Shown here in pieces: positions 1 through 64,000 of a stretch of DNA of 64,000 nt; within the stretch, counting starts at the first letter, position 1, and each line of letters starts with the position of its first letter. The stretch is from contig CM037857.1 of NCBI GenBank assembly GCA_021292105.1, positions 35,348,680 to 35,412,679 on the forward strand, in the 5' to 3' direction. This DNA is from Anadara kagoshimensis (lineage: Eukaryota > Mollusca > Bivalvia > Arcoida > Arcidae). A program made the translations under genes and the position numbers. Under the pieces are notes generated by a model, which worked only from the letters and a program-made list of their open reading frames with translations, did no database searches and was not told where the DNA came from.

Positions 1-414
1 TTTTGGTGCATTTTTGTCAATGCTTCTAGTTTTTCTTCATTTATCCTGAAAATTTATTGTAATCTTATTTATGTATTTATGCAATTTTCATTATGTGTCA
101 AATTGTTAGAAGATGTTTTTTTAGCTGTGACAGAGGTTTCTGGATGATGACCTCTTTTAATAGTGATAACCTCTCACATTCTAATCAGATATTGACAACA
201 CTTATATCTTTGTTTATGTTGCTCAGTCTTTTCAATTGCTTCTAATTGTAGGTGTCCTCTGTAGCTGCCATGGGTGGCCTACTTTCTTTCAAACTCTTCA
301 GAGGTGTCTTTAGTGTGCACTTATCCAAAAGATTACTTAGTAACAAGCTTTTTATGTAGCTGTTGTATGGGCAGGAGATGAAAACCATTTCAGAAAATTC
401 CCAAGTTCTGAGTG

Positions 415-478
415 AGGTTTGAACTCGCAAACCTTGACTTCAATATCAGTGACAGTACCACTCTGCCATGTCTGCCCA
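415..478 (-). mobile_element. tRNA-derived SINE head (family 2)
   Basis: Read on the minus strand this stretch has an A-box-like TGGCAGAGTGGTAC and a B-box-like GCGAGTTCAAACC at tRNA spacing, followed by CTCAGAACTTGGG. The same B-box and following CTCAGA recur near 41.5 kb, so it looks like a dispersed SINE rather than a tRNA gene. No acceptor stem can be formed. The SINE body may continue toward position 250, but I cannot fix its end. Confidence 0.55.
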
Positions 479-619
479 TTAACTTACTTAATGTGTGTAA
501 TGTGTATTGTTAAAATGTCTGTGATAATTCCAGTTCATTAGATTTTGATGAATTGTGCCAGTGTTTTCATTATTCAAATATGCACCAGTTTTAGTTTGAA
601 GACCATATTGTGCATAATT

Positions 620-1570
620 TATTATTATAGTCTTTATTCAGCCATAAGTAACAACTCATAGGCAAACATAAAATTTGAAAAGTATGAACAAATACATTGT
701 TAAGTGTTGTTTATTGAAGATACATATAAAAGTACATAATAAGTAAGTGACATAAGATTTTCTTAGCAAATCTGCTTCTAATAAGTACTTAGCTAAATTT
801 CTTAATTGTTTTGAATTTTGAATACTAAAAAGTTGAACTACCGGTAACTTGAAAACAGATGGACGAACCCAGTAATATTGTTTTACATATTGTTTACGAA
901 TACTTAAATAATAAGGACAAATTAAAACAAAGTGAAAAACATCTTCAGTTTCATTTGATTTACAAAAACACACCCTGCTGCTTCTTTCTATATTATTATA
1001 CCTTCCCTTTTCAATTAATAAATCATGCGATGACAATCTATATTGACACAGTATTTTTTGGTATTTATATGACAAAGGTTTACATAAATAAAATTGTAAA
1101 TAGAACCTTTCAACTAAATGTCTATACAAGTCACACTTTGAAGAATTATTGAAAAATGAAAAAGACACTGGTAAAGATGCCTAAAAAATATTTTGTATCA
1201 GAAACAGACTGTTGTAACCATATATCATTGAACCCATGTCTACATAATAAATCTTTAACCTGTACAAGCCAGTTATATTTACCATCACTATCTATTCTGT
1301 CATACATATCATTATAACAAGCTTTTAAGACACAATTATCCGAATTTAAAAGTTTTAACCAATATTTTATAATGCGAATATATCTGTATAGTTGTAGAGG
1401 AAAACGAGCTAATTCAAAATAAACCATCGTGTTACATGTCGTTTTCTGCACCCCAAGTAAAGTTTTACAAAAATTTAAATGAAGTTGTTCAATAACCTGA
1501 GCTTTTTCTGAACCCCATAATTCACAACCATAGTTTAAAATACTAGTAATATATGTATTTATTAACATAC
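620..1570 (-). mobile_element. Broken non-LTR retrotransposon (LINE) 3' end
   Basis: Two minus-strand frames, 1568-1146 and then 1168-656, carry the C-terminal end of a LINE reverse transcriptase. The first has the post-RT segment with NYGCELWG, HLNFCKTLLGVQK and ELARFPLQLYRYIRI. The second has NSSKCDLYR followed by a zf-RVT-like segment CFCKSNETEDVFHFVLICP. The two halves belong to one protein but lie in different frames, so a frameshift falls near 1146-1168. After the stop, an AATAAA (632-637 complemented) and an ATAATAAT-type tail near 620 mark the 3' end. The 5' end is missing: a typical 5'-truncated dead copy. The clade (CR1/Jockey-like) is inferred. Confidence 0.8.
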
Positions 1571-4231
1571 TGCAATTTGATTGGTTGATGATTTCAAAGC
1601 GATAACTTCTGTTATTTTTATGTGATTTTGATAAAACTTGGTCAGGGTGTTTATTAATGAAATACCTGATTTAAGCTAGACATGTGACTAACATCCATGT
1701 ATAATTAATACGGATGGAAGGTAACCAGCAGGTATTCTCTTGTCTTTAGCTTACATTTCTAAAACTTTATACAAGTTTTATAGCACCTTATCCATGGCAA
1801 CATAGATTATTATGATTAGTAAAAAAAATACTAAAAACCTCAAAGATGTTGGAACATTTTTTAAATAAACTAATATATCAAGGCAGTATGTGAAGGTTTG
1901 CATATTAGTTTGTTAGCCACTGAATTCAGGTGATAAAAACACCATATCTTTTATATATTAGTTTGTTAGCCACTGAATTCAGGTGATAAAAACACCATAT
2001 CTTTTATATATTAGCAACATGTGAAATTAAAAAAAATATATAGGTAAACATAATAAAATGTCAGTAAGACTGAAGTGAAAAACCCCATACATCTCCTCAT
2101 TCTTCTGTTTTCCAAACTTTGACAATTTGCCAAGTGATTTTTGGGTCATTAACCTGGAGGTATCACCTGTACATTCAGTACATATTGATCACTATACCAT
2201 GTCAAATAACTATCAACAAAATGGCATTACAATTTACCAGACCAAATTGTCTTAGTTGGTAATCAATTACTACAGATTCATTTGTATGTGCACATATATA
2301 TAAGAGAGAGAGAGAGAGACTATGAGTATTAGAGAAAACAATAACAAATTACTTATGATATACTACATGTATATATCACCCAAATATGGGATGAAAAATA
2401 AAGAATAAATGACTAGAATATCCAAAAATCACACAAAGATGGATACTGATGTATACTTTTGGCCATGTTTAATGAAGTTTGATGTTATTCATAGATTGGC
2501 TGAATAATATGGCAGATTGACAAAGGGGAACAACTCTTTCTTAATAAATTTCTGTACCTCAGTAGTATTTATACCAGTATCTCAGTAGTATATCGCCCCC
2601 AATAAAAATTCTTACAATGCTATAATAATAAAAAAGGGGAAAAACTGTTTTTATATGAAATGTAGTGCCTATCTTTACCACCTGTTGTTGATCTGTTGAT
2701 AAGTAACATAGGTATCATCATTGTCTTTGATAACATCTCACAACTTACAATTTATATTGCAACATTAGGGGCTTTCTCAAATACATACAAAATAAACAAT
2801 TGGTAACAACTTTTAACAATTTATATCATTATACAATCTAAGTTAACAATTCAGTCTTTTTAGCTACAAGATTATGGGTCTACAGTGACATGGTAATGGC
2901 ATTGTAACTGTACGACACTCTCAGTAACTAGTACTGATTTGATTACCATGGTAACAAAACTACATACGGTAGGTGTTTCAGTACTTCACTAGCATTCTCT
3001 ACCAGATGATTTGCTGATTCATTTTATGTGAATACGGTACATGTATCTCTCTCTGGTCTCTAGATGTTATCAGTGGACTGTTCTACAACAAATTGCATCA
3101 TAACTGACCACTAAGTAGCCAAATGTCTCAAAGTCCAGTATGTATAATATGTTGGATTATGTTTGATTTCCATGCAGATTAAATGCATGGAGTCTGTGTT
3201 ACTTTTAGTACTGTACAGATAATTACTGTTTCAGTGGGTGTGGTTAATTCCCCGAGGGATGTCTTCAAGTAATGTAATACATGTACAAGTATTTCATTGG
3301 CATCCATAGAAGTTGTTGTATATCAACATATTATATTACTTGTACTAAGATTTTGAAAAACGGAAAAAATATGAAAAAGATGATACTATTGGTTTAACTA
3401 ATTCTGGGATTTACTGATGATGTTGTTATGATACTTTTGCTCATAGTATATGATATACTTGCAAAACATGGTGTATGATTGTGAACATGTTGTGACACTA
3501 TGTGGTATTATGTAACAGTGATCTGAGAGTATCCAGATGTTTGGCCTGATACAAACATAAAAATATGCATAGATCTACAGTACAACATGGATTACACTGA
3601 ATGATGAATTTGTGGTACAAACTAACGGTAAACCACACATGTGTACTCAGAACATACAGCAACTAAAATATTGTCATTTGCACAATATGCATTTAAAATG
3701 GGATTTTAAAGAACTTAAATTTGGCAATGTTATTGTGTATTGTTCATAGAACTAGTAGTAGTTTAATGGGTTGTGACTCATTGCATCTTTATATTTTGGG
3801 AGAGGGAATGACAAATTTGTCTTCTACACATTATGACATGTTATGACATATATCCAGTGATGATATTTTGTATTCTTTGGAGTAGCAATGTAATGTGGCG
3901 AATAATGGATTTGCTTAAAGTACAGGTTATGACAATATGAGTTCAACACGAAGAAAAGAAAAAAAAAACTTTTCAAGAAGAAAGACATTTCATTCCTGTC
4001 ACTCTTGAACAGACACATGTACTGTTTAACCATTAAATAAAAAATAAAAGGTGTAGATTCCAGTATCGGTAATGGACTTATAGGCAAAAAAAAAATATCA
4101 AAATGTTGCAAGCATTACATGAAATATGTTAATTTAAAAGTATAAGTTCTGTTTTCATTGCCAATGGTATTTAAGGACCTTGTTCTCCAGTTAATGACTG
4201 TGTTAAGTCCATTTATATATGTTATTTGTAG
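1571..4231. other. Gene-free flank or intron upstream of REEP exon 2
   Basis: No coding exon could be supported here. The first REEP coding exon (about 11 residues ending in intron phase 2) should lie upstream of 4232, but none of the ATG-plus-donor combinations I looked at encodes the expected start, so it is probably outside the window. The stretch holds a 53-bp tandem duplication (1903-2013) and a short GA tract (2302-2319). Confidence 0.4.
1903..2013. repeat. Two-copy 53-bp tandem duplication
   Basis: Two almost identical head-to-tail copies with period 53: the word GTTTGTTAGCCACTGAATTC occurs at 1908 and again at 1961, and the rest of the unit also matches. The lack of divergence suggests a recent duplication or possibly an assembly artefact. 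Confidence 0.85.
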
Positions 4232-4311
4232 ACTCAGTTTTGGAACACTATATCCAGCATATGCTTCCTATAAAGCAATCAGAACAAAAAATGTTAAAGA
4301 ATATGTAAGTA

Positions 4312-4347
<36 letters not shown>

Positions 4348-6297
4348 CCGCAAACTGCCCTGAGCACACTGCAAAGGTAAAATTTTCTGCAACTTATAGC
4401 TCAGAGTTTCTTTGTTTACAGATTTTAAGGAAGGATTTCCATTTGTTACCCCCACAAAAATGTTAATTTTGACTGCGGAAACCTAAACATGACAGAATCA
4501 AGTCATTTTAAACATTACATAGAATTTAAAGGGTGGGGGGTACAAAAGGAAGTCCTGACAATTTTAAAATAATCAAAAGTTAGGAAATAGTCATTGGCCA
4601 AGTGGTCTAAGTAAACATTGGTTAACAGGATGGATTACAGTGCCTCACAATCTGTATGTTCAAATCCCCCCTGACCTGGGGGGGGGGGGGGGGGGGGGGG
4701 GCAAATCATTTGTCAAATGATGTTTTCTTTGTTTTTCTCTACTATTTGAGAAGTGACTAGCTTGGTTTTAGTGTAGTAATTTTGATTGGGGTGCACAATG
4801 CCATTCCAACAATCAAACAGTGAACAATACAATCAAAATAGTCATCTGACATGTCTGAAAAATGTCGGGATCCAAATAGAAAATAAGTGGTAAATGATCG
4901 TTTGACAAACACTCTAAATGTTGGGTCATGGAAGACATGAACAATGATTGTCATCCTTTCTTTTATGGAATTCTATCTAATTGTAAACACTGATACATGT
5001 AGGTGAAAACTTGTTGATTAGTAGGTTGTAGTTCAAATGTTAAAGACATTTATTTTATATGGATTTTACAGTTTTGCACAATAATTTAAGATTGCTGCAA
5101 TGAAATTCCCTTTTTAGGATATATTGGATGTTTTAATTGTTTTACCAACATTTCTCTAGTTTTTATTATCTTATTATTTACAGGTTAAATGGATGATGTA
5201 TTGGATAGTTTTTGCTATATTTTGTTCTATTGAGACATTTTCTGATGTTTTGTTATCATGGTAAGTAAGAGAACCAATGTCAGTAACTTCTTGACATTCT
5301 TGAATACACGTTTTATTATTATTTCAGTACTTGCTTGCTGCGGTTTTACTTTGCCATCCTTTCAGATTTTAAAATTCTAACACCCTAAAAAGGGGGAGAA
5401 AAAAGACTAAAACATCACAAAAATCGCATAAAGGTGAATAATGCAACAGAATGAGATTTTCTCTTTTTACAAATGAAAATTGTTCTTTAATTTTGGACTT
5501 ATTTACATATACATGTACAAATATATTTATGTTTGTTAACAAAAAAACTTTTTAAATTTTTAATGTGTTTTAACAGAGACAGAGTGATTGTTTGTTTGTC
5601 AGCTTTTACAGAAATACCGGTAATAGAGAAAACGGTAGTTTATAACTTACTGGTATATGTTTGTTTTCAGGCTTCCATTTTATTATGAAATAAAGATTAT
5701 ATTTGTGATATGGATGCTGTCTCCCGTCACCAAAGGTTCCAGTTTTCTGTATAAACGATTTGTACATCCATCACTTAATAAAAGAGAAAAGGTAGGATTA
5801 TATGCTACCAGTAATTACTGTCATTCTAAAGAGGCCACATTGGTAGCTGAATTGGTAGAGTACTCTTTCCTCTAGGTACGAGGTCAAGTTGGATTTTTGT
5901 CTGTATTCAGGACTTGAGAATAATTGTTGATTGCAATTGTTTTCTTGCCAACCAAAATGGAAGTCACAAGGTTTTTCAGATCAGGCTTTTAAAATACCCA
6001 TGTCTAGTGCCATTGTAGTTATGATAGGAAAATAGTAATCCAGCTGATTGCATAGATTTTAAATTCTGCAGCTACACTTAAATAGCTGATGACATCTTAG
6101 TATACCAGTAAAATATATACCAGTAGTTTATTTCTGTGGTCTGACTTACAAGTACATGTATATGTATATGGAATATATCAGAAAACTTAAGAAGTGTATA
6201 TTATACCAACAGGTGTACATAGAAATATTGAATTTATAAGTGCTTCACATTTCATTAAATATTTATGACTTTGGTTTATTTCCAGTCATCGAAGATT

Positions 6298-6335
<38 letters not shown>

Positions 6336-9300
6336 CTTCTCTCTCTCTCATAGAAGGAAAACCACAAGTCATGTTACAGTCAATTTATAATATTATGATT
6401 TTATAGCAACTAAAACTGATTTTTTTATAACCAAAAAAAAAAAAAAAAAAAAAAAAAAACTGTTTATATTGGCACAGGGGCAATGTTAATCTCTTTGTGT
6501 TTTACAAAAAAAAAAATTGTGATTATGTTACAAAATTAAGAAAAGAAGTCTGAACTCTCAAATTACCAGACACCTCTATGTTACTTTGTGGTATAAAATT
6601 CCTCAATGCATGAGATATAATTTTTCTGGATCACATCTTATGGAAGATAAAAAAGCGTATCAGTTTACGTTAACTTTTGTTTTGTATGACAGCTACATGC
6701 ACATGATCTGTGTAAAACTTACATCACAGAAAAGCTTTACACAGTTGTTTGACCTTGGGTGAGTGCCAAGCACTTAAAGAACTTGGCTAACTTCAAAATA
6801 TATTGTCTGTGGTTTCCTCTTTTGATTATCTTGTGGTTCTTATGGAATAAAGTCAAACCTTGTTATGATGCCCAAAAGATAACTTTAGGGTCCCAGATAT
6901 AATTTCTACATGCTTGCTTTACAGGTCTGCCTCACTTTATTGGCACATCCCTTTATAATACTAAATATGACTTAATAATAATTAATATAATAATCTTATA
7001 TACAGTTCTTGTATTACTTGGTGTCAGATTTATCTAAAGTGCTAAATTATAAATCAAGGTGACAGGTATCACCTTAGAACATCTCATTCGGGGCAAATCA
7101 TAGTATGATAAAGTAAGTCAATTTGCTTGCCAATTGTTATTGCTTTCTTTGGATATGCAGGCTTCCTCCCATTCAAAATCTGACTGCCTTCATATAAATG
7201 GTTAAAAGTGAAAAATGTTGTCTACAGTCTACACTATTCAAACCAACCAACCATTTGTAACAACAAATGATATGTTATTTTGCAGGAAATTGATGAATAT
7301 ATATCTCAGGTCAGTAAAAAAGGTTACTCTACACTGCTGCATCTCGGCACTAAAGGACTTAGTTATGCCACAAATGTCATGGTTAGAACTGCTGTCAAGG
7401 TTAGTTTAATTCTGTGTGTATACATGTAGTATCAGATATGTGTACTGACATCCGACCCATTCTTACCATTTACAGTACTCCAGATCTTACCTGTACCTTA
7501 CACAAAATTTTCTGTGACAGCAATCGTATCATTTTTTGCTTCAGAATAAAACACTTTAATCAAAGTTGTGATCAAGGGAGATAACAATAGTTGAATGGAT
7601 CTGATGTCAGTTACATGTGTTATAATAAATTAATTCATGTGTTGGATTTGGGGATGGGGGTGTTTGCTAGATTTCGAAATATTCGAAATAATTTCCAAAA
7701 TTGAGTGCAAACAAATAAATGTGTATGAAAGTGTTAGCTAAAAGACAGAGTCCATCATGCTTTTGTTATTTAGAAGACACCGGTAGTATTTGGTACAGAT
7801 TTGCAAACCATGTACAAATAGAATTTAAAAACTATACTTCCATATCTGCTCATGTGAGATACACATTACATGTGACTATGTAACATTTAGAGATATTTCA
7901 AACAAGAGACATGTGTTTTAGATGTTAATTATGGGATTAAAATGAATAACTGTGTTTTCTAGTATAAATATTTTGTATAAACAGATCCAGTCTTTCTGAT
8001 GGTCAGGTTTATTTTTGTGTAGTACATTGATTAACAATGCTAGATTTTGCAAACACACATGGCGTCAATGTTTATGTGAATCACATTTGAACCAGATGTT
8101 CTCATAATAAAATAATAATCCATTATGAGTACATCAATATATATCAATGTAGGATACAGGAATCCTCCACTTGGGGGTTGAACATTTCTGTCAGACTGCA
8201 AGTCTAGTTAGTTAGTCTCTTACTGAAATGTTCAATCTTTTGGATGAGATTTCCCTATCCTACATCAATGCTCAACAAGGACTCTTATAATCTCAGTCAG
8301 CTGAGACAGAAAACAGTTTCAGCACTAGCTTAAGACAAAACTTTTGTGATTTGTTGTTGTGACATTAATAGTAGTATTTACACTATGTATAATTTGTATT
8401 GATTGTTATTATAGGGGCAGACAACTCTAGCAGATCATATACGAAAGAGTTACAGTACTAATGATTTACGCTTGACAAGCAGTGATGGTATAAATAATGA
8501 TGATTTAATGTATGCAGATGAAGATGAAGATGAATTAGGTATGTAAATTATTATCTAATTACCTCCATTTTCCATCTTATTTTTACCCCAATCCATCCAG
8601 CATTTAGTTATAGCATGCTTCAGAATTATTTGTTTGCATAATATACCACTTAATTGCTTGGGTATTTCAACACCTAAAATTATATGAGGTCTTTTATTTA
8701 TTTTATTTTATAATTAATAAAATATTGTTCTCGAAACCACATGTTACAATTTAGTAGAAGGTATTCTTGATAAATCTTTATATTAGCCCGACATATATTT
8801 GAATCAGTAATTGTTGGTCAGATAGGTGTCATTTGCAGCACTGTCTAGTTATCTTGTTGATGTAGATTTTTTTAGATAGTGGTAGTATAGGGTAGATAAA
8901 AAATAGTTAAACATGATTAAAAAATGAGTGAAAAAAATTTATTTATATGTACATTTATTAGTTTTAATAGCTTAAAACATATGCTGTAAATCATTTACAC
9001 GACAAGTTATCAAAAAGTCACTGTATTTATAAGTTTTAGTTTGATTTGTTACCCGTATAAACTGGACCCTTTCCTTTGAAACACATTTTGATAAACTAAT
9101 CTGTCTGAACTGAAACCATGTCTAATCACAACAAACTCTTCAGACCAGGCCCCAGTTTCACAATTGTTCCTAACTAAGGTTGTCATTAACTTAAATTTGG
9201 CAAATTAGAAAGCTTAACAATGTTTTAAAAATTGTTGTGATTTTCTGGATTTTAGGCCTCATTTGAAGATTACTCCAGGCTTATGACATCTGTATTTAGT

Positions 9301-12082
9301 ATCAACAAAAATGTTTATTCATAATGCTATAAGAGCTTGTAATAATTTGTTTACCATAATTTAAGTAAATGAAAATCTTAGTTCAGGAATGATTGTGAAA
9401 CTGGAGCCAAAAAACACTATCTTAGATAGGGAATCGTTCACTACTGTTTACATGCTATTTCCATGACAACTTCCAGATTTACAGTATCTTATTCATTTTA
9501 CATTTGCACTGCTTCTAACATTTTGAAATGTATTATTATTCTGAAGATAACAGACTTTATGAGGATAATAGAGAATTAGAACTGAGAAGAGATCATAAAA
9601 AATTAACACGTAGTCATAGCGATGTATCCGACAACAGAATGCATAGAAGTAAAACTGAGACAGGTAAAAATATTTGTCAGTGCATTACAAACAGATATGG
9701 ACACCATTTTGCACTAAAACTCTTTCTTCTATGGAATTGTTGAGTGCCTTGGGGATCACATTTCTTGTTAATTTATTTTTCTGGAATATTGATGTAAATG
9801 ATGAATATATCAACATCATTTGCATCAAAACATGAGAGTATTATAGCAACTGACAGTTCAACAGAAGAAGCAGTTCTGATACAAAATAAAACAATTTAAA
9901 TATATTAATTGAAAAATCAAAAGCTTTATTTAAAACTCTGAGAATTATTTGTTCTATAAAATATCTATTCATACCATTACACATTATGACTGAAAAAGTG
10001 TCAACACAGTCGGAACGATAATTGAATTCAATTTCTAAGCATGTTGGTGGATGTGTACACTATTGACCTTTGAACATGAAATATTTGTTACCTCCTCATT
10101 TGTAACTAATATATAACGACCCAATACATGAACATATCTTCCATGCTTGCTTGTGATACTGTAAAACACTTTATTTTCGCGACATGATATTTTCGCGATA
10201 TTTGTATATTTGTATCAAAGTTATTTCGCGGCATGAAATTTTTCACAATATCTCGTTGTGAGCCCGATCCCATCGTGAGCCCCTCATGTAAAAGTCCATT
10301 CATATTTATTCGATCAAATTTATTTTCGCGCATATTATTTTCACGATTATTTATGAACTCTCGAATTATGCAAAAATAACATGCACACGAAAATGTCATG
10401 TTTTACAGTAGTCCTATTTTGTTTAGAGGTATATGGTTCAACATAGTTTTTTTTTATAAAATATTTTTTAAATTTTATATGTTTTATTACTCTTTTTATT
10501 ACTGGTAGATAGTCTGACCTAAAGTTCATGGTGATCCATTGTGATTGTTATTTGTCATCCTTCAACTTTCAGTAATTTTACACATTTTCAGCTCATTCTC
10601 CAGAACCAGTCAGCCAATATTAGTGAAACTTGACATAAATTTTCTTTTCCACAAATTTGTGAAACTGGTCAGACTTCACCTGCATTCAAGGTGACCTTCA
10701 ATAGCAAAACTTTTAAACAGCTTATCATGAACCAAAAGACTTAAAACTTATAGCACCAGGACAGGAAGATCTACCAAGTTTGTAAAGCTGTTTGACCTTG
10801 ACATTCAAAGTCACAACAATGTAAAGTACTGTAATAAAGTCCTAAAACATATTTTCAACATAAACCAATTGGCTTAGAAGCTTGAAACTTCACATATATA
10901 GCGTAGGACATAAACCTCTACCAATTTTGATGAGCTGGTTGACCAATCCAGTCTGTAGTGACCTAAAGCAGTAAAGATTTTAAAGGCTTAAAAGATTAAC
11001 CTACATTTACTATCACAGTGACTTAAAGCAATACATTTTTATATAACTTGTCATAAGCCAAAACCTGGAAGCTTAAACTTTATATTCCTATAGCATCAGG
11101 GTATGAAGCTCTTCCATGTTTTTAACACTGCTTGAACATGAGATACTTTCAAAGTCACAGTTGCCTCAGGCAGTAAAATATTTTAATATATCATGAACCA
11201 AACAATCTGGCAGTTTGAAACTCTATATATAGTATCAATGCGTGAAGCTCTACAAATTGTGTGAAGCTTGTTGACCTTCATTCTTGGTCACAGTGGCCTG
11301 CAGTAAACCTTAAAAACATATCTCATCATAAACCAAAAGCCTACGGCCTCGACCAATATTGCTTTTCTTTGTCGATAAAACATCATATTGCACTCACGGA
11401 AATGCTATAATTGTATAATATCAGATATAACAATAACATTTATAGGAATCGGTTAAAAATTAAATGTATCAGTATTCAAAATTTCCTAAATGAAACAAAA
11501 AATTGAACACACAACATTTAAAGTGTAAAACAAGATTACAAATACAAGTTTAATTTATCCTGACTACGGTATATAGGAGTGACAGATGATTGTATTAAAT
11601 CCATGTTTTATTTATGTAGACAAAGGGCTTTCATGTTTACAAGAGGAAGAAGAAGAGGAAGTGTCTTTTACAGAAGAAACAGTGTATTTACCTCCCAAAC
11701 GCCATTATACTACCAAAGAGGTAATATTTACAGTAATCTCCAGTGTGTAACTTGTCTCTCAAAGTCATGGCTATGGCAGTTAAATTGTCATGGTATGAGT
11801 TCCAAGGTTTTGAATACTGTAAGCTCAACCCTGATGTCAGCATAAGATATGATATCTATGTCATTGTTATGACCCTTTACTGACTGCTTTTGAGATTATG
11901 ACATGGCTAATTACATGTTAGTTTCCTATGTTAATCTGTGACATTGTTGACCATTGTACTTAAAAAATCACGATTTTGACAGTGAATTCTAGGAGAATCC
12001 TACTGGAAATTGACTTCTTTATACATTCAGTACATACTTCATTCATGCATACTATGAAAAAAGTACTAGAAAAGAGTATCTG

Positions 12083-12127
<45 letters not shown>

Positions 12128-12295
12128 TGAACTTACCAAGTGACTATGTTTTCTCTAATAGTAATTTTGGTTTTAATACACAAGTATGGTTTCATTTTAT
12201 TTTATTTTATATTTCAGTCAAAAATGGACCCATATGGCACAATGCCCAGAACAAGAATGCGCACAAGGGCAAAGCTGTCAACAGCAAAGTATTAA
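4232..12295 (+). CDS. Receptor expression-enhancing protein, REEP1-4 type (first exon not found)
   Basis: REEP/Yop1-family proteins are ER membrane hairpin proteins that shape tubular ER; REEP1-4 also bind microtubules. Exons with GT-AG borders: 4232-4304, 5184-5260, 5671-5791, 7286-7399, 8415-8538, 9547-9663, 11620-11720, 12218-12295 (stop TAA 12293). Phases agree at every junction. Exon 2 has [14 protein letters not shown], exon 3 [13 protein letters not shown], exon 4 [16 protein letters not shown] then [16 protein letters not shown], which is the TB2/DP1/HVA22 domain with its hydrophobic hairpins. Later exons give a basic and Ser-rich tail and an acidic run [14 protein letters not shown]. 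The intron in phase 2 before LSFGTLYP and the one after KEY match vertebrate REEP1 from memory. About 267 residues are in the window. An ATG at 4164 runs in frame into exon 2 without splicing and is an alternative start. The acceptor at 9546 has a weak pyrimidine tract and is the least certain junction. Confidence 0.9.
4317..4345. repeat. (CT)n microsatellite next to REEP exon 2 donor
   Basis: A CT dinucleotide tract starting 12 nt after the exon 2 splice donor at 4305. It is intronic and lies in the ORF that would result from reading through the donor. Confidence 0.9.
4590..4672 (+). mobile_element. tRNA-derived SINE head
   Basis: A-box-like TTGGCCAAGTGGTCTAAG and B-box-like TATGTTCAAATCC lie at tRNA spacing in REEP intron 2. 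The segment runs into a 24-nt G homopolymer (4678-4701). No acceptor stem pairing is visible, so it is judged a SINE or tRNA-like relic. Confidence 0.5.
4678..4701. repeat. Poly-G tract (24 nt)
   Basis: A pure G homopolymer in REEP intron 2. Its length is likely to be unreliable in the assembly. Similar G/C tracts occur at 36052-36074 and 54170-54194. Confidence 0.95.
6301..6459. repeat. (CT)n tract followed by poly-A
   Basis: An imperfect CT dinucleotide tract at 6301-6349 and an A homopolymer at 6433-6459, both inside REEP intron 4. They are simple sequence with no visible transposon attached. Confidence 0.9.
8149..8263. mobile_element. Small palindromic MITE, 6-bp target duplication
   Basis: A 115-bp element with imperfect terminal inverted repeats: left GTAGGATACAGGAA, right end complementary to GTAGGATAGGGAAA. 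GAACATTTC recurs inverted further in. It is flanked on both sides by ATCAAT (8143-8148 and 8264-8269). It lies in REEP intron 5 and has no coding capacity. The superfamily is not assigned. Confidence 0.7.
9148..9408. mobile_element. MITE with GGCCCCAGTTTCACAA ends
   Basis: The left end GGCCCCAGTTTCACAATTGT and the complement of the right end, GGCTCCAGTTTCACAATCAT, form inverted repeats of about 31 bp that continue through TTCCTAACTAAG / TTCCTGAACTAAG. The 261-bp element sits in REEP intron 6, with no ORF. Target duplication is unclear. Confidence 0.7.
10159..10408. mobile_element. Tc1/mariner-type MITE (CTGTAAAACA ends, TA target)
   Basis: The left end CTGTAAAACACTTTATTTTC and the complement of the right end, CTGTAAAACATGACATTTTC, are inverted repeats, and TA dinucleotides flank both sides (10157-10158, 10409-10410). 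Internally the motif TTTTCGCG recurs several times. It is 250 bp, non-coding, in REEP intron 7. Confidence 0.75.
10600..11345. repeat. Diverged tandem repeat, unit about 150 bp
   Basis: Several diverged head-to-tail copies share a landmark order: a CATAAACCAAAAGCCT-like start, GCTTGAAACTT, ATATATAGCATCAGG, GAAGCTCTACCAA, GTTGACCTT, AAAGTCACAGTGACC, GCAGTAAA. I count about five copies in REEP intron 7. Unit length is estimated by eye. Codons are not preserved between copies. Confidence 0.65.
12085..12124. repeat. (AC)n microsatellite
   Basis: A perfect AC dinucleotide tract of about 20 repeats, 93 bp upstream of the last REEP coding exon. Confidence 0.95.
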
Positions 12296-14894
12296 CTGAA
12301 GGAAGAGTGGTGAAGAATGTGCTGGTTGTGATGATGAGGAGAAAATATGTTTGCTCAAGTCACACAAATTTTTAAATTGCAAACACGAATTTTTGTGCTG
12401 CATAATTATGTTATTTATGTCACTATATTTAATCTTTTTGTTTTATGGGAAGGGTGTGATGATCTCGAGCTTTGTTTCATAACTGTTTATTTTAATCTTT
12501 GTTCAGAATTGCTTTGCGAGTCACATTATATCATACTTTATACATTGTATGCAACAATTAGCATTGTATAAACAAACAACATTGACCTGTGTGCTTGACC
12601 TTTCATTGGAAATATTGATACAGGAGAATCCACCCATTACATGGGTGGTATTAGGATTCACAGTTCATACATGAACAATATTTGTGATTAGTGTTTCTCA
12701 TTACAAAATAAACACATATGTTCTCTATTTATAAATATCCTCATTTATGATATAATTTAAATTAAAGGTCAAGCAGACAGGGCAATGTTGTTTGCTTATA
12801 TTAACTCTAATGTCCTTATCGAAAACAAAAACAAACCATAAACACACCATAAATTCTATCACTTCCTTGCAGAAACCAACATTTCGTCTTCTAATTCAAT
12901 GCATACTAGTATTTCTTTATTGTTGTCTGTCTTCAGAAACAAAAACATTTTATCTTTCTGGATTTCACACCTTGACATGATTCTATTACCATCAGTTTAT
13001 ATTGAGTTGCCTTTATTCTTGGTCACACGTATACAATTTAACTTAATAGTAGTGCTCATTATCAATATCTACAGGTTGAAAGAATATGGATTAACACAAA
13101 TCAGGGTCAATGTTGATGGCATTTATAAAAAAGAGGGTTTTTATCACCTTAATTAACCTTTATAACAGGGTTGACATTTTGTTTATGTAAAAGGTTACAT
13201 TTTAAATGTACCAGACTGGACCCAGTTATTATCAACTGTGTTTTATCAACCAGTTGGGCAATGTAAATTGGTATGTTGTGTATTGACTTAATTTTTTTTG
13301 AAAATAAGAGTTGAAGATTTAGTGTATAAAATGCACATTAACAACAGCCAGTAGCACTGAACACATTTGTTAATTTTGTTTAACTACTTAATACTTTGAG
13401 ACAATGAAATATTTATTTTTCAATGACACTTTGAATTTTAACTCACATTTTATTTTTGGGTTATTTGAAAACCTTCCGTAATCTTTTAAACTCGACTGCC
13501 AGCAATAATTTATTTTTCTATTTAAATAAAGTATTGTTTAGATGTTAAGAGGTTGTTGATACATATAAAAATGCCAATGTCCAAATGGTCAAAATTTCTA
13601 AAAAGACAACCAGAAACACCTGTAATACTAGTCGTATACAAATCCACCATAGTTCAGAAATGGAATCAAGCTTGTCTGATGTTTATAAAAAATTATGACT
13701 GGCAGATTTGATGTTAAAGGATAATTTTAATGGTGAATTTTAAATTGAAAAATATGGTTATCTGCTTCTGTGTTGACTTTATTTATAGCTGATTGGAAAA
13801 TATGCAGATAATATGAATTTTTTTCAGTTAAGAAATTATGAGTGAAATTTTTCAGTTCAGAAGATATAAATTTAGAAATTATGAGTATGAAATTAAATGT
13901 CCTTGAATACAGTAAGTTAGACGCTACAGTAAGTTGGACATAGTGTGTTAACATCATACATGGAAACCATTACCGCTATCTATTCACAATTTCGAAAACC
14001 TTTTGCTCTGAATAGACACGGTTAATACAGGACTTGGTTAGATAGTATGATAGTGGTATTAATAGAAACTGTGTCATTGAATCCTTTTATAGCTGTGGGA
14101 TTTTGTATCCCAGCATCAATTCATTCAATTGGTTGCCGCTGGATATTCAGTGTTATACTGTTATGATTGTAAATGCAAATTTTCATGGGTCTATTATTCC
14201 AACAAATTTTTAAAGAAATATGTAAATGTATGAAATGAATTCTGGGACTTTGTTCACTATGATTTGTTTATATATTACATGTCCTTTATTTGATATTTTA
14301 TTTAAGTGGTCATGATTTTGCCATTTTAGTGCCAAATAAGGTACACACATGCTATATATTTTGCCAAATTTTTAATTATGTGTTGCTGTTAATGTAACTG
14401 ACTTTATTTGACTGTACTGTCACATACAATACTAGGTTTTACACATAACTGTACCAATGGTTATCACTAGACATGTCCTGTTGTTCTCTAGTCTTAATGA
14501 GAAATATTTGGTGTGATTTAATATCACAGAACCTTTATATCTACAGTAATGGTGACTATGACTATAGCAATCACACACTTCTTTGATAATGGTTTAATTC
14601 ATTTAATCTGCTACAGAAGCTCACTTGATAGTATGCACACTCCCTATTTAGTGTTCCTGTCATGTTATACATGAGCCATTCATATATGAATCTGCATGTT
14701 CACATTTAGAAATGATAAGAACAGGATTTTTCGAAACAGCAGTTTTAGTAATAACACTATTCTTTAAAACCACTCCTTAAAAATTGATGTTCATATCAAA
14801 AAAGTAAGAATTGAACACAAGTGTTATAGAGTGTCATGTGATAGAAATGAAGGTATTTACCTTTTGTGTATCATCTTTTTTCATCATGTTGAAC
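12296..14894. other. REEP 3' UTR and intergenic stretch
   Basis: This follows the REEP stop codon. Candidate plus-strand poly(A) signals AATAAA occur at about 12707 and at 13525-13530; neither can be confirmed. A palindromic MITE lies at 12571-12796, so it may be within the 3' UTR. Short ORFs here show no recognisable family. Confidence 0.5.
12571..12796. mobile_element. Palindromic MITE, copy 1 of a family with TATA target site
   Basis: The left end CAAACAACATTGACCTGTGT and the complement of the right end, CAAACAACATTGCCCTGTCT, form inverted repeats of about 36 bp, bordered inside by TTGACCTTT / AAAGGTCAA. TATA flanks both ends (12567-12570, 12797-12800). A sister copy is at 20519-20764. 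Confidence 0.8.
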
Positions 14895-15187
14895 CACTGT
14901 GGTAGCTCAGCTGGTAGACTGCTCTGTAAGTAGGAGGTAGTGGGTAGTGACTGTTCTTTTACCAAGCACTCAGCATTACAAATTGAAAGTCACGGTTCTT
15001 TCAGATGGGAACTTAAAATAAACGAGGTCCCCATCACGATGGGGTTGGCACGCTAATGAACTCTGCTGTATAATGCCCTAAGCGCAATGCACAGGCAAAA
15101 TTTCTGCACCTTTGCTTATAGCTGGCTATGTCTCAATATAAATGAAATATTCTTGACTTCATGTTAAACACCATTACTCAACTTAAC
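14895..15187 (+). mobile_element. tRNA-derived SINE, family 1, copy A
   Basis: It starts with a tRNA-like head (GTGGTAGCTCAGCTGGTAGA) in which the B-box region is deleted. Then come the family body words TGGGTAGTGACTGTTCTTT, CCAAGCACTCAGC, GGTTCTTTCAGATGGGAACT, CAATGCACAGGCAAAATTTC and the end CACCATTACTCAAC. It is flanked by a perfect 14-bp direct repeat TCATCATGTTGAAC (14881-14894 and 15188-15201), the signature of LINE-mediated insertion. Confidence 0.9.
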
Positions 15188-18100
15188 TCATCATGTTGAA
15201 CATCTGTATGAAATTGATGTTTTGTTTCAATGTCAAACATGAAATCCACAGATACAAAGGTTCTGATGTTATCTTGCACCAAACATCTCTCGTTATTTGT
15301 CATCATTTTGTACTATGTTTGAGGATGATGTCATCTACATATGTATATACATAACAGCCATTACCCAAGAGATTTTTTTATCAGAGTTCCTTTGTCAGTG
15401 GTAATACATGTACACTTGTATTTGTAAGGTCTCCATGTTTGTATGGTATTTCATGTTTATATGGTAACATATGAGATCCAGTGTGTCTTGTATTGTTTTA
15501 AAAGTTAACCGGTTGTTTGTGTGAAAATTTACTGCACATTTTGTTGCGTTTTGTTCACTGCACAGTTTGACTTAAGTTTTGTTTGTGTGATTTTTTGTTT
15601 GTTTGGTTTTTTTTCACCACCTTTGTAAAATGTTTTGGTTTTAAAAATGTTTATGTACATGTATTTCGGACTTAATTCATGAAACAGAAATCATCAAAAG
15701 AAAAAAAATAATTAAAAAATAGTTTCATTTTATATAAAATCATTGGTTTCAGCTCAAAAAGTAACTGAAGTTGGAAATTGATTAAATATTAAAAATTATT
15801 GGTTACATCACAATGCCCATAAAAAATCCCCAATCATCTCAGAAATGACTGCCTCCATGCAAGTGAAAGAATCTTGACTGGGTGCATCAAACACCATTAC
15901 TGCACTCCACATCCCAAAACTGGTCTTTAATTTGATATAGATTTAATTTATTTAGCCATCCTCTGTTCTTTGAAGCCTGGGCACTAGTAGTTTAACTACT
16001 CCCTAATAACTTGAACTGAAATCCTTACTTTTATTATAAGGTAAACCAGCAGCAGTAGTAATTAGTATCTTGTACAAAACACATGTATATCTTTAATTTG
16101 CTCAATTTCATTTTCTTTTTTTATTTTTCTTTAATCTTTTCACTTCATATTCAACTACCCTGATATTTGCACAACACTTACATATTTTCTTAGTAGAAGA
16201 CATTTGAGTTAGGTAATTTTATGGTAGATATGTATGCACACTGCCATCAGAACATGTATGGACACAGATGTTTTCCAATATTTTCGTAAATTTTACAATT
16301 TAAATGAAATATGGTTATGATATTGAACATCCAAATTCAATCAGTCTTGTGGTATATGCACATTTTTATGTTCAATTTACATTAATTTTGGTGTCTTTAA
16401 AATATATTGGTGTTAAAGTCATTGTAGCATCTTAATAATCAGGGTAGTAATAGATATTGTCGATTGATTTCTACATTCCAAATACAGTAAAACCAAGTTA
16501 TATAAACTCTTTATGAGAACCTAGTAAAAATTATCTTTGTAGTTTTGATTTAGTGAAGGACTTTAATCTGGTGGTTATACAAACAGGTTTTACTGTATTA
16601 ACTTTTATTTATTGATTATGACACACCCCTCCACAATTTTCTATTCTTTCCACAAAGCTTTAAGCTTTTGCACTTAATGTATTTCCTATATGTATCTTAG
16701 AAGAAGAAGCGTTTTGAAAATGGCCAATCTTGTCAAAAATTAATAATGAAAGACAAATGTATACCTTTTGTCACAATCACATATAACATAATTTACAATA
16801 AAATGGTTACAATTTAGTTAAAAATGTTAAATTTCAATTTTCTCGTCACTTGTCATCAATCATCTTTTCTATATTCTTTATTTATTAAGTTTATTTATCT
16901 TGGATTTATTATGTTGATTACATGATGATTTTTTAAATGTTTTATTTTATAACTTGTTGGAAGTTTGAAAGCACCCGGTTTTTGTACATGTATCTAACAT
17001 TATCTGATTGTCTTTACTTGACTTCACTCATTGAGTCTTATAAAACATGTATATTTCATATGGTGGATCTTTTCTTTGATGGAAGTAAAAGTTGTTGAAT
17101 GAAAGTAAAACTAATCTAATTAATTTGTTAAAGTCACCTAATTGGTATAGTATGAAATTTCATTTGTGATGATAATATGAAATAACAAAAAAAAATTGTC
17201 AATGTCACTAAATATAAACACCTGTAACCAGTACATATCTTGATTCTGTCACCACTATTTCTGCTAAGGAAAGACAACTTGCTTCCTTTTGTCTTGTTTC
17301 AGAATTGTTTGTAAACTTGTCAAATGGTAGTAGGAATGATTTACTATCAGAATTGTATTTGGTATAGTGGTGGGATAGGAATTTTAACAGTGTATCATTA
17401 CAAATGTAGTTTCTGTATCCTTAGTTTGATCTCCGACACAAGACAAATTACTGTCCGGACTCTTAAAAAAATTGGCAGACATGGCATTGTTAGAGAAAAA
17501 TGATATAATTTGACCATTTCTTACTCGTTAAGTTATTATATAACTTTGGGTTATTTTCATAATAATGGTAGTAGAAATAAATATAGCACCTTTCTATAAA
17601 ACTTACGCTAATTATAAACTTGTATTGAACATTGGTGAGGGCATAGGGTAACATTTATCCTTGTTTTATCTTAATTCTGGCTTTATATTTTATATATATT
17701 TATATCTATTATATGTAGAATTTCATTCCTTTTGGAGTCATATAATTTTTAACTTTAACTCTTTATAATTTTGTCCAGTATATACATATATTATGTACTA
17801 TGTGCATTTATTTTCAACTTTAAATAATATCACGGGATAGGTGGTACCATATTTTTTCCATATCTCGCCCTGCTTGTGCTTATGCGGACTATCTCAGTAC
17901 AATAGTGACTAGTTTATTCATAAGAGTAAGGGAAATAATAAGAACCTGTATGCCAGAAATATAATAATTTGAGTCTATATGTGAGAAACATTTCAGATTG
18001 TGGTACGGAAATTCCGATCTCGCGGCCAGATATTTTCATCTTTCTGCAGAGCCTTATTTGAGATGAAAATATACTGACCAACTTCTTTGGGATGAAAATA

Positions 18101-20518
18101 TCTGACCATCTTGTTTGACATGACAATATCTGACCAATCCATCAGAATTTCCTTATCTCAGTCTGAAATGAGTTATAGGTTTGCTTTTTACAGTTATAGT
18201 ACTTACCGGTAACTTGGTTTGAATTACTTTTTACTTACTTTATATTTGAACCTGTTCATACATGATGTTATCCTTGATACTTGATTTATTTTGAAGAAAA
18301 ATGTCCTGGAAAGTTTGATAAATAAAAACTATAAAACTACTTGCTGGCATGTCATCCAGAAAGTCATCACTAGTGTATAAAATTTATAAGTGGTAAAATT
18401 AAAATAATTCTGATAACAAACTTTCATTTCTTCATTGATGTGATGGAATAACATTTCTAGGGAGTAGTTTTCTCTCATGTTATGTTTTGAAAGTTAAAAA
18501 ATATCTAGCTCAAGTTTGATTTGAAAGAATTAATGAGAACTTAAAACAACAATTTTGATTGTATCAAATATGGTATTTAAAAGTGATGAATTCAGAAAGT
18601 TGAGCATTATTACCATATTAAAGCTTCCTTTAGGAACTTTTTGCATGAACAGGTTCAAAAGATCATCTAGGTACTGGTGATTTATAAACTTTTATTAAGA
18701 TCTCTTCCAATTATTGATAATGCTCATCTATATAAATGCTTTGCTTGTTGTAATATTTATTATTACTGTTGGGTGTATTGCTAGTTTATCCTACAGTAGT
18801 AACATGTTATCAGAGATTAGTTACCAACATATCAAACCCTACATACTGAAACTTGTTTGACCCTTAATAATCTTACATGGCTTACTTTGGTACTCCTATG
18901 ATTTTATTAAATCTCTAATTTGTGTTTGTCGAAGTAATGGTATTTTAGTACCATGTTTAGATTTTATTAAAATACAAGATGAAATTTTAAATATATCTAG
19001 AATAAAATTATCAGAAAAATAAAAACTGGCTATGGCTGTAGATGATGTTCATATATTTTGCCCTATTATGTAATTATTTAACTGTTTTATCAGTTTATTG
19101 AGCTTCCATCCATCTGTTATGAGATGCTGATAATTGTATACTGTAATATAGACCTGTTGGTAGTGGAAATTATTTATGTATTCAAATAATTTTAAAAAGT
19201 TGTGATATATACATAGCTACATTGTAATTATCCCATAGACATATTTTTTTATTATTGCCCCTTTCCACACGCCATATCGAGTGTATAAGTTAACCTGTAG
19301 TGCTCAAGATAAGCTTCAAGCATTAGTGTAAAATATATTTAAGTTGTTTTAATAACATGTGTCTTTCTAATTCATTTCAACTTTAAAATTTTAATACATA
19401 TTGTTAGTTTATGTAAGAATAAAAAATGGTAGCCTGGGATAGATTTATTTCTGCTAAGAAATAAAATCCCGATGAGATTGAGAAAACATGTTAATATTCA
19501 CAAAGTTATATACTGAAGAGTGATTGTGATGTCAGATAACATTATTTGTGAGATATTAATATTTGCGGCAAGAAATGTTTAATATTCACTGGCAATGAAA
19601 TTGAATAAATAAGAGCATATATTATTAACTCCTTGGCTAACCAGTGCTCTGTTATTTTAAACTGTCCATTTAATTAATAGTAAGTGATTTGGTCATCACG
19701 TTAGTTGTTTCTAGTTTGTTTGTTGAATTTCCTAGATGCTATTATACATATACATGTATATGTCTGGTACCATATTTATTTGTAGGCAGGCCTAATGTTA
19801 ATATTTAAACGAACATTGTTGTTGATTTTAACTTTAAAATGTGTAAAAATTTATATGCAGTTATCACAAGCACTTGTTTTACTCAGTAATATCGATCAAT
19901 AGTAAGCCTATACCTGACAGTATAATGTAGATCTAGGCTTAATATTTCTCCCTATTATTTAGTAAACATCTGCAGGTGTTAATAAAGCCAGGAATTTCTG
20001 TTTTCTAGGAATGTGATGTATGAATGAAAAAGCAATACTGGAAACATGGAATTTTTATGTAGCTATGAGGGTTTTTTGAATGAAATTAGAAATGATGACA
20101 TTGCTATAAATAAAATTTATAAATGAAATATGAAAGCAAGATTTTATTGTGTAAAGTGATTTAATTCTAGAAGACAAAACAACAAAGAAACTTACACATC
20201 TATTTAACAATGCAATTTTTAAAATGAATTTTGAATGAATGCGAGTGTTATGTATATATGCTGAGATATGGAAGTGCCTCTTAGTGGATTGTAAATTTGT
20301 TTTTAGTGCTGAAACAAACATTCAAATTAAAATCAAAACTCAAATATTCAAAGAAACACTTCTTGCAGTTTTTTTTTTCAAAATAATGTCACTGTTAAAG
20401 TTATGCAAATCTGTATCCATTGGAAATAATAGTGATACACAAACGTTGTGCTTGTAAAACCATTGGCACATGTCTTTGGTGTAAACATATATGAAAACAA
20501 AATCTGCATACTAGTATA
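15188..20518. other. Long intergenic stretch, no gene seen
   Basis: No ORF with a recognisable domain and no spliceable set of exons was found. One MITE (16485-16595) was resolved. Around 18010-18140 a motif GATGAAAATATCTGACCA recurs two to three times with changes, perhaps a decayed repeat. The remainder is AT-rich sequence without visible structure. Confidence 0.5.
16485..16595. mobile_element. Short Tc1/mariner-type MITE (CAGTAAAACC ends)
   Basis: A 111-bp element with left end CAGTAAAACCAAGTTATATA and complement of right end CAGTAAAACCTGTTTGTATA, flanked by TA on both sides (16483-16484, 16596-16597). It is non-coding. The ends resemble those of the larger elements at 28796 and 44387, so they may share a pogo/Tc1-type transposase source. 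Confidence 0.75.
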
Positions 20519-20764
20519 GGCAAACATCATTGACCTGTCCGCTTAACCTTTAATTAGGAATATTCATATAGGAGGGCCCATCCAAAATATGGGTAGTATT
20601 AAGATCCAATTAAGTACATACACAGGACACAGGTGTACTCTATGAGGTAAGTATATCTCATGATGGATACAAAATAAACACCTGTGCTCCCTATACACAG
20701 ATGTACTTGGTCCGCGATAAATATTTAAATGAAAGATCAAGCAGGCGGGTCAAAGTTGTTTGCC
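20519..20764. mobile_element. Palindromic MITE, copy 2 (TATA target site)
   Basis: Left end GGCAAACATCATTGACCTGT and complement of right end GGCAAACAACTTTGACCCGC are inverted repeats. TATA lies on both sides (20515-20518 and 20765-20768). It shares terminal and internal words (CAAAATAAACAC, AAGCAG, GGTCAA) with the copy at 12571-12796, from which it differs at many sites. Confidence 0.8.
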
Positions 20765-21431
20765 TATACTTTGATATTCAATTATTATTGGTGAATATTT
20801 AGAAAGTTAAATCTACCAGAAGATGACTTGCCATAAGTTGATCTTGGATTACAGACATTATATAAAAAACAGTGAAAGGGGCATATTATACATGTTACTT
20901 TTAATTACATACTACAGACTACTTAATATTTGTAGATCATTGTTTTGCCTTAAATTGGTGAAGAAGAAAATTTAAATATCACACAAAATAAATCTATTTA
21001 TCATCATTTGTTTAATCAGTTAATCAATTTCAGAGGTTGACAATGACTTGAGCACAACTTGAAAATCCTACACCAAAAAAAAATGAATTAACAAAACATA
21101 TTAGCCTTTATATATACTGGTAATAAAGAGGTATCTTGTACATGTTAACCTGTCTGTTACAGTATTTATTCATTGAATTATATAATATAATGTATATTGA
21201 TTGTTACGGGTGCTTTCACTCATCAAATTTTCAATAAAAAAAATTTGAAATGTTATCAACTTGTTAATTATTATTTCTTTATAGCAAAATATGCAAACAA
21301 GATGCTACTGTTTGCCGATTCTTTGAAAATCTTCTCCAAAAGTATTGGGCACATTTGAACAAATTTGATGTAGAAAGTCCCTAGGTTAGGTTTGATCATT
21401 ATTTGTTCTTGCTCACCTGATGCAGCGACAA

Positions 21432-21748
21432 AGATGGATGTGTCTCAATTGGTAGAGTACTTGCTGCGTAGGTGGGAGGGTTTGAACCCCGACCGGGTCT
21501 GACCCAAGACTTGAAAGTGGGTAGTGACTGTTCTTTCGCCAAGCACTCAGCTTTACAAAATAAAAGTTACGGTTCTTTCATATGGGAACTTAAAATTAAC
21601 TAGTTTCCGTGGCATAATACAGAACCCATGCCATCAGTGCAATGCATAGGCAAAATTTCTGCACCTTCACCTATATAGCTGGCAATGTCTCACTATAAGT
21701 GAAATATTCTTGACTTGGACATTAAACACCATTACTTAACTAAAAAGA
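21432..21748 (+). mobile_element. tRNA-derived SINE, family 1, copy B
   Basis: This has the most complete tRNA-like head in the family on this strand: A-box GTCTCAATTGGTAGAGTACT and B-box GGGTTTGAACCCCG at normal spacing. The shared body follows (GACCCAAGACTTGAAAGTGG, GTAGTGACTGTTCTTTCGCC, AGCACTCAGC) with the terminal CACCATTACTTAAC. The target duplication is not clear. It lies about 1.5 kb upstream of the OGA start. Confidence 0.85.
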
Positions 21749-22047
21749 AGGCTGTAGATAAATGCTTGTTACAGGTTTATTGATCAATCAGTTTAGTTCA
21801 TATTTGGTACGGGTATATTAAAAGTACATGTATCTATGGAGTGGAGTATTTGTGTTTTAACCCCAGTCAAGGTTATATCATTGATGGCTGAGAAAACTAG
21901 ATGGACTAGTTGGAATACAGCCAAAGAAACAACAAAGGACAGACAAAAATGGAAGAATAGCGTTGCAGAAACTTGCAGCCTTATGCTCCTTCTGGCAAGA
22001 GAGCATTAAGATTATGGTAAGGAACTGACAAACTTTTTCTCACACCA

Positions 22048-22135
22048 TGATCTGTTTCAAGTTAGACTTGAATCAAGTAGTGAAAGATGCTGTGATTCAT
22101 AAGTGTGTGCTATAGACCACTCTGCCACAACCACC
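22048..22135 (-). mobile_element. tRNA-like sequence, probably SINE-derived
   Basis: On the minus strand GTGGCAGAGTGGTCTATAGC resembles an A-box region with Leu/Ser-type spacing, and TTGATTCAAGTC resembles a B-box. The ends do not pair as an acceptor stem. It is similar in its first words to the head near 478. Confidence 0.45.
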
Positions 22136-22979
22136 TTAGAATAAAGTTTGTTCCAGGCCAACCTGTACATCCAAAATGCCCACTGTTACTGTTAATATTG
22201 GTGATATGAAACCAGAGGTTGAATTTAAGAAATATAATACTGGTCTAATTAACATTGGAAATTTTGCAAGTATAGAATGGGTATGTGAAGATGACACTGA
22301 TGACTATATTTGCAATGTTCGTTAACGCATTGTATTTTAATGATGAATATGTAAAAAATTACCAGTATGATGATCATAATGTATATACGGTATACCTTAC
22401 ACAGTAAAGCTGTATTTCTAGATCAGTAACAATGACATAGCATTGACATATATGACAAGGGCAATAACTCTGACAAATGTCTTTATCAAACTCATTCAAG
22501 ATAATCCGATATCTTCAGTTCAACATTTCATTTAATTGACATTTAGATCTAGGCATTTCCAACCAAAAAGGTTGGAGGTTCTTTTTCATATTAATTGTAA
22601 ACTAGCTATGCTTTTAGCAATTATCTCATTATTGTGACCAAATATTGCATAAGCTTGGAGGGTGTCTTCACAACTTTCATTGGTTCGTTATTTTGCAGAA
22701 TATCATGTAAATAGAGGCCGAATATTTATTTTATTCTCTGAAACGAAACCAAATTATTCTAAATTCTATGTCTAAACCCAAACCAACCAATTATTTATTT
22801 ATTGTTCGATATTTCCAAACGTTTTCCGAGTTCACTGTAGGCTAAGTACTTGTCTAGTAACCCACTCTGTGTGGAAAAACTTGGAAATATGCCAAAGTGT
22901 GAGGTAAAGGGTCACAAGTAATGACTGTGTAAAACCGGTCCAAACCAGATAAAACCAGACTGACGAATAGAATTTGTAT

Positions 22980-23200
22980 TCATGGTTTTGATTGGATAAA
23001 ACCCAGCAAAGAATGTTAATCTGACCAAACAGAAGTTATATTACACATTGCTATCGTTTCGTTGTAGACAGTTCGCCATTTTACTTCGCAGTTTCATGAT
23101 GAAAATGAGATTATTTTGACGCTCAACATAGGCACCATTAATTCACTTTTAGACTAAGCTTGTTTAAATATTTGTGATAAAAACATTCCGTTTTGTGAAG
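22980..23200 (+). promoter_or_regulatory. Probable OGA core promoter and 5' UTR
   Basis: This is the region just upstream of the OGA start codon. It contains an inverted CCAAT box (GATTGGAT, 22990-22997) about 210 bp before the ATG and a GCCATTTT motif near 23076, which resembles the YY1-type element often found near transcription starts. An in-frame stop TAA at 23165 precedes the ATG at 23201. No TATA box at a convincing position. Promoter assignment is by position and motif only. Confidence 0.4.
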
Positions 23201-26200
23201 ATGAAGGTTACGGGAGGAGACGAAATTCTCGACAATAGAGGCAAAACCTTCATTTGTGGAGCAGTTGAAGGTAAGCATTTCTCCTGGTTAAATTTGTGTT
23301 CTCGCTGACCTTGGCAGTTTTGATTTAAATTATGAAATAGAAAAAGAACGACATTAAGGTTGAAACTATAAAATTGATAATCATATATTTATTTTTTTTT
23401 CTATCGTGCGATGAAACTGGGAGTTATTTACCAAATTATTATGAATTTTATTTTTTTTAATGAATTTTAAAAAAATCTATTTTTATTTTTAATATTTTCT
23501 GTAAATACTATCATTCCACTTCAGAGTATGGAATGATTTTTTTCGTGTTTCTTTTTTAACTAGGAAAATAAGCAGAGGTTACTATAAAAAGTCGATTTGT
23601 AATAATTTTAGTTTGTTATTACTACATTACATCTCGTGGTGAATACCCGTGGATCACTCCCACATTTCATTTTTTTTTTTTTTTTTTTTTTGATGAAAAA
23701 AGACTTTCTTTTCACAAAGGAATTCAGAAACAATGTTAAACTCGGTAGTTTGTGTGATTAAAATGTTAGATTGAACACTTTCTGAAGACTACAGACTTGG
23801 TATGGTTAAGGTAACCATTTACCAGACAAAAATAAAATACAAGCCCCCCTCCCAAACTGCGCTAAAATTACTTATTAGGGACTGAGTGCAAACAAATAGT
23901 TACTGCGTTAATTTAGATGCGCCAATCACTTGCACACTGACTTCAATCTGTTTTCTCCAAAACTTTCGCCAGAACAATTTTTTTCGCCAAGTATAATTTT
24001 TTATGGGCCAAAAATATTTTCTGATCTACTATAGAAACCACTGTGGCTGTGACAGTGAAATTCTCTTTATATCCATAGAAAATCAAATAAATTTGAAAAA
24101 GATCGATGTTTTTCACTTACTTGTACCTAGTCGTAACAGGAAATCTGTATGCGCATCCGCGATTAGCTCAAAATATATCCACATAGGGAAAAACGTTGGT
24201 GCTTTGGGGATTTAACATGTTGAAAAACCATGCAAATGGCGGCTTCTGTTGCGCATATGACGTAAAACGTCACCAAGGACATCACTTCCGGTGTAAACAT
24301 AGTCATTTTCGCATGTGTAAAATCCCCATACCGCAAACATTTTCCTTTTTACAGACATTCTTTATGACAATCCCAGATGCGCATACAGATTTCCTGTTAC
24401 GACTAGGTACAAGTAAGCAGGGCTCCAAGTAGGATTTGGTTTTCACTAGCCTTCTGGCTACCATGTTTTATTTTTACTAGCCAAGGCCAAAATTTACTAG
24501 ACAGGGTTAAATATTTTGGTCTCCAAAACAAAAGTTCCCCGTGATCATGCAATGATACAAAAAAGCTGAATTTGTAAAACTTTTAATTCAAATTGAAAGC
24601 ATAATAAAATTTGACAAATAACTGTGTGCCAGCGGAAGTCGCATATCATCACTGTCATCAAGATCCAGATCATAAGTTAACAAAGTCTTCTGGCCATTCT
24701 TTGTAGGCCACCTTCATTTTTGTTGACAACAACTGCGCATTCTATACATACAACCGAGAAAATTCATTACACCATTTTGCTAAAAACTTTGGCTCGCTTG
24801 ATGCGGCAGTGGGCATTTGTTGTTCATTATCGGCAACACATTTTGATTTCGGAATGGATGGTGTGCCGAAACCGAATGAGGACAATTTCCCTTATGTCCT
24901 GCTGGCTCGTTTGGCCATGTTGTTTTCTATAGCAATGTGCAATCCGTTGTACGTTTGTATATTAGCAAGGATTATCATAAGTTACAAGCGTTTGTGTGAC
25001 CTGCATAACACAGACGGGGTTCCTGTGTATATGAGCAGGGGCTATAAACAAACTGTATACAACACTAGCAGCCGAGGTGTACCAAATTACATTGTTTACA
25101 TGATCATCTTGTGGCTAAAAAACGATGTTTACATCATCATCTCCTGGTTATAAAACAATCTTTTCAGTACAAAAAATAAATTTTCGGTCGCAGCCTCTGT
25201 ATTTATTGATCGCCGTTTGGCGAGTGCATCAGAAATTTACTAGCCATATCTGATTTTTAGTCGCATATGCGAGTAATTTACTCGCTACTTGGAGCCCTGG
25301 TAAGTGAAAAATATCAAACTTTATTCAAATTTATTTGATTTTCTATGGATATAAAGAGAATTTCACTGTCACAGCCACAGTGGTTTCTACAGTAATTGTA
25401 ATTTTTGCAAAAATTTAAGAGAAATAAAATTGTCTAATACAATGCTTGTCTGATGACATGAAAAAACAACGGTTTTCTTTTTTTATTTCTTTTATTTGAT
25501 GACAACTTTGGAGCTTTAGCCAAATTCTCCAAGTCGTCAGTTGGTTTACATTTAACCATAATAGCACAGTGGCACTATTGCCAATAATCTGATTTCTTGG
25601 ACGTCGCATGTTAATTTATAAGTCTATCGATCGGTTAATCAAAGATGAGACACAAGCTTCATCATCATGGAAAAGTGCTGATCTGTTTTTACTAGCGTCC
25701 AAAGATCTATCACCGATAATTAATCATTCTGAATTACCTTTATTTATCCGTAAATGCTCTTGGGACACTACACAGACGCCGGTCGTGGCTTGGTAATCAC
25801 TCGCTGACAACATTAATTAATTAGTCTTGTTAAAGGATTAATCCACCTGTAATTAACACCTTCACACGTGGACTTTTGTTAATTCAACATCATGAGCATA
25901 ACACTCATTCGGAACTCACTAGATTGATCGTTTGATATACACATAGATGGAGACGGAAACCTGTTGCTTTAACGACTCTGTTAAAGTCCGCGATGCACAG
26001 TGAACCTGTTAATGTAAACATTTTTTTTCGCCATCACTTTTGTCGATGTTTAGTTTTTATTGCCAAATTTATTTATTTTTCTCATTTTGCGAAAAAGCGA
26101 ACGGCAGAGTGAACCCTGATTAAGAAAAATGATAAAAATATGTCTGTGCTAATATAAAATGATTTACAGTAGATTATTATTTGCCACGGATAAATTTTTA

Positions 26201-29200
26201 TCAGAAATTCAAAATAATGTATCAACAACCGAGGTTGTATTGGAGAGACATCTTTTACATTTTAAATACTTTCATTACAGATGTAAATTCTAGATCAGCT
26301 CTGATCATCGGCCCATTTCAGTTGTTTTCGTCTTGACTTCTTTATTTGCCATAACTACATATATAAATATTTTACAGTATACAGACAAAACAGTTTTAAT
26401 AAGTCACTGAAATGAAATCTGCTGAGGTCAACATGATTTAAAAGTTAGAATTCTTGTAATTTCAGGTTTTTATGGAAGACCATGGTCCACAGAACAAAGA
26501 AAGTTATTGTTTTCATGGTTAAAGAAGATGGGAATGAATACCTATATGTATGCACCAAAGGATGATTGCAAACACAGGGCATTTTGGAGGGAACTGTATT
26601 CTGTAGAAGAAGCTGGTTAGTTTCAACATTTGCTACATTTAATCAGGACTGAAAATCTAGGGCTTCAAAGAAACAAATGTCCATTTAAAAAAAATATGGT
26701 TTTCTACATTTAAATCATTCTGCAGAATTGAAATAAAATAATTCTGTAGAACCAAGTATTCAAGCTTTTTTTGTATAAAATATATATTGTTTTTAACTTG
26801 TTCTTCAATATCGCCATTAACTTACCTTGTCATTGCAAAACGAGATATTTTCTTTTGTGTTAGATGTGTTGTTTTGAAAATGAAACTACTTTAATTTTTA
26901 TTCCTTTTTTCTAATTTTGGTTTTAAAAACTACTGTGTGTTTAAAGTTGTATTTGATTTTCTATTTAGATCACATGACTAGTTTGATAGATGCTGCTAGA
27001 GAATACAATATAGAATTTGTCTTTGCATTGTCTCCTGGATTAGACATCACATTTTCTAATGCCAAAGATGTACAAGCACTAAAGAGGAAACTTGAACAGG
27101 TAAGGAAAATTCTTATATGACTAGAAGGTGCCAAAACATGGAAAATTAAGTCTTGTTAGAATAAAAAAAAAAATTGGAATTGACAAAACGTTCAGAGCTT
27201 GTTTAATAAGATTTCAAACAACTAAAAGAGTATTTAAATTATAAGGTTTATATATTCATATACCTTTGTCAATTAATGGATGTGTTCCGTTCAACTCATA
27301 CTCAATATAATGTTTCATTTTGTTTTTTATTTACCAGGTGGCAACTTTTGGCTGTAATGCCTTTGCTTTACTGTTTGATGATATTGATCCAGAGCTAAGT
27401 GAGACAGATAAAAGTGTGTTTCATTCATCAGCCGGCGCCCAGGTTTCTGTTACTAATGAAGTATATGAACATCTTGGACAACCAGTGTTCTATTTTTGTC
27501 CAACAGGTATGTCTTTCATAGAAAGAAAAAATGAAAAATGTTTTCAACAGAATCAGATTATCCTCTTTCTGTAGAATAATGTTTTATAAATTACAAAAAA
27601 TTGCAGTTTGTTTGAAAACAAAATGTATGAGACAATTCAGCTAATTTATATTCATGACTGCACTAGGTGATGACAGCAATTGTGTATTTATAAGAGGAAC
27701 AGGGGATGGTAATGTTACATCAATGATAAACATAGTGAATGCATTTAATTTACATATACTTGAGCTACAAGTCTTTTTAAGAGTTTGATTATATTGTAGC
27801 TAAATAACATTAACCAAAAATCACTGTAAATGCAATTTTACAAAACTTGTATGCCAAATTTTCATATCTCGAATCGGTTTTTCACCAAATTGGTTTATAC
27901 TTGATTTTGTTTAAATTTCAGAGTACTGCACTTCTAGAGCTTTACCAAACCTGGCTTCATCAGACTACCTCAATACAATAGGTGCTAAACTCCTTCCTGG
28001 AGTTGATATATTGTGGACAGGTAAGTTCTCATAGACTAAAAACTCTCTAATTGTGTGCTTCAAAGTAATGCACATGCTTTTCCTAAAATTAATTTTACAA
28101 GGATTTTCAAATTGATAATGGTTTCATGACTATTTTACATTTTATTGACAATTGCTTTGGTTAAATGTAGCTAAATTAGTAACCCTTGACTTAAATTTTA
28201 TTTTCTAAAATGTAGCCAATGTATTTAACAATGTACTTGTTATTTAAAGATATTTATAAATATTTTGTATTTTATATTATAGGAAATAAAGTTATCACAA
28301 AGAAGATATCTATCCAGCACTTACAGGAAGTATCTGCTGTACTTAGACGTCCTCCAGTTATCTGGGATAATATCCATGCAAATGATTATGATGTAAGGAG
28401 ATTGTTTTTGGGGCCATATGATGGTAGATCACCAGAAATTATTCCATATTTGAGAGGAGTATTGACCAATCCAAATTGTGAATTTGAGACAAATTATATT
28501 CCACTTCATACCTTGGGCCAATGGAGCAAATCTAACAGCAATGGACTAAAGAAAGATGTTATATCTGGTTAGTATAGCATAAATTGACAAAATATAAATA
28601 GAAACTGCTATTATTCTAGGTTATAGCAGTGTTCTTGGACCAGAAAATTATTCTTGTCACTAGTTCTGAATTAAACCAGGAACAATAAGATTGACTTTCT
28701 TTGGTTTTCTGCATTAGTTCGAATTCTGTTCATTACATTTCAAAGGTTTTTCTTTCATTGAGATACATAAGAAATAAACTGTTTGAATTTAAATACAGTC
28801 GAAACCACTTAATTGCATATCGGATAATCGCATAAATCGGTTAATCGCATAGGATTTTGAAATCCAAAACCATTTCTTATTTATTCTATTGAAAATTACC
28901 CGCATAATTGCATAGCCAAAAATGACCAACTCCGGTTAATCGCATAGAAAATTTCCCGACCCGATCCCAAAACCCTAGGATTTAAAAAAAAATACCATAA
29001 TTTTTCTTCAAAATACGATGTGCACTTGATTTCATTTCCAGGTTTTGTGACAAATCCAAGATCGTCACCGTTATCAAGGGAAAGTGTCAAATATGTTTAT
29101 TATACAGACGTAGAAGAACATTTGTATTTAATGAATAAAATATGTTGTATAAATTCTGTTTACTTGTTTGTGTTTTGTATTTTTTCCTTCTTTCTGAACA

Positions 29201-32200
29201 TATCGCGGTACTCCAGTAAAGCAGTCGCCATTTTGAATATTTTATTGGTTTGTCTCCCTTATCGGGAATTTACTAAAATGTGTATCGCCGATGACACAAA
29301 ACCTAACAGAACTCACAGGTGTTTAACTTATTTACAATGGGTCATTCCGATTAGAGCTGTTTGAAGTTTTAATTGTGTAAATATTCCGATACAAACAGTA
29401 ACTTCAGTGACATATGTCGGTTATAATTTTAATTGTTAAAAAAACACAGTGGTAGGTTAAGAAACTGAAACCAATGATAGTAAAGTAAACATCGGGGATT
29501 ATTCTATGATCACAGGAGACAACACTTTGATTATTAAAATAACAACGATTGGAATAAAAACTGCAATTAAAATTAGAAAAAGTTCTAATGTTGTTAATCA
29601 CGATCTTTGATGGTGATCCGAAAAAAGAAGAAACTAACAAAAAGTTCAGTTACTTCACCAATAGACGGAATTTATTTTCATGGAATTTTTCCTAAGTTCT
29701 TATTTTACAACTTAAAAATTATTATAACTTAATAAAATTATTAAAAAAATATCGTTTTAATAACTTGATGTAGATGCCGTTTTATTTACACATTATCGAG
29801 CACATGTTACACTTCTTAGTAATACTATCAAACCGGAAGTTATCAAGTTTTTGTATTCTATTCAACTCGTGGCTAAAAAACGACAACAACAAACACTTTT
29901 TACATTATTTTATTCTCGGGATTATCATCTTTCTTTTTGTTTAAAACAAGAAGTGTAGACATGTTACTTATTCTGAAATTATTTACAAGTACAATGTACT
30001 TTATGACAACTGTAGATGTAGACCCCCCCCAGCATGCGTCTCGAGTCCCGACATCGGATATTCTTGCTTATCGGTTAATCGCATATATCGGTTAATCGCA
30101 TAGAATTTTGAATCACGGAGCCTATGCGATTAACCGGGTTCGACTGTATTAGTATTTGGTACTTTGTTGAAGTGAATTGAAAAATAGAAGTTTATCTGAA
30201 AAATGAGAAACCAGAATGTGTGACACAAACACTGTCTTTATAATCAGTCAACAAAGCTATTAACTTTTGACCTGATGGAAATGTACTTGGAAAAAAAATT
30301 GACAAAACATTTTAATTTTTTATTTTCAGATGGTGATAGATTGAGTCCTGTAGCATCCGTAATTAAACTAGAAACAGAACTTGAGTTTGTATGTGATGAT
30401 GATATTCCTCTACGACTTGATACACGTTATCAACCCAGACAAGCTTTAAGAACTGCAATAAATGAGTGGCTGTATGAAGTGACAATGAGGCGATTACCAC
30501 CTCCACGGCTTGTTACACCATCTCCACCAGTTCAACCATTAATCCCCGATAATTTGAATAATTTACATTCTTCTATGTTGCCAGTTACAGCACCAGTAGA
30601 AACACCAGACAGTGTCATGCCTTGTAACCATCCAGAAATACAAGAACATTTAAATCATGAGGAAATCGTGAATGAATCATATATGCAACCTACAATGAAT
30701 CCTGTAAATAGTTTGTTGATAGAGACTGCATCTTCTGTAGATTCTGAGAGCGTTTCTTCAACAGAACCCATGGAGTGTATGCCAAGTCCTAATGCATTAA
30801 CAGAAAATAATTCTTCAGACAATCTGATGCAAGTGGAAATATGTTCTTGTGACAGTATAGATAATGTAAACAAATTGGGTTGTGATAGAACATCTTGTGT
30901 GTTAAAACATGGACAGGTTACTTATGAGGATTTGTCCTTGCTAGCAGATCTGTTTTACATGCCATTTGAACATGGGATGGAAGGTGTACAATTATTACAG
31001 GATCTATATTGGTTAAAGTGCAATGCTCATGTTTTGTCTAGTACCAAAAGTAAAGAGGAATCGCTGCCAGAGGTAAGTAGTATGCGTTATTATATATATA
31101 TTTGTTTTATATAAGGTCAGATAAAAAGCAAATTTTCAGTTTTCAAGTCGCTCATTTAATGGTGCCTAGTTTAAGAAAACATTTACTCAGCATTCAGATA
31201 CATTATTTGTCACACAAAGTGTCTGTACTCTGTTAGTCTGTGAACCATATTCCTAAAAAGATGGTCTATATTTAGTCGGCAATAATTTATATCAACATCC
31301 CTTTCTTTATTGTGACAATTTTAAGTATGTACTTTTTAAGATCGACATGGCACTATGAAGATATGAAATGCAATTAAATCCAACATATGATACAAAGCTT
31401 TTTGCCTATCTTAATGTTGAAATGTTAATCGTTGAGATGTATGAGAAATTGTCTTGTTTAAAACTTTGCTTTATTATACTCCTAGGTGACAGAATGGTAC
31501 GAGAAGGCTGATGGTTTTATAGCAAGTGTTAAAAAAGTAACAGATATGACCAAAAGATTGTATACAGCACCAAATATATCCCTAGCACATGATATGTTCC
31601 CATACTTGTGGGATCTTGTTGGTATTCTACAGACATGCAGCACTTATGTTGCTTGGTTGAGTAAGTTTTAATTTTTTATCAAATTATTCTCATTCAAGAG
31701 CTTTACATGATTGGAGTCAATTAAGAGATGCTTTGTTTTACAGAAATTTATTGTACTATATAAATGGAAAATGGGATTTAGGATTGGGGTACATTTTATA
31801 TGCTTTCATATGATTTTACTGCAAACAATAGTTTGTCAGTCTTTGATGGTATTTATTGAAAGAACTTTTGTTTTAAATATGTACAAGTTTAATTTGGATA
31901 AATGTTGACAACATTATTTAGACAAGATTTATAAGCAAAACTATTAAGCTAAAATAAAATTAATTCTAATATGACATGTAAAGCCTCCTTGAGTGTAGGG
32001 GTACCAAGACAAAACTGGAATAGAATTTGTGTGTATTTAACAAAAAAAAGTCTCCAAATTATTTTTTAAGGAGTTTTTCTGATGGAATACATAGTATGAT
32101 GTTTGAATTTATTTCGCCTTGAACAGATTAACATAAGTTCTATTCCTCAATGTCAAAAATGTTATGTTCTATTGTGTATAAAGAACAAGATTGCTTCAAA

Positions 32201-35200
32201 TCTACCTTGTTGTTTGAAACACTTAAAACAATGTCACATGTATAATGTATTGTTTACAACATATATCAGAAGGATGACCTTATTTGTCTGTTCTGTATGT
32301 TCTGGCTTGACCTTCATCTGGATAATAACATGTTTACTTCAGTGTAAAGGTTATTTCAGTTTGAATTAAGAACAGACAAATTGGTTTATGTTTGAAACAA
32401 ATATGTCAACAAGTGGGTTGTTGTAAACGTGATGCATGTTTGTTTGTTGTCTTATAGTTCTGAATAAAAAAATGCTTTATATGTAAAAATTTCAATTGAA
32501 AACTGGTGCACCTTGAATTATAACTGGTTTATTTTTAAAAAAAATTCCTAAGACTCGTATTCTTTGGGTTGACTAAATTTTGATTACCTCTAAAAATGCA
32601 TCTATTTTGACAACAAGCAAAATGCTATACTATTACATGTCGCCAATTGGCATTATATAGAAGGCTACATTTTTATGAAGCAGAGCTACACATGCCTCCT
32701 GAGAGAGAAATACAAATATTAATGGGTTTTTTTTACTATCTGATTTCAGAGTTTGAAAAGATTCCAAGAGTTATATCCTCTTCTACAGCAGCATGCCCTC
32801 CATCTGGACATGTAACATGTATGCATCTTTTAAAAGCAGAATTATTTTGGCTCGGACATTCTCTTGCTAAGTTTTTACAGCCATGTCAAACACTAATCAT
32901 GTATTTTTTCAGCACAGGTGTAAAAGTGTATCATTTAAGTAAAATAATAAAACTGTCCTTCCTTGCTTATTTCAAAACTAGTTGGATACAGCCTCTACCA
33001 GTTTTATCTGTTTGTTTTGCGGATACTACTTGTAAAGGAATGAATCTATTCACTTCTTTACAAGATGTTTTAGAAATATTTCAGTAAATTGTGACAGTCA
33101 TTTCCCATCTTGTTATATTGACACTTTTAATTCACCAGTTAGTTTTGTATCTTAACAAAAGTTTAGTGAAATCAAGCAAGAACTGACAGTAATATTTTTT
33201 TGTAGAAAAGAGCAAGCTTCTACCAAGATCAACTTGACCATCAATACATGATAAATTTAGCTGCCCTATAAAAGTATACAAAAATTATTTATAATGGATA
33301 ATCTCCAAGTTATATAATCCCCATAGTCAGTTTAGTATTATTATTTTGTTTTGTTTTGTTTCATTATGTTACCGTTTAGATGGGACTGGGATGTCGACAC
33401 CTCTGACATGGACTAAATATGGGACTCGGGGAATGAAAAATTCAAACCTATATCTTTAAGACATATGTATTGAGTGTCATGAGTATCATGATAAAAGCTT
33501 GCTTAAATGAGTGCTATATAATAATGTAACTAATCAGGAGAAATAAATCTTTTTACAAAATTTATTTTTGGACCAATATGTGATTAATTTTCATACAAAT
33601 TGAATTTAATGACAGATTCTGTCATTGAAATTCTCCTGATTAAATGTGACATGGCTGTAAACCCAGTGTTGCATTCCTTACAATCAGTATAAACTATTGT
33701 TAAGGACCATTTTGATTTCTTAGTGGAACAGAATCTTTAAATTTCATGACTTTCATTGTACATTATTAGGGGTAATGACAGGCCATGTCAAAATCTATGT
33801 ATGATTTTAGGACTTTGGCCAACAAAATGCAGAACGCTTAAGAAATTTCTCAATTGGCAGGATATGAGAAATAATTTGTGTAGCCTTATTTGAACTAGGA
33901 ACAGTTTCACAAATTTTCAGGAAAAGTATTTTTTTTTTAAATATTAGCTGGTAGCTAATATTACTGCATTGCAATTGGGTTTTCTAAATTATGTAACATC
34001 CTAGTAATAAGATGAATGGTCAAATGACTTGAGAGTACCAGTAGCTATTATTAGGATCATTCATTACAAACATATGTATCACAATCATTTCCATTGCTCT
34101 GAAGATTCTGTTCTGTACTACAAGTGAATTTGAATAACAAACATTGGATTTTGAAAATCTCTCTAAAAAGAGAGAGTGATAATAACTTCAGATTTTTTGA
34201 AATGAATACACATACTGATTTGTGGGAATGCAACCAGTATAGAATAGGGTACAAATGAAAAATAGTTGGTCATAAACTGGTGTGATGTTTGGTTGTCATG
34301 GCGATAAAGGTAAGACTTAGTGACCAGTCAATCAAGGTAAGTGCATTTATTCTTCTGAAAAATTTGAAACAAGTTTCTTTTATCCTAACACTGTAGATCT
34401 TAGAAAAATTATATAGTTGCTCATATAGACAGGTAGTCCGATACTATCAGCAAAAAAAAAAAAAAAGAGAGAGAAATAAATAATTGACAGAATTAGTTTC
34501 TTAATAAGAAAATAATTGCATTAAAATCAATCGCGAAGGATCTACAGCTGTTGGCAAAAAATTAAATGATCAAATGCATTACATGAAATTTAAAGCTAAA
34601 ACATTAATGGGTCCTTTCATTTTCTTTTTGCTAACCAAACAGGGTGCTCAGCAGGCTATAGAGAGGCTTTTACAAGTGGGGAACAAGAACCATGGGTGTT
34701 CCGTGGAGGTCTCCAGGGAGAGTTCCAAGTATGTATAATGTCATTGGTCAGACATTGACCAATTAAATTCCATCAACAACCTGCTGGTGTACCTAACAAC
34801 AAGAGGTCTACCATAAAATGAAACCAATCGACCTCCAATTTATATTTGTATATATATAAATTTATGTAATCTTTCAGCATTCACAGTTGCATCACCTTAA
34901 TCTCAAGTTTTATATTTTTCTAGGAGCGCTGCGTTTCTTGTGAAGCAGATGTGAAGGACCTGTACATGTATATAACATATATTTAATAGATATATTAACA
35001 GAATTAGATAAATTTCTTGGAAAATAATGACTTCAACGAAAAATGTAGACTATTTCCATGGTAACTGAATCGGAGAAGATATATAACATTGGGAAGATTT
35101 GTTCTTTTTTAAAAAGGGAATAAAAATGTTGAGAGTGTAGAAAATATGTTCAGGGGAAACTAGACACCAGAACTAAAGTAACAAACATCTTCTATTCAGA

Positions 35201-38200
35201 AACCTTTGGATAATAGTCTTAATATTGTTTAAATTTTGACAAATATCAATTATTTTCAGATTTATACTAAAATTAAAACAGGTCTGCAATATCTGCTGTT
35301 TTCTTAATTCTAATGTTTATTTTATTTCAGATTTGCGCACTATTTAACACTGCCTGTTTTAAGGCAGTATGAGTACATTTGTTTTGACAGTGTTAATATT
35401 GAAGACATGTAAGATCAGTTGCAGTGTTTGGCTGTGATTTGTGAGAAAAACATTCAATATTTTAACCAGTGAAAAATAAATGTACTCGTTTTGTTCTAAT
35501 AATAACTTTGATACTTGAGATTTAGGTGCTTGAACTGTGTTATGGCAGCTGAGAATCTTCAATAAAGAGGAGCAAGATGACCAAGCTACTTTGGCTTAAA
35601 CTACTGTTGATAAACTGCTGATTTTCTAAACAGAAAGAGCCCATCATAGTGTTAAAAAATAGCATTGTTTGATATGGCAGATAATCAGTTTGATGTAAAC
35701 AATAAGTTCATAAAATATTTCAAATTGTGTTATATTCTCTTTTACTGCTACTTACTCTTTTATACCATAGTTGCAGGAAAAAATGTCATTTCTGAAAAGA
35801 ATTTTAATTTTGATGCTTGTTTCAAGTCTATAAGATAAAGCTGTAAATGTTTTTAAAAATTTGTCGTTTTAAGGGGAGATAATGAGTTAAATGCACAGGA
35901 TATGTCAATATTGTCAGTATTTTACCTGGTGTGTTCCGAGTCTGGAGTGTCTTTCACTTGTTATCAGTTTGATTTGTGTTGTCATGAATATAAAACAGAA
36001 GGTTTAAACTGATATTTTGAATTCTTGCCTATTGAAATTGGCAAAGGAAACGGGGGGGGGGGGGGGGGGGGGGGTATTTTAGAAAGTGGTAAATTACAAA
36101 GCCTGCTTGCCATTTAAGGATCAGGGAATTTTCATGTAATGTTTTTAGTGGATTGTTGGTTGAAATGTTTGGGTTTCTCAAACATCTGAAATGTGTTTCA
36201 GGGTCATAACAGATGCAGAAAGTGGAGCCAAATTTACAATCAGAAAATCAGTATTTTATCAAAGTAGAAGTGTCAGTCTTGCTCAACCCCAATCAAATAT
36301 ATCTGTCTCTAGCTAATACTTTGACTTTGTTTAATTTCTAAATTTATGGGGGTGATTTTGGGATTTTTTTCACTTCATTGGTAAATTATCATATCACTTT
36401 TTGAATAAATTGCTGTCATAATTGCATTTAATAAAATAAAAATTGCATTTGCGCTGCGCTGCTACTGATGCGCCCAGTTCATTGTGATCAAGTACTTATT
36501 TCATGTTTTACATTTTCTAGAATCTGTTGCCAATAGGAACAGCACATGATCTGTTTTTGTTGAGACCACCAGATGTGTTAATCACAAAAGTCTACACTTA
36601 CAGGCCATATACTCCAGCTGATGAGGTAAGAATTTGATTTAAAAATAATGTCCTACTTTTAAATGCATTGAGAACTTCATAAATTTAAATGGTATTAGGG
36701 TTGAGTACACAATTTGAGTACATATAAACTATATGATAGTTAGTTGGAATGCGTAAGTTGAGTACATTAAGATAGGTTGTTGTATTTCACACATTTAACA
36801 AGTCCAGAAAAGTTCATGATTGCCATGTTACAAATCAAAATTGTTCTTTTGAATATGCTGCCCAAAGCTCAAGTGTTATAGTAAAGTTTGATAACTTGAT
36901 TGTTCTTTTCTTGAAAATTCTAGATAACTTTGTCATAATGGTTTCAGTAGGTTTTCTTTATTTTTTTCAGTACAATTTCGCATATATTTTCTTAACTATA
37001 AAGAATAAGATATTAAAGTAATATTTAAATGTATTATTTGTAGGCTGCTGTTTATAATATTTGTCTGAAAACCTGTGATGATGGTATGGATGGATCTGAA
37101 GTCTTTCCAGATATGCCAGATCTAATTGGAGACAGGTATAACATATCCAAATCAGAATTATGATATCTTCTTCATTTAAGTACCAACAAGGTCTAGAGTT
37201 TTCCTTTAATGAAATTCACTAATTAAAGTGCCTTCTTTTTGCATTGAGATATTTTAATACAAAATATAAATGTCCCATTTAAATTATATTCTATATTTGT
37301 GTCTCAATTTATTAATGTATTTGAAACTAATATAATATATTAACATTATTTTCAATTACCAATCTGTTTGGTCTTTTTCAGAATCTTAGGTGGAATGTTG
37401 ACAATCATGCCTGAATACGCGTTTGTGGTTGAAGATGATGAAGGTGTATGTGGTTATGCCATTGGATCTCATGATGCCAAAGCTCTAGAGCAAAAAATAA
37501 ATGCAGCTTGGATTACTGCAATGTGTGAAAAATATCCCAAAGAAGAAAAGGCTGAATTAAGTCCTTCAGATGTAAGTTTTATCATTTATTGGTCTGGCTC
37601 ATCCTTTTGATACTTAGTTGAACTATTTTCTACACATTGACACATGCCCATTTATGCAACTTTTCCTTTTATTTTGTGACATCGTGATGTATAATTGAAT
37701 GTTATTACATGTATGTCAGTTGTCTGAAAAAGATTGTATCTCCATCTTTATGGGGTCCTTCAGATGAGATCTTAACAACCAATGCCCTTTGTCATGGTAT
37801 GCTAAAGAACCCTTTAGCTGAGGACTTTTGGATATAAGCATAATTTTCTTGACTGACAAAGCCTATTCAAGCAATCAATCTCCGTATGTATGGAATTTCT
37901 TTCTGCCGTCATTTCAGAATTTTTACAATAAAATGTAACAATTGGCTTTTTCTTTTTCCAGGAGGTAATCTTAAGTTTCCATTCAGAACAGAGGAAAGTC
38001 CCAAATAGTGTCTCTGCAATGTACCCATCTGCATGTAGAATAGATTTCATACCAGAGAGAGTGGTTGATTATTCTGTGCCAAAAAGATTGTTAGCATGTG
38101 CATTATCAGCAATGAAGTCCAGTAATTCTACAGGGATACATGTTGAGATGAATGTGGGAGACAAGTGTATGATTGATCATTACAGAAGACTTGGATTCTT

Positions 38201-38261
38201 CCCTGTAAGTGGACCAGATTGTAACATGGATGATGTTGTATACCTCGGACGCATAATATGA
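23201..38261 (+). CDS. OGA: Protein O-GlcNAcase (bifunctional OGA, GH84)
   Basis: It hydrolyses O-linked N-acetylglucosamine from Ser/Thr of nuclear and cytosolic proteins, opposing OGT. Thirteen coding exons, all GT-AG with agreeing phases: 23201-23270, 26466-26615, 26969-27099, 27338-27506, 27922-28020, 28283-28567, 30330-31072, 31486-31660, 34643-34728, 36521-36625, 37044-37135, 37382-37571, 37962-38261. The total is 2595 nt, 864 residues (human about 916). The GH84 domain spans about residues 17-300: GFYGRPW at 24-30, catalytic LLFDDID with Asp131-Asp132, [10 protein letters not shown] at 234-243, [11 protein letters not shown] before the end of exon 6. One 743-nt exon encodes the poorly conserved Ser/Pro-rich linker and the start of the helical stalk ([11 protein letters not shown]). 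Residues from about 650 form the acetyltransferase-like C-terminal domain ([26 protein letters not shown]). The N-terminus is much shorter than in human. Introns 1 and 6 carry DNA transposons. Confidence 0.97.
23670..23691. repeat. Poly-T tract
   Basis: A T homopolymer of about 22 nt in OGA intron 1, with no transposon visibly attached. Confidence 0.9.
24029..25392. mobile_element. TA-flanked MITE in OGA intron 1, split by a second element
   Basis: Left end CTATAGAAACCACTGTGGCT and complement of right end CTGTAGAAACCACTGTGGCT continue as inverted repeats through CAGTGAAATTCTCTTTATAT and AAATCAAATAAATTTGAA (about 90 bp). TA flanks both sides (24027-24028, 25393-25394), as in Tc1/mariner-type insertions. 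A second inner inverted pair is GTACCTAGTCGTAACAGG and its complement. Without the 882-bp insert the element would be about 477 bp. A diverged, unsplit copy lies at about 41650-42040. Confidence 0.85.
24418..25299. mobile_element. Nested DNA transposon with CAGGGCTCCAAGTAG ends, 5-bp target duplication
   Basis: An 882-bp insert with perfect 15-bp terminal inverted repeats (CAGGGCTCCAAGTAG ... CTACTTGGAGCCCTG), flanked by direct GTAAG (24413-24417 and 25300-25304). The host MITE continues exactly across the duplication. CAGGG-type ends resemble hAT elements, but hAT usually makes 8-bp duplications, so the superfamily is open. A 114-codon plus-strand ORF at 24809-25153 has no recognised domain; no transposase was seen, so it is judged non-autonomous. 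ACTAGCC and TTTACTAG words recur near both ends. Confidence 0.85.
28796..30146. mobile_element. Pogo/Tigger-like non-autonomous DNA transposon in OGA intron 6
   Basis: Left end CAGTCGAAACCACTTAATTG and complement of right end CAGTCGAACCCGGTTAATCG, with TA on both sides (28794-28795, 30147-30148). The element is 1351 bp. The word TTAATCGCATA recurs near both ends (around 28848 and 28938 on the left, around 30076 and 30092 on the right, and inverted in the right terminus), as expected for transposase-binding subterminal sites. ORFs of 114 codons (29020-29364, plus) and 78 codons (29404-29640, minus) show no transposase motif. Its right end is 183 bp upstream of OGA exon 7. Confidence 0.8.
32611..33087 (+). 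other. Unexplained 158-codon open frame in OGA intron 8
   Basis: After a TGA at 32608 the frame stays open to TAA at 33085. The first ATG-independent stretch reads [19 protein letters not shown], followed by [26 protein letters not shown] and [15 protein letters not shown]. In sequence this AT-rich an open frame of this length is unusual, but I recognise no family, there is no strong start context, and no splice sites link it clearly to OGA. An acceptor-like tract (CTGATTTCAG) falls inside it near 32750. It could be a decayed transposon ORF, an unannotated exon, or chance. Confidence 0.3.
33531..33642. mobile_element. Small inverted-repeat element (TAATCAGGAGAA ends)
   Basis: TAATCAGGAGAA at 33531-33542 is answered by its exact complement TTCTCCTGATTA at 33631-33642. 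A further perfect palindrome AATGACAGATTCTGTCATT lies at its right side. About 112 bp, non-coding, in OGA intron 8. It is probably a MITE; target duplication is not obvious. Confidence 0.5.
36052..36074. repeat. Poly-G tract (23 nt)
   Basis: A pure G homopolymer in OGA intron 9. Confidence 0.95.
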
Positions 38262-38513
38262 TAGTCATTCTGATAATCATTGTGGGATGTGTAATATTTT
38301 AAGAATAGTGTTCAAACTTCAAAGCATCTGTGATATTGAATAGACAATTTCAAATCTTGAAGCTTAAAAGTTGATTCCATGGTATCTTGACTGTTATGAA
38401 ATGGTTTTGGGCTATTGCATATGTTATATTTCATGTATGGTAGAGTCCATGAAGTTAATATGTGGTATTCTGAAATAATTTGTATGGTTCTATAATTTTT
38501 ATGTATGTTATTT

Positions 38514-38519
38514 AATAAA
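38514..38519 (+). other. Candidate OGA poly(A) signal
   Basis: AATAAA 252 nt after the OGA stop codon, followed by T-rich and TGT-containing sequence. A second AATAAA at 39286-39291 is an alternative distal signal. Confidence 0.5.
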
Positions 38520-39807
38520 TACAGTATTTTATGTAATTTCATGTACATTTAGGGTAAAATGTTGTCCTTGTAACTAATGACAAATAAGATAGAAGTCCAA
38601 TATTTTTGCATGTTTCCCTCTCTTAATAAAATCATTTGCCAAATAACTTTGAATGTGATTTTGTCACATTTATAAGTTTGTTTTTAAAAAAATCCATAAT
38701 TCAATACTGAATTATTATTTTTCTCGGAAATTATTACTAAATTGAAGTCCATAGTGCTTATAAATATGTATTAATGTATAATGGTGCTGATATGTCACTG
38801 GTATCATATTGAAGTGTATAATTAAGATTTATATATTGTATAATTTAAATAGGGCTTGTAAGAGATTGAAATTTCTTCTAGCTTCTGTCATTTGGACCAT
38901 TAAATTTGCCTGATTTTGGATTGGAAAATATCGTGCTTGCCACCAGTTTTTAAGGAGGCTGTTTATAATAGTTTTGGACCAGAAAGTGTCACAATAACTG
39001 GTGCAAGTAAGACCAGTGGGGTCAAATTTTTCAAGCCCTGCCTGTATAAATGATCATTTAATAATTGTATTGTAGACTTGGGTCTTGTACTGCAAAAGAC
39101 TGCTAAGGTCTATTGTCTTGTACTGTAGAGGCTCTAGTCTTATATCTTGTACTGTAGGCAGACCTAGGTCTGTTGTCTATCTGTGATCTAGTTGATGAAT
39201 TCGTCTATTTATTTAAGATTGTTTAGATGTTATTTTCATTTTATTTTGAATGTTTGTGCTGAAACTATCATGCTCAAATCAAACCAATAAAATATTTAAA
39301 AATTTGAAATAGTTTTTGTGGTGTATGTATTTAAAATTAATGCTGATAAAAGATGTACTATTGCATTTAAATGTTTACAGAATTACTTCAAACACACCAC
39401 AGTACAAATTTACTTAATAATTTGTGGTGTCCACCATTCACTTGGAGTTTTACAATAAATGGCCTCTCATGTCTGCCATGATTCCATTTTGTTTTTTGAA
39501 TGTTCTTGGCTGATTTGGATTTCACCAAGTTCATTATTTTCAACAAGATAAAAGTGGTTAATTTAAAAACTGTGATTTAATTGCTAGATTAAGGAAAGTA
39601 TTAGATATTGAAATTTTCTGGATGGCAAATCAAGTCCAAGCTTTTTGTGACAGTTCTATACATGCATATGGATTTTCGGTCTTGTAGGCACTTTGGATCA
39701 TGACAAGATGCTTAAAGGCTTTACTTCAGGTCATTGTAATTAAGGTCAACTAGGTTCCAGAACTTTATGCAGTGATACTTCAAGTTTATTACCTCTCCTG
39801 TGGATGA

Positions 39808-40142
39808 GTTGAGTAATGGTGTTTAATGTACCAATCAAGAATATTTCACTTATATCCAGACGTTGCCAGCTATAGGCGATGATGCAGAATTTTGCTGTGT
39901 TGCGCTTGGGGCATTATACAGCAGGGTTCTTTTACATGCCACACCTGCCGTGACATTGGACCTGTTAAAATATATTATAATATCCTATCTAATAGAACCG
40001 ACTTTCATTTTGCAATGCAGAGTGCTTGGGGAAAGAACAGTCGCTACCCACTTTCAAGTCTTTGGTCGGACCTGGTCGGGGTTCGAACCTGTAACCTCCC
40101 ACTTATGTAGCTAGCACTCTTTAACAACAACTACTGCAGTGG
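39808..40142 (-). mobile_element. tRNA-derived SINE, family 1, copy C
   Basis: A minus-strand copy: the plus strand shows GAGTAATGGTGTTTAATG at the SINE tail and GGGGTTCGAACCTG (B-box complement) near the head. Flanks CCTCTCCTGTGGATGA (left) and CCCTCCTGTGCATGA (right) are a slightly diverged target duplication. The A-box end is degraded (TTTAACAACAACTACTGC), so it is older than copies A and E. Confidence 0.85.
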
Positions 40143-41515
40143 TCCCTCCTGTGCATGAAAAGATGTTTATACTACAAGTGACTTTGATACTGAATGTGTG
40201 TCAAGGTCAACCAGCTCTCCAAACTTATGTTGATTCCATAGTTATGCATAGTTTTAAGCTTCTGGGCCTTTAAGTTCAGACTAGGATTTTATCTTCTCTT
40301 TCTACCCTCTGCTCCTAGTGAAGCATAAGGCAAGGTTCCTCGTTTCTGTTGCAAGGTCTTCTTTACAGGAATGGGTCGCTAACCCATTGCTCAACCCTCC
40401 TTCTTTCTGAACTAGGCTTGGGCCAGCTAGGGCGGAGTTAGAATTTTGGTTTACACATGGTAATTTAATAAAACCATATTAATGCTTTGTCCTCAATTGA
40501 TGTTGTTTTATGTCACATCAGCATTTTTTCAGAAATTCATGACTAAGAAATTTTTCTTTATTAATCTCTGGGAATTACCTAAATACAAGCCCATATGGTG
40601 TATAAGTTTTGTGAGAGTATTTCTAATCTGCTAATTTCTAATCATATGACCTGCATTTACAACAACCTATAGTCTGTCAGCGATATTGTGGCAGAATGTT
40701 TATATTAAAACATGGAAGAGTTTATATAATTGTAGAAACTTGAGCAAGGGAAATATAAAGGAAGGGGTTGACAAATGAAGGCATGGATATACGTATACGA
40801 TAATGCAGTATTATTACCTTTTGTGAACAATAAACTCGCCCATGTTTATAAACACTCTGCCTCAATAACACTGACAGACTAAAGTACTCTTGCCTGTGGA
40901 TAGCCATCACAGACCACTTGGTCCAAAATACTTGTACCAAACCAACCAGTTAGGCCTACAACAAGCAAAATTCCTTTCTGGTTTGCAGTCAACAGGAGTT
41001 TAACCCAAAGCTGTGAGACACACCTTTGGTTTAAAGTGTTCTGATATACTAGTTAAGATTAAACATTTTTTCGGTCTAACAAAGTTCAGTTTGCATGGGT
41101 TTTATTTTATTTGAACTCGAGATACATGTCTTAACATGTAAAAGGAAATTATTCTTAGCTGGATTTTAAGTCTCTAAAAGATAACAATGAATATACAAAT
41201 GGCTAAAATTTGAATGACAAGACATTGATATACACACTATTACCAATAGGTTGGTTGAATGTTGCTAAACGTCGCATCATCAATTTTTCAACTATTCCTG
41301 ATGAGAACTATTTTATTAATCTCTATGGATTAAACTATGAACAAGTTCTTGTGTGCATGTAAAGTGTGATTGTGTTTTATGGCCTGCCTTGTACTTGCAC
41401 TCGGGGGGGGGGGCTTTAAAGTAGTATCTCAGAGTCAGTTTGTCGCGGACAAGCGTACCACTCCCCCAGTCGCATTATACTGACACCAGGTGAACCAGTA
41501 AAGGCCAACGACAAG

Positions 41516-41612
41516 GAAAATTCACTTTCCCACATGTAGTCTGAGCAAGGCTTGAACTCGCAGCGTTTTTGTAGACTGACGTCTTATCCCATAAGGCCAC
41601 CACAGCCTCTAT
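41516..41612 (-). mobile_element. tRNA-derived SINE head (family 2)
   Basis: On the minus strand GGCTGTGGTGGCCTTATGGG gives the A-box region and GCTGCGAGTTCAAGCCTTGC the B-box, followed by CTCAGACTAC. It shares the B-box and downstream CTCAGA with the head at 415-478. Its body probably extends toward 41401. Confidence 0.55.
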
Positions 41613-41649
41613 TACCAATAGGCTATGAAAAACATTAACTGAACAATCA

Positions 41650-42040
41650 TTGTTTTTGTGACAATGAATACACTTTATTTCCATAGAAAATCAAATCAAC
41701 TTCAATAAAGATTGATGTTTTTCACTTATGTTTACCTAGTTGTAACAGAAAATCTATGTGTGGATTCGTGATTAGCATAGAATATTTCTGAACAAAGTAA
41801 AATATTGGCACTATTGGGATTTAGCATGTTGAAAGACCAGGCAAACAGTGGATCCTGCTGTGATATATGATGTAAAACTTCACAAGGACATTACTTTCAG
41901 TGTGTACATTTTCCTTTCTACAGAAATATGTTATAACAATCTTGGATACAGATTTTCAGTTATGACTAGGAACAATATCAAACATTTTAAAGTTTATTGG
42001 ATTTTCTATGTCAATAAAGCATAAGTCACTGTTAGAGACA
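41650..42040. mobile_element. Unsplit diverged copy of the OGA intron 1 MITE
   Basis: The order of words matches the element at 24029-25392: TCCATAGAAAATCAAAT, GATGTTTTTCACTTA, CCTAGTTGTAACAG, GGGATTTAGCATGTTGAAA, TTTCAGTTATGACTAGGAAC, GGATTTTCTATG. There is no trace of the 882-bp CAGGG insert, so it represents the empty state. Ends are decayed, so borders are approximate. Confidence 0.75.
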
Positions 42041-43530
42041 CAATGCAATAAGACAAGAATGAATACAGATACACCATTATTGTTGTTTGTTGTCACAGGC
42101 ACTAAACAAAATGACTAAATGGGGTAAAGAAGTGAAGTTTAAGTACAGGACATTTACAGTCAAACTTGGTCTTCTAATGCATGGACAAGAAAACCACAAT
42201 ATTTTAATCATGCCCAAAGGAAGTAAATTATTATCAAACAACCTGATTATATGTAACCATTACATGTTAATATTTAAATTACATGGGTCACATCCTCGTC
42301 ACAAATATTTCAATCTTCAATACTTTTTTCTGAATGTGACAAAAATCATTATAACATAGACATGTAAGTTAAAAACAAAAGGGAAGTTACTGTAATGACT
42401 TTAATTTGAGAGTATATAATATCACACCTTGGTTTATTAGGAATGAGATCTGTGATGCAAGGAAACCAAATTTCTATTTTATACTAACTGTTACCTTGAC
42501 CTTTGACCTAGTTATCTTATTTGCAATCCCATGCAATGTGTCAACAAAGGAACAAGTTTATCAAGTTTGAGATTAATCAGACAAACGGTGGTTCTTTAAA
42601 TGCACAGAAACCATTGGGGACAGAAAGACAGACGGACAGAATCAATATACAACCATTGTTGCACAGATGAGTGGATAAGAATTCTTTTCAAGCGTATTTG
42701 TGAAACTCATGCCAGTATTAGTCCTCAAGACTAACTACCCACATACATGTTAACAACAAACATGAATCAAATGTAAAAGATCCAAGATTTTATTTATACA
42801 TGTACAAATACAAGTGGCATTGTCAATATTTTAAACCGTTATATCAAAACACCTACACCATAGCATGCCTCTTTATTGTTGCCAAATATGTCTACATATA
42901 ACTATTTGTTTTGATGATTTCATTTCATACTGAAGGTACCCCAAGACTTTGAAAATTTGCACATTAATGTACTTTTAAAAATGGCTAAACAAAGTTGTGT
43001 CTAATTTAAAAATTTGAATTATAAATATGTAATAGGCAATTTCACTTAGGACTTTGCAGTCAGAAGAGAATCATATATTAAAGAGTTAACATTTAAACAT
43101 GATCTTAGAGAAAATGATCAGTTTCGAAGTTTTGTTTTTTTGAGATGTTGCATTATATTTGTCTTTCAATGAATGGGTATTGCCTACCATGTCAATACCC
43201 AATAATGTTTTTTGTGGAACATTTTGAAAATGAAAATGTTTTTTCACAGAAAAGTGTTAGCATACAAAATTCCATATCTATGAAGATACTAGGAGAAGTT
43301 TAACACAAATATTATGGAGCATAGTGTTGTACACTGGTGAAACCTGAAGGACATTACAGACTTCATCCAAGTTTGTCATTTTAGTGAGAAACTTCAACCA
43401 AATACCTTTACATCCTTGAACTATGAGAACTAGACTAGATGAATGGCATTAGTCCTTCAAAAGGAAACTTTCCACATATCCATACATTACTCAGAAATAC
43501 ATTCAGATGAAAAAAAAGTAAAATATTACT

Positions 43531-43536
43531 TTTATT
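43531..43536 (-). other. Candidate NFYA poly(A) signal
   Basis: TTTATT on the plus strand, that is AATAAA on the minus strand, 131 nt beyond the NFYA stop codon. Confidence 0.45.
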
Positions 43537-43666
43537 TGTTTCTTTATATTTTGAGTATCTGTATATCCTTATAAATGTCACAATAAAAATAAAACACAAA
43601 TTAAACCCATCTATGACAGGTCACAATCAAGTTAACACTACACAGTGTAATATGCTTTGTTCCATG

Positions 43667-46600
43667 TTAAGTTACAATTGAATGCAAAATGTCACCATCC
43701 TGTGTGTCAAGTCCAGAGCCATTTGTGCTGACATGTGTCACTGTGCTGTTTACATGCTGAGCTAATTGCTGAGCCAGACTAGCATTGACATGTGAGATGG
43801 TCCCTCCCTGTGACACATTAAGTGTTGCAGCCAGTTGTGACAGAGATGCTGCTGTTATCTGGGGACTTTGTCCAGAATTTGGTGCTATAGCGATGGGTAC
43901 ATGACGAGTGATGGTTGGTGTTGCTGGACGAGATGAAGCTCCATTAGTACTGCTTTCCAAAGAATCTGCATCTATAGGCTCCACCTTGCCACCACTTACA
44001 AACACACCACCTTGACCTCTCTGTCGATTCTGTGCATGTCTGTGTCTAGATTCATACAGGTATTTCTGAAAAAAAAAATCATAAAATATTACATGCACTT
44101 TCTAATGTTAAAATTAACACCTGCAAAACTTAATCACATTCTTATCATGTCTACCAAGTTTCATAAGAATTCATACAGGAGAAAATATACAAATACATGT
44201 ACAAACTTTCAATGTTCAAAACTCAAAATGACCATAAGAGACCATAAAAAATGATGCCTGCACACTATGTTCTACAGTATGATTATCATGTAACTAAGTT
44301 TCATCCCTTCTGCTTCAGATACAATGATGGCTGCCAATGATCATATTGGAAATCACATAGCAAACACAACTAAGTCTGGTCATATACAGAAAACCCTCTT
44401 TATAACGACCTTCTTTACAACAACATTTACACCTACTGACGAAAAAATTGAGGGAACAAATGCACACAGTGCATTTTGCCCTCCTTATAACAACATTTAC
44501 AGCCAACAGTTGATTTTAGGAACAAAATGTACATTTTACAATTTTTTTCTTTATAACGACATTACTGAAATGATTAAATAACTAACCAAACATAAATAGG
44601 AGTTCAGCCAGTTTGGGTCAATCAACTACATGATATATTATTAGAAGCCATAAAACAGCTGTTATCAAATCTAGTGATAGACTATTTGAGGTTTATATAA
44701 CTTAGCAAAAATCAGAAAGGAGGAGGTTATGTCCAATGCCCAGTGACAAATTAGTGACATTTTAAATTCAAATCTATTTATATGCCAAGAATATTTTTCA
44801 TTTAATTGGGTTTTAAGTTTAATAGTATTTTTATCCATTACTGGGATATATAATATATATTCATACATCTAAAAATTCAACTTTCATAATTGTTTGTAAT
44901 TAAGAGACAGTGATTTTGTTACATTTTTCAAAAAATATCTTCTCACTGTAATTATGATAACTTGGTCGTTTGTAAAAGGGTTGACTGTACTTATGATAAC
45001 TTGGTCGTTATAAAGAGGGTTGACTGTACTTATGATAACTTGGTCGTTATAAAGAGGGTTGACTGTACTTATGATAACTTGGTCGTTATAAAGAGGGTTG
45101 ACTGTACTTATGATAACTTGGTGTTATAAAGAGGGTTGACTGTACTTATGATAACTTGGTTGTTACAAAGAGGGTGACTGTACTTATGATAACTTGGTTG
45201 TTACAAAGAGTGGTGACTGTACTTATGATAACTAGGTCGTTACAAAGAGTGGTGACTGTACTTATGATAACTAGGTCGTTACAAAGAGTGGTGACTGTAC
45301 TTATGATAACTAGATCATTATAAAGAGGGTTGATTGTACTTATGATAACTAGATCATTATAAAGAGGGTTGACTGTACTTATGATAACTTGGTCGTTATA
45401 AAGAGGGTTGATGCCTAAGTTTCAACAATATTCATTTGGTGGTTTAGAGGAACATAAGGATAATTTTTTGCTGACATACAGACAACAACAAATATTAAAG
45501 TCCCCCCCCCCCCTTCAGTTTCACTAGTAGACATTTATACAATTCAAATGTGGAAATACATATAAAACTAATCAATCAAATACTAAAATGATGATAAATC
45601 ATAACCAGTATATGTTGTCAAACAGACAGAAAAATTACCAGTGCATCTCCTGACAGCACTTTCAAGCTTCCAAATCACTTTCAAAGATATAATAACAATG
45701 TATTTCATTGGTGTATGTTTGATAGCAGCAAGCACTCAATTTTTTTTGACAGGTCTTTTTTGTCAACTTATTAAAGTAGGGCTGTTGTACAACAACACAG
45801 AGCTTGATTTTAAAACTACATTACCAAATAAGTTAGTACATTTATATCTTAAATTACATGTTTGAATCCATCAAAACTTTACTTTGTTTTCTTCCATATA
45901 TAGTATTAGAGGTACATGTAATCAGTAAGACCCAGTCATCTAGAAACATAAAATTGCTTGCTGTAATTGAATAGGCCTCATGTGCCATTCTCAAATACAT
46001 GAAAGTGAAATAATCTTGAGTGGGATATTAATTATGTTCAGTCATTCCTAGCTACATAAAATAAGTTCTTTACTTGTCTCTCTTTAGGAATCCTGCCCAA
46101 AGCTTCCAGTTTAGCCCTGGCCTGTCTTCTCTTCAGAATTCTGTGATACTGTTTAGCATTTACATATAATGGCTCCTCTCCAGTTTCTCCACCCTGTTAC
46201 AAGCAAAGGAAATACATTAAAATGTAGGTTTAAAAAGAATTTACAAGTTTTTAGCAATAGCTTTTTACCAACAAACAAAAGATAGATAGTTCATCTATTT
46301 ACTATGTGATGGTAAATATTAATGTCAATAACACTGAAGTTGCAAACAGTGCCTTGTCAATTCATTCTACTGGCTATGTCACTGATTGACAAATAAACCA
46401 GAGCTATTATAATGATTTCCAATTGAGATTCCACTGGCCATGTCACTGACTGAATGGCTAAAAGTTTCATATACAAATGTACATTCATCACTTCATTGAT
46501 ACTTAATATGCACAACCAATCACAAGGTGTGAGCAAGTATGTGTAATAGGAATTAATATTCAGGTCAAGATTTTTTGTTTTTCTATAGAAAAGGGGATAA

Positions 46601-49600
46601 CTCTGTACCATGTGTCTAAATTTTACACAGAATTTTTAAAAAAACCCAAGTATTCTTTTCTACTACATGAAGAAAAACAGATGAAAATTAATACATAGAC
46701 TTAAAAAGAATCATTTAAGACAATTTTGAATGGAATGTAAAAAATTATTTTGTTAAAAGACTTATGCAAAACGGTAATAAGGGAATCGTGAAAAGTTGGA
46801 AAAAAAAATAACTTCAGATATATTTCAATATGCAGATAAATGATAAAATAAGTATATCTCATGTTAAAAAACATATTTTTTTTCTATTCTTCTACAGCAT
46901 TACTCTGGGTATTCTGTCATTAATTCTTCTTTACTAGAAATATTAGATTGTGAAAGACTAAAAATAAAATGCAACTTAATTAAAATAGGCTGGTCATTTA
47001 ACTCAAAATGAGATCAAAAATGTTAAAAGTATCTATGAAAACAAATATGATTGATTAATTCCAGTGCCTTTGCTTTACACTTTGTTCAAATAGCAACAAA
47101 AATATAATAATGGGACTAAAATCCCACCCTGTTTACACAAATTACGTCCTTTGTTTATTAAAAACCCAATAAAGATTTAAACTCCTCAAAAACTGCTTCC
47201 CCTTATATTTTTGTAGATGTTTTACCATAAACAATTTATGTATACAAGAACATAATAGTAACAAAATATATTCTGCTGCAATTAATTTGAGGTCAAACTG
47301 TAGATAAACTGGACTTAGTGGAGTTTTCACATTTGGGCTGGTTAGAGTTTCAGATTTAATTTAATTTTGGCAATTAATTTTATTTAAACAATATTTTATT
47401 CTCCAAAAACCAACATACCCGGTATACAATATATAATTCAATATGCCGGTACAAACATATAGAAATATAGAAAAGGATTCAGGAACAAGCCAAAATGGCT
47501 TATATTAACCTGTTTCCACTGCATGTAATATTCTGCAGAAAATAATATCATTTAACATCAAACTTACTACTGGTACATTTGGGGTTCCTTGCATCTGCTG
47601 TGTAGGTAAATTTATAACCTGAATACCTGAAATTTAAGAACAATTATATTCACCCCAAAATAAAAATTTGTATTAAAAATGTTGATTTTGGATATAAATG
47701 TTTAAAATCAAATGTAAAACAGTGATCCCACTTTAATGTCCCTGTTAAAGTATCACTATTTTAATAATAAAATAAGTTTTTGTAAGTTCATTTGTTAAGT
47801 TTATACAAGATCACCACAATCATCATCTCAGTTTGTATGATTACAAAACTGTTAGTACCAAGAGCTTGGCTATCTTTTATCATTCTTAAATGTAAATACA
47901 AACTAGAATTTCCCTTGGTTGCTGCACCACACCATGCTATGATACTGTTCTGTAACTTCTGTAGCAGCAAAGTGTTATGCCCAGGAAATGATTACCAAAC
48001 CAACACCCCCCACTGACCTAAAAATATGATCTTGGATCAAGGCCATGACACAAATTTAGATAGAATCGCTGACAGACAGGCAGTCATAGCAATTCTTATA
48101 TATGCCATCAAACTCATGTAAATTTAGAATTCAAGTTATACGTACCTTGAGGGAGTTGTACAGGTTTATTGTTTGCATCCACTAACACAAATGAAGTCTG
48201 ACCATTGATCGTCACTTGATTGAGAAACAACATCTGTGGTACCCCAATAGATGTCATGTTTGTATTAGCAGTCCCTTGTGAGGCCTGTATGACCTGTGGT
48301 GCCTGGATAATGTTGGCCGGTTGTTGTACCACTGTGGGTGTCTGTATAACATTCTGTCCTGATACAACTATGGGATTGTTCGTATTGGCTATAACCTGTG
48401 ATGCTGGTGTTACACTGGTTGTAGTAAATACACTACTTCCAGAAAATATGTTTTGATTTTCTGTTCCCTGTTGATAGAAAACATGTAGAGCTAAAACAAA
48501 TACCAAATTTAGGATTCGAATATTCGTGGGCTGTTATTCGAATCCTATTCGAATATTCGACACCAAAGAGAAACTCTCCATCTTTTCTGAAACACAGCTA
48601 TATTTAGGGCATTTTTTGGGATGCAAACGATGTGGATTGCATGAAAAAGATGAAAAATATACCTTATTATATATTCCTTATTCATAGGAAGGCTGTATGA
48701 CGATGATAAAATCATGATCTCTTTAATATTCTTCTAAATAAACCCAGATTTAATGTTAAGACCATATAAGCAGTAAAACATGTGGCAGCCATATTTTATG
48801 TTTACCCGAAAAATAGTCGTTTCCCACTCTGCTACCTTGAATAACGGTATCTGGTCAACTCGTTCCAATTCCAACTCGTTCCAACTGATTTTCGCCAACT
48901 CGTACCAACTTTTTTACCAACTCGCTCCACTTTTTTATGCAGAGTTTTTACACCTGTGTTTTAATTACCAACTCGTTTCAACTAAATTGCCAACTCGTTC
49001 CAACTTTTTTACCAACTCGTTCCAATTTTTTCACCAACTCATTCCAAATTTAAGAATTTCTAATAATTTTAGCCTTTGACAACTCATTCCAACTTTTAAT
49101 ATAATTAAATAATTAATTTAATATAAGATGATTTAAAAATCAAGGATCCCCTAATTTTTTATTAATCACAACGTTGCCCAGCTGTATCCTCTTCAAGAGA
49201 CATAATAGTCCAAAGTTCCAAAAGATATATATTGCAGAGATTTCTTTTTTTAATGTTACATTTTTTCTTTTCTGTTTTATTTCTTTTGTATCTTTCTTCA
49301 TTTCTTTTCTTATTGTGTTTATTATTTCATTCATTCTGATTGGTTTGTTGTTATTTTTTACTGTTATCGTGAGTAGTTTTCGTTGATCAATTCTTTTGAT
49401 CTTGTTTCAGAATACTTTGTGTTTTTAAACCATTTTCATGTATTTTTCACGCACACTTGTCGGTAAAAAGATGAAAAAAACCTAATTTTTCAATTGCACA
49501 CTAATGTTTACAAAACAAGTAAAGGGTTTATTTGCGAATTTAAATTTAAATTCCTTTAAAAAATAAAGGATACACTGCTAATGCGCTTGTTAACCGGGCA

Positions 49601-52600
49601 AACTATCCGTTTATGGTGCCGATCTACCTAATAGTTCCGACAGTCTTGATAAACAAAGACATAGCAATTGATTGTGATCACAATACATAATATTATTAAA
49701 GGGATACTGAAGTCTAGGGGATTATGACCAAAATCGATAGTTATAAGTACAATATTAATAATAAAATTCAAAAAATTAAAAAATTATTCCATTAAGATAT
49801 ATATTTCGCTATTTAAAAATTGCCGAAAATCATCGCTGCAGCTCTTTTGTGTTGGAGGTGAGAAGAACACGATGTGACGTCATGTGTGAACAAATCTCGC
49901 CATGCTATCAATAGTGTGGTTACAGTATAGTGTAAAAGTTTTTAAAAATAATGTTTTAATATGGTTTTGTGTGCGACCGTTGATTGTAAAAATAATAAAA
50001 AATTATAATAACTTAGAACTTGTCTCTATTTAGACTTTTTTTAAATTGAATAATGACCAATATCGGCTAAATCATGTGCACAGTGATCTATGCATCAACT
50101 GACCTAAAATGATGAAATATTCTTTTATTTTTTCACGATTAATCGATAAGATCTCAATTTCTTAAAAGGAGAATTTCACATCCCTTTCTCGCATACAGGT
50201 AACTAAGAGATTATCAGTAACCTACAGTACCTTTAGATCCTGTTTATTAGACATTCCATCGCCGGTAATCAAGAGGTAGATCTACCTTACAATATACAAC
50301 ATAGGTCTGAAGATTGATAGGTGTAAATAAATTAAGTGATAAAGTCTTCACGATATCCCATATTAAATGTAAGTATCATTAATTTGGAATTTTGGAAAGA
50401 TGCATTAAAAATATTTAAATATTTCAAAAGATTGATTTGCGAATGTATAAATTGATGATTTAAATTAATGAAATATTCCTATTCGTAAATTCAATTTTAA
50501 ACATCAAAAACTCTGATTTTTTAAAAAAAATTTTCCCTCGCTTCTCATGTCATTGACGCGAGGAAAAAAAAAGAAAAAAGAAAAGTCCGTCAGTGTGATC
50601 TAGATCAGGACAATTTTGAATGCTGACGACGAGAGTCTGTCAAGGCCCGTCCTTTAAAAAATTGTATAATTTACTTTTAAATTAATTTCCATACAATGAT
50701 GTTTTCAATTAGACTTGACTACAAGTTTCATGAAAATCTCTTAAAAAAACTAAAATAAAGTACAATATCCACGGTATGTATCATATACTATGATATACTG
50801 CTGTTTGTGTTCACCATATCATTTCATAATTTCTGCTACCTCGACTGTTTCACATCTTGATATAAAATTATCTTTACTACGTTTTTGCCTTATAAGTTAT
50901 AACATATTCAGATATAAATGGAATTATCAGGACATGGATTATACAATTCAAGCAATAATTATAGCTAGCGTCATCTTGATATAAATAAAATAATCTTGAG
51001 ATATATAATACAATCCAAGTAATAATTATTGACATGACTGGTGACATCTTGATATAAGTGAAATTATAGTGAGATGTGAAGAAACTTTCATGTAAGTACA
51101 ATGTAAACTAAAGAGAATGTATTGTCCAATTTTCATTAGTTTTAAAAGGACAGCGTATTTCCCGGTTTCAATGGTACACATATATAAAGAAATTGGGAAA
51201 CAATTATAACTTAGATTTACAACATAGTTGCCATCTTCTGAAAGAAACGCGTCTCTTACTTTCCAAACTATACACATGCCGAAATAAAAATTAAAAAGTG
51301 AAATTAAATTCTTCGCTAGAACAATTGTGTGGCAGAAAGGGCTCAATACGTGGTCAGGTGGCCCAATCGGTAGAGCGTCTTGTTAGTATTGTGAAGGTCC
51401 CGGGTTCGAGTTCCGGTTAAGCTGCTGATTTATTTTCTTTTCCTGTTACATTTGGGGAATCATCCGACCCTGGGCATTGGCTGACCAACAAGTTGGTCCC
51501 AGGGGTGGAACCCGCTGGTTTCGATTCAAGGGAGTTGAATAGAAAAAAGATGGGAGGAATGTGGCGAACCGTGTAGCTCAATCAGTAGAACGTCCCGCTA
51601 GTATTAGGAAGCTCCCGGGCTTGATTCCCGGTGTAGCAGCTGCATTTTTCCCTTTCCTGTTAGTACATCAAAAGTAGCTATCCCCTCTTCTGATTTATAA
51701 AAGCTTGTTATTCTTTTTTTTTCATATATAATTATTATTATCATTAAATATTATTTTAATGCATATTAACATCATTTTCAGGAAGGACCTATTTATTTAT
51801 TTTATATATGTATTTATTATAAATAAATATAAGTAAAAGTCTGAAATAATTATTGTCAAAAATGATGTTTTTAAAAATGCTCTAAAAATTATAGATATTT
51901 ATGAATTACGAGATTATCAACATCTTAAAATAAGGTGTGTAAATACACAACTACTGAAGCAGTTAAAGGGTTGGTAAATATACAGGAAGTGTCAGTATAC
52001 CTGTCTCGTTAGTTGAGTGGATTGGGTACACTCCGATATACAACTAGTCGGTCAATATTAAAGGTTTAATTACAGGTGACTATAATAATAATAATAACTT
52101 TATTCTCATAAACCCTATTTTTTTTTTTTTTTTTTTTTTATTTATTTTCATGACTGGCCATGGTTAATGTCTCCTCGTCTTATGTTGTTTCTTACAATCG
52201 TTGCTAATCGCAAAACTTCTTGATTGAAATGCACGATCTCAAGGTCAAAGCTGTCGATTATACATTTTTAAATAAATTGCAATTTTTAATTTTGTCTTTG
52301 ATCTGTACGATTTCTATGCAGCAAATGCATTCCCTCTCAGTGTTCATTGCTCAGCAGTTTCCGATTAAATGTCCCAAACCTACAAACAATGATCATTATC
52401 TATAACTTTGTATGAATCAGATTTGAATAAATTCTCTGGTTCACTTTTAGTTCCCTAATATTCTGACTCAAAATAGAAAAAGATAATACGCCATTTCTAA
52501 TAATATGGATACGTCACAACTCGTAAGATGCGACACTTCTGTATATATATGCAGTAGTTAGGAAGAGTGTTTGTTCACACATGACGTCACAACTTGTTTT

Positions 52601-54078
52601 CGTACCTCCCGATTGAAGAGTTCCAAAATGGCCCGAGGTTACGAATTTTGATTTTTTAAACTTCTATATCTTTTTTATTTCGGCGAATAAAATGGTGAAA
52701 TTTTCAATATTATAATAATTTACCATAAATTTTCATATTTTGGTCAAATTGGCTAGATCTTAGTATCCCTTTAATTATTTATCTGTTATATAATTTATTT
52801 GTTAATTTAATTGTTTATCTATATTATGCTATTCTTAGTACGTCAAGTTTAATGTGTGTTTATCACTTGAAATAAAGGATACTATGGGGAATATTTATCT
52901 ATTGAAAATAAAATAAAATAAAATAAAATAAAATAAAAAAAATAAAATAAAATAAAATAAAATAAAATAAAATAAAATAAAATAAAATAAAATAAAATAA
53001 AAAAAAAACGCATGTAGATCAAATCAGCTTTATTGAGAAATTTGGTACGAGTTGGTAGTTGGAACGAGTTGGCAAAAAAGTTGGAACGAGTTGGTAATTC
53101 AGTTGGAACGAGTTGGTAGTCAAAAGTGGAACAAGTTGACAAAAATCAGTTGGAACGAGTTGACTAGTATTCTGAATAACATGTATAATGAATTTAAAGG
53201 GACATAATCATGATATGATATAATGACAGGAAGTAAAAAAACCGAAAAGCACATGGCAGGAGGAACTGTTGGGTTGTGGAGTCTTTCCCGACTTTCTGGT
53301 GACTGTTTGGATTAATAAAGGTTTTTATTAATAAATATAAAGAACGAAAGGAAGCATCTGAAAGTAGGTTTTATGCTGTGTGATATTTGTATTCTTCCAG
53401 ACGAAATATAACTTAAATTCTTTCATCAGAATTATTTTTTTACCACATATTTTCTTATGGGAACGAATATTCGAATACCAGTTTAGCATTCGGATACCAC
53501 CAAAAATCTATTCGTAATCGAATATTCGAACAATCGTTTCAGCTCTAAAAACATGGCTATGTCACTAAATTTCTATATGAAGTACATGTAATTAGTATCC
53601 ATAATAAAAAACTACATCCTCATTTCCAAAGGCAATCCATAAAATTATTTTCTAAACAGTCAGTTTTCATTTTAACTTTTCTTTTTCATATTTTCAAACA
53701 TCACATAAACATGTGTTCAAATAATTACAGTATGGTAACCCATGTTACTATCAGTTTATGGACTAAATTAAACCAGTATCAGAGGTATACAATATATTTA
53801 TATGGTTCAGTTGGTACTTGATCTTTATTGAAAAAGAATTGAATGATGACAACATAAAATATGAAAAAGCAAATTCACTGCATATATCAAAGACAATTTT
53901 TTGTATCAACCTGTGTGACTTCAGCCGTTCCTTGAGTGGCAAGCTGAGAAACGACTCCATCTGATGTTATATACTGGATATTCTGACCATCATCACCACC
54001 AGTTCCAGCCACTGTCACTGTTAATGGCTGTTGTGTATCTGTGTCATACACTGTACAAGTATATTCACCATCTGACAT
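43667..54078 (-). CDS. NFYA: Nuclear transcription factor Y subunit alpha (NF-YA)
   Basis: It is the sequence-specific subunit of the NF-Y trimer, binding CCAAT boxes with NF-YB/NF-YC. Coding exons in transcript order (complement): 54078-53911, 48467-48146, 47626-47568, 46193-46074, 44065-43667. All are GT-AG with agreeing phases; 1068 nt, 355 residues (human isoforms 318-347). ATG at 54078; an acceptor at 54096 shows a 5' noncoding exon exists upstream. Residues 57-183 are Gln/Asn/Thr/Val-rich (activation domain). The A1 helix that docks on NF-YB/NF-YC is intact (LYVNAKQYHRILKRRQARAK, 192-211). The A2 DNA-binding part reads KYLYESRHRHA (224-234) and NRQRGQGGVF (236-245). The usual KYLH is KYLY and the usual GGRF is GGVF. 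The C-terminal 110 residues are Ser/Thr/Gln-rich. Intron 1 (48468-53910) is almost entirely nested transposons. Confidence 0.95.
44387..44987. mobile_element. Pogo/Tc1-like MITE whose right end seeded a minisatellite
   Basis: Left end CAGAAAACCCTCTTTATAAC and complement of right end CAGTCAACCCTTTTACAAAC continue through CGACC; TA flanks both sides (44385-44386, 44988-44989). The length is 601 bp. CTTTATAACGAC and CCTTATAACAAC recur inside. It lies in NFYA intron 4. The right border is one of several possible because the terminal sequence is tandemly repeated downstream. Confidence 0.65.
44950..45413. repeat. 39-bp minisatellite made of transposon terminal sequence
   Basis: Twelve head-to-tail units of about 39 bp. 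Each contains CTTATGATAACTTGGTCGTT followed by ATAAAGAGGGTTGACTGTA. The second half is the terminal inverted repeat of the adjacent element in its ancestral form. Variants (TTGTTACAAAGAG, TAGATCATTATAAAG) are clustered in neighbouring units, consistent with unequal crossing-over or slippage. Intronic in NFYA. Confidence 0.9.
45502..45513. repeat. Poly-C tract
   Basis: Twelve C in a row in NFYA intron 4, just after the minisatellite. Confidence 0.9.
50920..51080. repeat. Imperfect two-copy repeat around ATCTTGATATAA
   Basis: Inside the Kolobok-like element the order ATACAAT-C-AG-AATAATTAT then TGATATAA-T-AAAT recurs about 75-80 bp apart, with ATCTTGATATAA at 50856, 50973 and 51048. It is a decayed local duplication without coding potential. 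Confidence 0.4.
51346..51650 (+). mobile_element. Pair of tRNA-like units in one repeat
   Basis: Unit 1 (51352-51425) has TGGCCCAATCGGTAGAGCG and CCCGGGTTCGAGTTCCGG; unit 2 (51570-51645) has GTAGCTCAATCAGTAGAACG and CCCGGGCTTGATTCCCGG. Both have paired T-arm stems, and the segment between A- and B-boxes is alike (TTAGTATTG / CTAGTATTA), so they derive from one tRNA-like ancestor. Acceptor stems do not pair, so these are not functional tRNAs; a dimeric SINE is likely. Confidence 0.6.
52084..52140. repeat. ATA tract and poly-T
   Basis: A short ATA run, AACTTTATTC, and a T homopolymer at 52119-52139. On the minus strand this would read as a poly-A tail and GAATAAAGTT, so it may be the end of a retroposed sequence, but nothing adjacent is recognised. 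Confidence 0.5.
52903..53008. repeat. (AAAAT)n microsatellite
   Basis: A pentanucleotide AAAAT tract of about 20 repeats with one longer A run near 52936 and another at the right end. It lies in the right arm of the second nested element. Confidence 0.95.
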
Positions 54079-54169
54079 TGTTGTCACTTATGATTCTAAA
54101 TAAACAAAATAACAATGTAATAGTTATTTGTAAATGTAGTAATGTAGTATAATGTACATGTACAACCTT

Positions 54170-54194
54170 CCCCCCCCCCCCCCCCCCCCCCCCC
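54170..54194. repeat. Poly-C tract (25 nt)
   Basis: A pure C homopolymer 75 nt upstream of the first NFYA coding exon. Confidence 0.95.
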
Positions 54195-54958
54195 TTTAAG
54201 GTAACCTAGTCAGCCATTAGTTGGGTTTAGCCAGCACGATCATCTTAATTATAGTACTGAATCAGAAGTAGAAATTAAAAGAATGATGATGAATTCATTA
54301 TATGCCACTTAGCAAAAATTGATGAGATTAAGGTGATGTGTCATGCATTTTCATATCAAATGATTTGCATAATTTTGTAAAGCTAGTTCATCTACTGAAC
54401 CTCAAATAGGTCATAATTAATTTTTGTCTAAATTAGTTTCACCGCTGTACAGTTGTGCAGAACTGTTCACCAATTATTAATTTATTTCCATTACATATGG
54501 AATCATATCAGTTCATGTCTTCCTGTAAAAAAACGTTAACTGGGGAATCTGTGATGTAAATGCTTTCCAAACATTCCACACAAATGTCAAGAGGTATTGA
54601 TCAAGTGATACAGTGGCAAACCACATTCTACACAATGATTTCCTGGATAATCTATCTTTGTGTTCAAGAGAACTGAAAATCTACAGCACTCTGAAAACAT
54701 TTGCTAAGTTCCAAGTATTTGAGACTTGCAGGTACAAAGTCTCAAAAATGTTCCTACAAGCTGATAAATTACTAGTGGGATAGGTACATAAATCACTGTG
54801 TTAATAATGTAGGCTGTGGCTACAAAATCATCTGACAATCATAGATCTGTAGATTGTGGAGGTCAACCAAGCCCAACAATATCCTGGGATTTCAGAGGAC
54901 AAAGTACATCGTGTTAAATTGATGGAAATCATATGGTACATAAATAAAATGGATGGAT

Positions 54959-55304
54959 TTGAGTTGAGTAATGGTATTTAATGTTCAAGTCAAGAATATT
55001 TCACTTATATTGAGACGCCGCCAGCTATAGACAAAGGCGCAGAAATTTTGCCTGTGCATTGCGCTGATGGCAGTATACAACAGGGTTCTTTATCATGCCA
55101 AGCGCACCATGACACAGGACCTCATTTATTTTAAGTTCCCATCCGAAAGAACCATGACTTTCATTTCGTAATGGCGAGTGCTTGGCGAAAGATTCAAAGA
55201 ACAGTCACTACCCACTTTTCAAGTTTTGGGTCAGACCCGGTCTGGGTTCCAACCCACGACCTCCACTTACGGAGGGAGTACTCTACCAACTGAGCTACCG
55301 CACT
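54959..55304 (-). mobile_element. tRNA-derived SINE, family 1, copy D
   Basis: A minus-strand copy with an intact tRNA-like head: the plus strand ends in CTCTACCAACTGAGCTACCG, the complement of an A-box, with TGGGTTCCAACCCA around the B-box. Flanking AAAATGGATGGA and AAAACGGATGGA are a target duplication with one mismatch. The tail at the left is GAGTAATGGTATTTAATG. Confidence 0.88.
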
Positions 55305-56052
55305 GGTATAAAACGGATGGAGGTGATCGAAAACTGTTGGACTAGTTGAGTTGTTAAGACCCTCACTAGAGGACAACAATCAAGATGCAGAAATGCAAAT
55401 TATAGAACTCGATTAGAAACAAACCTTCACTTTCAAAATTATCTCTTACTGTTCACTGCATTGCAAAATCATCAAAAAGTCAAAATTTCTTGATCAATCA
55501 GAGTCGATTGAAACACAAGAGACAAATTATAGACAAAACAAACTATAATTCTGAAAATATTGTGGCGCTACATAATTGATCACATATATCAGTGACGTCA
55601 CCACAACTACAAACGTACCGTAAATTTCAATCACCCAAGCTAAGATAACCATCGTTGGACAAAACAGTAGGAACAACGGTGCTTTAGTAAGCTATTAGTA
55701 CATAAGACTTTATACGAGTTCGCCGATAAATCAAATCGAAACAATGGAAAGCATTTTAATATGCTTAATAAGTTTCAAACAACCTTCTATAATTTTATTT
55801 CAGTTTCATTTCAGAATAAAGACTTACTCGGATGATAATGACCACCAACTATCTACTACTAAGATTAAAATTTAACAGTAAATAATTCCGTGAATTTTAG
55901 ATTAAACAATATTTTTATTCAGTAAATAGATACATAAATAAACATATACAAATCTAGAAAATACGATTCAGGAATAACCAAGTCCTCTTTTTAGTCAATT
56001 AGTTTAAATTCTTAATTAGGGAAGAACATTGTGATGATGAGTTAAATAACAC

Positions 56053-57521
56053 TCACGTATTTTCTTTTGGTGATTGTTGTTTGTATGTTCTGTTGAAATA
56101 CTTCTTAATATCGTTCCATGATTGATCACGTGATTCTTTAGTATGATCTTGGTGTTTGTTTTGGTTCTGAATTATACCGACAATGATAAATGTTGGTTCC
56201 TTAGCCTCGTCTGAATCCGTGCTGCAAAGGATAATAATAATAATAATATGAATAATAATAATAATTATATTATTATTATTATAAAAAAACAAATTGGCAT
56301 TATTGTTACTTTTTATTACTTACAGGTATATATTTTGTTCAAACTGACACTTATATATGGATTTGAAGTTTTGACATTCGTTACATGTATGTTGCTATCT
56401 ATTTTTTCTGTTTATTTGCGACCTTCTTGAATCCATATCCAAGTCGTCTACTACTCGAATATTTGCAAATAAATGTGTACTTTATAGGGAAATCAAGTCA
56501 GAGGAAGAGATAACATCATTATAAGCAGATCTGGACAGTATGGATATCTGACTGGATTATAGAGTATCACCTACAAAATGTCAGATGGTAATGTAACCAT
56601 CCGGCGCAGCCAATGTATAAGATCTATGGCCAGACGCAAGAAGTGCCCTGACAAAGCTATACAGAAAACTCTTGGCTGAAACATGCATATAGAAGACACT
56701 TTTACGCCCACGTACGAAGTATGGAAAAGTCATCTGGAAACCCGTTACATTGAAATCTATACTGATGAGCAGTTGTTTGGTATGGCAGTGAACATCCTCT
56801 CAGATTAGTAGTGTCACTATCATGCTGAACCAATTAAAGTGGTCGACACTCTAAGCTAGACGAGAACAAGGTACCGGATTGTCAACGACATCTACACAAG
56901 CAGTTTCAACACGAGGCCATGGCCAGAAGCTAGAGTACCATTTGCAAGGCCTATAATCTACTATAATCATGCTTCACATGGCAGTTAACAATTACTATAC
57001 TATTTACCTTATCATATGGTTTCTTGAATGTTAAGACACACGATTTTGAAAATTATTGAAAGAAACTACAACTAATTTTGGATTTATCCGTGAAAATTTT
57101 ATAGTAATAATAATAATACTTTATTGTATATAAACTACATAGATAGTTTGTTACAATCATCTTACAAGAATTACATACAATATGCAATATTGCAAATTAA
57201 TACCTTTGACAGCATATTCATTGCACAAAATAAAATAAATGATATATATGTATCTGTATGAAAACATTCAGTTTAATATAAAAATTGCACAAGAAATAAA
57301 CTTGGAGGAATATTTTACAATAAAATCTATATGGTTTTATATGAAATAAAGAAGGATTTTATAAAGTGACCGAATACTTTTTGCACATTTCCGTAAGTAA
57401 ATACATGTATGTCCATCTTGTTACACTTTGATACATTGTTGCACTGATGATCTAAGGACCCGTCCTTTCGGATTAAAATGGGGATCAGGACACTTACCAG
57501 CTTACCAACGCCCTTCCCACT

Positions 57522-57593
<72 letters not shown>

Positions 57594-57823
57594 GCAGTAA
57601 AGGGGGGGGGGGTTAATTATTATCATGATAATCTAAGTTTTACCATTGTTGTATGTAATACGTACTGGAATCTTGGATGATCACCGTCTTTGTCAATTTT
57701 ATCACGAAATGAGGTATTAACTGATTTAAATATAAATGTCCCAATGATCGCGATTCCAACTACCCCGACTAGCACACAAATCCCTACTGTAGGTACATCT
57801 GTTTTACGTTCATACAATGTCAT
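56053..57823 (-). CDS. Small single-pass membrane protein, two exons, family unknown
   Basis: Exons in transcript order (complement): 57823-57666 and 56221-56053, joined in phase 2 (donor GTACGT, acceptor CCTTTGCAG), giving 108 residues. The start reads MTLYERKTDVPTVG, followed by one strongly hydrophobic segment (about residues 11-34, ICVLVGVVGIAIIGTFIF), then a charged region with FRDKIDKDGDHPRF. A second short hydrophobic patch TFIIVGIIQ comes early in exon 2, followed by a hydrophilic tail rich in Gln, Lys and His. No signal peptidase site is evident, so a membrane anchor is more likely than secretion. I do not recognise the family. Support for it being real: clean splice signals, a long first exon and a promoter-like cluster just upstream. 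The intron carries the (TCA)n tract. Confidence 0.6.
57521..57593. repeat. (TCA)n trinucleotide tract
   Basis: About 24 repeats of TCA (GAT on the other strand) in the intron of the small membrane protein gene, followed by a short poly-G (57602-57612). The poly-Asp and poly-His frames across it are by-products of the repeat. Confidence 0.95.
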
Positions 57824-57865
57824 GCTTCATGTTGTTGGCAAAAGGTTTTGCTTAGTTTGTTGAAA

Positions 57866-57903
57866 ACGTCATCGTTGACGTCACGTCAACTCATTGTGAC
57901 GTA
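57866..57903 (-). promoter_or_regulatory. Cluster of CRE/ATF-like sites upstream of the membrane protein gene
   Basis: Within 40 bp there are ACGTCA (57866-57871), the perfect palindrome TGACGTCA (57876-57883), an adjoining ACGTCA (57883-57888) and TGACGTA (57897-57903). They lie 43-80 bp upstream of the minus-strand ATG at 57823. CREB/ATF factors bind TGACGTCA. Whether they act here is inference from position. Confidence 0.5.
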
Positions 57904-58260
57904 GGTGGCAAGGGAGACGAGCACATGCTATGGTCTCATTAACACAGCAATACGGCAAATCAGTCCGATTTTTCTAACACGGTTCAAGACATTGATTCTT
58001 TGCGGCTAACAACGCCAAATTCGTATTTTTCTGTCCTCTGTCATTACTTTATTGTAGAGTAGATGATTGTTGCATTTTTTCTGTTTATTTTAAAGATAAA
58101 TTAAAATCACTTGAGGAGATAGTAAAATGGGTATATTACAATAATTATATATATATATATCAAACATTTTGCTGTATCGATAATCCTATATATCTATATT
58201 GATTGTTTGTGTCTCTCACAGAGGGTAATGATGTTTAAGTAACACAATTTGCGACAGTAT

Positions 58261-58380
58261 TGTCATATACCATTTTTTGAATTTAATCATAAAATACATT
58301 CAAAAAATGGTATATATCTATTGTCATATACCATTTTTTGAATGTATTTTATAATTAAATTCAAAAAATGGTATATGACA
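58261..58380. repeat. 120-bp nested palindrome (cruciform-capable)
   Basis: The word ATATACCATTTTTTGAAT appears in alternating orientation four times. The whole block from TGTCATATACC to GGTATATGACA is a near-perfect inverted repeat of two arms of about 55 bp around a short spacer (ATCTATTG), with a C/A difference near the centre of each arm. Each arm is itself partly palindromic. It has no coding potential; it may be a hairpin MITE. Confidence 0.85.
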
Positions 58381-58534
58381 GTATAATAAAATATTTTGTA
58401 AAGGCGTTGCTATTTGTTCGATCATGTATTATATATGCTATTTCAAATCCAAGTTGGCCAGTATTTAACAACGTTGTTGAATACTCTTTCCTTTTGGCGA
58501 CTTTTTGTTTCAGTTAAGAAGTGTTGGCTGGTTG

Positions 58535-58879
58535 TGTGAGTGATTGAGTAATGGGGTTTAACGTCCCAGTCAAGAATATTTCACTTGATTTATATCGAGA
58601 CGTCACCAGCTATAGGCGAAAGTGCAGCCGAAATTTTGCCTGTGCGTTGCGCTGATGGCATTATACAGCAGGGTTCTTTAGCGTGCCAAACCCAACGTGA
58701 CACGGTACCTCGTTTATTTTAAGTTCCCATCCGAAAGAACCGGGACTTTCATTTCATAATGCCGAGTGCTTGGCGAAAGAACAGTCACTACCGACTTTTA
58801 AGTCTTGGGTCAGATCCGGCCGGGGTTCGAACCCACTTACGGAGCGAGTACTCTACCAACTGAGCTACCGCAGTGGTAT
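58535..58879 (-). mobile_element. tRNA-derived SINE, family 1, copy E (youngest)
   Basis: A minus-strand copy, complete in this family: tRNA-like head at the right (complement of CTCTACCAACTGAGCTACCG), GGGGTTCGAACCC B-box region, shared body, tail GAGTAATGGGGTTTAACG at the left. Perfect 14-bp target duplication GTGTTGGCTGGTTG at 58521-58534 and 58880-58893. Confidence 0.92.
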
Positions 58880-58893
58880 GTGTTGGCTGGTTG

Positions 58894-60490
58894 AGAAACA
58901 TGCCTTGAATAGATCCCCATTGCATTTCAATAAGTGATATTATTCAGCTAATGTTTTATAGTTTTACTAAGACTACACCTGCTTAGGTTCATGGTTTCTG
59001 CGTTAAGGTTTTCTGACATTGTATTTTAACTACTATGGAAAAAGACTATTTTGAACATCAAATATAGTTAATTACGTTTTAATAAAGAATCGTTTGGAAA
59101 AATAACAGTGCATATAATTTATTTATACATTATCCAGAAACCTTACTAAAAAGTATATTTTTGTTAATGCTACATGCTTTGATTAACGTCTGTATATAGA
59201 AAAAATCATTTGTGACAGAAAATATGTATTTTAGTTAACCGTTTGGGCCAAAAGTTACCAACGAATGTGGGGTTACAATTAACCTTTTCACCTGCGTGAT
59301 TGAATAAGAATAATCCACACCTAGACGACCTATAAACTAATGAAGTACCTAATAGGAGTATTTATACTTCACCATTTTGATTTTCTTGAAAAAATGGCAA
59401 AATCATTATGGTATGCACACAATCATATAAACTGATTTAAAAAACAACATATTTTTTTCCACTTAGGTCTCCCTTTTTGTAATGACTCTAATTAAAATTT
59501 TAACAAAGAGTTAGAATTAAAAATTGAATCGCCATATCATATTGATGCATGCCCAAATAGTCCGTTTGTTCACAGTAGAAAATAAATAAATAATGTGCCT
59601 GAAGAGATGTTTTTATCCATGTATTTTGTTTTTGAATACAGATTCACTGTTCAACTTACACAAACTAAACACGGTTGATTAGAGGTGTACACAGATAATG
59701 GTTTAGCCTAAATTGTCGCATAAACGTGAAACAATCAAGGAGTGGGAACAGTGTTCCATTATTGGAAGGAAATACGAAGAAAAGAAGAAACGCGAAAACG
59801 AAACTGTCTAAATTATTGCCCCAATGAAGGTAAAAATCCCAATACTTATTGCATGTATTGAAGAATACACGTAATTTCTGTCTGCATTTCTAGTTTATTA
59901 CTGTATACAGTCTATTTATATAGGTATATATGTTTTACTTAATAACAAAGACAAGGGAGTAGTTGTCTAGGCCGAATTATCTGCCTTAACGATGGTAAAT
60001 CGACCTAGTTGTCATACAGTTGTGGAAACCCACTTTAAAACTTGCCATGTATAAACTGGTAACATGTCATTTGCCTAGTGATATTTAGAGATTATCATAT
60101 GACAACTTTGATATCACATCTCCGGCCCGAGGGCTGGTATCGGGACTCGAGGGCTGATAAGAGGTGTGATATCAAAATGGTCATATAATAAACTTTTTAT
60201 CATGTGTATTCCCAGTTGACTCTGTGAATCTTTATTTAAAACTTTCAAACTCAAGCCAAGCTTTGAGACACCCTTCACTGTACCCCTTGCACATCTATGT
60301 AAATAGTAAATTCTTCCGTCATCATTACATCATCCGAAAGACACATTTTGTCAAATTTTTGTAAACAACCACCAAAATACAGTTTGGTGCATTAAAGGAG
60401 ATATAAGGGTTTTTATCAATGACCCGGTTCATGTAAGTAAATGAATTATTAATACTTCTCATAATTGTTGAGTTATGTGTAAAATATATA
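58894..60490. other. Intergenic stretch upstream of CHID1
   Basis: No gene recognised. The CHID1 transcription start and 5' noncoding exon should lie here or further left, since an acceptor precedes the start codon, but I could not place them. AT-rich, with no large repeat seen. Confidence 0.4.
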
Positions 60491-60613
60491 TTGATGATAC
60501 AATGTCACAATTTGTTTAGCTCTCTCTCTCTCAATATATAATAAATTCTATATTGATGATACAATGTCACAATTTGTTTAGCTCTCTCTCTCTCTCTCAG
60601 TATATAATAAAAT
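60491..60613. repeat. 62-bp tandem duplication with CT tracts before the CHID1 start exon
   Basis: TTGATGATACAATGTCACAA followed by TTTGTTTAGC, a CT run and a TATATAATAAA-type end is present twice with period 62 (60491 and 60553). The second copy ends about a dozen bases before the splice acceptor at 60626, so the CT run may contribute to its pyrimidine tract. Confidence 0.8.
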
Positions 60614-60643
60614 TCTATCATTTCAGGATTATGCGAATTAACT

Positions 60644-60830
60644 ATGAAGTTAAAAGACAAATTACTCTCTGTGTTTTTTATCTTGTGCTTAAATTGTGAC
60701 ACAGAGGGTGTACTGTCAAAGAGTGACAAGAAAAAAGTTAAGAAAGAAGAAACAGTAAGTACTCCTCCACATCATAATTCCCCTCCTCTTGCCCCTCCTC
60801 CTCCTCCTCCTCTCCTCCTCCTCCTCCTCC

Positions 60831-60876
<46 letters not shown>

Positions 60877-60999
60877 AATCATTACCACTACTATTATCAT
60901 CATCACCATCACCACCACTATCATCAACATCATCATCATCACCTCATCATCACAACCACCATCACTACATTATCATTATCATATTCATCATCACTACCT

Positions 61000-61069
<70 letters not shown>

Positions 61070-61343
61070 TTTCTTGTTTGTCATCATCTTATTGCCATTT
61101 AAAGGATTTATTTTTCCTTTTTGTGTCAGTACTGTAAAATTACAATGCCAAATTTAAATCTTAATAAATACTATTAGATTTCTATGGTTTCAGGTAAAGC
61201 TGTCAGACAAAAATGTATTGGACAAGGGACTTGTTACTGAAAATGTGAAGTCAAAAGACATAACAAAAGAACACAAATCTTATTGTGATACAGAGAGAGA
61301 AATCAAACAGTTTGATGGTGACACTTTGGCTTATGTCACTCCA
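60644..61343 (+). CDS. CHID1: Chitinase domain-containing protein 1, N-terminal exons
   Basis: CHID1 (stabilin-1-interacting chitinase-like protein) is a secreted or lysosomal GH18-like lectin. Two exons: 60644-60754 (preceded by acceptor TTTCAG at 60621-60626, so with spliced 5' UTR) and 61194-61343, both phase 0; 87 residues in the window. Exon 1 gives a signal peptide (KLLSVFFILCLNC) then VLSKSDKKK, like the TLSKSDAKK of the human protein. Exon 2 has DKGLVTENVK, EHKSYC and GDTLAYVTP, matching DRGLVV, EHRSYC and GDVLGYVTPW. The catalytic-fold exons lie beyond the window. An out-of-frame ATG at 60631 overlaps the start. Intron 1 has a long CTC/CAT tract; intron 2 begins directly with a minisatellite derived from exon 2. 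Confidence 0.92.
60765..61070. repeat. (CTC)n and (CAT)n compound microsatellite in CHID1 intron 1
   Basis: CTC-rich repeats at about 60768-60830 grade into CAT/CAC repeats to 61068. It begins about ten bases after the exon 1 donor and fills most of the intron. The open frame reading through it into poly-Ile and poly-His is not coding. Confidence 0.92.
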
Positions 61344-64000
61344 GTAAGTACAGTCAGAGAGAGCAATCAAACAGTTTGATGGTGACACTTTGGCTTATGT
61401 CACTCCAGTAAGTACAGTCAGAGAGAGAAATCAAACAGTTTGATGGTGACACTTTGGCTTATGTCACTCCAGTAAGTACAGTCAGAGAGAGAAATCAAAC
61501 AGTTTGATGGTGACACTTTGGCTTATGTCACTCCAGTAAGTACAGTCAGAGAGAGAAATCAAGAAGTTTGATGGTGACACTTTGGCTTATGTCAATCCAG
61601 TAAGTACAGTCAGAGAGAGAAATCAAACAGTTTGATGGTGACACTTTGGCTTATGTCACTCCAGTAAGTACAGTCAGAGAGAGAAATCAAACAGTTTGAT
61701 GGTGACACTTTGGCTTATGTCACTCCAGTAAGTACAGTCAGAGAGAGAAATCAAACAGTTTGATGGTGACACTTTGGCTTATGTCACTCCAGTAAGTACA
61801 GTCAGAGAGAGAAATCAAACAGTTTGATGGTGACACTTTGGCTTATGTCACTCCAGTAAGTACAGTCAGAGAGAGAAATCAAATAGTTTGATGGTGACAC
61901 TTTGGCTTATGTCACTCCAGTAAGTACAGTCAGAGAGAGAAATCAAACAGATGGATGGTGACACTTTGGCTTATGTCACTCCAGTAAGTACAGTCAGAGA
62001 GAGAAATCAAACAGTTTGATGGTGACACTTTGGCTTATGTCACTCCAGTAAGTACAGTCAGAGAGAGAAATCAAACAGTTTGATGGTGACACTTTGGCTT
62101 ATGTCACTCCAGTAAGTACAGTCAGAGAGAGAAATCAAACAGTTTGATGGTGACACTTTGGCTTATGTCACTCCAGTAAGTACAGTCAGAGAGAGAAATC
62201 AAACAGATGGATGGTGACACTTTGGCTTATGTCACTCCAGTAAGTACAGTCAGAGAGAGAAATCAAACAGTTTGATGGTGACACTTTGGCTTATGTCACT
62301 CCAGTAAGTACAGTCAGAGAGAGAAATCAAATAGTTTGATGGTGACACTTTGGCTTATGTCACTCCAGTAAACAGTCAGAGAGAGAAATCAAACAGATGG
62401 ATGGTGACACTTTGGCTTATGTCACTCCAGTAAGTACAGTCAGAGAGAGAAATCAAACAGTTTGATGGTGACACTTTGGCTTATGTCACTCCAGTAAGTA
62501 CAGTCAGAGAGAGAAATCAAACAGTTTGATGGTGACACTTTGGCTTATGTCACTCCAGTAAGTACAGTCAGAGAGAGAAATCAAACAGTTTGATGGTGAC
62601 ACTTTGGCTTATGTCACTCCAGTAAGTACAGTCAGAGAGAGAAATCAAACAGTTTGATGGTGACACTTTGGCTTATGTCACTCCAGTAAGTACATGGTGA
62701 AACTTTGGCCTTTGTCGCTCCAGTAAGTGCAGTTTGATGGTGACACTTTGGCTTATGTCACTCCAATAAGTGCAGTTTGATTGTGACACTTTGGTTTATG
62801 TCACTTCAGTTAGTGCAGTTTGATGGTGACACTTTGGCTTATGTCACTCCAGTTAGTACAGTTTGATGGTGACACTTTGGCTTATGTCACTCCAGTAAGT
62901 ACAGTTTGATGGTGACACTTTGGCTTATGTCACTCCAGTAAGTACAGTTTGTTGGTGACACTTTGGCTTATGTCGCTCTAGTAAGTACAGTTTGATGTTG
63001 ACACTTTGGTTTATGTCACTCCAGTATGTAAAGTTTGATGGTGACACTTTGGCTTATGTTACTCCAGTAAGTACAGTTTGATGGTGACACTTTGGCTTAT
63101 GTCACTCCAGTAAGTACAGTTTGATGTTGACACTTTGGCTTATGTCACTCCAGTAAGTACAGTTTGATGGTGACACTTTGGCTTATGTCACTCGAGTAAG
63201 TACAGTTTGTTGTTGACACTTTGGCTTATGTCACTCCAGTAAGTACAGTTTGATGGTGACACTTTGGCTTACGTCACTCTAGTAAGTACAGTTTTATAGT
63301 GGCACTTTGGCTTATGTCACTCCAGTAAGTACAGTTTGATGTTGACACTTTGGCTTATGTCACTCCAGTAAGTACAGTTTGATGGTGACACTTTGACTTT
63401 TGTCACTCCAGTAAGTACAGTTTGATGTTGACACTTTGGCTTATGTCACTCCAGTAAGTACAGTTTGATGGTGACACTTTGGCTTTTGTCACTCCAGTAA
63501 GTACAGTTTGATGGTGACACTTTGACTTTTGTCACTCCAGTAAGTACAGTTTGATGTTGACACTTTGACTTTTGTCACTCCAGTAAGTACAGTTTGATGT
63601 TGACACTTTGGCTTATGTCACTCCAGTAAGTACAGTTTGATGGTGACACTTTGACTTTTGTCACTCCAGTAAGTACAGTTTGATGTTGACACTTTGGCTT
63701 ATGTCACTCCAGTAAGTACAGTTTGATGGTGACACTTTGACTTTTGTCACTCCAGTAAGTACAGTTTGATGTTGACACTTTGGCTTATGTCACTCCAGTA
63801 AGTACAGTTTGATGGTGACACTTTGACTTTTGTCACTCCAGTAAGTACAGTTTGATGTTGACACTTTGGCTTTGTCACTCCAGTAAGTACAGTTTGATGG
63901 TGACACTTTGACTTTTGTCACTCCAGTAAGTACAGTTTGATGTTGACACTTTGGCTTATGTCACTCCAGTAAGTACAGTTTGATGGTGACACTTTGACTT
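61291..64000 (+). repeat. Minisatellite built from CHID1 exon 2 end plus its splice donor
   Basis: The last 53 nt of exon 2 (61291-61343) and its donor GTAAGTA are the first unit. Then about 21 units of 64 bp run to about 62686, each with AGAGAGAAATCAAACAG, TTTGATGGTGACACTTTGGC and TTATGTCACTCCAGTAAGTA. From about 62700 to the window end about 30 units of 43 bp follow, lacking the 21-bp AGAGAGAAATC part. From about 63330 two 43-bp variants (GATGTTGACACTTTGGCTTATG and GATGGTGACACTTTGACTTTTG, shown in parts) mostly alternate, making an 86-bp higher-order unit. Both periods are 1 modulo 3, so the array cannot be an in-frame protein repeat. It continues past the window. Confidence 0.95.

Follow-up and report, generated by a model that had tools for sequence, protein, structure and literature searches.

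What has filled the start of intron 2 of the chitinase domain-containing protein 1 (CHID1) gene of Anadara kagoshimensis with 60 tandem copies of the end of exon 2 and its splice donor (61354-64384), and do these copies serve the gene? We addressed this in a window of 64,000 nucleotides (GenBank assembly GCA_021292105.1, contig CM037857.1, positions 35,348,680 to 35,412,679 of the forward strand) and its flanking DNA, plain coordinates being positions counted from the start of the window. The reading we favour, at a probability of roughly 0.8, is a neutral intronic minisatellite that was founded by a small duplication and captured a splice donor.

The gene was recognised by its product: exon 2 matches CHID1 (PDB 3bxw) over residues 40-87 (E=1.3e-8), exon 3, 6.2 kb downstream, takes up the match at residue 88, and the last exon carries it to residue 393, with a single intron between residues 87 and 88 in the gene model. 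The 11 coding exons, separated by GT-AG introns, span 13.5 kb of genomic DNA from ATG to stop and encode 389 amino acids which match 3bxw over query residues 14-389 (E=9.2e-119) and contain a Glyco_hydro_18 domain; the gene looks intact. The nearest protein, P0001 (of the best 120 of 1381 found), is 92% identical over 100% of the query and lies on a 1503-bp contig whose source label, lgn, we take to denote assembled public reads; as CHID1 spans 13.5 kb here, this contig is presumably spliced RNA. P0001 reads ...FDGDTLAYVTP/WNNHGYD..., with nothing inserted at the exon 2/exon 3 junction, and no insert at the TPWN junction was found in the 120 listed proteins (the best 120 of 1381; 117 by pattern, three by eye). 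The uninterrupted junction identifies the first donor, at 61344, as the right one, and it counts for the neutral reading. A first-pass annotation of this DNA had named both the gene and this donor, and was right on each. Among the matches listed, the top named ones are mostly from molluscs, the first two named being oysters. Exon 5 of the model (L009:9120-9223) is one residue short of P0001 (PRV-FDGW vs. PRVLFDGW), and an imperfect long TCA/ATC microsatellite (60831-61069) fills much of intron 1, just upstream of exon 2.

Table 1. Features of the exon 2 end and the array in CHID1 of Anadara kagoshimensis.
Feature	Position	Strand	Remarks
CHID1 coding exon 1 (signal-peptide end)	60644..60754	+	111 nt, in frame with exon 2, matches P0001; donor GTAAGTA at 60755
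CHID1 coding exon 2 (second coding exon)	61194..61343	+	50 codons (150 nt), ends ...FDGDTLAYVTP
Repeated part of exon 2	61291..61343	+	53 nt in 64-bp units; last 33 nt in 43-bp units
Unit 0	61291-61353		real exon 2 end and intron start; from decomposition
True 5' splice site GTAAGT of intron 2	61344..61349	+	intron to 67564, 6221 bp
64-bp units, 21 copies (units 1-21), 13 perfect	61354..62693	+	
In-frame TGA	61377..61379	+	33 nt past exon end; first stop that transcripts using any later donor would meet
43-bp units (units 22-52)	62694..64000	+	last unit cut by window end
Distal zone	63292..64000	+	two 43-bp variants largely alternating, ~86-bp higher-order repeat; pattern in decomposition
Lone distal 64-bp unit, beyond window	64065-64128		from decomposition with flanking DNA

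Two methods confirmed the proposal of the first-pass annotation that an exon end has been amplified, donor included, into the intron. Tandem Repeats Finder reports a 64-bp period in 22.0 copies at 61291-62694 (97% matches), adjoined by a 43-bp period in 31.6 copies at 62649-64000 (92% matches), and a wrap-around decomposition of the stretch and its flanking DNA against a cyclic consensus, in which the genuine exon end is unit 0 and copies are counted after it, resolved 22 copies of 64 bp and 38 of about 43 bp. The amplification had been put at about 50-fold within 61291..64000, which was too small, the 60 copies making up ~3.0 kb and ending at 64384, 384 bp past the window edge. The 43-bp unit consists of the last 33 nt of exon 2 (coding FDGDTLAYVTP) and GTAAGTACAG, whilst the 64-bp unit adds 21 bp to it, a T absent from the exon followed by 20 nt that track the exon, and this 21-bp difference sits between two ACAGT direct repeats; the earlier description of the units as copies of the last 50 or so nucleotides of exon 2 thus fits the 64-bp type (53 nt) and not the 43-bp type (33 nt). 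Likewise, the dozens of near-identical donors described there are present in 54/60 copies, in which GTAAGT is intact, and have been lost in units 16, 23, 24, 25, 29 and 60. Head-to-tail copies with a unit within 10-100 bp, lying inside intron 2 (61344-67564) between 3bxw residues 87 and 88, make this an intronic minisatellite, and with a unit that holds an exon end and its splice site, unit 0 being followed by 60 copies, it is an exon-intron-boundary repeat as well.

Chance is excluded as the origin of the copies, as a 25-mer across the exon/intron boundary has 51 matches at ≤3 mismatches (exon included) where shuffles are expected to give 0.00. When the 1.115-Gb assembly (36 contigs) was searched with the 64-bp unit, scoring the best candidates only and skipping very common words, all 61 reported matches lay at the CHID1 locus; a dispersed element was rejected on this result, and the single locus, like the anatomy of the array, counts for the neutral reading. 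Tandem arrays are often mis-sized, and the array or its copy number might on that ground be a product of assembly. However, the ~3.0 kb are embedded in a 51.8-Mb contig with unique sequence on both flanks and the units exhibit graded divergence and private variants, and we consider an artefact very improbable, while the precise number of copies could be wrong.

Units 1-21 have 1.2% variant cells, gaps included, and 13/21 perfect copies, vs. 4.4% and 3/39 in units 22-60; near the join of the blocks unit 22 has nine variant cells and unit 24 has five, and the three units there that lack GTAAGT are 23, 24 and 25. The simplest history would have the 43-bp type arise first and the 64-bp type expand later beside the exon. 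This order is unlikely to be the whole history, because the lone distal 64-bp unit and unit 1 share a rare C, which suggests that the two ends of the array exchanged sequence or that the 64-bp type is older than it appears. The final copy reads CCA/GTGAGTAG and then runs into unique intron, as tandem duplication predicts, which again counts for neutrality. Because tandem duplication leaves the original downstream flank attached to the final copy, the intron probably began, before the duplication, at this final copy (CCA/GTGAGTAGTTTTC), and today's donor would be an upstream copy of it. For the neutral minisatellite we envisage a small tandem duplication with its junction at CAG/TTTGATGG, which would have placed the beginning of intron 2 (GTAAGTA) against exon 2, perhaps with the help of short stretches of shared sequence (ACAGT / AGTTT), and would thereby have copied 33 nt of the exon with the donor; the 43-bp unit may then have expanded by slippage or unequal exchange, and a 64-bp version that takes in another 20 nt of upstream exon sequence would have expanded later next to the exon.

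Splicing, we infer, still keeps to the first donor in this animal, because that site is nearest to the exon 2 acceptor (150 nt, vs. 214, 278, 342 nt and on for exons extended by later donors) and is transcribed first; exon definition and transcription order generally favour a first donor. The unproductive outcome which the first-pass annotation foresaw for later donors stands, by a different route. It had expected a frame shift, yet 19 of the 59 later donors still beginning with G keep the phase; these are no better than the others, as the in-frame TGA lies before every later donor (for five by translation, for the rest by position). A productive CHID1 mRNA is therefore predicted to need the first donor, and occasional use of a later one would give an mRNA stopping at this TGA, which would probably be degraded.

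The later donors could nevertheless act as a splicing rheostat, in which repeated sites compete or gather U1 snRNP and copy number sets the unproductive or retained share of transcripts, and hence CHID1 dosage. Several features fit this: 45 later sites in the window match or exceed the true donor by U1 duplex energy, a rough stand-in for a trained splice-site score, with such sites occurring at 17 per kb in the array vs. 1.0 per kb elsewhere in the window; splicing from any later donor would yield no productive mRNA; and the retention of GTAAGT in 54/60 copies counts against neutrality as well as for the rheostat. If the donors were maintained for such a role they should vary less than the exonic core beside them. 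Variant cells make up 7/360 (1.9%) of the donor hexamer and 70/1980 (3.5%) of the core, a difference in the direction that selection would give and to that extent a point against neutrality, but not significant (p=0.15), and distinct substitution types amount to 4/18 in the donor and 20/99 in the core (p=0.76); both comparisons treat as independent copies that share descent, and have low power. The core changes comprise 17 nonsynonymous, 3 synonymous and 0 stop changes (possible: 72, 24 and 3; again the copies share descent), and these counts contain no sign of purifying selection on the coded FDGDTLAYVTP peptide. Neither the donor-conservation test nor the coding test supports a function, and both are weak since the copies share descent; a donor that varies like the core, and a core that changes without coding constraint, count for the neutral reading.

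The extended exons, from 214 nt upwards, would also exceed the other CHID1 coding exons (42-156 nt), and minisatellites abound in this genome with no need to invoke such a role. Sampling the same contig, C1, in 20 evenly spaced stretches of 10 kb (200 kb in all) gave 22 minisatellites (period ≥10, ≥3 copies, span >100 bp) covering 17.8 kb, and intron 2 itself holds a second array directly after the first (L009:3731-5777, 62 bp × 33, 98% matches), for which no other match was found in the window or in the 50 kb downstream. This background counts for the neutral reading. None of the 22 consensuses contains GTAAGT on either strand, and the idea that this genome tends to form minisatellites with donors was rejected as weak; the one other donor-like array found is diverged and lies past the CHID1 stop (L010, below). 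Minisatellites as such are ordinary here, but not one with its start in an exon and the donor of that exon in its unit. The tuning of CHID1 dosage proposed in the first-pass annotation gains no support from the sequence and is on this balance quite improbable.

A second role would be coding, with each ACAG/33 nt/GTAAGT stretch spliced as a cassette microexon that adds an in-frame FDGDTLAYVTP repeat. Of 35 such stretches within the window, 34 have an open frame in phase 0, and every unit has a CTTAT that fits a loose branch-point pattern. Open frames are expected anyway with few changes, however, only 3/99 single changes making a stop, and the excess of nonsynonymous over synonymous changes given above leaves no synonymous bias. 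Pyrimidines make up 53-59% of the acceptor-like sequence at the 43-bp join and at one of the 64-bp sites, and 18% at the other 64-bp site, vs. 65% in the true acceptor, and no repeated FDGDTLAYVTP-like peptide occurs in the 120 listed proteins (the best 120 of 1381), so that we give coding microexons almost no credence.

Constructs built for competition between duplicated 5' splice sites place several equivalent donors downstream of one acceptor, the nearest usually being favoured; these are engineered and have few sites, whereas CHID1 has dozens in a natural gene. An antifreeze glycoprotein gene reportedly evolved from trypsinogen by the manifold amplification of a short element straddling a splice junction (Chen, DeVries and Cheng, 1997). 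Its repeats became coding under selection, while the CHID1 copies stay intronic and without coding constraint.

Human genes in segmental duplications carry variable internal tandem repeats at exon-intron boundaries, which can change exon/intron structure or use cryptic splice sites (PMC2812944). As in those genes, a minisatellite has here expanded at an exon-intron boundary, but the human repeats average 4 units of 30 bp (160 bp), vs. 60 copies and 3.0 kb in CHID1, and in CHID1 the founding units all hold the true donor and the gene is apparently unchanged. Intron gain by tandem duplication, in which new introns form from exonic AGGT or from copied acceptors (PMC4974935), likewise relies on duplication to supply copies of splice signals, of which the fission yeast cases have several; in contrast, CHID1 has copied the donor side only, into an apparently pre-existing intron, and no new intron is indicated. 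A literature search, which scarcely covered subscription journals, found no published example in which a splice donor had been multiplied into an intronic array of this size. Shorter boundary repeats and tandem-duplication intron gain make this a known kind, in an extreme form (PMC2812944, PMC4974935).

The locus amounts to a natural experiment, with one acceptor, the true donor and >50 near-identical copies of it that differ in little but position, and could show to what extent donor choice is dictated by proximity to the exon. The locus is also a warning for annotation, as gene finders and short-read mappers may assign the exon 2 boundary to an incorrect unit. Should the length of the array vary between individuals, it would test the cost of minisatellites that capture splice sites, and were the rheostat true after all, >50 equivalent 5' splice sites would lie beyond one premature stop with array length setting CHID1 output.

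Other candidates and neighbouring features can be dealt with briefly. The 43-bp unit contains a GTGACA/TGTCAC hairpin; an explanation of the repeat by RNA structure was rejected, neither unit type folding better than shuffled sequence (z 0.98 and 0.51), as was a known RNA family, with 0 Rfam matches at the gathering score across 60300-64000. Also in line with the rejection of a dispersed element, exact matching of a 26-mer gave 0 hits in both viral_contigs and genome_contigs, although these are poor places for animal repeats, and a search for the array in relatives, using exon 2 with 11 read-through residues as the query, returned no candidate. Further minisatellites follow the gene: a diverged 34/68-bp array ~1.1 kb past the CHID1 stop (L010:4468-5089) repeats a donor-like GTAAGT/GTAAGC, and a 29-bp minisatellite of some 487 copies, ~14 kb long, lies downstream of CHID1 (L010:7778-10000, L011:3-9982, running on). 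On the minus strand at 44945-45411, a 39-bp × 12 minisatellite has the 12-mer TAAGTACAGTCA in common with the beginning of the CHID1 array unit; an equally good match arose in 3/5000 shuffles (one orientation). Two neighbouring genes are represented in the window, by a plus-strand beta-N-acetylglucosaminidase (NAGidase) exon at 28216-28572 (E=1.7e-19) and a minus-strand NFYA exon at 43667-44101 (E=2e-7).
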